From positions 1 to 47,211 of the forward strand of contig JAQVWN010000013.1 in the NCBI GenBank assembly GCA_028749475.1: a stretch of 47,211 bases of DNA, written 5' to 3'. Under the pieces are notes generated by a model. The model had not been told where the DNA came from, did no database searches, and saw only the letters and a program-made list of their open reading frames with translations. Of the stretch, positions 1 to 47,211 are shown one piece after another. The number at the start of each line of letters is the position of its first letter. Position 1 is the stretch's first letter. Source of the DNA: Thomasclavelia sp. (GTDB lineage: Bacteria > Bacillota_I > Bacilli_A > Erysipelotrichales > Coprobacillaceae). The translations under genes and the position numbers were made by a program.

Positions 1-325
1 GTTCTTTAGATTCTACTGAACAAGGTCCAGCGATTAAAGCTAGGTGGTCTCCACCTACTTTAACTCCATCAACATCAATAATTGAGTCTTCTGGATGGAA
101 CGCTCTATTAGCTAGTTTGTATGGTTCAGAAACTTTCATGACCTTTTCAACTGCTGGATCTACTTCTAATGCATCAGGATCGATAATAGTTGTATCCCCT
201 ACTAAGCCAATAATCGCTTGTTCATCTCCCTCAGAGACATGGGCTTCTAATCCTTTATCTTCAACTATTTTTTTAAGTCTTTCAATATCATTTTTGGAAC
301 TCTTATGTTTTAAAACAATAATCAT
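1..325 (-). CDS. aroF: 3-deoxy-7-phosphoheptulonate synthase (DAHP synthase), N-terminal part
   Basis: Partial gene: the start codon (325-323) is inside the window and the 3' part lies beyond position 1. The protein begins MIIVLKHKSS and has about 85 residues of ferredoxin-like N-terminal domain, then LANRAFHPEDSIIDVDG and the core signature LIAGPCSVES. This is the arrangement of the type I-beta (AroF/AroG-Bacillus-like) DAHP synthases, in which the ferredoxin-like domain mediates feedback control. The enzyme condenses phosphoenolpyruvate with erythrose 4-phosphate at the entry to the shikimate pathway; aroE of the same pathway is at 38183. An AGGAGA ribosome binding site lies just upstream of the ATG. 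The family is clear from the motifs; the catalytic barrel cannot be examined here. Confidence 0.9.
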   Translation of the reverse strand, partial: MIIVLKHKSSKNDIERLKKIVEDKGLEAHVSEGDEQAIIGLVGDTTIIDPDALEVDPAVEKVMKVSEPYKLANRAFHPEDSIIDVDGVKVGGDHLALIAGPCSVESKE

Positions 326-382
326 ATATCTAACATCTCCTTTTATTATCTTCATAATAAAGATATAAAAAAAAGATGTCAA

Positions 383-655
383 TTATTTAACTTTGACATC
401 TTCATATTTTGGATCTTCCATCTTTTTAGCAATATAACTACAAGTAGGAATAATCTTTACTTTATTCTCTTTGGCATAATTTACTAATCCTTCAAATAGT
501 TCACCGGCTACACCTTTTCCTTGGTATTGTTTATAGACTATTGTATGAATAGCGTTGATAGTATGTTTATCTTCATGAAGGAATTCAATATGTCCCATTT
601 CTTCTCTTCTATCATTATATGCATATATAAAATTATTCTCGAATTTAATTTCCAT
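383..655 (-). CDS. Small GNAT-type N-acetyltransferase (COG2388-like)
   Basis: A 90-residue protein with the minimal GCN5-related fold. The acetyl-CoA-binding region is visible as HTIVYKQYQGKGVAGELFEGLV (a Q/R-x-x-G-x-G/A-type loop, about residues 37-58), followed by the conserved tail KVKIIPTCSYIAKKM. Length and tail match the very small YjdJ/NATD1-like acetyltransferases, whose substrates are mostly unknown. The start overlaps the last 11 bases of the upstream sirtuin gene (645-655), so the two are translationally coupled and almost certainly co-transcribed. The pairing of a putative acetyltransferase with a putative deacetylase suggests a shared target, which is inference only. Confidence 0.8.
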   Translation of the reverse strand: MEIKFENNFIYAYNDRREEMGHIEFLHEDKHTINAIHTIVYKQYQGKGVAGELFEGLVNYAKENKVKIIPTCSYIAKKMEDPKYEDVKVK

Positions 656-1205
656 TATTATTCACCAATCTTTCTAATACTTCTCTAGTTTTATGAGCAG
701 CATCTTCTTGTATTTCGATAATGTTGGCTCCTTTAGATTTTGCTAGAAATCTAAGTTGGTCAGCAATTGCTGTATAGTGACTAGCCCCAATAACTAAAAG
801 TGTATCGCCAGGTTTCATTGTTTCTATTAAAGCATAAGCATTACTATAATTAGGAGCAGGGTCTCCATATAATACTGGTTTATTATATAAAGAATACGCC
901 TTGTCCATTTCATTATCATCTGGGAGTGAACCATGCATCTCTATTGGTTTACTACCAGCTTGTCGATGAAGGCCATCGATATTCATCGTAATGACTGGTA
1001 TTTGATACTGAGCTAAAGCTAAATGAGCATCATTAGGTTTAGCACCATTCATATTAGCTTTTAACTGTTTAATTACTTCATTATATTCTTGATGGTGTGT
1101 ATTGGCATAATCTCTAAATAGTTTTTCTCTTACATCAGGGCGATCCATAAATGTTGGAATATTAGATTGTTTAGAAATACCAGCACCAGTAAAAGCTATA
1201 ATCAT
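645..1205 (-). CDS. Compact SIR2-family (sirtuin-like) NAD-dependent protein, no zinc ribbon
   Basis: A 186-residue SIR2-fold protein. Visible motifs are FTGAGISKQSNIPTF (residues 5-19; NAD-binding GAGxSxxSxIPxF), MNIDGLHRQAG (74-84; usually QNIDxLHxxAG) and MHGS (90-93, with the presumed catalytic His91). Typical sirtuins of 230-250 residues carry a four-cysteine zinc ribbon after the catalytic His. This one has no cysteine anywhere and only a short loop there. It could be a deacylase, an ADP-ribosyltransferase or an NAD-cleaving protein. The start is supported by an AAGGAAGTGA ribosome binding site. It is the first gene of a two-gene unit with the GNAT protein. Confidence 0.82.
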   Translation of the reverse strand: MIIAFTGAGISKQSNIPTFMDRPDVREKLFRDYANTHHQEYNEVIKQLKANMNGAKPNDAHLALAQYQIPVITMNIDGLHRQAGSKPIEMHGSLPDDNEMDKAYSLYNKPVLYGDPAPNYSNAYALIETMKPGDTLLVIGASHYTAIADQLRFLAKSKGANIIEIQEDAAHKTREVLERLVNNNGN

Positions 1206-1343
1206 ATAATCACTTCCTTGCGATAAGATTATAACATAGATTTTGATAATTAATTATTATATGTATCATTATTTATTAATAATCTAAAATGTAATTCTTG
1301 AAATAGAAGTTATATTTTTCTATAATCGTTTTGAGGTGAAAGA

Positions 1344-1694
1344 ATGGATACTACTTTTTATAAGCTTGATATAACAATATCAGCTAAAGACAAGATTGAT
1401 GATAGTATCATTGATCCAATTACATTTCAATTATTGGAATGGGGTATTGACGGGAATAAAGTAGATTGGGAAGTTTATAAAGATAAAGCTGTTCTACATG
1501 TTGAAGAATCTAAAAAAGATAATGATGATTTTCAAATGTATGCAATGACTTATCAAGGGCTTAACCAAATTATGGATTTATGCTATGAATATAAGTTTGT
1601 TATGAACGAAACTTTTGGGGATGAAAAGAACACTATCACTAATATTTATACTAGTGATTATAAAGATGTAACGTTTACTACTGTAAATAAATAA
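1344..1694 (+). CDS. Hypothetical protein, 116 aa
   Basis: I do not recognise this family. It is an acidic soluble protein without signal peptide or membrane segment, rich in Asp, Lys, Tyr and Thr, beginning MDTTFYKLDITISAKDK. The reading frame is convincing: a GAGGTG ribosome binding site lies 7 bases before the ATG and an intrinsic terminator starts at the stop codon (1693-1718). It is transcribed as a single gene, divergent from the sirtuin/GNAT unit. Confidence 0.7.
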   Translation: MDTTFYKLDITISAKDKIDDSIIDPITFQLLEWGIDGNKVDWEVYKDKAVLHVEESKKDNDDFQMYAMTYQGLNQIMDLCYEYKFVMNETFGDEKNTITNIYTSDYKDVTFTTVNK

Positions 1695-1718
1695 AAGGCT
1701 AAGTTTTCTTAGCCTTTT
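1693..1718. terminator. Bidirectional intrinsic terminator
   Basis: AAAAGGCTAAG and CTTAGCCTTTT form an 11-bp stem around a short TTTT loop, with A and T runs on both sides. It ends the hypothetical gene at 1344 on the plus strand and the small gene at 1717 on the minus strand. Confidence 0.85.
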
Positions 1719-1890
1719 ACTTTGCAAAAGAATTATTGAATAGTTCTACTAATTCTTTATCACTTAATTCATCAATATCTAGATGCATACTTTTAATACC
1801 AGCTGCATCATAGAATGCAACAACGTGTTCTTGAATTTCCTCTTTATCTAACTTTTCTTTCTTACCATGTATATTTACTTCTAGTTTCAT
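1717..1890 (-). CDS. Small hypothetical protein, 57 aa
   Basis: A 58-codon frame starting MKLEVNIHGKKEKLDKEEIQ and ending ELVELFNNSFAK. It has an exact GGAGGTG ribosome binding site 4 bases before the ATG at 1890 and its stop codon abuts the shared terminator at 1693-1718, so I consider it a real gene. It is charged and probably helical, with no membrane segment and no recognised family. It ends convergently with the gene at 1344. Confidence 0.7.
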   Translation of the reverse strand: MKLEVNIHGKKEKLDKEEIQEHVVAFYDAAGIKSMHLDIDELSDKELVELFNNSFAK

Positions 1891-1965
1891 AGAGCACCTC
1901 CATATATCTATCTTTATAATATCATAATTAAGTCGGTTTTATATACAAATATTCTCTTTTTTCTC

Positions 1966-1994
1966 TTTACAATATTCTTAATTTTCTATATACT
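1966..1994 (+). promoter_or_regulatory. Promoter of tRNA-His
   Basis: TTTACA (1966-1971), a 17-bp spacer, and TATACT (1989-1994). This places the transcript start about 12 bases before the mature 5' end of the tRNA. Confidence 0.75.
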
Positions 1995-2012
1995 AAAACA
2001 TGCAGTTAAGAT

Positions 2013-2089
2013 GGCGGATGTGGTGAAGTGGTTAACACATCGGTTTGTGGCACCGACACTCGTGGGTTCGATCCCCATCATCCGCCCCA
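2013..2089 (+). tRNA. tRNA-His (anticodon GTG)
   Basis: Cloverleaf read by eye. The 7-bp acceptor stem pairs GCGGATG (2014-2020) with CATCCGC (2079-2085). The anticodon stem TCGGT/ACCGA encloses the loop TTGTGGC with anticodon GTG. The T loop TTCGATC is closed by GTGGG/CCCAT. The extra G at 2013 faces C2086, the G-1:C73 pair that identifies tRNA-His, and the 3' CCA is encoded (2087-2089). Confidence 0.95.
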
Positions 2090-2118
2090 TATTGAAAATG
2101 ACACTTTAAAGTGTTTAG

Positions 2119-2149
2119 GATAGTTAGTTTTGAACTAACTATCTTTTTT
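2119..2149 (+). terminator. Intrinsic terminator after tRNA-His
   Basis: An 11-bp perfect stem, GATAGTTAGTT (2119-2129) with AACTAACTATC (2133-2143), loop TTG, then six T. It closes the single-gene tRNA transcript. Confidence 0.9.
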
Positions 2150-2184
2150 ATTTTATATTATAGAACTTCAGTACTACGTAGTAT

Positions 2185-2949
2185 TTAATTTTTATTATTT
2201 AATGTCTTATTCCATGTCTTTTGCAATTCATATTCCAAGAATTTAGACATAGCTGCTAGATTATTTTCCTTATCTGATATTTCTAACGCTGCATAATAAT
2301 CCTTTTTATCTTCTGAATAAATAATGATTGGAGGATAATTATTCAATATAAAAAAATAGTTCATGATTATTCTACCAACTCTCCCATTTCCATCAGAGAA
2401 TGGATGAATAGTCTCTATACAATTATGTAAATAACTTCCCCTTATTAGGACATTATCATCATTTACATCACCAAAGTCGTTAATATTTCTTATCAATTCA
2501 TTCATTTGATCATTAACATTTTCAGGGCGAGTTCCAACTTGATTTATTCCTGCTACATAATAATGTTTTTTAAATTGTCCTGGTTGTTCATTGTTGTGAT
2601 TGTAACGTCTTTCATCGTATGTTCCATCACATAAATAAAAATGAAGTTTTTTAATCAATTCAATTGAGATAGGAATTCTCTTTTCAAAGCACTCAAACAT
2701 GTAACTAAGTGCTTTCTTTTGATTATCAATCTCATATAAAGTTATTAAATCACCTGTATACTTTATTACTTGCCCTTTATCAAATATTTCTTTTACATCA
2801 TAGTACTTAACGCTACTATTCTCTATGTTTCCCGAATGAAAAGTAAATAGTATTGATAAATTTTCAATATGATTTTTCAAATCATATTTATTATTTATTC
2901 TATACCCCCTCCACATTTCAAATAATTTTTTTGTATTAATAGTAACCAT
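2185..2949 (-). CDS. Fic family protein (predicted AMP-transferase) with N-terminal inhibitory helix
   Basis: A 254-residue Fic-domain protein. The complete catalytic motif HPFSDGNGRVGR is at residues 182-193, with the His that attacks and the anion-binding GNGR intact. A class II inhibitory motif, SGNIEN (S/T-x-x-x-E-G/N), is at 39-44; in known family members the Glu of this helix blocks productive ATP binding. A flap region (KHYYVAGINQVGTRPENV, about 128-145) also matches. The family transfers AMP, or less often other groups, to hydroxyl side chains of proteins; the target here is unknown. It is monocistronic, next to tRNA-His, and divergent from the tandem-repeat RNA locus at 3144-3331. 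It could be a toxin, a housekeeping regulator or a mobile cargo gene. Confidence 0.93.
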   Translation of the reverse strand: MVTINTKKLFEMWRGYRINNKYDLKNHIENLSILFTFHSGNIENSSVKYYDVKEIFDKGQVIKYTGDLITLYEIDNQKKALSYMFECFEKRIPISIELIKKLHFYLCDGTYDERRYNHNNEQPGQFKKHYYVAGINQVGTRPENVNDQMNELIRNINDFGDVNDDNVLIRGSYLHNCIETIHPFSDGNGRVGRIIMNYFFILNNYPPIIIYSEDKKDYYAALEISDKENNLAAMSKFLEYELQKTWNKTLNNKN

Positions 2950-3143
2950 ATTTTAATTCCTTCCATCAACATAAATTCAATCAATTTCAATAATGCAATT
3001 ACAATCTTTACAACAAGATTTTATTAAAACTTAAACATCTATAAAAATTACTACAAAAACGATGCCAAAGCATTAACACCCACAATAATAATAGCATTTG
3101 TTTAGATTAATTAGGTTTTTTTATCAACAAACAATAAAGTTTG

Positions 3144-3171
3144 TTGAATCATAGAACTAATATGCTATAAT
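3144..3171 (+). promoter_or_regulatory. Strong promoter for the tandem-repeat RNA, with inverted repeat at the -35
   Basis: TTGAAT (3144-3149), a 16-bp spacer, and the extended -10 TGCTATAAT (3163-3171). The predicted start is about 3178, immediately before the first repeat. A perfect inverted repeat, CAACAAAC (3125-3132) and GTTTGTTG (3139-3146), overlaps the -35 and could be an operator. The rest of 2950-3124 is AT-rich and I see no gene in it. Confidence 0.75.
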
Positions 3172-3177
3172 GATTAA

Positions 3178-3331
3178 GAAAAAGAGGGTAGCTTTCGACC
3201 TGAACCAACAGAAGCACTAAAAAAGAGGGCAGCCTTCGACCTGAACCAACAGAGGCACTAAAAAAGAGGGTAGCCTTCGACCTGAATCAACAGAGGCACG
3301 AAAAAAGCAGGAACATTATGTTCCTTTTTTT
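3178..3331 (+). ncRNA. Candidate small structured RNA made of three 41-nt tandem units
   Basis: Three direct repeats of exactly 41 bases begin at 3184, 3225 and 3266 and run to 3306. Each carries the core CGACCTGAAYCAACAG flanked by short complementary arms. In unit 1 the arms are GCTT/AAGC (3191-3194, 3212-3215); in units 2 and 3 they are GCCT/AGGC. This is a compensatory pair change that supports an RNA stem. The unit length is not a multiple of three and no frame stays open through the array, so it is not a protein repeat. A strong promoter precedes it and a terminator ends it at 3331, giving a predicted transcript of about 150 nt. I do not recognise it as a known riboswitch. The layout resembles type III antitoxin RNAs, but no such toxin gene follows. 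Confidence 0.65.
3309..3331 (+). terminator. Intrinsic terminator of the tandem-repeat RNA
   Basis: AGGAACA (3309-3315), loop TTA, TGTTCCT (3319-3325), followed by a T run to 3331. It separates the repeats from the aminopeptidase gene. Confidence 0.88.
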
Positions 3332-3374
3332 ATTTACCTAATTATAATCTTAAAATAGATTTTATTAATTTATA

Positions 3375-3394
3375 TGTATCAATTGTGATACAAT
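3375..3394 (+). promoter_or_regulatory. 18-bp palindromic operator over the -10 of the aminopeptidase gene
   Basis: TGTATCA (3375-3381) and TGATACA (3386-3392) are perfect inverted arms separated by ATTG. The likely -10, TACAAT (3389-3394), overlaps the right arm. No good -35 is visible. A dimeric repressor of the GntR/TetR type is a plausible reader, but none is encoded next to it. Confidence 0.5.
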
Positions 3395-3415
3395 GCATCA
3401 TATAGGAGGTATCTT

Positions 3416-4663
3416 ATGGTACAAGAATTATTAGATTTAATTAATCATTCTCATTCTCAATTCCATGTTATAAAAAATATTAAAGATATTTTAGATAATA
3501 ATGGTTTTGAAAAATTAGAAGAAAATAAAAAATGGAAAATCGAAAACAATAAAAAATATTATGTAACTAGAAATGATTCTAGTATTATTGCTTTTGAAGT
3601 CCCAACTGATTTAAAAGGCTATAACATTGTCAGTAGTCATAGTGATTCTCCTACTTTTAAAATAAAAGAAAATCCTGAAATGAAAACTAATGATTATTAC
3701 GTTAGATTAAATACTGAAACTTATGGAGGCTTAATAATGTCTACTTGGTTTGATAAGCCACTAAGTTTTGCTGGAAGAGTTGTATATGAAGATGGCGATA
3801 GCTATAAATGTGAACTTATTGATTATGACAAAAATAGTTTAATTATTCCTAGTGTAGCTATTCATATGAATCGAGAAGCGAATAATGGAATGAAATATAA
3901 TCCCCAAATAGATACTATCCCTCTATTTACAAGTGATCCTAAAGTTTCTTTAAAAGATGTAATAAAGAAGTATTTAAACATTGATAAAGAAATACTAAGT
4001 TCTGATTTGTTTTTATATAATCGTCAAGAAGGAAGTATTTGGGGGTTAAATAACGAATTCATTTCTGCAGGTAGACTTGATGATTTAGAATGTGCTTATT
4101 CTTCAATTAAAGCCTTAGTTGATAGTGATTTAAGTAATAATATGGTTTGTATCTTTGATAATGAAGAAGTTGGTTCTTTAACTAAACAAGGTGCTGATAG
4201 TACCTTGTTAGAAGATACTTTAAAAAGAATTAACGAATCTCTTGGCGGTAGCTATGAAGACTATTTAATGCTTGTAAGTAACTCATTTAATATTTCTGCT
4301 GATAATGCTCACGCCATTCATTCTAACCACCCTGAGCTAGCTGATCCAATTAATCAACCAGTTTTAAACAAAGGAATAGTTATTAAGTATCACGGTGGTC
4401 AAAAGTATACTAGCGACGCTATTAGTGCCGCTAAGTTTAAAATGTTATGTAAAAAGGCTAATGTTCCCTATCAAGAGTTTACTAATCGTTCCGATAAGGT
4501 TGGTGGTTCTACTTTGGGTAACTTATCAAACGCTCATGTTTCCCTAAGCAGTGTTGATATCGGTCTAGCTCAACTAGCTATGCACTCTTCCTATGAAACA
4601 GCAGGAAGTAAAGATGTTGAGTATTTAATAAAAGTTTTAAAAGAGTATTTTAAAAAGAGCTAA
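3416..4663 (+). CDS. M18 family aminopeptidase
   Basis: A 415-residue cytosolic metallopeptidase close to the usual M18 length. Conserved metal-site segments are SSHSDSPTFKIK (first His/Asp), AGRLDDLECAYSSIKAL (bridging Asp), FDNEEVGSLTKQGADST (catalytic Glu pair) and the C-terminal HxS-type segment ISAAKF...NAHVSLSSVDIG. M18 enzymes (ApeB/LAP4/DNPEP relatives) release N-terminal residues, often acidic, from peptides and form dodecamers. AGGAGG lies 7 bases before the ATG. It is a single gene between its own palindromic promoter and a bidirectional terminator (4652-4673). Confidence 0.95.
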   Translation: MVQELLDLINHSHSQFHVIKNIKDILDNNGFEKLEENKKWKIENNKKYYVTRNDSSIIAFEVPTDLKGYNIVSSHSDSPTFKIKENPEMKTNDYYVRLNTETYGGLIMSTWFDKPLSFAGRVVYEDGDSYKCELIDYDKNSLIIPSVAIHMNREANNGMKYNPQIDTIPLFTSDPKVSLKDVIKKYLNIDKEILSSDLFLYNRQEGSIWGLNNEFISAGRLDDLECAYSSIKALVDSDLSNNMVCIFDNEEVGSLTKQGADSTLLEDTLKRINESLGGSYEDYLMLVSNSFNISADNAHAIHSNHPELADPINQPVLNKGIVIKYHGGQKYTSDAISAAKFKMLCKKANVPYQEFTNRSDKVGGSTLGNLSNAHVSLSSVDIGLAQLAMHSSYETAGSKDVEYLIKVLKEYFKKS

Positions 4664-4673
4664 CGCTCTTTTT
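4652..4673. terminator. Bidirectional intrinsic terminator
   Basis: AAAAAGAGC (4652-4660), loop TAAC, GCTCTTTTT (4665-4673). It overlaps the stop codons of both convergent genes. Confidence 0.85.
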
Positions 4674-5016
4674 ATTTTGTTAGAGTTCCACCTTTGCCCC
4701 AACTATCATATTCTTCAAATTTAAGATAGATATTATCAATACTTATATTTGTGGTTTGATTAATCATTTTTATTAATTCTTCAGTGAATTTCTTTTTGTT
4801 TTCGAATTCGGGATGATGAAACATTGCGACATTAATCATCATACATGGTTCTTCACTACCTCCATAATACATTATTTGATTATCTTCCATATGAATCATT
4901 AAAGCTTTTTCACTTTTACTCGGAATAATAGAAATTAACTTTCCTGTTTCTTTTTTTATAGTTACCTCTTGTTTTAAAGTTAATTTATGATTTGTTGAAA
5001 ATGTAATAAATGGCAT
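4672..5016 (-). CDS. MIF/phenylpyruvate tautomerase-like protein
   Basis: A 114-residue tautomerase-superfamily protein. After removal of Met the N-terminal residue is Pro (MPFITFSTN), the catalytic base of this superfamily. The middle segment KALMIHMEDNQIMYYGGSEEPCMMINVAMF matches the MIF core, where substrate-binding and trimer-contact strands lie. Length agrees with MIF (about 115). Bacterial homologues keto-enol tautomerise phenylpyruvate-type substrates in vitro; the physiological role is unknown. A GGAGGAATT ribosome binding site precedes the start. It is monocistronic. Confidence 0.85.
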   Translation of the reverse strand: MPFITFSTNHKLTLKQEVTIKKETGKLISIIPSKSEKALMIHMEDNQIMYYGGSEEPCMMINVAMFHHPEFENKKKFTEELIKMINQTTNISIDNIYLKFEEYDSWGKGGTLTK

Positions 5017-5064
5017 ATAATTCCTCCTTTAGTCTTTATTAATTTTAACATAAAAAAATAATAA

Positions 5065-5094
5065 TTTACATTATTTATAAAAATGTGCTATTAT
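5065..5094 (+). promoter_or_regulatory. Promoter of the cold-shock gene
   Basis: TTTACA (5065-5070), 18-bp spacer, and an extended -10 TGCTATTAT (5086-5094). The start near 5101 gives an unusually long leader of about 130 nt. Confidence 0.65.
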
Positions 5095-5130
5095 AACTAA
5101 GTAAAAAAGATTTAGGTATAATTTTCAAGT

Positions 5131-5182
5131 ATCACAAATATTAGAGAATTGTATTGCTTTAGGTATTTTTCATATTTGTGAT
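5131..5182 (+). promoter_or_regulatory. Long stem in the cold-shock mRNA leader
   Basis: ATCACAAATAT (5131-5141) is exactly complementary to ATATTTGTGAT (5172-5182), an 11-bp stem enclosing 30 nt in the 5' leader. Structured leaders of cspA-type mRNAs switch conformation with temperature; this stem could serve that role. Confidence 0.55.
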
Positions 5183-5230
5183 TTATACATAAAGTATTTC
5201 CTTTTTGCAAATTTATAAGGAGGTACATTC

Positions 5231-5434
5231 ATGGCAGCTGGTAAAGTAAAATGGTTTAACTCAGAAAAAGGTTTCGGATTCATCACTAATGATGAAGATG
5301 GAAAAGATATCTTTGTTCATTTTTCAGCTATTAACGCTGAAGGTTTTAAATCTTTAGAAGAAGGTCAAGATGTTGAATTCGACGTAGTTGATTCAGATCG
5401 TGGTCCTCAAGCTCAAAACGTTACTGTAAAATAA
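5231..5434 (+). CDS. csp: Cold-shock protein (CspA/CspB family)
   Basis: A 67-residue single cold-shock domain. The nucleic-acid-binding motifs are intact: RNP1 as KGFGFI (residues 13-18) and RNP2 as IFVHF (27-31), within the usual [12 protein letters not shown] context. These proteins bind single-stranded RNA and DNA, melt mRNA structure and help adaptation to cold. An AAGGAGG site precedes the ATG. The gene is monocistronic, with a structured leader upstream and a terminator at 5448-5474. Confidence 0.97.
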
Positions 5435-5447
5435 TTTACGTAATATA

Positions 5448-5474
5448 GACATAACTTAGGTTATGTCTTTTTTT
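5448..5474 (+). terminator. Intrinsic terminator of the cold-shock gene
   Basis: GACATAAC (5448-5455), loop TTAG, GTTATGTC (5460-5467), then seven T. Confidence 0.9.
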
Positions 5475-5484
5475 ATTGATAAAT

Positions 5485-5512
5485 TAAAAAAGGTACATTT
5501 ATATGTACCTTT
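5485..5512 (-). terminator. Intrinsic terminator of the L,D-transpeptidase gene
   Basis: AGGTACAT (5491-5498) and ATGTACCT (5503-5510) form the stem, with an A run on the left that reads as the U tract on the minus strand. Confidence 0.85.
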
Positions 5513-5516
5513 AATA

Positions 5517-6983
5517 TTATGATTTATAAACTACTACTGGATCGTTAGTTGATACAAGTGAGAATAATGATGCTGCTTTATCTGTTGGGAGGTTAATACA
5601 CCCATGAGATCCGTTATTGATATAAACACTTCCACCATAAGCACTACGTTTTAAATCATGTAATCCAATACCATTATTAAATGGCATCCAATATTCAACA
5701 TATGTTTCATATGGCCATTGACCATTAGGAAGTTTAGTTCCTCTTAGAGTACGTCCACGTTGTTTATAAGTAATGTAGTATGTACCAGTAGGTGTTGCTC
5801 TTGAAGAATCAGTAGCTTTACCAGATACACAATCAGATTCCCAAACAACTGCTCCATCTTTATGGAACCAAACATGTTGTTTTGTTAAATCTATTTCAAC
5901 AAATGTATTACCTAAGCCACCATTTTCATTAGAAGCAGCTTGTCCTGTTGTTTTTGGAGTCCTATTTTCTTCAACTGTATTTTTAGAAATTAGGCTCATT
6001 AAATCAGTGACTTCTTCACTAGTATTAATTCTTACTCCATAACTACCACCTGAAACAGTGTGGCTAGCTCCATCAGCACCAGTGAATGTTCTTGATTGAC
6101 CAACACTATTATATGAAGCGGCAACTGTTTTAACATAAGCAGTTAAATTAGTTTTAAAATTATCTTCATTATATTCATATGTATTACTTTCAGTTTTGGT
6201 AAGCCAAGTAGCCATTGTAGTTCCATCTAAAGTAAATGTCTTACCATTTGAACATTTATAAGTAAATGAAGCGTTACAATGTTTTTTAGCTAATGAAAGC
6301 ATTGATTCTAAAGATTTATCTGTTGATTTGATTGCAGGCTCTTGATACCCACCATCTTTTGAAACATCTATTTCATTTTCTCCAGATATAACCGCTTCTT
6401 TACATAAAGTAACTAGTTTATCAATATTTAAAGTTGAACCTTCACTTTCTTTTTTAATAGTGAAACTTCCGCTTTTATATTCAACAGTTGCATCCGTTGG
6501 TGCTACTTGGGCACTCGCTTGCGCATGATCCATACCTGTAATTGCATTCTTAATAGATGCATCGTCTGCTTTAATTAGATCTTCAACCACATTATTTTCC
6601 CCTGTAAATATGTTTGTAATCCAAGCAAATGAATTTTGTTTATTTAATACTTTCCCAATTGAATTCTTTGAATTATATGTAGCTCCAAGATTACTACTAT
6701 CGATAGTTTCTGTCTTACCATCATTGAACTTTAATGATAATGACTGAGCTGAGATGTGTTTAGATAATTTATCATTTGTCTCACTAATAGTAAGACCACC
6801 TACATTCACATTATCAATCTTAGTTCCAGGTAAGAATTTATTATTAAAATAAATCGCACCAATCAAGTAAACTATCAATAGAACAAGTACTATAATTTCT
6901 AGAATTAAATACTGTTTCTTTTGATTTTTAAGTTTTTCCACAAAAGATAATTTGTTTTTCGTTTCCACGTTAACCTCTCCCAA
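5517..6983 (-). CDS. Membrane-anchored L,D-transpeptidase (YkuD) with peptidoglycan-binding domain
   Basis: A 488-residue extracytoplasmic enzyme. Residues 1-25 are cytoplasmic and charged, and about 26-48 form a transmembrane anchor. The segment PGTKIDNVNVGGLTISETNDKL begins a putative peptidoglycan-binding (PG_binding_4-like) region, followed by a low-complexity Ser/Thr-rich middle. The C-terminal 140 residues are the YkuD domain with GIGLHDL and SHGCINLP; Cys462 is the nucleophile. The family forms 3-3 cross-links in peptidoglycan or attaches proteins to it, and often confers tolerance to beta-lactams that target D,D-transpeptidases. It is monocistronic. Confidence 0.93.
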   Translation of the reverse strand: MGEVNVETKNKLSFVEKLKNQKKQYLILEIIVLVLLIVYLIGAIYFNNKFLPGTKIDNVNVGGLTISETNDKLSKHISAQSLSLKFNDGKTETIDSSNLGATYNSKNSIGKVLNKQNSFAWITNIFTGENNVVEDLIKADDASIKNAITGMDHAQASAQVAPTDATVEYKSGSFTIKKESEGSTLNIDKLVTLCKEAVISGENEIDVSKDGGYQEPAIKSTDKSLESMLSLAKKHCNASFTYKCSNGKTFTLDGTTMATWLTKTESNTYEYNEDNFKTNLTAYVKTVAASYNSVGQSRTFTGADGASHTVSGGSYGVRINTSEEVTDLMSLISKNTVEENRTPKTTGQAASNENGGLGNTFVEIDLTKQHVWFHKDGAVVWESDCVSGKATDSSRATPTGTYYITYKQRGRTLRGTKLPNGQWPYETYVEYWMPFNNGIGLHDLKRSAYGGSVYINNGSHGCINLPTDKAASLFSLVSTNDPVVVYKS

Positions 6984-7034
6984 TATGCATTATTATACAA
7001 GTAGTAGTTTATCATCAAAGTGAATGTTGTCAAC

Positions 7035-7065
7035 TAAAAAGAACCATACTTATTAAATATGGCCC
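7035..7065 (-). terminator. Probable intrinsic terminator of the aminotransferase-HAD operon
   Basis: On the minus strand GGGCCATA pairs with TATGGTTC (7065-7058 with 7048-7041; two G-U pairs), followed by TTTTT. Confidence 0.6.
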
Positions 7066-7661
7066 TATTTTAAAGATAAAATATATTTTTTTAAGTTATT
7101 TATGTCTTTTTGGTAGTGATATCCATGCATTTTTGCAGTTTGGCTGGCAGTTGCATTATCTTTATTATCATCTATAAAAACACATTCTTCTCCTTTTAAA
7201 TCATATCGATTTAAGAAATCTAAATAGATTTTAGAATCAGGTTTTAAAAGTTTACTTTCATAACTACAATACATTCCTTTTAAATATTTAAAACTCTTTA
7301 CTTTGTCTTTATATGTTTGAATTTGAATTGAACAATTACTAAGTAAATATAGATTATATCCTTTATCATCTAATTCTTGAATAAGATGGTACATATCATC
7401 AAATTCTTCAAAAGCTTGATACCAATTATTAATTGTATTCTCTACCACTTTATTATAGTTTTTATCACCAGTAGATAATGCTTGGATAGCTTCTTTAGGA
7501 GTATATACTCCTTCATCCATTTTGTTCCAAGGATCACTACCAAAGATATCATTAACCATAATATCCTTTTCTTTTTGATCATCAGATAATTTAGAAGCGA
7601 TATAAACTGGATCCCAGTTCATAATCACTCCGCCCATATCAAAGACTATATTTTTAATCAT
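7065..7661 (-). CDS. HAD-superfamily hydrolase (subfamily IA, YihX-like)
   Basis: A 198-residue HAD phosphatase. Motif I is FDMGGVIMNW (residues 7-16; here the second Asp of DxD is replaced by Gly, as in the DxGGV group of HAD-IA proteins). Motif II is LLSNCS, motif III is the Lys of LLKPDSKIY, and motif IV is CVFIDDNKDN. The YihX-type cap lies between motifs I and II. Such enzymes dephosphorylate small sugar phosphates or nucleotides; the substrate cannot be predicted. It overlaps the upstream aminotransferase gene by 8 bases, so the two are coupled. Confidence 0.85.
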   Translation of the reverse strand: MIKNIVFDMGGVIMNWDPVYIASKLSDDQKEKDIMVNDIFGSDPWNKMDEGVYTPKEAIQALSTGDKNYNKVVENTINNWYQAFEEFDDMYHLIQELDDKGYNLYLLSNCSIQIQTYKDKVKSFKYLKGMYCSYESKLLKPDSKIYLDFLNRYDLKGEECVFIDDNKDNATASQTAKMHGYHYQKDINNLKKYILSLK

Positions 7662-8850
7662 TATCTATTACCTCATCAATAATTTCACCTAAAATAGATA
7701 CTCCTTTAATAATATCTTCACTTGTAGGCATTGAGAAATTCATTCTAAATGAATGACATTCTTTAGATGGATCATCGTAGAAAGCATTACCTGGTACTAC
7801 CGCTACCTTTCTATCGACTCCTTTTTTAACAAATTCTTGTAAGTCAACATTGTCTGGAAGAGTAGCCCAAATAAACATTCCTCCTTCTGGTTTTGTCCAC
7901 TTAACTTTATGAGAAAAATGTTTATCCATTTCTGAAAGCATTAAATTACATTTTTCTTTATAGATACCACTAATAGTACTAATATGTTCATCCATATTTG
8001 ATGTAGCAAGGAACTCAGCCATAACCGCTTGAGCCCAAGCATTAGTATGAACATCGTTTACTTGTTTACAGATTACACACTTAGCCATGATTTCTTTTGG
8101 CCCAACAACAAAGGCAATACGCATTCCAGGAGCAATAATCTTGGAAAGACTAGCAGCATAGACCACGACTCCATCATTATCAAATGATTTAATTGATGGA
8201 ATATGCTGACCATTAAATCTTAAATCACCATAAGGATTATCTTCTAAAATAACAACATTGTATTTTTTAGCTAATTCTAAGATCTTTTTTCTTTTTTCTA
8301 AAGAAGTACAAATTCCCATTGGATTTTGGAAATTAGGAATAATATAGATGAATTTAACATTTTTAGTTGTCTTTAAAGCATCTTCTAATTCATCTAGATC
8401 CATTCCATCTTCTAAAGTATTAATTCCTTTAATCTTACATCCATTAGATTTAAATGAATTTAAGGCTCCAAGGAAGGTTGGATTTTCAGCAATCACAACA
8501 TCTCCTTCATTACACATACTTTTAGCAAGAAAGTCCATGATTTGTTGAGAACCAGAGGTAATCATTGTTGAATCATAGTCTCTTATAATATCTTCATTTC
8601 TAGAGAAGAACTTACTAGCTTCTTTAAGCATTTTAGGATCACCTTCAGTGATTCCATAAGCAAGTTCTCTAATTGGATTATCGGTAAGTAATTGATTACT
8701 GATTTCTTGAATTCTTTTTATTGGAAAGGCTTTTGAGGCTGGGTTTCCTCCTCCAAAAGAAATCATTTCTGGATCATTCATTAATTTAAGTATTTCTCTT
8801 ACTGCAGAAGCTTCTGCATTATTGATTCTTGTTGAAAATTCGTAGTTCAT
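7654..8850 (-). CDS. PLP-dependent aminotransferase, Aro8/MocR-like class I
   Basis: A 398-residue fold-type I aminotransferase. Typical segments are MISFGGGNPASKAFP near the N terminus, SGSQQIMDFLAKSM, IPNFQNPMG (PLP-contacting region), LEDNPYGDLRF (Asp binding the pyridine nitrogen) and AASLSKIIAPGMRIAFV, whose SLSK Lys binds PLP. This is the set seen in 2-aminoadipate/aromatic aminotransferases (LysN/Aro8) and in the C-terminal half of MocR regulators, but no DNA-binding domain is present. It probably uses 2-oxoglutarate; the amino donor is uncertain. It is the first gene of an operon with the HAD protein and has a GGAGGAG site upstream. Confidence 0.9.
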   Translation of the reverse strand: MNYEFSTRINNAEASAVREILKLMNDPEMISFGGGNPASKAFPIKRIQEISNQLLTDNPIRELAYGITEGDPKMLKEASKFFSRNEDIIRDYDSTMITSGSQQIMDFLAKSMCNEGDVVIAENPTFLGALNSFKSNGCKIKGINTLEDGMDLDELEDALKTTKNVKFIYIIPNFQNPMGICTSLEKRKKILELAKKYNVVILEDNPYGDLRFNGQHIPSIKSFDNDGVVVYAASLSKIIAPGMRIAFVVGPKEIMAKCVICKQVNDVHTNAWAQAVMAEFLATSNMDEHISTISGIYKEKCNLMLSEMDKHFSHKVKWTKPEGGMFIWATLPDNVDLQEFVKKGVDRKVAVVPGNAFYDDPSKECHSFRMNFSMPTSEDIIKGVSILGEIIDEVIDND

Positions 8851-8938
8851 AATACTCCTCCTAAATTTAATACATTATACAACAATTTCTTTATAAATTA
8901 AAAAAAATGTTTTATACTTAAAAAAAGGAGTAAAGAAG

Positions 8939-9277
8939 ATGAAAATACTATTTTTAGTACTACATAAAGTTGAATGTATGGATGATTTATTAAAGAATTT
9001 ATCTAAGGAAGGTATTAAGGGTGGAACCATTATTGATTCTAAGGGAATGCTTAATACTCTAGAAAAAAGTGATAATACTATTATGGATTCACTAAGGATA
9101 TTTTTAGAAGATCCTCGAGAATCTTCAAAAACATTATTCTTTATTCTAAATGATGAAGATACATCAAAAGCTCGAAAGATAATAAATGATACCTTAGGTG
9201 GTATTGAAAATCCTAATACAGGAATTATGTTTGGAATGGATTTAGATTTTGTAGAAGGAATAAAAAAAGGAAATTAA
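8939..9277 (+). CDS. PII-like small regulatory protein, 112 aa
   Basis: The protein looks like a divergent member of the PII/CutA ferredoxin-like superfamily: MKILFLVLHKVECMDDLLKNLSKEGIKGGTIID resembles beta1-alpha1-beta2, and the C terminus GIENPNTGIMFGMDLDFVEGIKKG resembles the last strand of PII-like proteins. There is no canonical PII signature and the T-loop region is short, so it is unlikely to be a uridylylated GlnB. It is monocistronic with an AAGGAG site and a terminator at 9262-9290. No partner gene is nearby. Confidence 0.6.
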   Translation: MKILFLVLHKVECMDDLLKNLSKEGIKGGTIIDSKGMLNTLEKSDNTIMDSLRIFLEDPRESSKTLFFILNDEDTSKARKIINDTLGGIENPNTGIMFGMDLDFVEGIKKGN

Positions 9278-9290
9278 TTTTCCTTTTTTT
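9262..9290. terminator. Intrinsic terminator
   Basis: AAAAAAAGGAAA (9262-9273) pairs with TTTCCTTTTTTT (9279-9290). It ends the gene at 8939; the convergent gene on the minus strand stops just downstream. Confidence 0.8.
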
Positions 9291-9291
9291 A

Positions 9292-9915
9292 TTACCAATC
9301 CAACATTGTCATATAAGTATCGACTGAATTAAAAGCTTCTTTATATTCAGATAATTTAACTAATTTTTCTTTCTTTGTATCAATGGAAGAAATATAAACA
9401 CTATCATATTCACTTTCAAGAGTTAAAGCTTGTTTATAATAATCAATCCGAGCATTAACTATTTTATATACTTTCTTATTTCCTTGCTTATACATAGCAA
9501 TATCACCTGTTAGCACTAAGACATAGGCATTATCCGTAGCGTTTTCAGATTTATTGTTTAATTTAGGTGAAGAATCATCTGGAGGAGTCATCTTTAACAC
9601 TTTATCAAACTTTTGATCATAAGATATTTTATAACCTGCAATCTTAGTACCTTTGTTTATTTTTATTGATTGATTTTGATATTTATCTTTATAGTTTGTT
9701 TCATTAACAAAATCTAATAGTTTAACCGTTAATTGTTTGTTTTCAACAACGATACTATCTAATGATAGATTAGCTGGGGTCGTTGTTTTTGTATTAGAAT
9801 CATCAGTTGAAAGAGCATTTCTGCCAAAGATCATTACTAAAGCAATTATTATTACTAAAAGAATAATTGATAAAACTGTTAAACCATTCTTTGTAAGTTT
9901 TATTTGTTTGTTCAT
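9292..9915 (-). CDS. Membrane-anchored hypothetical protein, 207 aa
   Basis: No family recognised. Residues 12-31 (LTVLSIILLVIIIALVMIFG) are an uncleaved signal anchor after a basic start (MNKQIKLTK). The remaining 175 residues lie outside and look like a beta-rich domain preceded by a Thr/Ser/Asp-rich linker (STDDSNTKTTTPANLS). It has no Cys in a lipobox position. It is followed by the convergent gene at 8939; the upstream neighbour is thioredoxin on the same strand, ending in a terminator. Confidence 0.65.
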   Translation of the reverse strand: MNKQIKLTKNGLTVLSIILLVIIIALVMIFGRNALSTDDSNTKTTTPANLSLDSIVVENKQLTVKLLDFVNETNYKDKYQNQSIKINKGTKIAGYKISYDQKFDKVLKMTPPDDSSPKLNNKSENATDNAYVLVLTGDIAMYKQGNKKVYKIVNARIDYYKQALTLESEYDSVYISSIDTKKEKLVKLSEYKEAFNSVDTYMTMLDW

Positions 9916-9945
9916 TCTATCACTTCCTCAGTAAAAGTATAACAT

Positions 9946-9967
9946 AAAAGGAAGCTAAATAGCTTCC
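9946..9967 (-). terminator. Intrinsic terminator of the thioredoxin gene
   Basis: On the minus strand GGAAGCTA, loop TT, TAGCTTCC followed by TTTTATG. The stem overlaps the last four codons of the thioredoxin gene. Confidence 0.75.
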
Positions 9968-10257
9968 AATGTATCTTTAATCTGTTGTTTAGGAACTGCT
10001 CCAGAAATTTCTTTAGCAATATTACCATCCTTAAATATCATTAAATGAGGTAAACCCATTATTCCATATTTTTGTAAGATATTCATATTTTCATCAGCAT
10101 TTATTTTATAAAATACTACGTTAGTCATTTCTTTTTGGAGTTCTTCTAATACTGGAGCAATCATTTTACAATAACCACACCAATCAGCAGTAAAATCAAC
10201 TAAAACAATTCCTTTTGATGTTTTTTCATCAAAATTACTTTCATTTATAAATTCCAT
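9955..10257 (-). CDS. trxA: Thioredoxin
   Basis: A 100-residue thioredoxin-fold protein of normal length. The redox motif is WCGYC (in ADWCGYCKMIAPVLEEL), where the usual Pro is Tyr, a change that is known in Firmicute thioredoxins and affects redox potential. The cis-Pro loop is GLPHLMIF. It reduces disulfides in cytosolic proteins with electrons from thioredoxin reductase, which is not in the window. A GGAGATGAT ribosome binding site precedes the ATG. Confidence 0.93.
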   Translation of the reverse strand: MEFINESNFDEKTSKGIVLVDFTADWCGYCKMIAPVLEELQKEMTNVVFYKINADENMNILQKYGIMGLPHLMIFKDGNIAKEISGAVPKQQIKDTLEAI

Positions 10258-10366
10258 ATTATCATCTCCTTAAATACAATATAAAATAGGTAGAATTTAT
10301 TTACAAGTTTAATGCTCTTGTTTATTATTTCTATTTCTTGTATGATGGTTCTATGGGAGGTTATTT

Positions 10367-11227
10367 ATGCCAAAAGTTGCGATAATTACCGATAGTAACT
10401 CTGGAATTACACCAGCTGTTGCTAAAGAACTTGGATGTTTTGTCTTACCAATGCCTTTTGAAATTGATGGTCAAACATACTATGAAGAAGTAAACTTATC
10501 TCAAGATGAGTTCTATAATAAATTAATGAATAATGCTGAAGTTTTTACATCTCAACCGGTTGTAGGAGATATTAGTAAACTTTGGAATGAAGTTTTAAAA
10601 ACATATGATGAAATAGTTCATATTCCAATGAGTAGTGGTTTATCTGGAAGTTGCCAAACAGCCCTTATGTTAGCTGAAGAATATGATGGTAAAGTTGAAG
10701 TTGCCAATACTCAAAGAATATCAGTAACTCAAGAACAAGATGTTTTAGATGCTTTAGCTTACGCTAAAGCTGGTAAATCAGCTAAAGAAATTAAAGATTT
10801 ACTAGAAGATCATAAAATGAATGCTTCAATCTATATTACTGTTAATACTTTAGAGTATTTAGCTAAAGGAGGTAGACTTACTCCTGCAGTAGCTAAACTT
10901 GGTGGAATGTTAAAGATTAAGCCTATCCTTACTATTCAAGGAGAGAAGTTAGATACATTTTCTAAAAGTAGAACAATGACTAAAGCTGGTAAAATAATGA
11001 TTGACGCTATTAAAAAAGATATTAAAAATCGTTTTGATGATGATCCTAGTAGTGTTCAACTTAATGTAGCTTATACTTATGATTTAGATGCGGCCCTTGA
11101 ATACAAAAAAGAAGTTGAAGAAGCTTTCCCTGGACAACAGGTCAATGTAGCTCCCCTTTCACTTTCTGTTTCATGTCATATTGGTCCTAATTCATTAGCC
11201 CTAGCAATTGCTAAAAAATATAATTAA
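10367..11227 (+). CDS. degV: DegV family fatty-acid-binding protein
   Basis: A 286-residue two-domain DegV protein. The N-terminal signature is VAIITDSNSGITPAVAKELG, then SQPVVGDI and the lipid-head-binding MSSGLSGSCQTA; the C-terminal domain contains GGRLTPAVAKLGGMLKIKPIL. Firmicute DegV/FakB proteins hold a fatty acid for the FakA kinase; FakA is not encoded here. The TSQPSPG motif typical of FakB appears as TSQPVVGD, a moderate change. GGGAGG precedes the ATG. A large terminator hairpin follows directly. Confidence 0.9.
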   Translation: MPKVAIITDSNSGITPAVAKELGCFVLPMPFEIDGQTYYEEVNLSQDEFYNKLMNNAEVFTSQPVVGDISKLWNEVLKTYDEIVHIPMSSGLSGSCQTALMLAEEYDGKVEVANTQRISVTQEQDVLDALAYAKAGKSAKEIKDLLEDHKMNASIYITVNTLEYLAKGGRLTPAVAKLGGMLKIKPILTIQGEKLDTFSKSRTMTKAGKIMIDAIKKDIKNRFDDDPSSVQLNVAYTYDLDAALEYKKEVEEAFPGQQVNVAPLSLSVSCHIGPNSLALAIAKKYN

Positions 11228-11300
11228 AAAAGCACTATTGAAATGAGCCTCCTTTATTTGGGTATCCAAATAACAGGGTTCACTTCATCAGTGCTTTTTT
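11226..11300. terminator. Extended bidirectional terminator hairpin (75 nt)
   Basis: The outer arms AAAAAAGCACT and AGTGCTTTTTT act as a bidirectional terminator, but pairing continues inward: TGAAAT/ACTTCA, then GAGCC/GGTTC, then the perfect inner stem TTATTTGG/CCAAATAA with loop GTAT. The whole region folds into one long interrupted stem, far larger than a usual terminator. Confidence 0.7.
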
Positions 11301-11676
11301 AATATGAAGTTCCGTTAGCTGCAGCCATAATTATTAACATCCATATAATAAACATAACTATATAAACTACCAATACTGCTATTAGTCCATTTTTACAAGA
11401 ATTAGCTTTTAATGGATAAGTATTATGCCAAAGAATATAAAATATTATTCCCACTATTGGAAAAAAGAACGAAACTGCTGAAAGACCAAAACTAGAATGA
11501 TCAATATCACCAGATGGAATAAAACCACCAGTTTGTTGATAATTGTATTGATTAGCATTCATTTGGTTGTTGTAATCAAATTGATTGTTGTATGGTTGAT
11601 TGTTCGTAGGTTCTCCACAATACTCACAAAACAGAGCATCATCACTAATTTCTTTTCCACATTTACGACAAAACAT
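11299..11676 (-). CDS. Zinc-ribbon membrane protein, 125 aa
   Basis: The N terminus MFCRKCGKEISDDALFCEYCGE is a CxxC-x12-CxxC zinc ribbon. It is followed by an Asn/Gln/Tyr-rich linker (residues about 26-50) and two hydrophobic segments (about 67-85 and 97-118) like the DUF4190-type membrane domain. Function unknown; such proteins are common in Firmicutes. The good ribosome binding site GAGGAG and the shared terminator support it. The Asn/Gln-rich linker is low-complexity. Confidence 0.8.
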   Translation of the reverse strand: MFCRKCGKEISDDALFCEYCGEPTNNQPYNNQFDYNNQMNANQYNYQQTGGFIPSGDIDHSSFGLSAVSFFFPIVGIIFYILWHNTYPLKANSCKNGLIAVLVVYIVMFIIWMLIIMAAANGTSY

Positions 11677-11718
11677 ATAAATTCCTCCTCTACAACGTTA
11701 TTATACATGAATTAATGG

Positions 11719-11791
11719 TTGAATAAAGGATATTTATTGCTATAATGTGTACGTTATGTTTACGTGTCATTTAAATTTAATATGTTATAAT
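11719..11791 (+). promoter_or_regulatory. Tandem extended -10 promoters of the RNase J operon
   Basis: P1: TTGAAT (11719-11724), 16-bp spacer, TGCTATAAT (11738-11746). P2: TGTTATAAT (11783-11791) with no clear -35. Both are upstream of the AAGGAGG of the RNase J gene. Confidence 0.6.
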
Positions 11792-11835
11792 AGTTAAGAT
11801 AATAAACATTAAAATAAAATATAAGGAGGTAAGTT

Positions 11836-13749
11836 ATGCCTAATACGCCAAATAATAATACTGGCTCTAATAATAAGAAGCGTAACCCAAAAAAGACTAT
11901 CGAAAGTAAAAAGACTACTAGTAAAAAACCTACTAACTCTAAACCAAGTAAAAAGACTCAGAGTAAGAATACTCAAAGTAAAAATACCAACACTAAAAAA
12001 AGAGTTAATAAAAAACCTACTAATAAAAAGAAGGTTACTAGTAAATTAGATAGCAACAAAGTAGTTAAAGAAGAAAATATAAAAAGGAATGATATTGATA
12101 CTAAAATATTTGCTTTAGGTGGATTACATGAAATTGGTAAAAATACTTATGTAATTGAACATGATAGTGAAATATTTATTATTGATGCTGGTGTTAAATT
12201 TGCTGAAGATGGAATGCCAGGTATTGATTATGTAATTCCTGATTATTCTTATTTAAAGAAGAATGAAAAGAAGATTAAAGGTTTACTAATTACCCATGGT
12301 CACGAAGATCATATTGGAGGTATCCCTTTCCTTATTCAAACAGTTAATATTCCTTTTATCTATGCCTCTCCTCTTGCGAGTGCCATGATAAAAAGAAAAC
12401 TAGAAGAAAGAAGACTTACTAACGCCACTAAGATAATTCAAATAGATAGTGATTATCAAATTAAATCAAAATATTTTAATATTGGTTTCTTTAAAACAAA
12501 TCACTCAATTCCTGAATCTCTTGGTATTGTGCTTAATTCTCCTAATGGAAGAATAGTATCTACTGGAGATTTCAAATTTGATTTATCACCAGTTGGTGAT
12601 GCTGCTGATTACCAAAAGATTTCTTTTCTTGGTGAAACAGGAGTTGATTTATTACTATCTGATAGTACTAACTCCGAAGTACCGGCTTTTTCAGTCAGTG
12701 AAAAGAAAGTATCAATGGCTGTTCAAGAACAGTTTAGAAAAACTGAAGGAAGACTTATTGTGGCAACGTTTGCCTCAAATGTACATCGTGTGCAACAAAT
12801 AGTTGAAGCCGCTGTTAAATTCAATCGTAAAATATTAGTTTATGGTCGTTCAATGGAAAACAATATTCAAGTTGCTAGAGCAATGGGATATATTAAAGCT
12901 CCTGATCGTTTCTTTATTAAGAATGATGCAGCTAGAAAGTTACCAGATGATGAAATACTTATCTTATGTACTGGTTCGCAAGGAGAAGCCTTAGCTGCTT
13001 TAAGTAGAATTGCGAATGGAACTCATAAATATGTCAAGATTAAACCAGGAGATACTGTTGTCTTCTCTTCTAGTCCAATCCCAGGGAATGCTTATAGTAT
13101 TAATGTTGTCGTAAATAAATTATTCAGAGCAGGAGCTAGAGTTCTTACTAATACTCCTTTCAATAATTTACATACTTCTGGACATGCCTCTCAAGAGGAA
13201 CAAAAGTTAATGCTTTTACTTGTAAAGCCAAAGTATTTCTTCCCTGTCCATGGTGAATATCGAATGCTGAAGATTCACGCTAAAAGTGCTGGCGATGTCG
13301 GTATTCCTTATGATCATACATTTGTCCTTGGTAATGGTGATGTCGTTCTTTTAAATAATGGTGAATGTCGTCAAGGGCCAAGAATTCATGTTGATACTAT
13401 TTATGTTGATGGTAATGATATTAGTGGTTTAAGTACTGCTGTCCTTCGTGATCGTCAATTACTTTCAGAAGATGGAATGGTTTCGATTTTAATAAGTATG
13501 GATTCTCATAATGGCAAACTATTATGTCGACCAGTTATTATCTCTCGAGGATTTGTCTATATGAAAGATAGTTTTGCAATGATTAGAGAAGCGGAAGTAT
13601 TAGTAGGTAGATCGCTTAATAAACTACTTGCTGGTAAAACTACTTTCTCACAAATAAAAGTTACTACTAGAGATACTTTATCTCATTACTTCTACCAAAA
13701 AACAAAAAGAAATCCTATGATTATTCCGGTAATAATGAATAAGAAATAA
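11836..13749 (+). CDS. rnj: Ribonuclease J with a lysine-rich N-terminal extension
   Basis: A 637-residue metallo-beta-lactamase/beta-CASP ribonuclease. The zinc motif HGHEDH is at residues 154-159; further conserved parts are STGDFKFD, the beta-CASP segments RLIVATFASNVHRVQQI and CTGSQGE, and the C-terminal HTSGHASQEEQ and FPVHGEYRM. RNase J has endonuclease and 5'-3' exonuclease activities in mRNA decay and rRNA maturation. The first 85 or so residues (before KIFALGGLHEIGKN) form an extra, disordered tail of Lys, Asn, Thr and Ser with repeated KPT/KKT/SKNTQ words, which could bind RNA. An AAGGAGG site decides the start. The next gene overlaps by one base (TAATG). Confidence 0.95.
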   Translation: MPNTPNNNTGSNNKKRNPKKTIESKKTTSKKPTNSKPSKKTQSKNTQSKNTNTKKRVNKKPTNKKKVTSKLDSNKVVKEENIKRNDIDTKIFALGGLHEIGKNTYVIEHDSEIFIIDAGVKFAEDGMPGIDYVIPDYSYLKKNEKKIKGLLITHGHEDHIGGIPFLIQTVNIPFIYASPLASAMIKRKLEERRLTNATKIIQIDSDYQIKSKYFNIGFFKTNHSIPESLGIVLNSPNGRIVSTGDFKFDLSPVGDAADYQKISFLGETGVDLLLSDSTNSEVPAFSVSEKKVSMAVQEQFRKTEGRLIVATFASNVHRVQQIVEAAVKFNRKILVYGRSMENNIQVARAMGYIKAPDRFFIKNDAARKLPDDEILILCTGSQGEALAALSRIANGTHKYVKIKPGDTVVFSSSPIPGNAYSINVVVNKLFRAGARVLTNTPFNNLHTSGHASQEEQKLMLLLVKPKYFFPVHGEYRMLKIHAKSAGDVGIPYDHTFVLGNGDVVLLNNGECRQGPRIHVDTIYVDGNDISGLSTAVLRDRQLLSEDGMVSILISMDSHNGKLLCRPVIISRGFVYMKDSFAMIREAEVLVGRSLNKLLAGKTTFSQIKVTTRDTLSHYFYQKTKRNPMIIPVIMNKK

Positions 13750-14582
13750 TGCTTAAATTAAAAAAAAGAGCTATCTTTTTAATAGTTCTAGTTCTAAGTT
13801 TAATTATTAGTGTATCTTATGGTGTCTACTATACAATCAATAACAGTCCTACTGCTTATAGAGTAGATAATTCATCTTATAGTAGTTCTAAGTTACCAAA
13901 GGAATTTGATGGATTTAAAATTGGTTATCTAAGTGATATAAATCTTACTGATAGTAAGAGTATTACTAGATTTAAAGAAGTAGTTAATGATTTAAATAAA
14001 CAAGAAATTGATTTAGTTATATTTGGTGGAGATATCTATGATAGTTCCATCTTCGATAATGCAAAAGTTACAGAAATCTTTAAAAGTATTAAAGCTGATT
14101 ATGGAAAGTTTGCAGTTCTTGGTGAAAGAGATTTTATTGATAGTAGCCAAACTCAAAGTATTCTTAATGAAGGTGGCTTTGAAGTATTACATAATGAAGG
14201 AAGAAGTATTTACTATAAAGGGCAATCTATTTGTTTGTTTGGATTAGAGAATAATGGTGATTGTTCGACTCTTATTAATGATGGTAATAAAGATAAATAT
14301 AAATTAGTGGCTGTTCACCTACCAGATTATTTTAACCTATCATCAACTAGTAATATCAATCTTCAACTTTCAGGACATACAATGGGTGGACTTATTAATC
14401 TTCCATTATATGGAAGTACTGATAAACCTAATGGAGGTACTGATTATACCTTTGGTTCATTTACTAGTGGTAGTAGTCATTTACTTATCTCTAATGGTGT
14501 AAGTATGGCTTCAGATAAATCTTTTAGATTATTTACTGAAAATGAAATAAATATTGTAACTCTAAATTATAAAAGTAATTAA
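13749..14582 (+). CDS. Degenerate metallophosphoesterase-like membrane protein
   Basis: A 277-residue YkuE-like calcineurin-fold protein with an N-terminal membrane anchor (residues 8-30). Several metal ligands are missing: DxH is D63-I-N65, GNHD is GERD (125-128) and the GHTHGG loop is GHTMGG (209-214). Retained are GGD95, His190 (VAVHLPD) and His210. The protein therefore keeps the fold but probably binds metal poorly or not at all. It is translationally coupled to RNase J through TAATG (the ATG shares its A with the stop), which suggests a linked function. It might be a ligand-binding or scaffold protein. Confidence 0.75.
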   Translation: MLKLKKRAIFLIVLVLSLIISVSYGVYYTINNSPTAYRVDNSSYSSSKLPKEFDGFKIGYLSDINLTDSKSITRFKEVVNDLNKQEIDLVIFGGDIYDSSIFDNAKVTEIFKSIKADYGKFAVLGERDFIDSSQTQSILNEGGFEVLHNEGRSIYYKGQSICLFGLENNGDCSTLINDGNKDKYKLVAVHLPDYFNLSSTSNINLQLSGHTMGGLINLPLYGSTDKPNGGTDYTFGSFTSGSSHLLISNGVSMASDKSFRLFTENEINIVTLNYKSN

Positions 14583-14609
14583 AAGGCTAAGTTTAACTTA
14601 GCCTTTTTT
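14581..14609. terminator. Bidirectional intrinsic terminator
   Basis: AAAAGGCTAAG (14581-14591) pairs with CTTAGCCTTTT (14597-14607). It closes the RNase J operon and, on the other strand, the argCJB operon. Confidence 0.85.
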
Positions 14610-15473
14610 CTATTTCTTTATTTGAGTTCCAGCACCATCTGGTGTAAAGATTTCAATTAGTAATGAGTGTTCTAATCGTCCATCTAAAATATGAACTTTT
14701 CTAACATCATTTTGAACTGCTTCAACACAGTTATTTATTTTAACCATCATTCCACCATCAATACTTCCATCAGCAATTAATTCTTTAGCTGATTTAGTAT
14801 TAATTTTAGATATCAAAGTAGAAGGATCATTTTGATCTTTTAAGACTCCTTCAGTATCAGTTAAGAAAACTAGTTTACTAGCTTTCATAGCTCTAGCAAC
14901 AGCTGTAGCAACATCATCAGCATTAATATTATAATCATGATACTTTTCATCTAAACCAATAGTAGAAATAATTGGAGTATAATCATTATTTAACAACAAG
15001 TCAATTAATGATGTATCAACACTAATAACGTCTCCTACAAAGCCAATATCCTTACCATCAGCTAGTTTTTTACTAACAGTAATCATATTTCCATCTTTAC
15101 CAGATAGTCCAACAGCATGAGTTCCAATTCTTTCTAAGTGTTGAACTAAGCCTTTATTAATTTTTCCAGATAAAACCATTTCAGCATATCCAAGAGTTTC
15201 TTTATCAGTTACTCTAAGACCATTAATAAACTTCGTTTCTTTACCAACTTTAGTTAGTAAATTAGATATATCTTTTCCACCACCATGAACAATAATTGGT
15301 TTAATACCAACCGATTTTAAAACCGCGATATCTTTAAGAACGCTTTGTTTGATTATTTCATTAGTCATGGCACTTCCACCATACTTGATAACCACTACAT
15401 CGCCAGCAAATTCATGAATGTAGTTTAAGGCATCTACTAAGACTTGTCCTTTTTTGATTTCATTTTCTAGCAT
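14610..15473 (-). CDS. argB: Acetylglutamate kinase
   Basis: A 287-residue amino-acid-kinase-fold enzyme of normal length. Signatures are VVIKYGGSAM (ATP/substrate Lys and glycine loop), PIIVHGGGKDIS, LSGKDGNMI, NINADDVATAVARAM and FLTDTEGVL. It phosphorylates N-acetylglutamate, the second step of arginine synthesis and the usual site of feedback by arginine. Last gene of the argC-argJ-argB operon, 11 bases after argJ. Confidence 0.97.
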   Translation of the reverse strand: MLENEIKKGQVLVDALNYIHEFAGDVVVIKYGGSAMTNEIIKQSVLKDIAVLKSVGIKPIIVHGGGKDISNLLTKVGKETKFINGLRVTDKETLGYAEMVLSGKINKGLVQHLERIGTHAVGLSGKDGNMITVSKKLADGKDIGFVGDVISVDTSLIDLLLNNDYTPIISTIGLDEKYHDYNINADDVATAVARAMKASKLVFLTDTEGVLKDQNDPSTLISKINTKSAKELIADGSIDGGMMVKINNCVEAVQNDVRKVHILDGRLEHSLLIEIFTPDGAGTQIKK

Positions 15474-15484
15474 ATCTATCTCCT

Positions 15485-16708
15485 TTATGAACGATAATCA
15501 GCATTTATTTTGACATAATCATATGTTAAATCACAACCCCAAGCTGTAGCACTACAACTACCATTATTTATTTCAACATTTGCAATAACTTTTTCATCAT
15601 TTAAAATATCAGTAGCTTTTTCTTCACTATAGTCAGTAGCCATTCCATTATTTACTAATTCAATAGTTCCTTTAGAACTAGTAATAGAGATATTTACTTT
15701 ATAAGGATCAAACTCTTCGCCACTATAACCTAGTGCACAAAGAAGTCTTCCCCAGTTAGCGTCATTACCATAGATAGCTGTTTTTACAAGTGGTGAAGTA
15801 CAAATACTTTTAGCCATAGTTTTAGCTGATTTAATAGATGAAGCTCGACTCACATTTACTTCAAATAGTTTTGTAGCTCCTTCTCCATCACCAGCAATAC
15901 ATTTAGCTAAATATTTAGTGATTTCTAGTAACACTTCTTTAAAGATTTCATAATTCTTATCTTCTTTATCAATTAATTTATTACCTGCTAAACCATTAGA
16001 AAGTAATAAGACAGTATCATTAGTAGAAGTATCCCGATCAACACTAATCATATTAAAAGTATCAGGGATTACTTCTCTTAAAGCTTTTAATAATAATTCT
16101 TTAGTAATATTTAAATCAGTAGTAATGAATCCGAGCATAGTTGCCATATTAGGATGAATCATTCCTGAGCCTTTACACATTCCTGCAATATGGACTTCAA
16201 CTCCTTCTACTTCAAAACTAATTCCTAAATGTTTAGGTTTAGTATCCGTAGTTAATATCGCATTTGCAGCTTTTAAACCATTTTCATTAGTATCATTAAG
16301 TTCTACTATCGCTTTATCGATATTTTGTTTGATTGGTCTAGTTGGTAATTGTTTCCCAATAACCCCTGTTGAACAGATTAAGACTTGTTTAGGATTAACT
16401 TCTAAAGCACCTGCGACAATACTCGCAAATTCCTCATTATTATCGATTCCTTCTTGACCAGTACAGGCATTAGCAATTCCACTATTAATGGCAATAGCGT
16501 GTACTTTATCCTTACTATTAACAATACTTTGATCCCATAATACAGGAGCCGCTTTAACAACATTGGTTGTAAATGTACCAGCTACGTTGCAAGGTGTATC
16601 ACTATAAATAAGGGCAAAATCATCTTTATCTTTTTTTATTCCCACATGTAAACCACATGTTTTAAAACCTTTTGGATAAGTAAGAGTTTTTTCTTCTAGT
16701 ATCTTCAT
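15485..16708 (-). CDS. argJ: Bifunctional ornithine acetyltransferase / N-acetylglutamate synthase
   Basis: A 407-residue ArgJ. The self-cleavage site is in GMIHPNMATMLGFITTD, where the Thr of MATML becomes the N-terminal nucleophile of the beta subunit; the oxyanion-type STGVIGKQLP and the CSTSPLVKTA-like segment CTSPLVKTAIYGNDANWGR are also present. It recycles the acetyl group from N-acetylornithine to glutamate, so the pathway is the cyclic version and argA/argE are not needed. Whether this ArgJ also uses acetyl-CoA cannot be read from the sequence. It lies 8 bases after argC. Confidence 0.96.
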   Translation of the reverse strand: MKILEEKTLTYPKGFKTCGLHVGIKKDKDDFALIYSDTPCNVAGTFTTNVVKAAPVLWDQSIVNSKDKVHAIAINSGIANACTGQEGIDNNEEFASIVAGALEVNPKQVLICSTGVIGKQLPTRPIKQNIDKAIVELNDTNENGLKAANAILTTDTKPKHLGISFEVEGVEVHIAGMCKGSGMIHPNMATMLGFITTDLNITKELLLKALREVIPDTFNMISVDRDTSTNDTVLLLSNGLAGNKLIDKEDKNYEIFKEVLLEITKYLAKCIAGDGEGATKLFEVNVSRASSIKSAKTMAKSICTSPLVKTAIYGNDANWGRLLCALGYSGEEFDPYKVNISITSSKGTIELVNNGMATDYSEEKATDILNDEKVIANVEINNGSCSATAWGCDLTYDYVKINADYRS

Positions 16709-16716
16709 ATAGTCTC

Positions 16717-17754
16717 CTATAACACACTTGGTGCTAACATTAGTCCTTCTTTTTCATCTAAGTTAAACATTATATTCATATTTTGGATTGCTTGACCAGC
16801 AGCTCCTTTTACTAGGTTATCAATAACTCCCATGATAACTATTCGATTAGTTCGTTTATCAATAACGTAGTTAATATCTGTAAAGTTAGATCCTCGAACA
16901 TTTCTTACTTCCGGATTAACTCCTTCTTTTAATACTCTAATAAAGTATTCATCTTGATATAGGCTATAAGCCTTATCAATATCTTCTTTAGTTACACCTT
17001 TATTTAATGAAGCGTAAGCTGTAATTAGAATTCCTCGATTCATTGGTATTAAATGTGGAGTAAAATTAATCAAGACATCTTCATTAGATGCATATGAAAG
17101 TTGTTCTTCTATTTCAGGAGTATGACGATGAGAGGCTACTCCATATGCTTTAATTGATTCATTTACTTCACAAAATAGGTTTTGAACTTTAGCACCTCGA
17201 CCAGCGCCACTAGTTCCGCTTTTAGCATCTACTATTAAAGTACTCATATCAATTAAATGATTTTTAGCTAAAGGATAAACACTAAGAATAGAACAAGTAG
17301 TAAAGCATCCAGGATTAGCTAATAATCTTGTGTTTTCTATTTTATCACGATTTACTTCACATAAACCATAAACAGCTTCATCGATAAATTGAGGTGTTGG
17401 ATGTTTAATCTTATACCACTTCTCATAAACATTAACATCTTTAATTCTAAAGTCTGCTGATAAATCAATTACTTTTACTTTTGACAAAACTTCTTCATCA
17501 ATCATGGAAGCACATACTCCTTGAGGTGTCGCAAAGAAAACTACATCAACTTCATCTAAATAATCTTTTAAGTTTTCATCGACACATTTTTGATCTAAAA
17601 GAGTAAAGTAACTACCATACACATCACTATATTCTTCATTTGAATATGTTCTAGAAGATACCCAAACTATTTTGGCATCTTTATGAGATAAGAGTAAACG
17701 GACAAGTTCACATCCTCCATATCCTGTTGATCCTACTATTCCGACTTTAATCAT
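16717..17754 (-). CDS. argC: N-acetyl-gamma-glutamyl-phosphate reductase
   Basis: A 345-residue NADPH-dependent dehydrogenase of normal length. The N-terminal GSTGYGGCELVRLL binds the dinucleotide, ANPGCFTT contains the catalytic Cys, and SGTSGAGRGAK and HRHTPEIEEQL are conserved in ArgC. It makes N-acetylglutamate semialdehyde, the third step of arginine synthesis. First gene of argCJB, immediately downstream of a T-box leader that must read through for expression. Confidence 0.97.
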   Translation of the reverse strand: MIKVGIVGSTGYGGCELVRLLLSHKDAKIVWVSSRTYSNEEYSDVYGSYFTLLDQKCVDENLKDYLDEVDVVFFATPQGVCASMIDEEVLSKVKVIDLSADFRIKDVNVYEKWYKIKHPTPQFIDEAVYGLCEVNRDKIENTRLLANPGCFTTCSILSVYPLAKNHLIDMSTLIVDAKSGTSGAGRGAKVQNLFCEVNESIKAYGVASHRHTPEIEEQLSYASNEDVLINFTPHLIPMNRGILITAYASLNKGVTKEDIDKAYSLYQDEYFIRVLKEGVNPEVRNVRGSNFTDINYVIDKRTNRIVIMGVIDNLVKGAAGQAIQNMNIMFNLDEKEGLMLAPSVL

Positions 17755-17773
17755 ATTTTCCCTCCATTTAAAT

Positions 17774-17995
17774 AAAAAAAATCCATCTCTATCTTAGAGA
17801 CGAATTATCGCGTTACCACTCTAGTTACTACAAATTGACTTTGTAGTCTCTCTCCCCATTAAGGCTGGTTACCAAAAGATATACTATATTTCCATCTTTC
17901 CTCTCGTAAATGCGGTTCGTCAATAAGTAATACTAATCTTCCATCATCATTAGCTTGCTTGAAATACTTTATTGAGTACTCTTTTAGTCATCGAG
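17774..17995 (-). promoter_or_regulatory. T-box leader (tRNA-Arg responsive) of argCJB
   Basis: The minus-strand leader contains the T-box core AGAGTGGTAACGCG (17821-17808; consensus AGGGTGGTACCGCG), followed by a terminator with arms CGTCTCT/AGAGATG and an eight-T tract (17781-17774). Stem I is recognisable: base pairing CTCG/CGAG, the arm CAATAAAGTA/TACTTATTG, and an apical part resembling the usual GCTGATGGTxGGTG region. In the specifier loop the sequence ACCGCATT gives CGC followed by the conserved purine, a codon for arginine. Uncharged tRNA-Arg would stabilise the antiterminator and switch on argCJB. I am sure of the T-box and fairly sure of the specifier. Confidence 0.85.
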
Positions 17996-18004
17996 TTTAA
18001 AATT

Positions 18005-18032
18005 ATTATAGGCTGATAATTATTTTTGTCAA
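18005..18032 (-). promoter_or_regulatory. Consensus promoter of the T-box-argCJB operon
   Basis: On the minus strand TTGACA (18032-18027), 16-bp spacer, TATAAT (18010-18005). Both hexamers are perfect, and the start falls just before stem I of the T-box. Confidence 0.9.
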
Positions 18033-18133
18033 TGAAATGAAAGTATTTAGTTTATCTACTTTTTATTTTACATTGCATTTTAGATAAAGTATATGTAAAA
18101 TAATTATAATTTATATATAAAGGAGATTTCAAA

Positions 18134-19348
18134 GTGAAAGAAAAAGTAATCCTAGCCTATTCAGGAGGACTTGATACTACCGCTATCATCCCTTGGCTAA
18201 AAGAAAATTATGATTATGATGTTGTATGTTGTTGTATTGATGTTGGACAAAAAGAAGAATTAGAAGGATTAGAAACTCGGGCTAAAGAATGCGGAGCTTC
18301 TAAACTTTACATCGAAAATGTTGTCGATGAATACGTTAAAGACTATATTATGCCTACTGTTCAAGCCGATGCTGTATTTGAGTATAAGTATCTTCTTGGT
18401 ACTGCTACTGCTAGACCATTAATTGCTAAAGTACTTGTTGATTGTGCTCGTAAAGAAGGAGCAGTGGCTATTTGTCATGGAGCAACTGGTAAAGGAAATG
18501 ACCAAATTCGTTTCGAACTTGGAATTAAAGCTTTAGCTCCTGATTTAAAGATTATTGCCGCTTGGCGTGATCCTAAATGGACTATGGATTCAAGAGAATC
18601 TGAAATTGAATATTGTCGTAAACATGGAATTGATTTACCTTTCTCTGCTGATAATAGTTATTCTAGAGATCGTAATATCTGGCATATTTCTCATGAAGGA
18701 CTTGAACTTGAAAATCCAAGCATAGCTCCTAATTATGACCATTTATTAGTTTTATCTAATTCACCTGAAAAAGCTCCAGATGAATCTTTAAGTCTAGAAA
18801 TTGAATGGGATAAAGGAATGCCTATCGCTTTAAATGGTAAAAAAATGGGTCTTACTGCTATTCTTGAAAAGTTAAATGAACTTGGTGGTAAATACGGAAT
18901 TGGGATCATTGATATAGTTGAAAACAGAGTAGTTGGGATGAAATCACGTGGTGTTTATGAAACACCTGGTGGAACTATCTTAATGGAAGCTCATCAACAA
19001 CTAGAAGAACTTGTTCTTGATCGTGAAACTCTTAAATATAAACGTTTAGTTTCAGTTGAATTTGCTGAACTTGTCTATGCTGCTAAGTGGTATTCACCTC
19101 TTAGAGAAGCACTTAGTGCTTTTGTATCAAAAACTGAAGAAGTTGTTTCTGGGATAACTAAATTTAGATTATATAAAGGTAATATTATTAAAGAAGGTAC
19201 AACTTCTCCTTACTCTTTATATGATGAAGATATTGCATCATTCTCAACAGGTGATTTATATGACCATCATGATGCTGAAGGATTTATTACTTTATACGGA
19301 TTATCTACTAAAGTAAGAGCTATGAAATTAAATAATAAAAAGAAATAA
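18134..19348 (+). CDS. argG: Argininosuccinate synthase
   Basis: A 404-residue ArgG of normal length. The ATP pyrophosphatase P-loop is AYSGGLDTT (residues 8-16); HGATGKGNDQIRFE and the C-terminal KWYSPLREAL are typical. It joins citrulline and aspartate. The start codon is GTG at 18134, chosen because AAGGAGA lies 8 bases upstream and the family starts at this point. TATAAT at 18105-18110 is a possible -10 that would leave a leader of only about 17 nt, and no T-box or other attenuator is visible on this strand, so its control differs from argCJB. First gene of argG-argH. Confidence 0.97.
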   Translation: MKEKVILAYSGGLDTTAIIPWLKENYDYDVVCCCIDVGQKEELEGLETRAKECGASKLYIENVVDEYVKDYIMPTVQADAVFEYKYLLGTATARPLIAKVLVDCARKEGAVAICHGATGKGNDQIRFELGIKALAPDLKIIAAWRDPKWTMDSRESEIEYCRKHGIDLPFSADNSYSRDRNIWHISHEGLELENPSIAPNYDHLLVLSNSPEKAPDESLSLEIEWDKGMPIALNGKKMGLTAILEKLNELGGKYGIGIIDIVENRVVGMKSRGVYETPGGTILMEAHQQLEELVLDRETLKYKRLVSVEFAELVYAAKWYSPLREALSAFVSKTEEVVSGITKFRLYKGNIIKEGTTSPYSLYDEDIASFSTGDLYDHHDAEGFITLYGLSTKVRAMKLNNKKK

Positions 19349-19350
19349 GA

Positions 19351-19374
19351 TTAAAAGGGCTTTGGCCCTTTTAA
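19351..19374 (+). terminator. Intergenic hairpin between argG and argH
   Basis: TTAAAAGGGC (19351-19360), loop TTTG, GCCCTTTTAA (19365-19374): a perfect 10-bp stem with an internal T run but a poor T tail. It may partly terminate or protect the argG end and so lower argH expression. Confidence 0.6.
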
Positions 19375-19390
19375 TTTAAGGAGGAAAGTT

Positions 19391-20770
19391 ATGAACTTAT
19401 GGGGTGGTAGGTTTACTAAACCAACAAATCAATTAGTATATGATTTTAATGCATCGATTACTTTTGATAAGACATTTTATAAACAAGATATCTTAGGAAG
19501 TATTGCTCATGCTAAGATGCTACAAAAACAAGGAATTATAAGTAAAGAAGATGGAAGTAAAATAGTTGAAGGATTAAATCAAATTCTAAACGATATTGAA
19601 AATAACGATTTAGAAATTGATGAAACTAATGAAGATATTCATAGTTTTGTAGAATCTACACTTACTTCTAGGATTGGTGATGCTGGAAAGAAACTTCATA
19701 CTGGTCGTTCAAGAAATGATCAAGTAGCACTTGATATGCGTCTTTACACTAGAGACCAAGTTCAAATGCTTTCAACTTTAATTTATAATTTATTAAATAC
19801 TTTAAATGATTTAATGAAGGAACATGTAGATACCATTATGCCAGGATTTACCCATCTTCAAAAAGCTCAACCAATTACTTTAGCTCATCATCTTGGAGCT
19901 TACTTTGAAATGTTTAAAAGAGATCATTCAAGACTAGATGACATCTTTACTAGAATGAATGTTTGTCCTCTTGGTAGTGGAGCCTTAGCTGGTACTACTT
20001 ATAATTTAGACCGTGAATATACTGCTAAAGAACTTGGTTTTGGTAGTGCTTGTTTAAATAGTATTGATGGTGTTAGTGATCGAGACTACTTAATTGAACT
20101 TCTTAGTGCCATGAGTACGATGATGATGCATATGTCTAGATTATCTGAAGAAATGATTATCTGGAATACTAATGAATATCAATTCATTGAATTAGATGAT
20201 ACTTTTTCAACTGGCTCATCTATTATGCCTCAAAAGAAAAACCCTGATATTTGTGAACTTATCAGAGGGAAAACTGGTCGAGTATATGGGGCTTTAATGA
20301 GTTTACTAACTACTATGAAAGGTTTACCTCTTGCTTATAATAAAGATATGCAAGAAGATAAAGAACTTGTCTTTGATGCTTTAACAACTACTAAAGGTTG
20401 TCTTCAACTTTTAAGCGATATGCTTAAAACTACAACCTTTAATAAAGATAAGATGCTTAAATCAGCTACTGGTGGATTTACCAACGCCACTGATGCTGCT
20501 GATTATCTTGTTGGAAAAGGTGTTCCATTTAGAGATGCTCATGGGATTATTGGAGAACTTGTTTTATACGCTATTGATAAAAATAAGTCTTTAGATGAAT
20601 TATCACTTGATGAATATAAATCTATTTCTAAGGTTTTTGATCAAGATATCTACGATGCAATTGATATTAAAAATTGTGTTGATCGAAGAGTAACATTAGG
20701 TGCTTGTTCTAAAACTGAAATGAATAAAGTAATTAAATTAAATAATGATTATCTTTCTAAAATAAAATAA
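19391..20770 (+). CDS. argH: Argininosuccinate lyase
   Basis: A 459-residue member of the fumarase/aspartase superfamily. The signature GSSIMPQKKNPD (mobile loop with the catalytic Ser) is intact; TGRSRNDQVA and the PGFTHLQKAQPI segment complete the active site. It cleaves argininosuccinate to arginine and fumarate. AAGGAGG precedes the ATG, 42 bases after argG with a hairpin between. Terminator at 20769-20792. Confidence 0.97.
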   Translation: MNLWGGRFTKPTNQLVYDFNASITFDKTFYKQDILGSIAHAKMLQKQGIISKEDGSKIVEGLNQILNDIENNDLEIDETNEDIHSFVESTLTSRIGDAGKKLHTGRSRNDQVALDMRLYTRDQVQMLSTLIYNLLNTLNDLMKEHVDTIMPGFTHLQKAQPITLAHHLGAYFEMFKRDHSRLDDIFTRMNVCPLGSGALAGTTYNLDREYTAKELGFGSACLNSIDGVSDRDYLIELLSAMSTMMMHMSRLSEEMIIWNTNEYQFIELDDTFSTGSSIMPQKKNPDICELIRGKTGRVYGALMSLLTTMKGLPLAYNKDMQEDKELVFDALTTTKGCLQLLSDMLKTTTFNKDKMLKSATGGFTNATDAADYLVGKGVPFRDAHGIIGELVLYAIDKNKSLDELSLDEYKSISKVFDQDIYDAIDIKNCVDRRVTLGACSKTEMNKVIKLNNDYLSKIK

Positions 20771-20792
20771 TCACTCAAATGAGTGATTTTTT
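20769..20792. terminator. Bidirectional intrinsic terminator
   Basis: AATCACTC (20769-20776), loop AAAT, GAGTGATT (20781-20788), then T. It separates argH from the convergent RpiR gene. Confidence 0.8.
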
Positions 20793-21600
20793 ATTTGGAA
20801 TACTTTAAATGATAAATAGCTTCTAAGATTTCAAAAACATATGTAATTGAAAATTTACCTACTAATGATTGATGATTATTACCAACAATTATTTTCTTAT
20901 CAAATGTATCAATTGTCTCAAAGTCGCGATCTTGCGTAATAACAACCTTATAAGCTGGACTTTTAGCAATTTCTCGCATTAGTTCTTTTTGAGTTTGAAA
21001 ATAACTACCAGCAATAGAAGTAAGAATTAAAACATCATCTTTAGTCATTCTTTTAACCATTTCTTTTTGTTGGGCAATATTATATCGCCCTTCTGTATTT
21101 TTATGTAAATAACTAAGTTCAATCTGGAGTTGCATTGCAATGGATTGAGTTAAATAGTTACCTAAAAAATAGACCTTTTGACATTTATGCATCTCATCAA
21201 CTATTTCTTCAATATCTTCATATGAGATATTTTCATAGGTTTCTTTTAAGTTATTGATTATATTATCAAAATGAGATTCAAAGACTTTCTTCCCTTCTTT
21301 TTCAAAAGATTCTTTACTAGGAAGTTGAAAATCAAAGTTTAATCTTTCGGTATCGTGATTAAAGAAATTGATATTAACAGTACAGTCTTTTTTAAATTCC
21401 GCAAATGATTCATAGTTTAATTTACGACATAATCTCGAGATAGTAGAAGTAGAACTATAAGTCATAACTGCAACTTCGGTAATAGTAAGATTTGGTATTT
21501 CATTAATGTTTTTAAGAATTATTTTAGCTGCTTGAACATAAACATCAGTTTCATCCGCTGAATTGATAAAATTCACTAAAGAATAAAACGCATTTCTCAT
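20791..21600 (-). CDS. MurR/RpiR family transcriptional regulator
   Basis: A 269-residue regulator. The N-terminal HTH_6 domain is seen in NLTITEVAVMTYSSTSTISRLCRKLNYESFAEFKK (about residues 37-71), and a SIS sugar-phosphate-binding domain follows (about 115-250; VYFLGNYLTQSIAMQLQIEL and VLILTSIAGSYFQTQKEL). SIS ligands are usually phosphosugars, so it probably controls a sugar-uptake or amino-sugar gene. The start overlaps the end of the phosphoesterase gene by 4 bases (ATGA-type coupling). An EIIB-like protein is encoded divergently upstream of the pair, a possible functional partner. Confidence 0.88.
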   Translation of the reverse strand: MRNAFYSLVNFINSADETDVYVQAAKIILKNINEIPNLTITEVAVMTYSSTSTISRLCRKLNYESFAEFKKDCTVNINFFNHDTERLNFDFQLPSKESFEKEGKKVFESHFDNIINNLKETYENISYEDIEEIVDEMHKCQKVYFLGNYLTQSIAMQLQIELSYLHKNTEGRYNIAQQKEMVKRMTKDDVLILTSIAGSYFQTQKELMREIAKSPAYKVVITQDRDFETIDTFDKKIIVGNNHQSLVGKFSITYVFEILEAIYHLKYSK

Positions 21601-22352
21601 AAATCTTCTCCCACTTTAATTTTATATTCTTTAAAATCATTTAAACATAAACAGTTTAATTGACCAACTTTTCTTCCAACTGCTAGTCCCCCATCAATTC
21701 CATACTTATTATGAAATTGATCATCATGCCAAATATGAAATGTATGATCACGATTTAAGAAACCAGTTGGTGTATGGCCAAAGATGTAAGTCTTAGTTGG
21801 ATCACATTCACTAAGATAAAAATAATCGCGAATCCAAACTAAAGTATCAACACTTTGATTTTGCAGGGCTGTATCTGGACAAACACCAGCATGAACTAAG
21901 ATAAAGTCTCTACCATCAACTGTTATTTCTTTATATAAAGGAAGATTGCTTAAATAATCAATCATCATTTTTAAAAAGACAGTTTTAACAATATTATAAT
22001 CTAAATGCATTAGTTTTTGTTTGCGAAGATAGTCTCGAAAATTATTAATAGTGGCAGTTCCTCCATTTTGAACCCAAAGATTAAAGGCCGGCGTATTAGG
22101 ATCAAAATCATCTAACTCTAAAGATTGTTTTAAAGATTCTTCCATCATATATTCATGATTACCTTTAATTAAATGAATATTTTTAAATTTATTAATATAA
22201 AAATAAGCATTTAAAGAATCTTCTCCTCGATCACATATATCCCCCAGGATATATAATGTATCTTCATCTTTAAAATCTATTTTCTTTAACATGAGTAATA
22301 ATAAATCAAAATTACCATGAATATCTGAAAGTGTATATATTCTACCTGCCAT
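21597..22352 (-). CDS. Metallophosphoesterase (PP1/ApaH-like)
   Basis: A 251-residue serine/threonine-phosphatase-fold protein. All the metal motifs are present: SDIHGN (DxH), GDICDRG (GDxxDRG), GNHE and GHTPTG, plus VHAGVCPD. The mix of GDxxDRG and GNHE is that of protein phosphatases and symmetrical Ap4A hydrolases; the substrate is open. The frame is open to an ATG at 22382, but the ATG at 22352 (MAGRIYTLSDIHGN) fits the family start and has GGTGAT before it, so I choose it. It is co-transcribed with the RpiR regulator. Confidence 0.85.
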   Translation of the reverse strand: MAGRIYTLSDIHGNFDLLLLMLKKIDFKDEDTLYILGDICDRGEDSLNAYFYINKFKNIHLIKGNHEYMMEESLKQSLELDDFDPNTPAFNLWVQNGGTATINNFRDYLRKQKLMHLDYNIVKTVFLKMMIDYLSNLPLYKEITVDGRDFILVHAGVCPDTALQNQSVDTLVWIRDYFYLSECDPTKTYIFGHTPTGFLNRDHTFHIWHDDQFHNKYGIDGGLAVGRKVGQLNCLCLNDFKEYKIKVGEDL

Positions 22353-22437
22353 CTTAATCACCACTTCCATTTTATCATACAATTAGTAAAAGAGATAAAT
22401 ATGAGCAATTTTATTCCATTTATTTTATAATAGGAAT

Positions 22438-23079
22438 ATGGGAAATATATTTACGGAGCAAAATGATAAAGATTTACTAAGAATTTATCTATATGAATGG
22501 TTAATTTCTAAAGAGAAAGAATGTAATGATAATAATATTATGTTCACTTTAGAAGATGATGATAAGTATGGAAAATATATTAGTTATCAAAGAAATAATT
22601 TAATGGGTCTTATTAGTATTTATAATGATGGAATTGTTGAAGAACAAATTACCACAACTGATACTAATAAATTATTATTTTATCTACATTATAAACTAGT
22701 AAACCTTAGTCAAATGAAAGAAATGTATCATGATTTCTTTGAAGCAATGAAAAATTTAGAAAAAATCGGTAAACAAAGAATTTTAATTTGTTGCTCAGGA
22801 GGTCTTACTTCTTCTTTGTTTGCAAGTAATCTTAACTTACTAGCTAAATTATTAAAACTTAATTATAAATTCTATGCCACTAATTACTCTCATTTAAAAG
22901 AGACTTATAATGGCTATGCTTATATTTTACTTGCTCCTCAAATATCCTATCATTTACCTCGAGTAATTAGTTTAGTTGGTAGTGATAAGGTAGAAGTTAT
23001 AGATCCAAGTATCTACGCTACTCATGACTATAAACAGGTCTTATTAAATATTGATAATAAGATTAATCATTATAAATAA
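22438..23079 (+). CDS. EIIB(lactose/cellobiose)-like protein with extra N-terminal domain
   Basis: A 213-residue protein. The C-terminal 100 residues resemble PTS EIIB of the lactose/cellobiose family: ILICCSGGLTSSLFASNL (P-loop with a candidate phosphorylatable Cys) and YILLAPQISYHLPRV, then VEVIDPSIY. The first 110 residues are an acidic, helical domain I do not recognise. No EIIC or EIIA gene is near, so it may be a regulatory relay rather than a transporter subunit. The ATG lies exactly 6 bases after TATAAT (22426-22431) without any ribosome binding site, so it may be translated from a leaderless mRNA. Divergent from the phosphoesterase-RpiR pair. Confidence 0.65.
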   Translation: MGNIFTEQNDKDLLRIYLYEWLISKEKECNDNNIMFTLEDDDKYGKYISYQRNNLMGLISIYNDGIVEEQITTTDTNKLLFYLHYKLVNLSQMKEMYHDFFEAMKNLEKIGKQRILICCSGGLTSSLFASNLNLLAKLLKLNYKFYATNYSHLKETYNGYAYILLAPQISYHLPRVISLVGSDKVEVIDPSIYATHDYKQVLLNIDNKINHYK

Positions 23080-23097
23080 CTATTTTTTAGAATATTA

Positions 23098-23127
23098 AAA
23101 CCACCTTTAATAATTTAAAGGTGGTTT
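23098..23127. terminator. Bidirectional intrinsic terminator
   Basis: AAACCACCTTTAA (23098-23110), loop TAAT, TTAAAGGTGGTTT (23115-23127), a perfect 13-bp stem between convergent genes. Confidence 0.85.
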
Positions 23128-23136
23128 ATATTTTAA

Positions 23137-25065
23137 TTATTCTTTTACTTTTTTTAGTTTAATAAGCATTAATCCGCTTACTAGTAACATTACTGTAAAT
23201 AATGTTGTACTTGTAGTATCAGATGTTTTTACTGTTGATTCAACCGTAAAATATACAACACAAGGTGTACCATCTGGAGCATAGAATGTTACAGCATACT
23301 TACCGGCTTTTCCAGCAGCCACTGCAGCGTTAAATGCATCGAGTTGTGCTTTATTAACAGTTACTTTACTTGAATCTACTGGATTTCCATCTTTATCTGT
23401 AACAGTGATACCAGCAATTTCTTGAAGCTTTTCACCAGTATATGGCCCACTACCTGGTTTTACAACCGGTGAAGGGTTAGTAGCAACAATAGTATCTGGT
23501 TTTAATGAGACTATGCTAGTAACTTTTGTACCATCTGGCGTATAATAAGTGATTTCATAGTCACCATATGTTTTATTCTTTATAGCCTCATTGATTTTAT
23601 TTAATTGATCTTGATCAACTTTTAAATCACTTGAATCATAAGGATTACCCTCAGGATCTTTAGCAGTAACATTGTTTAATTTAATAATATCACTAGAAGT
23701 TAATGTTCCATCTACTGGATTATAGGTATTTGTGGCAGCTGTAATAGTATCCCCTATTAAAGTTACATTAATTGTTAGAGTAGTACCATCAGGTGTCTTA
23801 TAAACTAGAGGGAATTCTCCTCTTTGACCTGCAGCTATTTTTTCATTTAAAGCTTTTAGGCTATCTGGATCTGGTAGAATATTTAAAGCATTGCCATTAT
23901 CATCAGTAGTTGGAACTTTACCATTAGTTAAAGCAGTTGTATCAGTTAAAGCTCCATCTCCAATCTTATAAGTAAAATCTTGTGCTGAAGCTTTAGCATA
24001 TGAAATAGCGGCATTAGCTTCACCAGAGGCATAATTTGAACCATTAGCTGCTGGATTTTCATTAGTGTAACCACCAAATTCAGCATAATATCCGGCTATT
24101 TTGGTTCCCGGAGTAGTATCATCAGTATAAGAACCATTATACCGACAATCGTTCCATACATTACCATTATAAGCAAATTGTAAGAATCCTTCATGCCCAC
24201 CAGAATTGTTTGGTTCTCCTGAACTAAACATATCTTCAATGTCTACAAGTTGTAGTGGACGTTTTGGAGTAGTTGAGAATACTGTTCCAGCTTCTGGTCC
24301 ACAAGCCCAATACCATTTATCACAAGTTTCTATTGGATCAATTGTAATGTTTGCTGGTTCAGCAGTATTACTAACATTAGTAATTGTTTGGCGATCACTA
24401 ATTTTACTTCCATCTAGATTTAATGATCTTGTTCCACCTAAGAATCCTGACTTTGTAGCAATTGAATTATAAACAAAGTTATCTTCTGCTTTACTAGTTA
24501 GAGTTGCTAGATATCCCTTATATCCTAAATAAGTTGAATTAGCCGCTTCGTTATAAGCATCTCCCCAACTAACATTCCCGATATTATCTGTCATTGGAAC
24601 AAAACGATAATAATGGGTTGTCCCATCTGCATGATCATAAGGAACTGTTGCATATTGACTAGCATCAATTGCAACTTTAATTTTACTTGCATCAGTAACA
24701 GCTGTAGCTGTTAAAGTAATTCCTTCTAAGTAAGTTTTAATATCTTCACTACTACAATTAGCTGTTTGAAATGCTTTTACTGTTGTAGCAGTGTCTTTTG
24801 TAACTTTTGTCCATGTAGTAGGTGCACTATCTGCTACAACAAATGATTCGGGGAATGAAATTACAATATTTCCTACTGTTTCCCCATTTGTGTTGACTTT
24901 AACGTTTTTGAAAGAATAACTATTTGTATCCTTATCATAAGTTAAATCGTATGTAAGGCTCCAATTTTCCTCAGCGTTAATATTAGTAGTTTTACTCATT
25001 ACTACCATTCCTAACACCACCAAAATTGAGAGCATTACATTAAAAAATCTTTTTAATGTTTTCAT
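23137..25065 (-). CDS. Large surface protein with C-type-lectin-like domain and atypical wall-sorting tail
   Basis: A 642-residue secreted protein. Residues 1-31 are a signal peptide (MKTLKRFFNVMLSILVVLGMVVMS...). After an unknown domain comes a C-type-lectin-like domain (about 145-345: YRFVPMTDNIGNVSWGDAYNEA, GYLATLTSKAEDNFVY, FSSGEPNNSGGHEGFLQF, NVWNDCR), then three repeats of about 80-85 residues, each ending Y/F-x-T/A-PDGT (Ig-like type). The C terminus is VKTSDTT, a hydrophobic stretch and KLKKVKE: the layout of a sortase signal but without LPxTG. It probably binds glycans or matrix at the cell surface. Monocistronic. Confidence 0.85.
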   Translation of the reverse strand: MKTLKRFFNVMLSILVVLGMVVMSKTTNINAEENWSLTYDLTYDKDTNSYSFKNVKVNTNGETVGNIVISFPESFVVADSAPTTWTKVTKDTATTVKAFQTANCSSEDIKTYLEGITLTATAVTDASKIKVAIDASQYATVPYDHADGTTHYYRFVPMTDNIGNVSWGDAYNEAANSTYLGYKGYLATLTSKAEDNFVYNSIATKSGFLGGTRSLNLDGSKISDRQTITNVSNTAEPANITIDPIETCDKWYWACGPEAGTVFSTTPKRPLQLVDIEDMFSSGEPNNSGGHEGFLQFAYNGNVWNDCRYNGSYTDDTTPGTKIAGYYAEFGGYTNENPAANGSNYASGEANAAISYAKASAQDFTYKIGDGALTDTTALTNGKVPTTDDNGNALNILPDPDSLKALNEKIAAGQRGEFPLVYKTPDGTTLTINVTLIGDTITAATNTYNPVDGTLTSSDIIKLNNVTAKDPEGNPYDSSDLKVDQDQLNKINEAIKNKTYGDYEITYYTPDGTKVTSIVSLKPDTIVATNPSPVVKPGSGPYTGEKLQEIAGITVTDKDGNPVDSSKVTVNKAQLDAFNAAVAAGKAGKYAVTFYAPDGTPCVVYFTVESTVKTSDTTSTTLFTVMLLVSGLMLIKLKKVKE

Positions 25066-25149
25066 TTTCTTCCCTCATTTCCTTTAACAAGTTAATTATA
25101 TCACAAATAATAATTCATTAAATAATTCACAAATTTTTAAGGGTAATTG

Positions 25150-25186
25150 GAAAATAAAAAAAACCTAATAGATAATCTATTAGGTT
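25150..25186 (-). terminator. Intrinsic terminator of argF
   Basis: AACCTAATAGA (25162-25172), loop TAA, TCTATTAGGTT (25176-25186); a T-rich tail follows on the minus strand. Confidence 0.85.
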
Positions 25187-25192
25187 ATTATA

Positions 25193-26179
25193 TTATTTGC
25201 CTAGAGTAGCAACCATGATGGCTTTAATCGTATGCATTCTATTTTCGGCTTCATCAAAGACTACTGAGTTTTTACTTCTAAATACTTCATCTTCAACTTC
25301 TCTAATATCAATTCCTTGTTCATGCTTTTCTCTTGCAAGAGTAGTATTAAAATCATGGAATGATGGTAAACAATGCATGAATAAAACATTTTCATTATTA
25401 GTATCTTTCATCATTTGAGTTGTGACTTTATATGGTGTTAGCATTTTTACTCTTGGAGCATAGAGATTTTCATCTTCGCCCATACTAACCCAAATGTCCG
25501 TATAAATTACATCAGCATCTTTTACAGCTTCTTTAGCGTTATGGCTGATTTCAAATGAACCACCTGATTTTTTAGCTTCTTCCTTACAGTATTTTACTAC
25601 TTCTTCATCCATTTCTAGTTCACTAGGTCCTAAAGCAACAAAGTGCATTCCAACTTTAGCTGCTCCATACATTAAACCGTAACAAACGTTATTTCTGATA
25701 TCACCAGTAAAGACAAATTTAATATCTTTTAAAGGTTTATTTAATTTTTCTTGAATTGTTAGAAAGTCGGCTAAAGTTTGAGTTGGGTGATCAACATCAG
25801 TTAGTCCATTATAAATAGGGACTCCAGAATACTTAGCTAAATCTTCTACTAATGATTGCTTAAATCCTCGATATTCAATGGCATCGTACATTCTGCCTAA
25901 GACATTAGCTGAATCTTCAATTGATTCTTTCTTACCAAATTGAGAGTTTGATAAATATGTTACATGTCCGCCACAATCAAGAGCCGCTACTTCAAATGAA
26001 CATCTAGTTCTAGTACTTGTCTTATCAAATAATAAACAAATGTTCTTTCCTTCTAAAGAATGATTCATAATTCCTTTTTTCTTTTCATCCTTTAGTTTTT
26101 TAGCTAAATCTAATAAATATTCTATTTCTTCTTTTGTATAATCTTTTAATGTTAAAAAACTTCTTCCTTTTAAATTCAT
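25193..26179 (-). CDS. argF: Ornithine carbamoyltransferase
   Basis: A 328-residue OTCase of normal length. STRTRCSFEVAA binds carbamoyl phosphate (STRTR), HPTQTLADFLT, MHCLPSFHD (catalytic Cys and ornithine binding) and NRMHTIKAIM are conserved. It makes citrulline from ornithine and carbamoyl phosphate. It could run in either direction (ArgF or catabolic ArcB); with argCJBGH present and no arcA or arcC nearby, the anabolic role is more likely. It has its own promoter at 26206-26234 and no T-box. Confidence 0.93.
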   Translation of the reverse strand: MNLKGRSFLTLKDYTKEEIEYLLDLAKKLKDEKKKGIMNHSLEGKNICLLFDKTSTRTRCSFEVAALDCGGHVTYLSNSQFGKKESIEDSANVLGRMYDAIEYRGFKQSLVEDLAKYSGVPIYNGLTDVDHPTQTLADFLTIQEKLNKPLKDIKFVFTGDIRNNVCYGLMYGAAKVGMHFVALGPSELEMDEEVVKYCKEEAKKSGGSFEISHNAKEAVKDADVIYTDIWVSMGEDENLYAPRVKMLTPYKVTTQMMKDTNNENVLFMHCLPSFHDFNTTLAREKHEQGIDIREVEDEVFRSKNSVVFDEAENRMHTIKAIMVATLGK

Positions 26180-26205
26180 ACTTTGCCTCCCTATAAGTTT
26201 TAGTT

Positions 26206-26246
26206 ATTCTAACAAATAATGATGAAGTATTCAATCTTGATGAAGT
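26206..26246 (-). promoter_or_regulatory. argF promoter with duplicated 9-bp element
   Basis: On the minus strand TTGAAT (26234-26229), 17-bp spacer, TAGAAT (26211-26206). The word ACTTCATCA occurs twice, at 26246-26238 and 26228-26220, 18 bp apart, flanking the -35: candidate regulator half-sites. Confidence 0.55.
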
Positions 26247-26276
26247 GATTCTCCTATTTATAATTATTTATCATTG

Positions 26277-26292
26277 TGATAATATATTATCA
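26277..26292. promoter_or_regulatory. 16-bp perfect palindrome upstream of the PucR gene
   Basis: TGATAATATATTATCA is a perfect palindrome lying 1 base before the AGGGAGA ribosome binding site. A second weaker dyad, TATCA-TTG-TGATA (26270-26282), overlaps it on the left. The position fits autorepression or a coupled control of the divergent argF. Confidence 0.5.
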
Positions 26293-26305
26293 TAGGGAGA
26301 GCAAT

Positions 26306-27490
26306 ATGAGTATAAAGGTAAAGGATATATATTATAAAATTCAAAAAAGTATCGGGAATGATATTAAACTTATGGCTGGAGATAATGGTCTAAGTAATAT
26401 TGTGGAGTGGTTTCATACTGTTGAAAGAAGTAATGTTGCGAGCTTTTTAGAAGGAAATGAAGTTGTTGTCACAACGGGTATTGCCCTTCAGGAACAAAAT
26501 GAAACATTAAAAGATATAATTTCTGCTTCCCTTACTAACAAAGCAAGTGCCATTATCGTTAATACTGGTCCTTATATTAAAGATATTCCTTTAGATGTAA
26601 TTCAGTTTTGTAATGATAACGCTCTTCCTCTACTAGTGTGTCCTTGGCATATTTATATGGCTAACATTCTAAAAATAATAGTTGGGGTTATAACTCATGA
26701 CAATGAAAAACAATATGAATTAATTTCAGCCTTTAAAAATGCTTTGTGTTTTCCTACTCAACAAGATTTATATATCTCTTCTTTAGAAAGATATGATTAT
26801 GAGCCAGAATGGAAATATTGTGTAGCTATTATTAAAGTCTGTAATAAAAATGAAAGTACTAATATCAATAAAGAAGGACTAAGAAAAATCCAAAAACAAG
26901 TTGATCATGTTTTAGCATTTAATGCTCCAGAGAGTATTACTTTAAAGCATCGAAGTGAGTTAGTAATTTGTTTTGCTAATAGAAATGAAAGTAGTATTTT
27001 TCAAACTATGTCCTTAGTTATCTCTAATTTAGAAACTAAATATCATAAATTATATGATATTTATAGTGGAATTGGTCGAAATACTAAAAGTATTAGATGT
27101 TTATATAAAACCTATAATATTGCTGATAAAGTAATTTCTCTTCAACAAAAAGTTAAGAATACTTATCAGGTCGTTTCCTATAGTAAAATGGGATTCTCTA
27201 AATTATTCTTATCAATGGATGATAAAGAAATTATGTTAGAATACTATGATGAAGTATTAAAACCTTTAGTGGAATACGATATTATCAATAAAAGTGATTA
27301 TGTTGGTTTCTTAGAAGTTTATTTTAATAATGAATGTAAAGCTCAAGAAACAGCCAATCAACTATATTTACATCGAAATTCTGTCAACTATCGTTTAAAA
27401 AAAATAGAAGATATCTTAGGATTCGATATCAATGAATTTAATAATAAAGTATCAATTGTAATTGCTTTAAAAATAAGAATGTTAATTTAA
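26306..27490 (+). CDS. PucR/CdaR family transcriptional regulator
   Basis: A 394-residue regulator. The N-terminal PucR domain (about residues 3-115; VKDIYYKIQKSIGNDIKLMAGDNGLSNIVEW...EVVVTTGIAL) senses a small nitrogen-rich ligand in known members; a GGDEF-like middle follows, and the C terminus QETANQLYLHRNSVNYRLKKIEDILG is the HTH_30 DNA-binding domain. The frame opens at 26276, but the ATG at 26306 has AGGGAGA 6 bases upstream and begins at the domain, so I choose it. It precedes the taurine operon on the same strand with a terminator between, and is the most likely activator of that operon. Confidence 0.88.
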   Translation: MSIKVKDIYYKIQKSIGNDIKLMAGDNGLSNIVEWFHTVERSNVASFLEGNEVVVTTGIALQEQNETLKDIISASLTNKASAIIVNTGPYIKDIPLDVIQFCNDNALPLLVCPWHIYMANILKIIVGVITHDNEKQYELISAFKNALCFPTQQDLYISSLERYDYEPEWKYCVAIIKVCNKNESTNINKEGLRKIQKQVDHVLAFNAPESITLKHRSELVICFANRNESSIFQTMSLVISNLETKYHKLYDIYSGIGRNTKSIRCLYKTYNIADKVISLQQKVKNTYQVVSYSKMGFSKLFLSMDDKEIMLEYYDEVLKPLVEYDIINKSDYVGFLEVYFNNECKAQETANQLYLHRNSVNYRLKKIEDILGFDINEFNNKVSIVIALKIRMLI

Positions 27491-27514
27491 AAGAATGCCT
27501 TGGCATTCTTTTTT
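27489..27514 (+). terminator. Intrinsic terminator of the PucR gene
   Basis: AAAAGAATGCC (27489-27499), TT, GGCATTCTTTT (27502-27512), then T. It isolates the regulator from the taurine operon. Confidence 0.88.
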
Positions 27515-27529
27515 ATTTGTTCAGATGCA

Positions 27530-27590
27530 CAAAAAGATTTGTCTTTTTGAATATTGGTTTAGTTATCGCCATTTGGTTTAATAGCACCAT
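27530..27590 (+). promoter_or_regulatory. Control region of the PII-taurine operon
   Basis: A perfect hairpin, CAAAAAGA/TCTTTTTG (27530-27549, loop TTTG), is followed by two copies of TTGGTTTA (27554-27561, 27573-27580), each ending in CCAT after a short gap (27569-27572, 27587-27590), a period of about 19 bp. A promoter may use TTGGTT (27554-27559) and TTTAAT (27577-27582) with a 17-bp spacer. The duplicated element looks like a binding site for a tandem-dimer activator, presumably the PucR protein. Confidence 0.5.
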
Positions 27591-27611
27591 ACAAATAAGG
27601 GAGGTAAAAAT

Positions 27612-27938
27612 ATGAAGATGATCAAAGCTATTGTCCGAGTGGAAAAAGCTGATGATGTTGCAAAAGCAACCCTAGATGCTGGTTATCCAGCGATGACTCG
27701 TTTTGATGTTTATGGTCGTGGTAAACAAAAAGGAATCAAAGTTGGAACAGTATTCTATGATGAATTACCAAAGAAAATGATCTTAATGGTCGTTGAAGAC
27801 GAAGATGTTGATAAAGTTGTAAAAATTATTACTGATGCAGCTAGAACAGGTGAAGAAGGTAACTTTGGAGATGGTCGTATTTTTGTAAGTAATGTTGAAG
27901 ATTGTTTTACAATTTCATCACTTAGTGAATCTCTTTAA
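27612..27938 (+). CDS. PII-family nitrogen regulator, NifI1-like
   Basis: A 108-residue PII protein. The N terminus MKMIKAIVRVEKADDVAKATLDAGYPAMTRFDVYGRGKQKGI matches GlnB-like NifI1, the B-loop is AARTGEEGNFGDGRIFV, and the C-loop region follows. The T-loop (VGTVFYDELPKK) is short and contains one Tyr but not the GlnB uridylylation context. PII proteins read ATP/ADP and 2-oxoglutarate and bind target proteins. Here it is the first gene of a taurine-uptake operon, not next to nitrogenase. Its Lys-rich start has GGGAGG upstream. The second PII follows after 14 bases. Confidence 0.9.
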   Translation: MKMIKAIVRVEKADDVAKATLDAGYPAMTRFDVYGRGKQKGIKVGTVFYDELPKKMILMVVEDEDVDKVVKIITDAARTGEEGNFGDGRIFVSNVEDCFTISSLSESL

Positions 27939-27952
27939 AGAGGTGAGTAAAG

Positions 27953-28279
27953 ATGATTGAAATTATAGCAATAATAAGACCAAATAAAACTTCAGCAACT
28001 AAACAAGCTTTGATTGATGTTGGTTTACCTGGATATACCTGTATTAAAGCTTTTGGTCGAGGTAAAAAGCCAGTCGATATCTCATTACCGGATGGTACTA
28101 CCATCTCGACAAAGCTAATGAATAAAAGAGTATTCTTGATTGTTGTTCCTAACGAATCGAAAGAAGAAGTGATTAAAACAATCTTAAAGGTTAATTCAAC
28201 CGGTCTTCCTGGTGATGGAAAAATATTTACAATCAATATTTCAGATACTTATAACATCCATCATGCTTGTCATGATTAA
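27953..28279 (+). CDS. PII-family nitrogen regulator, NifI2-like
   Basis: A 108-residue PII protein similar to NifI2: MIEIIAIIRPNKTSATKQALIDVGLPGYTCIKAFGRGKKP at the N terminus, a longer T-loop (about residues 43-62) than its neighbour, and the B-loop VNSTGLPGDGKIFTI. NifI1 and NifI2 form hetero-oligomers in methanogens and clostridia that sense 2-oxoglutarate; these two are probably partners in the same way. It ends 11 bases before the permease gene, so it is part of the transporter operon. Confidence 0.88.
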   Translation: MIEIIAIIRPNKTSATKQALIDVGLPGYTCIKAFGRGKKPVDISLPDGTTISTKLMNKRVFLIVVPNESKEEVIKTILKVNSTGLPGDGKIFTINISDTYNIHHACHD

Positions 28280-28290
28280 GGAGAAATATT

Positions 28291-29064
28291 ATGAAAAAGA
28301 AACTAACCAAAGAAAAATTAATATCGATTATAACTGTTGTAGTCATCTTTGCAGTTTGGTACATCATTACCAATTACAACATGGTTGATGCCAAGTTAGT
28401 GCCTACTCCCCAAAAAACTTGGGAAGGATTTCTAACTGTTATTAAAGATTATAAGGGACATTCCTTATTAGAACATCTTGCAGCTAGTATGCAAAGATTA
28501 TTCATTGCCTTTGGACTAGCGGTAATTACCGCCGTTCCTTTAGGACTACTTAGTGGATATTCTTCTAAAGTAAGAGCTGTAATGTCCCCTATTATTGAAT
28601 TCTATCGTCCACTTCCACCTCTTGCTTACTACACATTATTAGTATTAGCTCTTGGAATTGGTGATGAATCAAAGATAGCTTTACTTTACTTAGCTTGTTT
28701 TGCACCAATTTATATTTCATGTATGGCTGGTGTTATGAAAGTAAGTAATGATTTTATAAATAGTGCCTTAACTTTAGGGGCTAGTAAAACTCAAGTATTT
28801 ATTAAAGTAATCTTTCCTTCTTGTTTACAAGAAATGTTTACCGGAATTAGAACCGCAATTGGGGTAGCGTATTCTACTTTAGTTGCAGCTGAGATGGTAG
28901 CTGCCTCTTCTGGAATTGGTTGGATGGTATTAGATGCCAAGAACTGGTTTAGAAATGATGTAATCTTTGTTGGAATTATCGTTATGGGAATTACAGGGAT
29001 CTTAATTGATGCAATTTTAAAACTTATAGAAAGAAAAGTCGTGCCATGGGCTGGTAAGGCTTAA
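28291..29064 (+). CDS. tauC: Taurine-type ABC transporter permease
   Basis: A 257-residue inner-membrane permease of the NitT/TauT family with six predicted membrane segments. It carries EFYRPLPPLAYY, as in TauC/SsuC (PLPPLAW), and the ATPase-coupling EAA-like loop ALTLGASKTQVFIKVIFPSCLQEMFTGIR. Together with the following lipoprotein and ATPase it forms a complete importer. The TauA-like partner makes taurine the likely substrate. GGAG precedes the start. Confidence 0.9.
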   Translation: MKKKLTKEKLISIITVVVIFAVWYIITNYNMVDAKLVPTPQKTWEGFLTVIKDYKGHSLLEHLAASMQRLFIAFGLAVITAVPLGLLSGYSSKVRAVMSPIIEFYRPLPPLAYYTLLVLALGIGDESKIALLYLACFAPIYISCMAGVMKVSNDFINSALTLGASKTQVFIKVIFPSCLQEMFTGIRTAIGVAYSTLVAAEMVAASSGIGWMVLDAKNWFRNDVIFVGIIVMGITGILIDAILKLIERKVVPWAGKA

Positions 29065-29077
29065 AAGGAGAAAGAAA

Positions 29078-30091
29078 ATGAAAAATATTAAAAAATTATT
29101 AGCTTGTTTATGTAGTGTTTGTTTAGCACTTACTCTTATTACTGGTTGTTCTTCATCATCATCTGATGAAAAGACAACTAAAGTAATTATTGGTACTCAA
29201 GAAATGCCAAATGATGAAGGAATTGCTAAAGCTAAAAAGTATTTTGAAAAAGAATTAGGGGTTAAAGTTGAATATAAAAAGTTTGATAGTGGTAAAGATG
29301 TAGCTACTGCTTTAATGACAGAAGATATTGATTTTGGTTTACTTGGATCTTGTCCAGCGGCTTTATCAATTGCTCAAGGAGCTAAAGTTGAATATATTTG
29401 GACTCATGAAGTATTAGGTTCAGTTGAATCATTAGCTGTAAAAGATACTATCAAACAAGCATCCGATTTAAAAGGTAAAAAGATTGCAACACCTTTTGCA
29501 TCTACTGCTCACTTCTCTTTACTTAAATATTTAGAAGAAAATAATATTTCTCAAAGTGATGTAACTTTGTTAGATATGCAACCAGCTGAAATATATACAG
29601 CTTGGGAAAGTAATCAAATTGATGCTACTTATTTATGGGAACCATCATTATCTCAATTAACAAATAAATCAATCTTAGTTACTAGTGAACAAATGGCTAA
29701 AGATGGTTTTATGACTGCCAATGTTGAGTTAGTAACAACAAGTTTTGCTAAGAAAAATCCTAAATTAGTAAAGAAATATTTATCAGCTTTAAATAAATCA
29801 GTTGAATTATTTAAAAACAGTCAAGATGAAGCCGTATCTGCAATTTCTAAATATATGGAATTATCTACTGATGATGCTAAGTTCCAAATGTCTGGTTCTA
29901 CATGGTTAACTGCTAAAGAACAAATTGGAAGTGAATATATGGGTACTGCTAAATCTAAAGGTAAAACAGTTGATAACCTATATGATATTGCTAAGTTCTT
30001 AAAGGATCAAAAGAGTATTACCGATTTACCTAAAAAATCAGTATTCAAGGATGCTGTTAATCCTTCATATGCTGAATCAATTGCCAAATAA
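29078..30091 (+). CDS. tauA: Taurine-binding lipoprotein of ABC transporter
   Basis: A 337-residue periplasmic-binding-type lipoprotein: signal peptide with lipobox LITGC (Cys24) and a Ser-rich linker. The mature part aligns by eye with E. coli TauA: YKKFDSGKDVATAL (TauA KFDSG), GLLGSCPAAL, IATPFASTAHFSLLKYL (TauA IAVPFISTTHYSLL), LLDMQPAEIYTAWESNQIDATYLWEPS. These segments line the sulfonate site in TauA. This is the strongest evidence in the operon for taurine rather than nitrate or another sulfonate. Confidence 0.92.
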   Translation: MKNIKKLLACLCSVCLALTLITGCSSSSSDEKTTKVIIGTQEMPNDEGIAKAKKYFEKELGVKVEYKKFDSGKDVATALMTEDIDFGLLGSCPAALSIAQGAKVEYIWTHEVLGSVESLAVKDTIKQASDLKGKKIATPFASTAHFSLLKYLEENNISQSDVTLLDMQPAEIYTAWESNQIDATYLWEPSLSQLTNKSILVTSEQMAKDGFMTANVELVTTSFAKKNPKLVKKYLSALNKSVELFKNSQDEAVSAISKYMELSTDDAKFQMSGSTWLTAKEQIGSEYMGTAKSKGKTVDNLYDIAKFLKDQKSITDLPKKSVFKDAVNPSYAESIAK

Positions 30092-30108
30092 TAACTGAAA
30101 AGAGGGTC

Positions 30109-30903
30109 TTGTATATGATGAGTCAAGAAGAAGAAGTTGTAGTATCGATAAAGGATGCTAACCTGATTTATAGCGGGGATAAAAAAGAAACTGTTGCTCT
30201 TAAAGATATTAATTTAGATATTAAAAAAGGTGAATTTATATGTGTTCTTGGTCCTTCAGGATGTGGTAAAAGTACTTTATTAAATATTATCGCTGGGTTT
30301 CATAAACCAACTAGTGGCGTAGCTATGATGGGTGATACTAGGATTGAAAAACCTGATTGGCATAGAGGTGTGGTGTTTCAAACACCAACCCTCTATCCTT
30401 GGTTAAATATTTATGACAATGTTGCCTTTGGACCAAAACTTAGAAAAGTAAACAAAGAAACAATTGATGAAAATGTTAATAAATATTTAAAATTAGTTGG
30501 TTTAGAAGATTTCCACAAATCAAAACCTTATGAATTATCTGGAGGGATGCGTCAAAGAGCCTCTCTTGCAAGAGTTTTAATTAATGAACCGAAGATGATC
30601 TTAATGGATGAACCTTTTGGAGCCTTAGATGCTCTTACCCGAGTTAATATGCAAGCATTAATTCGTGATATCTGGAACAAAAACAATAATACTATCTTCC
30701 TCATCACTCATGATGTTGATGAAGCTTTAGCTTTGGCTACTAGAGTTATCGTCATGTCCTCAAGACCAGGAAGAATAGTTAAAGAGTTTAACACTGATTT
30801 TACATATGACATTGTTGGTGCCAACCAAGAAAGTGCTATGTATTCAGATGAATATGTCAATATCAGAGAAGAAATACTAAGTATTATCAATACTCAAAAA
30901 TAA
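30109..30903 (+). CDS. tauB: Taurine-type ABC transporter ATPase
   Basis: A 264-residue nucleotide-binding subunit. Walker A is GPSGCGKST, the Q-loop FQTPTLYPW, signature LSGGMRQRASLARVL, Walker B MILMDEP and the switch His in FLITHDVDEA. It belongs to the TauB/SsuB/NrtD group. Alternative starts exist at M1, M3 or M4 (30109, 30115, 30118); the first has GAGGGT upstream. It sits 17 bases after tauA. Confidence 0.93.
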   Translation: MYMMSQEEEVVVSIKDANLIYSGDKKETVALKDINLDIKKGEFICVLGPSGCGKSTLLNIIAGFHKPTSGVAMMGDTRIEKPDWHRGVVFQTPTLYPWLNIYDNVAFGPKLRKVNKETIDENVNKYLKLVGLEDFHKSKPYELSGGMRQRASLARVLINEPKMILMDEPFGALDALTRVNMQALIRDIWNKNNNTIFLITHDVDEALALATRVIVMSSRPGRIVKEFNTDFTYDIVGANQESAMYSDEYVNIREEILSIINTQK

Positions 30904-30922
30904 TAATATCGAGGAAAATAAA

Positions 30923-32263
30923 ATGGAAAAATTAAATGGAGAACAAGTAAAAGAATTACATAAAAAAAGGATCTTACAATCATGGTCGGTAGCTGGTAAA
31001 GATGTCTTACCTATTCAAAGGGCTCAAGGGATCTACTTATATGATTATGATGGTAAAAAATATGCTGATATGTCTTCTTTACTAGTGTGTTCTAATTTAG
31101 GACATGATAATAGAGAAATTGTGGAAGCTATCAAAGCGCAAGCAGACAAAATGTGTTTTATGGCTCCTGCTTATGCTAGTGAACCCAAGAGTTTACTAGC
31201 AGATAAACTTTGTAAACTGGCTGGAGAAGACACTTACAAACGAGTATTCTTTGCGAATGCTGGGGCTGATTCTAATGAAAACGCTATTAAGATGGCCAGA
31301 ATTGTTACAGGGCGGACTAAAATATTTTCAGCCTATCGTTCTTATCATGGTGCAACTCTTGGAGCTAGCAATGCTTCTGGTGATTGGCGTAGATTCGCTG
31401 CTGAAATTGGTGGAGCCAACGGATTTGTAAAATTTATGAATCCTCATATGTATCAAGATGGATACACTAGAGGTGTAGATGACAAAGAATGTACTAAAAA
31501 AGCTTTAGCAGCTTTAAAGCTTCAATTAGAATATGAAGGGCCTAATCAAGTAGCAGCAATTATTATGGAAAGTATTGTAGGAGCTAATGGAGTTATCTTA
31601 CCACCTGAAGGTTGTATGGAAGGTGTTAGAGCTTTATGCGATGAATATGGTATCTTGATGATTTGTGATGAAGTTATGTGTGGTTTCTATCGTACTGGTA
31701 AACCTTTTGGTTGGCAAAACTTTGATATTAAACCAGATATGATGACTTTTGCCAAAGGAGTAACTAATGCTTATGTTCCTCTTGGGGGAGTTATTGTAAA
31801 TGAAAAAGTAGCTAGTTATTTTGAAGAAAATGTTCTTCAATGTGGACTTACATATAGTGGTCATACCCTAGCATGTGCTGCTGGTGTTGCTTGTTTAGAT
31901 TATTATCAAAATCATAATATTGCTGATAATGTTCAAAAAATGTCAGTTATCTTAAAATCATTTATGGATTCAATGGTTGAAAAGCACTTATGTGTTGGAG
32001 AAGCTAGATGTATTGGTCTATTCTCAGCCTTTGAAATTGTTAAAGATAAAAAGACTAGAGAACCTTTAGTTCCTTATCATGATCAATCAGGTACTATGGC
32101 TAAAATAATTGGCAAATTAAAAGAAAAAGGTTTCTCTACCTTTGGTAGAGAAAACAATATTAATATCTGTCCTCCATTAATTATTACTAAAGAAGAATTA
32201 GAAGAGTACTTACCTATAATGGATGAAGTATTAACTTATGTTGATGAGACATACTGTAAGTAA
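30923..32263 (+). CDS. Class III aminotransferase, probable taurine aminotransferase
   Basis: A 446-residue PLP enzyme. Key features: SWSVAGKDVLPIQRAQGIYLYDYDGKKYADMSS at the N terminus (the WSxxG...P pattern of taurine aminotransferases), YRSYHGAT, the PLP-binding ICDEVMCGFYRTG (Asp249) and the Schiff-base Lys278 in TFAKG. Known relatives are Tpa (taurine:pyruvate, forming alanine) and Toa (taurine:2-oxoglutarate, forming glutamate); I cannot tell which acceptor is used. The product would be sulfoacetaldehyde, the substrate of the next gene. It could also be an argD-type enzyme, but the context and N-terminal motif argue against that. Spacing to neighbours is 19 and 12 bases. Confidence 0.85.
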   Translation: MEKLNGEQVKELHKKRILQSWSVAGKDVLPIQRAQGIYLYDYDGKKYADMSSLLVCSNLGHDNREIVEAIKAQADKMCFMAPAYASEPKSLLADKLCKLAGEDTYKRVFFANAGADSNENAIKMARIVTGRTKIFSAYRSYHGATLGASNASGDWRRFAAEIGGANGFVKFMNPHMYQDGYTRGVDDKECTKKALAALKLQLEYEGPNQVAAIIMESIVGANGVILPPEGCMEGVRALCDEYGILMICDEVMCGFYRTGKPFGWQNFDIKPDMMTFAKGVTNAYVPLGGVIVNEKVASYFEENVLQCGLTYSGHTLACAAGVACLDYYQNHNIADNVQKMSVILKSFMDSMVEKHLCVGEARCIGLFSAFEIVKDKKTREPLVPYHDQSGTMAKIIGKLKEKGFSTFGRENNINICPPLIITKEELEEYLPIMDEVLTYVDETYCK

Positions 32264-32275
32264 AGGAGAATAATT

Positions 32276-33388
32276 ATGGATTTTAATTATATGCAACCAG
32301 TTAAAATAATATTTGGTAATGGTCGCTTAAATGAGTTAAGCGCTCTAACAAAGCAGTTTAAGGGTGAAGGATTACTTATTTGTGATAAGTTCTTTTATGA
32401 TAATGGTTTAGCTAAACAAATCTTAGATAATACTCCGACAATTAATACATTATATTATGATGTTTCTCCTAATCCCGATACTAGTGAAGTAGATGCTTGT
32501 AGCCAGTTAATTAGAAATAATGATTTAAAGTTTATTGTAGCTTTAGGTGGTGGTAGTGTTATTGACTGTGCTAAAGTAGCCAGTACTTTAGCTCTTACCA
32601 ATGATTCGGTTACCAAGTATCATGGAACTGGTAAAGAACTTCCTTCTTTACACCTACCACTAATAGCTATTCCAACAACAGCAGGTACTGGTAGCGAAGT
32701 TACCTGTGCTGCTGTTCTAACAAATCGAGAACTAATGAAAAAAGCTCCAATAAATTCTGATAACTTTTATCCGCTGTATGCAATTATTGATCCAGAACTA
32801 ACATATAATATTCCTAAACAAATAACAGCTAATACTGGCATGGATGTCTTATGTCATGCTTTAGAAGGTTTTTGGTCTAAAGGACATCAACCCATTTGTG
32901 ATATCTTTGCCTTAAAAGCCTGTAAACTGGTCTTTGATAACTTATTAGAGGTTTATCATAATCCTGATAATAAAGAAGCTCGTTCAAATATGTGTGAAGC
33001 TAGTTTACTAGCTGGAATGGCCTTTTCAATTCCTAAAACTACTTCTTCTCATGCTTGTAGTTTCCCTTTAACTAATATTTATGGCATTCCTCATGGTGAG
33101 GCTTGTGCTCTTACTATTGATTACTTTGCTTTAATTAATAAAGATGCTAAAGATAAACGTTTAGTAAGTTTTGTCAAAGAATTAGGATTTAAAGATGTTG
33201 AAGAAATGGCCATTAAAATTAAAGAGATGAAAAAAGAAATGAAGATGAGAATCGATTTAAAAGATTTAAATATTTCTAAAGATCAATTAAGTGATTTAAT
33301 ATCTCTTTCTCGTCATCCTAATTTATATAATAATCCTGTTGAAATTACTGATACAATGTTGAAAGATATGTATCAATCAATGATTTAA
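32276..33388 (+). CDS. Metal-dependent alcohol dehydrogenase, probable sulfoacetaldehyde reductase
   Basis: A 370-residue iron-type alcohol dehydrogenase. NAD-binding GGGSVIDCAK is at residues 91-100 and TTAGTGSEVT at 134-143; predicted metal ligands are Asp190, His194, His259 and His273. In place of the second His of the usual HxxxHPLG motif there is Phe263 (PKTTSSHACSFPLTN), as in the phosphonoacetaldehyde/sulfoacetaldehyde reductase branch, which reads TTxxHAxSY. It would reduce sulfoacetaldehyde to isethionate with NAD(P)H. The stop overlaps the ATG of the exporter gene (TAATG). Substrate assignment is inference from the subfamily motif and the operon. Confidence 0.82.
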   Translation: MDFNYMQPVKIIFGNGRLNELSALTKQFKGEGLLICDKFFYDNGLAKQILDNTPTINTLYYDVSPNPDTSEVDACSQLIRNNDLKFIVALGGGSVIDCAKVASTLALTNDSVTKYHGTGKELPSLHLPLIAIPTTAGTGSEVTCAAVLTNRELMKKAPINSDNFYPLYAIIDPELTYNIPKQITANTGMDVLCHALEGFWSKGHQPICDIFALKACKLVFDNLLEVYHNPDNKEARSNMCEASLLAGMAFSIPKTTSSHACSFPLTNIYGIPHGEACALTIDYFALINKDAKDKRLVSFVKELGFKDVEEMAIKIKEMKKEMKMRIDLKDLNISKDQLSDLISLSRHPNLYNNPVEITDTMLKDMYQSMI

Positions 33389-34095
33389 TGAAAACCATAT
33401 TATTTTTATTAGTATTATTTTTTGCAAATGTTATTCAAACAATTACCGGCTTTGCCGGTAATTTACTAGCTATGCCCTTTTCTATCTCCTTGATTAGTTA
33501 TAATAGTGCTAGAGTTGTAATTAATATCTTTACTTTAATTAGTTGTGGAACAATAGTTTGTAAAAACTATAAGAGTATTCGATTTGATATCCTATTTAAA
33601 TCTTTAGTAGTGTTATGTATTGGAATGTTATTTTCTTTCATTCTATTAAATCAAATTGATTTAAGTATTTTAAAAGTAGTATATGGAATTTTAATAATTT
33701 TAATTGCATCTAATAAGATGATCTTTCATATTTCAATTCCTTCTAATGAATTATTAAATATTATAATTGTCTTTATTGCTGGCATAATTCATGAGTTGTT
33801 TTTATCTGGGGGAGCATTGTTAGTAGTCTATTATAGTTCTGTTTTAAAAGATAAAGATGAATTTAGAGCAACTATTGCTAGTGTTTGGGTTATCTTAGAT
33901 AGTTTACTAGTTATTGAACACTTCTTTGAGCATTTATATACTTCTATTAATATTACTTATATTGGACTAAGTATCATTCCTTTAATATTATCTTATTTTG
34001 TGGGCAAAAAGTTATATTCAAAAGTAGATACGAAGTCTTTTATGAATATTACATATATCCTACTACTTCTTTCTGGAATATTTATCTTAATATAA
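33388..34095 (+). CDS. TauE/SafE-family membrane exporter (probable isethionate exporter)
   Basis: A 235-residue membrane protein with about seven to eight hydrophobic segments. The start MKTILFLLVLFFANVIQTITGFAGNLLAMPF matches the TSUP (TauE/SafE) signature, including the GFAG loop. TSUP members export sulfonates, sulfite or sulfoacetate; in taurine nitrogen pathways a member named IsfE exports isethionate. Start codon overlaps the previous stop, so it is translated with the reductase. Last gene of the operon, ended by the large hairpin at 34095-34142. Confidence 0.85.
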   Translation: MKTILFLLVLFFANVIQTITGFAGNLLAMPFSISLISYNSARVVINIFTLISCGTIVCKNYKSIRFDILFKSLVVLCIGMLFSFILLNQIDLSILKVVYGILIILIASNKMIFHISIPSNELLNIIIVFIAGIIHELFLSGGALLVVYYSSVLKDKDEFRATIASVWVILDSLLVIEHFFEHLYTSINITYIGLSIIPLILSYFVGKKLYSKVDTKSFMNITYILLLLSGIFILI

Positions 34096-34142
34096 AAAAA
34101 GATATCTATTAAACTGAATAATCAGTTATAGATATCTTTTTT
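34095..34142. terminator. Large bidirectional terminator
   Basis: AAAAAAGATATCTAT (34095-34109) and ATAGATATCTTTTTT (34128-34142) form a 15-bp perfect stem; the loop itself contains AACTGA/TCAGTT. It ends the taurine operon and the gene downstream of hflX. Confidence 0.88.
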
Positions 34143-34332
34143 AATTTATTATTTCTACTTTTTTATCATTCTTATCAAACATTTCTTTAATGTTTGGTTT
34201 AGATTGTTTAATTAAGTCTTTTATTTGTTGGAGCGTTTCATCTCTTGTAAGCATTTCATATGCTTCATTAGCATCATGTGCTTCAATAGCAATAGACAAA
34301 TCTAAACGAAATAGTTTTTTATCGTTATCCAT
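34141..34332 (-). CDS. Small hypothetical protein, 63 aa
   Basis: No family recognised. It is soluble, acidic and helical (MDNDKKLFRLDLSIAIEAHDANEAYEMLT...). A GGGGAGG ribosome binding site lies at the end of hflX, one base separates the two genes, and a terminator follows the stop, so it is real and co-expressed with HflX. Confidence 0.75.
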   Translation of the reverse strand: MDNDKKLFRLDLSIAIEAHDANEAYEMLTRDETLQQIKDLIKQSKPNIKEMFDKNDKKVEIIN

Positions 34333-34333
34333 A

Positions 34334-35551
34334 TTAAACCTCCCCTATATAACTGACGTACTTAGATATTGTTTGTTTATTACATTCAACTTTGATATTT
34401 ATCGTTTCATCTAAGTATTGTAATTCTAACACCCTTGTGTTTTGTTGTAAATAGTTCAAAATATAATCATTTTCATAAGGGATTATAAGATTATAAATCT
34501 TATAATCTTTAAATAAAACCTTACTTATTTTATTTAATAAATCATCATAACCAATATTATTTTTAGCTGATAAATATACATAATTACCTTTATGAATGAC
34601 TCTTTTAGTAGTTAAATCAACTTTATTAAAGACATAAATCATTTCTTTATCTTCTACTCCAATTTCTTTTAAGACTTGGTTAGTGATTTCTATTTGTTTA
34701 TCATAATTATCGTTAGAATAATCTACTACATGTAAGAGTAAATCAGCTTCTTTTATTTCTTCTAAAGTTGATTTAAAAGCATCGATTAAAGAATGCGGTA
34801 ATTTATCAACAAAGCCAACTGTATCAGTAATAATACAAGGATGATTATAAATAAGAGTTTCTCTAGAAGAAGTTTCTAAAGTCGCAAATAACATATCCTT
34901 TTGAAGAACCTTTTTTTCCTGATTGACAATTAAACTATTTAAGAGAGTTGATTTACCACTGTTAGTATAACCAACTATCGCAATTACAGGTATATCATTA
35001 CTAGTTCTTCTTTTCCTTTGAACTCGTCTACTACTGACTATCTTTTCTAATTCTTTCTTTGATTTAGAAAGTTTACGGGCAATAACTCTTCGATCTAATT
35101 CGATTTGTTTTTCCCCTTTTCCTCTAAAACCAGCTCCTCCTTGTTGGTGTGTGATTTCTTCACGCATTCCAGCAAGACGTGGTAAAAGATAAGTATCTTT
35201 AGCTATTTCTACTTGTAGCTTAGCTTCCTTAGTTTTAGCTCTACTGGCAAAGATTTTTAAAATTAAATCTGTTCGATCAGTAACTTCAATAGGAATTAAA
35301 TCCGTTAAGTTTCTTATTTGTAAGGGACTTAATTCATTATTAAAGATGATTAACTCTTCATCTTTTATCATTTGAACTATTTCTTGGATTTTACCAGTTC
35401 CAATATAAGTAGCGGGATTAATTTTATCTAATCTTACTACTAATGATTTAGTAACCTCTAAATCATTAGCTAAGGCAAGTGATTCAAGTTCTTCTTTGTT
35501 TTTAGAAGTATCTTCTTTATATTCATCAATTATTATTAATATTGCTTTCAT
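34334..35551 (-). CDS. hflX: Ribosome-associated GTPase HflX
   Basis: A 405-residue GTPase. The N-terminal HflX domain is seen in ATYIGTGKIQEI and RTDLILKIFASRAKTKEAKLQVEIA; the linker GGAGFRGKGEKQIELDRR is the family hallmark; G1 is GYTNSGKST, G3 DTVGFV and G4 NKVD. It splits or rescues stalled 70S ribosomes. Usual length is 400-430. Operon with the 63-residue protein. No hfq or miaA nearby, unlike in Proteobacteria. Confidence 0.96.
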   Translation of the reverse strand: MKAILIIIDEYKEDTSKNKEELESLALANDLEVTKSLVVRLDKINPATYIGTGKIQEIVQMIKDEELIIFNNELSPLQIRNLTDLIPIEVTDRTDLILKIFASRAKTKEAKLQVEIAKDTYLLPRLAGMREEITHQQGGAGFRGKGEKQIELDRRVIARKLSKSKKELEKIVSSRRVQRKRRTSNDIPVIAIVGYTNSGKSTLLNSLIVNQEKKVLQKDMLFATLETSSRETLIYNHPCIITDTVGFVDKLPHSLIDAFKSTLEEIKEADLLLHVVDYSNDNYDKQIEITNQVLKEIGVEDKEMIYVFNKVDLTTKRVIHKGNYVYLSAKNNIGYDDLLNKISKVLFKDYKIYNLIIPYENDYILNYLQQNTRVLELQYLDETINIKVECNKQTISKYVSYIGEV

Positions 35552-35569
35552 ATTTACATTCTAACATAT

Positions 35570-35616
35570 TTGACTTTTTAATGGTCTAATTATATAATAT
35601 TAGTAATCATTACTAA
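35570..35616 (+). promoter_or_regulatory. perR promoter with a perfect 17-bp Fur-family palindrome
   Basis: TTGACT (35570-35575), 17-bp spacer, TATAAT (35593-35598). Starting two bases after the -10 is TTAGTAAT-C-ATTACTAA (35600-35616), a perfect 8-1-8 palindrome containing the 7-1-7 layout of Fur/PerR boxes, over the transcription start. Autorepression by PerR is likely. Confidence 0.8.
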
Positions 35617-35630
35617 CAAGGAGGCCCCAA

Positions 35631-36020
35631 ATGGCTACAACAAGATATTCTAGGCAAAGAGATGCAGTACTAAAGTACTTACAAACTCACTTTACTCATC
35701 CTAGTGCGGAAGAGATTTATGCGGATTTAAAAAAAGAAAGTCCTAACTTATCTCTAGGAACTGTTTATCGTAACCTCGCCTTACTTACAGAGACTAATCA
35801 AATTAGGAAATTAGATGTTGGAGAAGCGATTGTTCATTATGATGGAAATCTAACTCCTCATCAACATTTTATCTGTAGTAAGTGTCATAAAATCTATGAT
35901 CTAGATTGTTCTATTGATGAACTAAGTGCTAAAATAGAAGAAAGCACTGGTCATAAAGTTTTAACTTATGATTTGATTATGACTGGTATATGTAAAGATT
36001 GTCAAAATAAAGATAACTAG
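35631..36020 (+). CDS. perR: Fur-family repressor, PerR type
   Basis: A 129-residue metalloregulator. The winged helix is SAEEIYADLKKESPNLSLGTVYRNLALLTE; the regulatory-site HY...PHQHFIC follows; and two CxxC pairs (CSKC and CKDC) hold structural zinc. PerR reacts with peroxide through metal-catalysed oxidation of its His ligands. Lack of a Fur-type second His cluster and the neighbouring rubrerythrin favour PerR over Fur or Zur. It is followed after 16 bases by rubrerythrin. Confidence 0.88.
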   Translation: MATTRYSRQRDAVLKYLQTHFTHPSAEEIYADLKKESPNLSLGTVYRNLALLTETNQIRKLDVGEAIVHYDGNLTPHQHFICSKCHKIYDLDCSIDELSAKIEESTGHKVLTYDLIMTGICKDCQNKDN

Positions 36021-36036
36021 AAAAGGAGAATTAAAA

Positions 36037-36624
36037 ATGACTTTAAAAGGAACTAAGACTGCAAACAATTTAATGCATGCTTTTGCAGGAGAATCTCAAG
36101 CAAGAAATCGTTATACTTACTATGCAAGTGTAGCTAAAAAAGAAGGATATGTAGAAATTCAAAATATCTTTTTAGAAACTGCTGATCAAGAAAAAGAACA
36201 TGCTAAAAGATTAATGAAATTAATGAATAAAGAATTACAAGGTACTACTCTTTATACAGATGGAGAATTCCCAGTAATGCTTGGAACTACTGTTGATAAC
36301 TTAAAACAAGCTGCTGAAGGCGAAAAAGATGAATACTCAAATATGTATCCAGGTTTTGCTAAAGTAGCTCGTGAAGAAGGATTAAATGAAATAGCTGCTA
36401 TATTTGAAAGCATCGCTGTTGCTGAAAAGCATCATGAAGAAAGATACTTAAAACTATTAGCTGCTGTTGAATCTAATACAGTATTTAAAAAAGATCAAAA
36501 GGTTACTTGGAAATGTAATAACTGTGGTTATATCTATGAAGGTGTTGAAGCTCCTGAAAGATGCCCAGCTTGTGATCATCCACAATCTTATTTCTCAGTA
36601 AACACATTCTTTTTAGGAATCTAA
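36037..36624 (+). CDS. rbr: Rubrerythrin
   Basis: A 195-residue diiron peroxidase. The N-terminal four-helix bundle has the ligands FAGESQARNRY, EHAKR and, later, EEGLNEIAAIFESIAVAEKHHEERY. The C-terminal rubredoxin domain has WKCNNCGYIYEG and CPACDHPQSYF, binding one Fe(SCys)4. It reduces hydrogen peroxide with electrons from a rubredoxin/NADH system; typical of anaerobes. Second gene of the perR operon, terminator at 36628-36659. Confidence 0.97.
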   Translation: MTLKGTKTANNLMHAFAGESQARNRYTYYASVAKKEGYVEIQNIFLETADQEKEHAKRLMKLMNKELQGTTLYTDGEFPVMLGTTVDNLKQAAEGEKDEYSNMYPGFAKVAREEGLNEIAAIFESIAVAEKHHEERYLKLLAAVESNTVFKKDQKVTWKCNNCGYIYEGVEAPERCPACDHPQSYFSVNTFFLGI

Positions 36625-36627
36625 AGT

Positions 36628-36659
36628 AAAAGGACTTGGTAGGGCAAGTCCTTTTTTTT
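36628..36659 (+). terminator. Intrinsic terminator of perR-rbr
   Basis: AAAAGGACTTG (36628-36638), loop GTAGGG, CAAGTCCTTTT (36645-36655), then T. Confidence 0.92.
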
Positions 36660-36692
36660 AACCTTTTTCTAATGTTTTTTTGGTGTGTGTGT

Positions 36693-36790
36693 GTTAAAGG
36701 AACATGAAGAAAACGGTTTTTTCGAGAGTCCACTATTAGTGCTCTCAATATTATGACCTTATTTTTCTTCGATTCGTTCACTTTTTTAAC
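36693..36790. other. Long imperfect hairpin of unknown role
   Basis: Five complementary pairs nest in order: GTTAAA/TTTAAC, GAAC/GTTC, GAAGAAAA/TTTTCTTC (36706-36713, 36763-36770), GAGAG/CTCTC, and CACT/AGTG around ATT. The interval 36660-36785 holds no gene. This could be a MITE-like remnant or a structured RNA; I cannot tell. Confidence 0.4.
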
Positions 36791-37430
36791 AAAAAAATAA
36801 AAAAAATCCAAAGTTAGCTGTTTTTCTAACTTTAGGATTATAATTATTTGGTGATTTAATTGTATATACTAGAGCCGCTGCTTCTTCTTTATTTAAATCT
36901 ATTGGTTCTTTTTGATAATAATAATTGGAAGCTTCTTTAATGCCATAACAACCATTACCATAATATATTTTATTCATATACATCTCGAGGATTTCATCTT
37001 TTGAATAATGGTTCTCTAAATCTATTGCCCCAAAAACTTCAGCAAACTTTCTTCTTAGATTACGATGGTAATCAAAGAAGAGATTCTTAGATAGTTGTTG
37101 AGTTATCGTACTTCCCCCTTCTTTAAAGGAGAAGGTTGTAATATTCACAACTACTGCCCTAGTAAGTCCGATAATATCAAAGGCTCCATGATGATAAAAT
37201 CTCTTATCCTCACTAGCTACTAATTGATCAGTAAAAGTCTTATTAACTTCATTTAACTTGACATAAGTATCTTTACTTTGAAGTTCTTTAACTCTTTCTT
37301 CCATTGATTTAGTAGTTATTACTTCTTGATAGTCCTGATAACCAACATAGGTGTGGTAACCCACAAAGCATCCAAGTAATAAAATAAGGACTAATAGTAT
37401 TTTCATTATTATTTTAAATATTTTTATCAT
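36786..37430 (-). CDS. Monofunctional GT51 peptidoglycan transglycosylase, 3' end altered
   Basis: A 214-residue membrane-anchored glycosyltransferase. Residues 5-28 are the anchor. Conserved GT51 motifs: VASEDKRFYHHGAFD (catalytic Glu74), EGGSTITQQLSKNLFF, RRKFAEVFGAIDLE and ILEMYMNKIYYGNGCYGI. It polymerises lipid II into glycan strands. The family normally continues for 20-30 residues after SPNNYNP; here the frame goes straight into a terminator hairpin (36810-36833) and T tract, encoding the odd tail RKTANFGFFLFFC before the stop at 36786. Transcripts ending at that terminator would lack a stop codon. Divergent from the Mrr gene. Confidence 0.87.
   Translation of the reverse strand: MIKIFKIIMKILLVLILLLGCFVGYHTYVGYQDYQEVITTKSMEERVKELQSKDTYVKLNEVNKTFTDQLVASEDKRFYHHGAFDIIGLTRAVVVNITTFSFKEGGSTITQQLSKNLFFDYHRNLRRKFAEVFGAIDLENHYSKDEILEMYMNKIYYGNGCYGIKEASNYYYQKEPIDLNKEEAAALVYTIKSPNNYNPKVRKTANFGFFLFFC
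36792..36833 (-). terminator. Intrinsic terminator inside the GT51 reading frame
   Basis: On the minus strand AAAGTTAG (36833-36826), loop AAAAACAG, CTAACTTT (36817-36810), then GG, A and a T-rich tract (to 36792). The stop codon (36788-36786) lies beyond the tract. Confidence 0.75.
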
Positions 37431-37486
37431 ATCTATATTTTACAAGGTTTAAAGGTAAATGCCATTATTTTTGTTATAATGATGAT

Positions 37487-38128
37487 ATGAAAATTATTAT
37501 TAGGATTCCAATTTATATAATTAAGATGATTTTTCATATTATTAGGACTATTTTTGTTAGTTCTATTAATATGAAAATGATTGATAATATGAGTGGTAAA
37601 GAATTTGAAGAATTTATTTTAGAAGTATATAAGAAGTTAGGTTATAAGAAAGTATCTTTATCTAAAGAAAATGGAGATTTTGGTATTGATATCTTTTGTA
37701 AAAAAGATGATATTAGTTATGGAATTCAATGTAAAAGATATAAAAGAAAAGTTGGTGTTGAAGCCATTCAACAAGTAGCTAGTGGAAAAGACTACTATAA
37801 CTTAGATGAAGGAGTTGTCATTACTAATAGTTACTTTTCATCTGCTGCTAGTACCCTAGCAGCTAATACTAATATTACTTTAATTAACCGAGATGATTTA
37901 ATTAAGATTTTAAAAAGAAATAAATTATTTAAAAGTAAAATACCTTTTTATTATCATTTAGTTTGTCTAATGATAATTATCTTAGCTAGTTATTTACAAG
38001 TAACCTATAATCAAGGTTTGATTATTGGTTTAATAGCGATATTTATTGAAACTATTATGATAATTAGAAGCATAATTATTATTAAGAGTTATAATGTCTT
38101 AGATGATTATAATATTCATCAATACTAA
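37487..38128 (+). CDS. Membrane-anchored Mrr-like nuclease-domain protein
   Basis: A 213-residue protein with a hydrophobic N terminus (about 1-27), an Mrr_cat domain and two C-terminal membrane segments (about 150-195). The nuclease core is visible: MSGKEFEEFILEVYKKLGYKKV (motif-A helix), GDFGIDIFCKKD (catalytic Asp), YGIQCKRYKRKVG (QxK motif), EAIQQV and GVVITNSYFSSAA. Such membrane Mrr proteins are often linked to defence or DNA turnover, but none is well characterised. The extended -10 TGTTATAAT (37472-37480) ends 6 bases before the ATG and no ribosome binding site is present, suggesting leaderless translation. Confidence 0.8.
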   Translation: MKIIIRIPIYIIKMIFHIIRTIFVSSINMKMIDNMSGKEFEEFILEVYKKLGYKKVSLSKENGDFGIDIFCKKDDISYGIQCKRYKRKVGVEAIQQVASGKDYYNLDEGVVITNSYFSSAASTLAANTNITLINRDDLIKILKRNKLFKSKIPFYYHLVCLMIIILASYLQVTYNQGLIIGLIAIFIETIMIIRSIIIIKSYNVLDDYNIHQY

Positions 38129-38182
38129 GATTGTGTTTTACCCCTAAAACAAATAAAATATGAATAATAGATAGGAGTTATT

Positions 38183-39049
38183 ATGAATAAAATAGATGCC
38201 CATACAACGTTATATACATTTCTAGGAAGTCCAGCTAGTCATTCTAAAAGTCCGGCTATGCATAACTTAGCTTTTAATAAACTAGGACTTAATAGTGTTT
38301 ATTTAGCCTTTGATGTAAATAAAGATACTTTAGAAGATACTATTAATACTTTTAAGAAACTTAAGGTTCAAGGATCAAACATCTCCATGCCTTGTAAAGA
38401 AGCTATTATTCCGCTTCTAGATAGTATTACTACTAGAGCTAAATTAGCTGGAGCTGTTAATACTATTAAATTAAATAGTAATGGTGGTTATGATGGTGAT
38501 TTAACTGATGGCGTAGGATTCACTAAAACATTAACTGATAAGGGTTGGAATATTAAAGATCAAGATATTGTTTGTTTAGGTGCTGGTGGGGCTAGTAAAG
38601 CTATCATTGTTGAACTTGCCTTATTAAAAGCCAAAAGTATTAAAGTCTTTAATCGTTCTGATAAAAAAGAGTATAAAGAATTCTTAAATAATGTTAGTAA
38701 AGAAACTGGATGTAAGATTACTTTTAACACCTTAGATAATAATGAATTATTATCTAAGAGTGTTAATGAGGCTTATTTACTTATTAATACTAGTGGAGTT
38801 GGAATGGAACCTTTAGAGGGACAGTCTTTAATTAAAGATGTTAGTTGTTTAAAACCTGATTTAAAGGTGGCTGATATCATTTATCAACCAGAGGCAACTA
38901 AACTATTATTGGATGCTAAAAGTAAGGGCTGTGACACGGTAAATGGCAAACTAATGCTTTTATATCAAGGAGCTGAGTCATTTAAAATATGGACTGGTAA
39001 AGAAATGCCAGTTGAGGATGTTAAAAAAGAAATTGGAATCGAGGAATAG
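38183..39049 (+). CDS. aroE: Shikimate dehydrogenase
   Basis: A 288-residue AroE of normal length. Substrate-binding GSPASHSKSPAMHN, the catalytic Lys in GSNISMPCKEAI and NADP-binding GAGGASKAI are visible, with the C-terminal GKLMLLYQGAESFKIWTG. It reduces 3-dehydroshikimate. The stop codon is one base before the next ATG. The YdiB/quinate-type specificity cannot be excluded. Confidence 0.95.
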   Translation: MNKIDAHTTLYTFLGSPASHSKSPAMHNLAFNKLGLNSVYLAFDVNKDTLEDTINTFKKLKVQGSNISMPCKEAIIPLLDSITTRAKLAGAVNTIKLNSNGGYDGDLTDGVGFTKTLTDKGWNIKDQDIVCLGAGGASKAIIVELALLKAKSIKVFNRSDKKEYKEFLNNVSKETGCKITFNTLDNNELLSKSVNEAYLLINTSGVGMEPLEGQSLIKDVSCLKPDLKVADIIYQPEATKLLLDAKSKGCDTVNGKLMLLYQGAESFKIWTGKEMPVEDVKKEIGIEE

Positions 39050-39050
39050 A

Positions 39051-39647
39051 ATGAAAGAATTAATTGTAGCTAGTACTAATAAAGGTAAAATTAGAGAAAT
39101 TGGAAGTATGCTTAAAGATTTAGATATTAAGGTTATCTCCATGAATGAAGCCTTAGATAAAGATATTGATATCGTAGAAGATGGGAAAACGTTTAAAGAA
39201 AATGCTTTAATTAAAGCTAAAACTATTGCTGATATAACAGGCGGAATTGTTTTAGCTGATGATTCAGGATTAGAAGTAGATGCTTTAAATAAAGAACCTG
39301 GTATCTATTCAGCTAGATGGCTTGGAGAAGACACTAGTTACGATATTAAAAATCAAACTATTATTGATAAATTAAAAGATGTTAAAGGTGATAAAAGATC
39401 AGCTCGGTTTATCTGTGCGATGGCTCTTGTAATACCAGATAGAGAACCAATTCTAATTGAAGAAAGTTTTGAAGGAATGATTAATGATAAGATTGAAGGA
39501 AGTAATGGTTTTGGTTATGATCCAATCTTTTACTATCCTCCATGTCATAAAACTAGCGCTAGTATGAGTATGGAAGAAAAGAATAAATATTCCCATCGTG
39601 CTAAAGCTCTTAAAAAGTTATATAAAATTTTAAAGGAGGAACTATAA
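39051..39647 (+). CDS. rdgB: XTP/dITP diphosphatase (RdgB/HAM1 family)
   Basis: A 198-residue nucleotide-sanitation enzyme. Family marks: VASTNKGKIREI at the N terminus, LADDSGLEVDAL (metal-binding acidic residues), PGIYSARW, SNGFGYDPIFYYP and the SHRAKAL motif near the end. It hydrolyses inosine and xanthosine triphosphates. The frame opens at 39012 inside aroE, but the ATG at 39051 begins at the family N terminus and has GAGGAAT 5 bases upstream, so I use it. The next gene overlaps it at TAATG. Confidence 0.95.
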   Translation: MKELIVASTNKGKIREIGSMLKDLDIKVISMNEALDKDIDIVEDGKTFKENALIKAKTIADITGGIVLADDSGLEVDALNKEPGIYSARWLGEDTSYDIKNQTIIDKLKDVKGDKRSARFICAMALVIPDREPILIEESFEGMINDKIEGSNGFGYDPIFYYPPCHKTSASMSMEEKNKYSHRAKALKKLYKILKEEL

Positions 39648-40153
39648 TGAATCATATTGTCTTAGTTCACCCTGCTATTCCCCAAAACACTGGTAATATC
39701 ATTAGAACCTGTGTCGCAACTGAATCAGTTTTGCATATCATTAAACCAACTGGCTTTGATTTAAATGATAAAAGAATGAAAAGATGTTCGCTAGATTATG
39801 GAAAAGACTTGGTCTTAAAAATATATGAAAACTGGGAAGAGTTTGAAAAGGCTAATGAAGGTGATTTTCATTTCTTTACTAGATATTCAAAACTAGTCTA
39901 TACCGATAAAAACTATCATACTAGTAAAGATCAATATTTAATCTTTGGACATGAACATGATGGAATTCCTAAAGATATTCTAAAAGAACATCTTGATGAT
40001 TGTGTTAGAATTCCCATGAGTAAAAATGCTCGGAGTTTAAATCTTTCTAATTGTGTAGCTCTTGCAATTTATGAAACCCTTAGACAACAAGATTATAATA
40101 ATTTATCTACTGTTGAAGTTCAAAAAGGTGAAGATTTCTTATATGACTTATAG
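39647..40153 (+). CDS. trmL: tRNA (cytidine(34)-2'-O)-methyltransferase
   Basis: A 168-residue SPOUT methyltransferase. HPAIPQNTGNIIRTC is the TrmL N-terminal motif; FGHEHDGIP and RIPMSKNARSLNLSNCVALAIYETLRQ form the knotted SAM site. It modifies the wobble position of leucine tRNAs. Coupled to rdgB by TAATG; overlaps the next gene by 11 bases. Confidence 0.93.
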   Translation: MNHIVLVHPAIPQNTGNIIRTCVATESVLHIIKPTGFDLNDKRMKRCSLDYGKDLVLKIYENWEEFEKANEGDFHFFTRYSKLVYTDKNYHTSKDQYLIFGHEHDGIPKDILKEHLDDCVRIPMSKNARSLNLSNCVALAIYETLRQQDYNNLSTVEVQKGEDFLYDL

Positions 40154-40793
40154 TAAAAGAGATATTATTACTAGTATTAGTTTAATGATTTTCATTATTA
40201 CTTTTATTATTTGTTTGGTATTATTTTGTAAATGGTTTTATTACTATGATGCTAGTAATCTTAGTCTTGATAAACTTACTGGTTTATCAATGAAAACAAT
40301 TAAAAAGAATTATGATATCTTGATAAGATATCAATCAATCTTTTATCAAGGGAAATTATCTTTCCCTAATTTTAAAATGAGTACTACTGGTAGAATTCAT
40401 TTTGAACAAGTTAAAGTTGTCTGTGAAGTTATTCAAGGATTAATGGTAATTTCAGGGATTAGTAGTTTTATCTTAGTTAGAAAACAACATAAAGAACATA
40501 AATTTATGTATTTAAAACTTACTGCTATAATAACTGTTGTAGTACCAATAGTTATTGGCTCTTTAGCAGCAATTGATTTTGACAGAGCATTTACTTTATT
40601 TCATCAAATAGTTTTTCAAAATAATTATTGGATCTTTAATAGTTACAGCGATCCAATAATTAATATCTTACCAGAAACTTTCTTTATGAATTCTTTTATT
40701 AGAATTATAATATTAGTTATAGGTAGTAGTTTAGGTCTTTATCTTTATTATCTTAGATGTTTAAAAAATATAAAATTGGAGGAAAAAGAATGA
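40143..40793 (+). CDS. TIGR01906 (DUF1461) integral membrane protein
   Basis: A 216-residue membrane protein with four to five segments and an external loop after the first segment: LTGLSMKTIKKNYDILIRYQS...LSFPNFKMSTTGRIHFEQVK, which matches the TIGR01906/DUF1461 signature. Function is unknown. The frame is open from 40062, but the ATG at 40143 has AAGGTGA before it and begins just before the first membrane segment, so I take that one. Its stop overlaps the next start (ATGA). Confidence 0.85.
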   Translation: MTYSKRDIITSISLMIFIITFIICLVLFCKWFYYYDASNLSLDKLTGLSMKTIKKNYDILIRYQSIFYQGKLSFPNFKMSTTGRIHFEQVKVVCEVIQGLMVISGISSFILVRKQHKEHKFMYLKLTAIITVVVPIVIGSLAAIDFDRAFTLFHQIVFQNNYWIFNSYSDPIINILPETFFMNSFIRIIILVIGSSLGLYLYYLRCLKNIKLEEKE

Positions 40794-41527
40794 TTAAGAA
40801 CTTGATTGTTAACTGTGATGACTTTGGTATTAGTGAAGGAGTAAACTTAGCTGTTAATAAAGCCTTTAATGATGGTGTGCTTAGAAGTACTACTTTAATG
40901 GCTAATATGGAATATATTGAAGATGCAGCGATTATTGCTAATAGGAATCCTGATTTAGGTGTCGGAGTTCATTTAACTCTTTCAGCTGGTAAACCACTTA
41001 CTAAAAAAGATACTGATTATGTTGATGAAAGAGGTTATTTTAAAAAGATAGGTTATTACCGTGATGGTGGTAAAGTAGACTTAGATGATTTATATCATGA
41101 ATGGAAAGCTCAAATTGAAAAGTATATTGAAGTAATGGGTCATTATCCAGATCATCTAGATTCTCATCATCATGCTCAAAACCTTCCAGGAGTTCAAGAC
41201 GTCTTTAAAAGACTAGCTAAAGAATATGATTTACCTGTTAGAAATAATCTCCATCTTAATGATGATTACCCTACTTTCACCTTTACTACTGAATTTTATG
41301 GTAATGATGCTAGTGTTGATAAAATCATTGAATTATGTACTAGAAATGAAGGAACATTAGAAATAATGTGTCATGTTGGTTATGTTGATGAATATATCAT
41401 GGAACATTCTTCTTATAATATTCAAAGAGCTAAAGAATTAGCTATTATGTGTAATCCAAGATTATTAGATTTTATAAAAGAAAATAATATTAAATTAATT
41501 AATTATCAAAGCATAGAGAAAAAGTAG
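40790..41527 (+). CDS. ChbG/YdjC-family carbohydrate deacetylase
   Basis: A 245-residue polysaccharide-deacetylase-like protein. NCDDFGISEGVN has the catalytic Asp pair, GVGVHLTLSAGKPL and HLDSHHHAQNLP the metal His residues. ChbG removes an acetyl group from chitobiose-type N-acetylglucosamine sugars; other YdjC proteins act on related substrates. The frame opens at 40757; the ATG at 40790 (AIKNLIVNCDD start, GGAGG upstream) is chosen and overlaps the DUF1461 stop. Terminator at 41519-41549. Confidence 0.9.
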   Translation: MIKNLIVNCDDFGISEGVNLAVNKAFNDGVLRSTTLMANMEYIEDAAIIANRNPDLGVGVHLTLSAGKPLTKKDTDYVDERGYFKKIGYYRDGGKVDLDDLYHEWKAQIEKYIEVMGHYPDHLDSHHHAQNLPGVQDVFKRLAKEYDLPVRNNLHLNDDYPTFTFTTEFYGNDASVDKIIELCTRNEGTLEIMCHVGYVDEYIMEHSSYNIQRAKELAIMCNPRLLDFIKENNIKLINYQSIEKK

Positions 41528-41549
41528 GTTCATTTGAACCTACTTTTTT
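41519..41549. terminator. Bidirectional intrinsic terminator
   Basis: AAAAAGTAGGTTCA pairs with TGAACCTACTTTTTT, between the convergent ydjC-like and metY genes. Confidence 0.85.
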
Positions 41550-42825
41550 AAGCTTTAAATGCTTGGTCTAAATCTTCAATAATATCATCAATATGTTCAA
41601 GACCAATTGATAAACGAATTGTAGTTGGAGTAATACCAGAATCTAATAATTCTGATGGACTCATTTGAGAATGAGTAGTACTAGCTGGATGAATAACTAA
41701 ACTTTTAGCATCAGCAACATTGGCTAGTAATGAAAAGATTTTTAAGTTATCGATAAACTTCTTAGCATCATTTTCATCACCTTCTATTTCAAAGGTAAAG
41801 ATGGAACCAGCTCCATGTTTGAAGTAACGTTTGTATAAAGTATTGTATGGACTATCCTCTAATGAAGGATGGTTTATTTTTTTAACTTTAGGTTGAGTCT
41901 TTAAATAATCTATTACTTTTAAAGCATTTTCTACATGTCTTTCTACTCTAAGTGATAGTGTTTCCAGTCCTTGAAGAAGTAAGAAAGCATTAAATGGAGA
42001 AAGAGTTGCGCCAGTATCTCTTAGAATAACAGCTCTTATTCTAGTTATATAAGCCTCTTTACCTACTTCATCAACCCAAACTGTTCCATGGTAACTATTA
42101 TCTGGTTTTGTTAAACTATCAAACTTACCAGATGCTTTCCAATCAAAGTTACCAGAATCAACAATAACTCCTCCTAGAGTAGTACCATGTCCACCAATAA
42201 ACTTGGTAGCTGAATGAACTACGATATCAGCTCCATGTTCAATTGGTCTAAATAAATATGGGGTTCCAAAAGTATTATCAACTATTAAAGGAATCTTAAA
42301 TTCATGGGCTATTTTAGCAATAGCCTCAACGTCTACTAATGATGAATTAGGATTACCTAACGATTCAATAAAGATTGCTTTAGTGTTTTCTTTCAAGGCA
42401 TCTTTAAAGTTTTGAGGGTTATCTCCATCCACAAAAGTTGTACTAACTCCAAAGTTCTTTAGCGTATGAGCTAGTAGATTAAATGATCCCCCATAGATTT
42501 GTTTAGCAGAAACGATATGGTCACCACTAGCTGTAATATTCTCAATCGCATAAGTTACAGCTGCTGCTCCACTAGCTACTGCTAGACCGGCAACTCCTCC
42601 TTCTAATGCGGCAATTCTTTTCTCAAAGACATCTTGAGTTGGATTAGTAAGTCTTCCATAAATGTTTCCTGCATCTGAAAGTCCAAATCTGCTAGCTGCA
42701 TGATCAGAGTTATCAAACACATAAGCAGCTGTTTGATAAATAGGAACTGCTCTAGCTCCGGTAGGATCAGTTTCTTCTTGTCCAATATGTAATTGTTTAG
42801 TTTCAAAGTGTAATTCTTTAGTCAT
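41548..42825 (-). CDS. metY: O-acetylhomoserine sulfhydrylase (MetY)
   Basis: A 425-residue Cys/Met-metabolism PLP enzyme. [31 protein letters not shown] is the MetY-type start; [22 protein letters not shown] and the Schiff-base Lys in [17 protein letters not shown] follow. The 425-430 length fits MetY rather than the 380-residue MetB/MetC. It joins sulfide to O-acetylhomoserine, giving homocysteine. The frame is open from 42888, but ATG 42825 has GAGGAAAA upstream and matches the family start. A short upstream gene (42869-42931) precedes it. Confidence 0.92.
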
Positions 42826-42868
42826 TTTATTTTCCTCTTTTCTTAGTGTGTTGTTTATAGTTTTAATA

Positions 42869-42931
42869 TTAATAACACATTCGTCCATTCCGGAAGTTAT
42901 GACGTAAATGAATAATTAAGTCTCTAATCAT
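42869..42931 (-). CDS. Candidate 20-residue leader peptide upstream of metY
   Basis: A 21-codon frame (start 42931, stop 42871-42869) with a TAGGAG ribosome binding site 7 bases before its ATG. It begins [12 protein letters not shown], ends FRNGRMCY and is rich in His and Arg. The Met-Cys pair just before the stop is what a sulfur-amino-acid sensing leader would show. Bases at its last codons (TGTGTT) are complementary to AACACA just before the metY ribosome binding site. It lies in the metY transcript, between the promoter and metY. Confidence 0.6.
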
Positions 42932-42963
42932 AATTCGCTCCTATTTCCTACTTGTTTAGTGTG

Positions 42964-42992
42964 ATATTACATTAAAAATAAATAGATGTCAA
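42964..42992 (-). promoter_or_regulatory. metY promoter
   Basis: On the minus strand TTGACA (42992-42987), 17-bp spacer, TAATAT (42969-42964), about 25 bases before the leader-peptide start. The inverted repeat AATTAGAAAG/CTTTCTAATT (43016-42991) touches its upstream edge. I see no S-box or T-box. Confidence 0.75.
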
Positions 42993-43031
42993 TTAGAAAG
43001 TTAAAACTTTCTAATTTTCATCTATTATTTA

Positions 43032-44156
43032 TTACATATACCAATAAAAAGCATGGTTTTGTAAAAACTGTTGAGCAGTATTTAAATCATCAGTGATATC
43101 GTTTCCATCCACTACTACCTTACCGTCAAAACAAGGTTCTTCTCTTTTTAAATTATGTTTTGCTTTCTCAATAGAAAAGTAATTTCCTTCAGCAGCAAAT
43201 CCTGGGTTAGGTTGTAACATACAATGATTATAAGTTTCTAATATTACTCGAGCATTAATTCCTTTTTGATTTATACTTTCATACTTCTTATAATCAATAA
43301 TTCCCATTTTAGAGTGTTTTTCATAAATAGGAATAACTTTACCTAATATCTCTAATTCATCGTTATTTAAGGGCTTAAAGTCCTCCATGTAAGAGATATT
43401 ATCATTTACTTGTTTTAGATTAGACATTCCAGAAAGAACAACTAAAACATTATCTAAACTAGCAGCAAATCTAATAGCCCATGATGCTAGTGAAGCACTG
43501 CTATAATCTTTCATTAATTGGACAGCTTCACTAGGAGCACTAGCTAGCATTCCTCCTTTAACTGGTTCCATAACAATTACTTTTCTTTGATATTTACATA
43601 TTATGTCATAACAGGCTTTAGCTTGTATTAAACAAGCATCCATATCAAAGTAATTTAAAGCAATTTGAACTGCTTCTATTTCTGGATGTTCTTTTAAGAT
43701 CTTTTCAAGACTTAAAGCATCATCATGATATGAAATTGCAATATGTTTGATTTTACCTTCTTCTTTATATTGTTTTAGATGATCAAACATATGGCATTCT
43801 TTAATATTAGTTTTATATCTTATACTATTTACATTATGTAATAAGAAATAATCAAAATATTCTACTCCACATTTATATAATTGTTCATTAAAGATCTTAT
43901 CGACATCTTCTTCTTTCTCAATAGCAAAAGCCGGAAGTTTAGTTGCTAGAACATAATCTTCTCGGTTATGTCTTTCAACTAAGGCTTTTCTTATCGCAAT
44001 TTCACTACTTCCATCATGATATACATAACTAGTATCAAAGTAAGTAAAACCATGTTCTAAGTAAGTATCAACCATTTTATTTAGTTGATCAATATCAATA
44101 TCAGTTCCATTTTCTAACATTGGTAATCTCATTAAACCAAATCCAAGTTTTTTCAT
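43032..44156 (-). CDS. Aldo/keto reductase
   Basis: A 374-residue aldo/keto reductase. The N terminus KKLGFGLMRLPM and the catalytic tetrad segments FTYFDTSYVYHDGSSE (Asp, Tyr), LATKLPAF (Lys) and YFLLHNVN (His) are present, with a TIM-barrel length and a 70-residue C-terminal extension. No ferredoxin-type four-cysteine cluster is seen in that extension, unlike many relatives of this size. It probably detoxifies reactive aldehydes. Its promoter has the 19-bp spacer typical for MerR control, and a MerR regulator is encoded divergently. Confidence 0.88.
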   Translation of the reverse strand: MKKLGFGLMRLPMLENGTDIDIDQLNKMVDTYLEHGFTYFDTSYVYHDGSSEIAIRKALVERHNREDYVLATKLPAFAIEKEEDVDKIFNEQLYKCGVEYFDYFLLHNVNSIRYKTNIKECHMFDHLKQYKEEGKIKHIAISYHDDALSLEKILKEHPEIEAVQIALNYFDMDACLIQAKACYDIICKYQRKVIVMEPVKGGMLASAPSEAVQLMKDYSSASLASWAIRFAASLDNVLVVLSGMSNLKQVNDNISYMEDFKPLNNDELEILGKVIPIYEKHSKMGIIDYKKYESINQKGINARVILETYNHCMLQPNPGFAAEGNYFSIEKAKHNLKREEPCFDGKVVVDGNDITDDLNTAQQFLQNHAFYWYM

Positions 44157-44176
44157 AATTATAATCCTCCATAGAT

Positions 44177-44207
44177 ACTATAAAAGATTAGAGTAACTCG
44201 AAGTCAA
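44177..44207 (-). promoter_or_regulatory. MerR-type promoter of the aldo/keto reductase
   Basis: On the minus strand TTGACT (44207-44202), a 19-bp spacer, TATAGT (44182-44177). The spacer contains the dyad GAGT-T-ACTC (44198-44190). Over-long spacers with a central dyad are the hallmark of MerR-activated promoters. Confidence 0.8.
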
Positions 44208-44245
44208 CTAAAAAATGTATTATAATGATTTTAGGAGGTGTTACT

Positions 44246-44650
44246 ATGTACAGTGTAAAAGAAGTTAGTGAGATATTAAACATCTCTCCACATACTATTA
44301 GATATTATACAGACCAAGGTCTTGTTCCTCATCTTAAAAGAAATCAAAATAATAATAGACTATTTGATGATGAATCTATTGATTGGCTTAAAGGTTGTAT
44401 CTATCTTAGAGAACTAGGATTATCGATGAAAGATGTTAAAAGCTTTGTAGAACTTTGTCTCCAAGATTCAGATGAAGCTATTAAACAAAGATATCAAATA
44501 CTAAAAGATAATGAATTGAAAGCAAAAGATGAATTAGAAAAGGCTAAAGTAAGATATGAATACTTAAAGAGTAAATCTAAACGACAATTAGATTTCATAG
44601 GACATCATGATTTAGATAATAAAAATCCTGCACAAAAATATAAGAAATAA
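44246..44650 (+). CDS. MerR-family transcriptional regulator
   Basis: A 134-residue regulator. The winged helix MYSVKEVSEILNISPHTIRYYTDQGLVPHLKR is followed by the second-helix region IDWLKGCIYLRELGLSMKDVKSF and a coiled coil. It has no Cys cluster for metals, so it belongs to the aldehyde/electrophile-type group (NmlR/AdhR-like, by context). The frame opens at 44225; ATG 44246 with AGGAGGTG 5 bases upstream is the real start. TATAAT at 44221-44226 is a -10. Confidence 0.9.
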   Translation: MYSVKEVSEILNISPHTIRYYTDQGLVPHLKRNQNNNRLFDDESIDWLKGCIYLRELGLSMKDVKSFVELCLQDSDEAIKQRYQILKDNELKAKDELEKAKVRYEYLKSKSKRQLDFIGHHDLDNKNPAQKYKK

Positions 44651-44663
44651 AGGAAATAGTTAA

Positions 44664-45839
44664 ATGAAAAAAGGCAAAACAATTGTTGAACAATTAAATA
44701 ATAAAGGCAATGTTTATATGGATGTTGATTACACCTTTTCTCCAGAAGAAATCACAAATCTTCTATCAAATTATGTTGAGGTTAAACGCAAAGACAGAAA
44801 TATACTAATTTGTAATTATAATGGTAAAGACTTTGCAATGTATTTGAAAAATATTACTTATCTAGGTAATCCTCATCCAAAATATAAAAAAAGAATTCAA
44901 CTTGGTGACAATTTTAAAAAGAAATATAATGAATACAAAAAAATGGGAACACCACTGTTAGTCATTGGAGTATATAAACATGACGATGTACTACTATTTG
45001 TTGGATTCAATACAGATAAATATAAAAACAATAAATCACATAACTCATCAGCGCACATTTTTATCTCAGATCTTCAACAAGCTATAAATAAAGGTTATTA
45101 CAAAAAAATAGACTATTTCAGTAATGAAATAACTTCGTTTACACCGGATAATCTAAACAAATATCTGGATTCTGTGTTAATTAAAGGTGATGAATTCGAT
45201 GATATGTTTACAGAAGTTGATTCTTTCTTTAAAAGCGTACCAAAAGATTGGAATGGAATAGAGTGTTATCAAGAAATGATTAATGCTGATTTCAATATGA
45301 AGTATCAACCTGAATGGCCAGGATTTTACTTAGAATACAAATTTGCAGATTATATAAACAAAAACAAACTTAATAATGTAATTGAATATGAGCAAAATAA
45401 AACAAAAGGATCAATTGACTTAGACTTATACTTTCCAAGAACAAGTTCCTATGGAGACCTTAAATGTCACTCTGTGGATGCGGGAGCAATTCCAGGAAAT
45501 GACTATGAAACCATTACAAAACTAATCAAAGATTCTTCAGTTTATTATGTAGTATGCGAACACGAAACTGTTAAAGACTCTGAACTGGGATATGCTACAA
45601 CCAAATTTTGGAATGAATCCCAACACAAAGATGACTTAATGAGTTATCACGCTCGAATGAAAGGAAAAGTACATATCACAAGTTATATGATTCTAGAAAT
45701 AAACTCATATAATTCTAGATATCTTTCTGATTTTCAAAAAGGTATGGTAAACAGTAATGGTAAGCCAAGAAACAACAAAATAATGATAAGTAAAAAAGAG
45801 TTAAAAAACTTCGTCGTATATCGCCATGATTTTAATTAA
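44664..45839 (+). CDS. Probable type II restriction endonuclease
   Basis: A 391-residue protein with no family I can name. The likely catalytic site is a PD-(D/E)xK variant: LEYKFADYI, GSIDLDLYFP and YGDLKCHSV (the Asp...D-x-K pair, about residues 252-268). It immediately precedes a C5 cytosine methyltransferase, the standard layout of a type II restriction-modification pair, and has a terminator before that gene. Only 13 bases separate it from the MerR gene, so it may be read from that promoter. Function is inferred from context and the weak motif. Confidence 0.65.
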   Translation: MKKGKTIVEQLNNKGNVYMDVDYTFSPEEITNLLSNYVEVKRKDRNILICNYNGKDFAMYLKNITYLGNPHPKYKKRIQLGDNFKKKYNEYKKMGTPLLVIGVYKHDDVLLFVGFNTDKYKNNKSHNSSAHIFISDLQQAINKGYYKKIDYFSNEITSFTPDNLNKYLDSVLIKGDEFDDMFTEVDSFFKSVPKDWNGIECYQEMINADFNMKYQPEWPGFYLEYKFADYINKNKLNNVIEYEQNKTKGSIDLDLYFPRTSSYGDLKCHSVDAGAIPGNDYETITKLIKDSSVYYVVCEHETVKDSELGYATTKFWNESQHKDDLMSYHARMKGKVHITSYMILEINSYNSRYLSDFQKGMVNSNGKPRNNKIMISKKELKNFVVYRHDFN

Positions 45840-45850
45840 ATTAAACAATA

Positions 45851-45885
45851 AAAGAGTAGCTTTCCTATTCTTTTTTTGTTATAAT
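45851..45885 (+). promoter_or_regulatory. Terminator of the endonuclease gene and -10 of the methyltransferase gene
   Basis: AAAGAGTAG (45851-45859) pairs with CTATTCTTT (45865-45873, one G-U), then T. Directly after it is TATAAT (45880-45885), about 20 bases before the methyltransferase ATG. The methylase can be made independently of the nuclease. Confidence 0.6.
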
Positions 45886-45904
45886 TTGACAAGAGGAATT
45901 TAAT

Positions 45905-47071
45905 ATGAAGAAAAACAGTTTCAAATTTATAGATCTATTCTCAGGAATTGGTGGATTTCATCAAGCGATGGAACAGTTAGGTGGACAGTGTGTTTTCGCA
46001 TCTGAAATAGATAAATATGCAATTCAAACGTATAAAAAGAATTATAATATAGATTCTGGAATTAATATTAGAGATGTTAAAGCAAAAGACGTCCCAGAAC
46101 ACGATGTATTATGCGCTGGGTTTCCATGCCAAGCATTCTCAAAAGCCGGTAAACAAGAAGGATTCAATGATGAAACTAAAGGAACCTTATTCTTTGAAAT
46201 AGAAAGAATTCTTAAAGTTCATCACACTAAATATATCGTATTAGAGAATGTAAGAAATTTAGTCTCTCATGACCACGGTAAAACTTGGAATACTATTTAT
46301 AAACATTTAAAGAAAATTGGTTATAGATTAACACCAAAGCCTATTATTATTAGCCCACATCAATTAGGAATTCCCCAGTTAAGAGAAAGAGTAGTCATTT
46401 TAGGAATATACGATCCTAAAAATGCCGATCAAGACTTAGATATCAATTTAGATGATTTAATTCTAAAAAAAGATGATAATTCAATCAATTCTATATTAGA
46501 AAAAGAACCAGTTGATGAAAAATACTATATTTCAAAATATGAAGAAAGAGTTATAAATGCTTGGGATGAATTTTACAAAGGTATTGATTCAAATATTATT
46601 GGATTTCCTATTTGGTTGGAATACTTTAAAAAGGCATCGTCTGAGGAAATGCCTGAATGGAAAAAGACTTTTATTTCCAAAAACAATAAGTTGTATGTCG
46701 ATAACAAAAAATTTATCGATCATTGGTTAATTAAGTATGATAACTTAGAAGATTTTGTACCAACTCATAGAAAATTTGAATGGCAAGCTGGTGAAAGTAT
46801 TAATAGTTTATGGGATGGCATTATTCAATTCAGGCCATCTGGAGTGAGGGTTAAAAAGCCAACTTGCTTCCCTGCCCTTGTAGCTATGGTACAAATTCCA
46901 ATTATTGGCCCTAGGAAAAGAAGATTAACAATTAGAGAAGCCGCAAGACTTCAAAGTTTTCCAGAAGACTTTATTCCGGATGATAACGACCAACAAGCAT
47001 ACAAACAATTTGGAAATGCAGTTAATGTTGCAGTCATTAAATATGCTGCCGAAAAATTATTTAGTATATAA
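45905..47071 (+). CDS. DNA (cytosine-5) methyltransferase
   Basis: A 388-residue m5C methyltransferase with all the motifs in canonical order: I DLFSGIGGFHQA (residues 10-21), IV GFPCQAFS (catalytic Cys75), VI LENVRNL (113-119), VIII QLGIPQLRERV, and IX-X RLTIREAARLQSFP, QFGNAVNV. The target-recognition region lies at about 210-320. It protects host DNA from the partner nuclease. The recognition sequence cannot be read by eye. Downstream, an IS-like fragment begins within 45 bases. Confidence 0.95.
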   Translation: MKKNSFKFIDLFSGIGGFHQAMEQLGGQCVFASEIDKYAIQTYKKNYNIDSGINIRDVKAKDVPEHDVLCAGFPCQAFSKAGKQEGFNDETKGTLFFEIERILKVHHTKYIVLENVRNLVSHDHGKTWNTIYKHLKKIGYRLTPKPIIISPHQLGIPQLRERVVILGIYDPKNADQDLDINLDDLILKKDDNSINSILEKEPVDEKYYISKYEERVINAWDEFYKGIDSNIIGFPIWLEYFKKASSEEMPEWKKTFISKNNKLYVDNKKFIDHWLIKYDNLEDFVPTHRKFEWQAGESINSLWDGIIQFRPSGVRVKKPTCFPALVAMVQIPIIGPRKRRLTIREAARLQSFPEDFIPDDNDQQAYKQFGNAVNVAVIKYAAEKLFSI

Positions 47072-47112
47072 AAAGACAGTTTACTGAAGTTGTCAAACGA
47101 AAGTAGACACTT

Positions 47113-47211
47113 TAAAAAACACAATGGAAGCCTTGCTCAATTGTAAATTGGGCAGGGCTTTTATAATGCAGTTTTGCTGATGGTCGTTTATAATTAAAAT
47201 ATTCTACATAA
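47113..47211 (-). pseudogene. IS3-family transposase, C-terminal fragment with apparent frameshift
   Basis: On the minus strand from 47210 the translation is YVEYFNYKRPSAKLHYK, the C-terminal Y-x-x-Y-x-N-x-x-R-P motif of IS3-type transposases. The expected continuation SPAQFTIEQGF appears in the next frame, ending at 47113, so one A seems to be missing in the run near 47164. TGTCAAACGAAAAGTAGACA (47091-47110) may contain the IS end. The gene continues outside the window, so its state cannot be fully judged. Confidence 0.6.

Follow-up and report, generated by a model that had tools for sequence, protein, structure and literature searches.

PII proteins of the NifI1 and NifI2 classes have so far been studied as nitrogenase switches, acting by switch-off on an enzyme, nitrogenase. 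A PII gene that adjoins the gene of a nitrogen-compound transporter is known from the GlnK–AmtB system. In diazotrophic methanogens, NifI1 and NifI2 are reported to be always encoded inside the nitrogenase operon (PMC8395244, published in 2021). In Synechocystis, one general PII protein controls the ABC importers NrtABCD and UrtABCDE, acting on NrtC/NrtD and UrtE; the binding has been shown, and NrtC carries an extra regulatory domain (PMC6603209). In the TauABC–Toa–TauF system of Bifidobacterium kashiwanohense, taurine is imported, transaminated to yield glutamate, reduced to isethionate, and exported; the same study established the function of TauF and the crystal structure of BkTauF, and the string "regulat" does not occur in its text (PMC6616044).

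Here, we describe a nifI1–nifI2 pair of Thomasclavelia sp. (assembly GCA_028749475.1, contig JAQVWN010000013.1; "the window" denotes the whole analyzed stretch of 47,211 nucleotides). The locus resembles the nif clusters of methanogens and clostridia in the order nifI1–nifI2, in the clades of the two proteins, and in the T-loop length and ligand residues of NifI1, and differs from them in that the host has no detectable nitrogenase and the operon encodes taurine uptake and use. With GlnK–AmtB it shares the PII fold and the position of a PII gene beside that of a nitrogen-compound transporter, whereas here two PII genes accompany an ABC importer, and GlnK forms a separate clade and has its own glnK–amt locus elsewhere. 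As in Synechocystis (PMC6603209), the target of PII would be an ABC importer that brings in a nitrogen source, with proposed closure at high nitrogen; in contrast, the taurine operon has a dedicated NifI pair and TauB and TauC without an extra domain, and its putative PII–importer relationship is seen as conserved gene adjacency. Finally, the aminotransferase, reductase, ABC importer, and exporter have counterparts in B. kashiwanohense (PMC6616044), but in the Bifidobacterium loci that we read TauCAB is divergent and PII genes are absent. No paper on NifI gating taurine import was found in a literature search limited to papers accessible without subscription.

Operon Content and Boundaries

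The genes follow the order nifI1–nifI2–tauC–tauA–tauB–toa–tauF–tauE (Table 1), with 14 bp between nifI1 and nifI2 and the start of tauC 11 bp past nifI2. The original prediction had described the pair as fused into a transporter operon: the genes indeed share one operon, whereas the proteins are separate, with no fusion. The unit from nifI1 to tauE is bounded by a hairpin, which sits exactly between the PucR gene and nifI1, and by a 3′ inverted repeat. The terminator consensus scan gave four sites vs. 2.8 expected, which is weak evidence when taken by itself; the inverted repeat was read from the sequence and is not among the sites of the scan. Genes of the PucR type adjoin most toa–tauF loci.

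Table 1. Features of the taurine operon and its surroundings in the window.
Feature	Coordinates	Strand	Evidence
PucR-family transcriptional regulator that probably controls the operon	26276..27490	+	Pfam PucR 93.5 bits, HTH_30 67 bits
Terminator-like hairpin after the PucR gene, operon 5′ boundary	27489..27512	+	10-pair stem, then T run
nifI1-like PII gene, 108 aa	27612..27938	+	Pfam P-II 85 bits; PDB 9p1x_H 1.8e-26; NifI1 clade 100/99
nifI2-like PII gene, 108 aa	27953..28279	+	Pfam P-II 65 bits; PDB 9p1x_G 3.1e-17; NifI2 clade 95/92
tauC, ABC permease	28291..29064	+	Best NCBIfam TauC 231.9 bits (cut-off 342); Pfam BPD_transp_1
tauA, substrate-binding protein	29078..30091	+	Best NCBIfam taurine_ABC_bnd 188.7 bits (cut-off 304)
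tauB, ABC ATPase	30109..30903	+	Best NCBIfam taurine ABC ATPase 256 bits (cut-off 357)
toa, taurine:2-oxoglutarate aminotransferase (class III)	30923..32263	+	PDB 6jix, E 7.4e-214, 70% identity
tauF, iron-type alcohol dehydrogenase, probable sulfoacetaldehyde reductase	32276..33388	+	PDB 6jko/6jkp, E 4.5e-148
TauE/SafE-family exporter, probable isethionate exporter	33388..34095	+	Pfam TauE 62 bits; function by analogy with PMC6616044
Inverted repeat AAAAAGATATCTAT...ATAGATATCTTTTT, likely operon 3′ terminator	34094..34142	.	Read from the sequence

The combination that marks a taurine nitrogen-assimilation operon, namely, genes of Toa and a TauF-type reductase together with an importer (TauCAB), is present. 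Judged by this gene content, the operon is one of taurine-nitrogen assimilation, which refines the earlier description as a transporter operon. For TauA, TauB, and TauC, the taurine models are the best-scoring ones, yet each score is under the equivalog cut-off, and thus the assignment of taurine as the substrate comes mostly from the enzymes. The chain of 6jix is named taurine:2-oxoglutarate aminotransferase in PDB itself, and 6jko/6jkp, whose chain is named methanol dehydrogenase there, we take to be the BkTauF structure of PMC6616044. Elsewhere in the window, a T-box leader (Rfam RF00230, 109 bits) occupies positions 17793–18000 of the minus strand.

Identity of the PII Pair

Both proteins match the Pfam P-II domain (PF00543; curated cut-off, 25 bits) over its full length (positions 1–98 of 102). 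The GRGK and GDG[KR]IF signatures (GRGK and TG..GDGKIF in the original prediction) are present in both of them, the latter reading TGEEGNFGDGRIF in NifI1 and TGLPGDGKIF in NifI2. Their top PDB sequence matches are two different PII chains of the same entry, 9p1x, chain H for NifI1 (the next other entry scoring 6.6e-18) and chain G for NifI2 (the next, 2.5e-13). As the chains of 9p1x group with nif-linked proteins in the tree described below, this entry probably holds NifI1 and NifI2; it is absent among the listed Foldseek matches, and the literature search yielded no paper on it.

Structure prediction, suggested as a check in the original prediction, gave the ferredoxin-like PII fold for both single chains (AlphaFold2 pLDDT 84 and 88), the T-loop region being the least certain part of the models. 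The top Foldseek matches of the two models are GlnK/PII structures (E ∼1e-10), and structures of acetylglutamate kinase–PII complexes also occur among the fold matches.

A maximum-likelihood tree was constructed for 92 PII sequences from taurine, nif, and GlnK loci, using an alignment of 112 columns only, and many of its inner forks are poorly settled. All NifI1 proteins form one clade (51 sequences, support 100/99), which includes the first protein of the window; all NifI2 proteins, including the second one, form another (33 sequences, 95/92). The GlnK proteins, including GlnK of the Thomasclavelia genome, constitute a separate clade (98/88), with the window pair outside. Thus, the pair falls among the nif-cluster pairs, in agreement with the NifI1/NifI2 identity proposed originally, whereas the suggestion of a different or new PII branch was overstated, as both proteins belong to the NifI branch, and it is their setting that is new.

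Taurine-linked NifI2 proteins are nested within the nif-linked ones (branches 98/93 and 97/82), so that the tree is most naturally read as descent from nitrogenase regulators: the ancestor of the pair was most likely the system that controls nitrogenase post-translationally. A single origin of taurine-linked NifI2 is absent from the best tree, yet it is not rejected (p-AU 0.39), and thus both one and several recruitments are possible.

Nitrogenase and Other Nitrogen Regulators in the Host Genome

The Thomasclavelia genome (1.84 Mb) is 97.9% complete with 0.9% contamination. The original prediction stated that the window holds no nif gene and proposed a search for nifHDK in the remaining genome; no nitrogenase is seen in the examined part of the window, and the genome-wide search, at ∼98% completeness, yielded no match to PF00148 (NifD/NifK). 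The only NifH-family match in the genome is a ParA/Soj protein (QKGGVGKTT), not NifH.

The genome has three PII genes, and the third one, located elsewhere, is glnK adjoining amt; thus, the NifI pair is not the general PII of ammonium transport. The GlnD uridylyltransferase was not found in the genome, and hence regulation of the pair is probably by ligands alone. In relatives of the same family or order (loci L007, L008, L010, L013–L017, L019, L023, L024), a PII match lies inside a frame of 565–616 aa, the size expected of an Amt–GlnK fusion; in Thomasclavelia, amt and glnK are separate.

Taurine Loci in Other Genomes

With the NifI2 protein as the only query, the scan of the genome collection gave no hits, and it was therefore repeated through Toa. 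The Toa profile, applied to one genome per GTDB species, identified 79 loci, of which 51 hold homologs of both Toa and TauF and form the basis of the transporter comparison. These loci come from related genomes, and thus the adjacency counts given here are not independent trials: in all 12 other loci with the same type of TauCAB, nifI1–nifI2 is present and lies directly before tauC. The ABC loci have at least five gene orders in different genera, and the pair is always immediately 5′ of tauC. Hence, the association with the ABC transporter, noted originally for one locus, recurs throughout this type.

Other transporters are accompanied by NifI1 alone. Among nine loci with a GltS-like symporter, a single nifI1 is present in eight, and the ninth (L029) is on a 5.3-kb contig that ends soon after; all seven loci with an APC permease also have nifI1 alone. 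In each of these 15 single-PII loci, nifI1 adjoins the permease gene. In the 16 loci where TauCAB is divergent, mostly from Bifidobacterium, no PII gene was seen. Three loci (L072–L074) have neither PII nor a transporter of the ABC, GltS-like, or APC types, and L072, the one that we read, has another permease. Among the remaining four loci, two (L036 and L051) are truncated, PII is missing from L075, and L076 has the pair and no recognized transporter.

Sequence Changes With Genomic Context

NifI1 of the window retains the PII ligand residues G35, R36, G37, K38, Q39, and G41, the equivalent of K58, and the GDG motif. Its T-loop has 16 residues, as in all taurine-linked and guanidine-type NifI1 (the latter are described in the next section) and 56 out of 57 nif-linked NifI1, and G35, G37, G41, K54, and GDG are unchanged.

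In NifI2, on the contrary, the T-loop (the stretch between G37 and K58) differs: its length is 27–37 residues in all 57 nif-linked proteins and 25 in the two of the guanidine type; of the ten taurine-linked ones, nine, including that of the window, have 20 and one has 15, so that the lengths do not overlap between the groups. NifI2 of the window thus lacks the long T-loop of the nif type and is a member by descent, yet a divergent one. The T-loop is the part of PII proteins that usually reaches the target, and hence the difference in its length fits a change of the target. Moreover, NifI2 of the window has Lys in place of Gln39; Gln never occurs at this position in the taurine-linked and guanidine-type groups. 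As a clean marker of taurine-linked NifI2 the loss of Gln39 is weakened, since only 32 out of 57 nif-linked NifI2 have Gln here. A longer B-loop of NifI1 (eight vs. five residues) was rejected as a taurine marker, as it is also seen in 24 out of 57 nif-linked NifI1. These changes point to NifI1 as the main sensor of 2-oxoglutarate, and, given the absence of Gln39, the ligand response of taurine-linked NifI2 may differ.

NifI Genes Beyond Taurine and nif Loci

Of 398 sampled genomes of the Blautia phylum, 67 have matches to the NifI1 profile at 1e-22, some of these matches being weak and probably GlnK, and in the contexts that we read nearly all NifI1 genes are in nif clusters. Two nifI1–nifI2–ABC operons without toa, L214 and L224, were found, both in one genome. 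In L214, the operon is followed by a guanidine-I riboswitch (9963–10070) and then by the urea-amidolyase-associated genes UAAP1/UAAP2, a context that points to guanidine or urea uptake as being under the control of NifI. In L224, the operon is accompanied by genes of an arginase-family hydrolase, a third divergent PII protein, and a PucR-type regulator; this third PII (L224:10954–11259, Pfam P-II 37 bits), located between the other two, is very divergent. The literature search found no paper linking PII genes to guanidine riboswitch operons, and nothing relevant on the PII-like protein PotN.

Single NifI1-like genes occur beside genes of a Liv-type permease and a Toa-like class III aminotransferase (L231:6719–7066); between ppk-like and phoU-like/pstS-like genes, with GSG replacing GDG (L232:6748–7101); and as an orphan (L230).

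Several further clusters encode nitrogenase-like proteins. Megasphaera and Blautia genomes with taurine-linked NifI1 (L237 and L238) have clusters with two NifHDK-like sets mixed with hypF-, hypD-, and hydF-like genes (named by eye). Another locus (L235:2238–9832) is a NifHDK-like operon with NifB-like, cysK-like, and nifS-like genes and without NifI; as a guess, it might encode a nitrogenase-like sulfur-salvage reductase rather than nitrogenase.

Origin of the Operon

In the phylum sample of 392 genomes, no NifI1-class match at 1e-28 was found beyond this Thomasclavelia genome, and neither was this Toa (1e-120) in other genomes of the family sample (43 genomes); thus, the operon looks acquired. 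The closest relatives of Toa found in the GTDB-species scan are clostridial (77%). The GC content of the operon is unremarkable (0.318 vs. 0.298).

Proposed Function and Alternatives

We propose, with a probability of about 60%, that taurine uptake is gated by the NifI1/NifI2 pair, which would derive from a nitrogenase regulator and sense 2-oxoglutarate and ATP/ADP; the original prediction had likewise named the ABC transporter as the likely target. Taurine would enter via TauCAB; Toa would transfer its amino group to 2-oxoglutarate, yielding glutamate; TauF would reduce sulfoacetaldehyde to isethionate, which the TauE-family protein would export. The predicted ligands of NifI1 are 2-oxoglutarate and Mg-ATP/ADP. 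Under nitrogen excess, with low 2-oxoglutarate or with bound ADP, a NifI1–NifI2 hetero-oligomer would dock on the cytoplasmic face of TauCAB and block taurine import, and under nitrogen shortage, 2-oxoglutarate together with ATP would release it. The link between the pair and the transporter is one of genomic adjacency, no extra domain that might serve as a PII docking site was seen in TauB and TauC, and the transporters adjoined by NifI1 are of three unrelated types, something unexpected of a specific contact. This gating scheme is borrowed from GlnK–AmtB, from the switch-off of nitrogenase by NifI, and from the action of PII on NrtC/NrtD and UrtE (PMC6603209).

The main rival target is Toa, as it is common to all three transporter arrangements. 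The pair might regulate Toa (or TauF) rather than the transporter and thus tune a transamination that consumes 2-oxoglutarate and yields a reactive aldehyde. Toa and TauF are shared by the ABC, GltS-like, and APC versions of the operon, all having NifI1, and since NifI1 occurs without NifI2 beside the two latter transporters, the shared enzyme could be the target. Furthermore, soluble enzymes are PII targets elsewhere, as with the acetylglutamate kinase complexes among the fold matches, and the known target of NifI, nitrogenase, is an enzyme. However, at least 20 toa–tauF loci lack PII, NifI1–NifI2–ABC operons without toa exist, and nifI stays beside the transporter gene, not toa, across the gene orders, making this target somewhat unlikely. 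Control of expression, where the pair, acting via the PucR-type regulator or some other factor, would restrict transcription of the operon to nitrogen shortage, appears improbable: PII proteins do act on transcription factors in other bacteria, and PucR-type genes are found at most toa–tauF loci and at L224, but they are equally present in the Bifidobacterium loci without PII, the adjacency of nifI and pucR is not conserved, and loci L077–L082 have the pair and no PucR match.

Two more alternatives detach the pair from the operon. It could be a spare PII that supports GlnK in regulating Amt, glutamine synthetase, or further global targets, with its place in the operon due to chance; the fold and the ligand site are indeed common to all PII proteins, and the genome has a single GlnK. 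This is more doubtful still, given that the position beside the transporter gene is kept over at least five arrangements in different genera, and that the NifI1-class match and Toa are restricted to one out of 392 genomes of the phylum sample and one out of 43 genomes of the family, respectively. The last alternative, that the pair acts on a nitrogenase encoded at another genomic location, is nearly refuted: NifI1/NifI2 are normally found in nif clusters, and at ∼98% completeness of the assembly a gap is possible in principle, but the genome has no match to PF00148, its sole NifH-family match is ParA, and PF00148 is also unmatched in 19 out of 24 genomes with taurine-linked NifI.

Implications

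Under the gating of taurine uptake proposed above, control of nutrient uptake is probably a new use of a nitrogenase-type switch. A broader generalization, to which we would give even odds, is that NifI, rather than regulating nitrogenase only, is a modular switch that responds to ligands and that anaerobes have recruited to the uptake of nitrogen compounds: NifI1 with NifI2 would act on ABC importers of the NitT/TauT family (for taurine and, probably, guanidine/urea), NifI1 alone on GltS-like and APC permeases, and the T-loop of NifI2 would have been remodeled for the new target. Comparing the loci that have NifI1 + NifI2 with those that have NifI1 alone offers a direct test of what NifI2 does. 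If the proposed gating is true, the operon would be a small nitrogenase-free system for studying NifI1/NifI2 assembly and the response to 2-oxoglutarate, and fermenting bacteria, many of them from gut and rumen samples, would have fast nitrogen-dependent control of taurine use.
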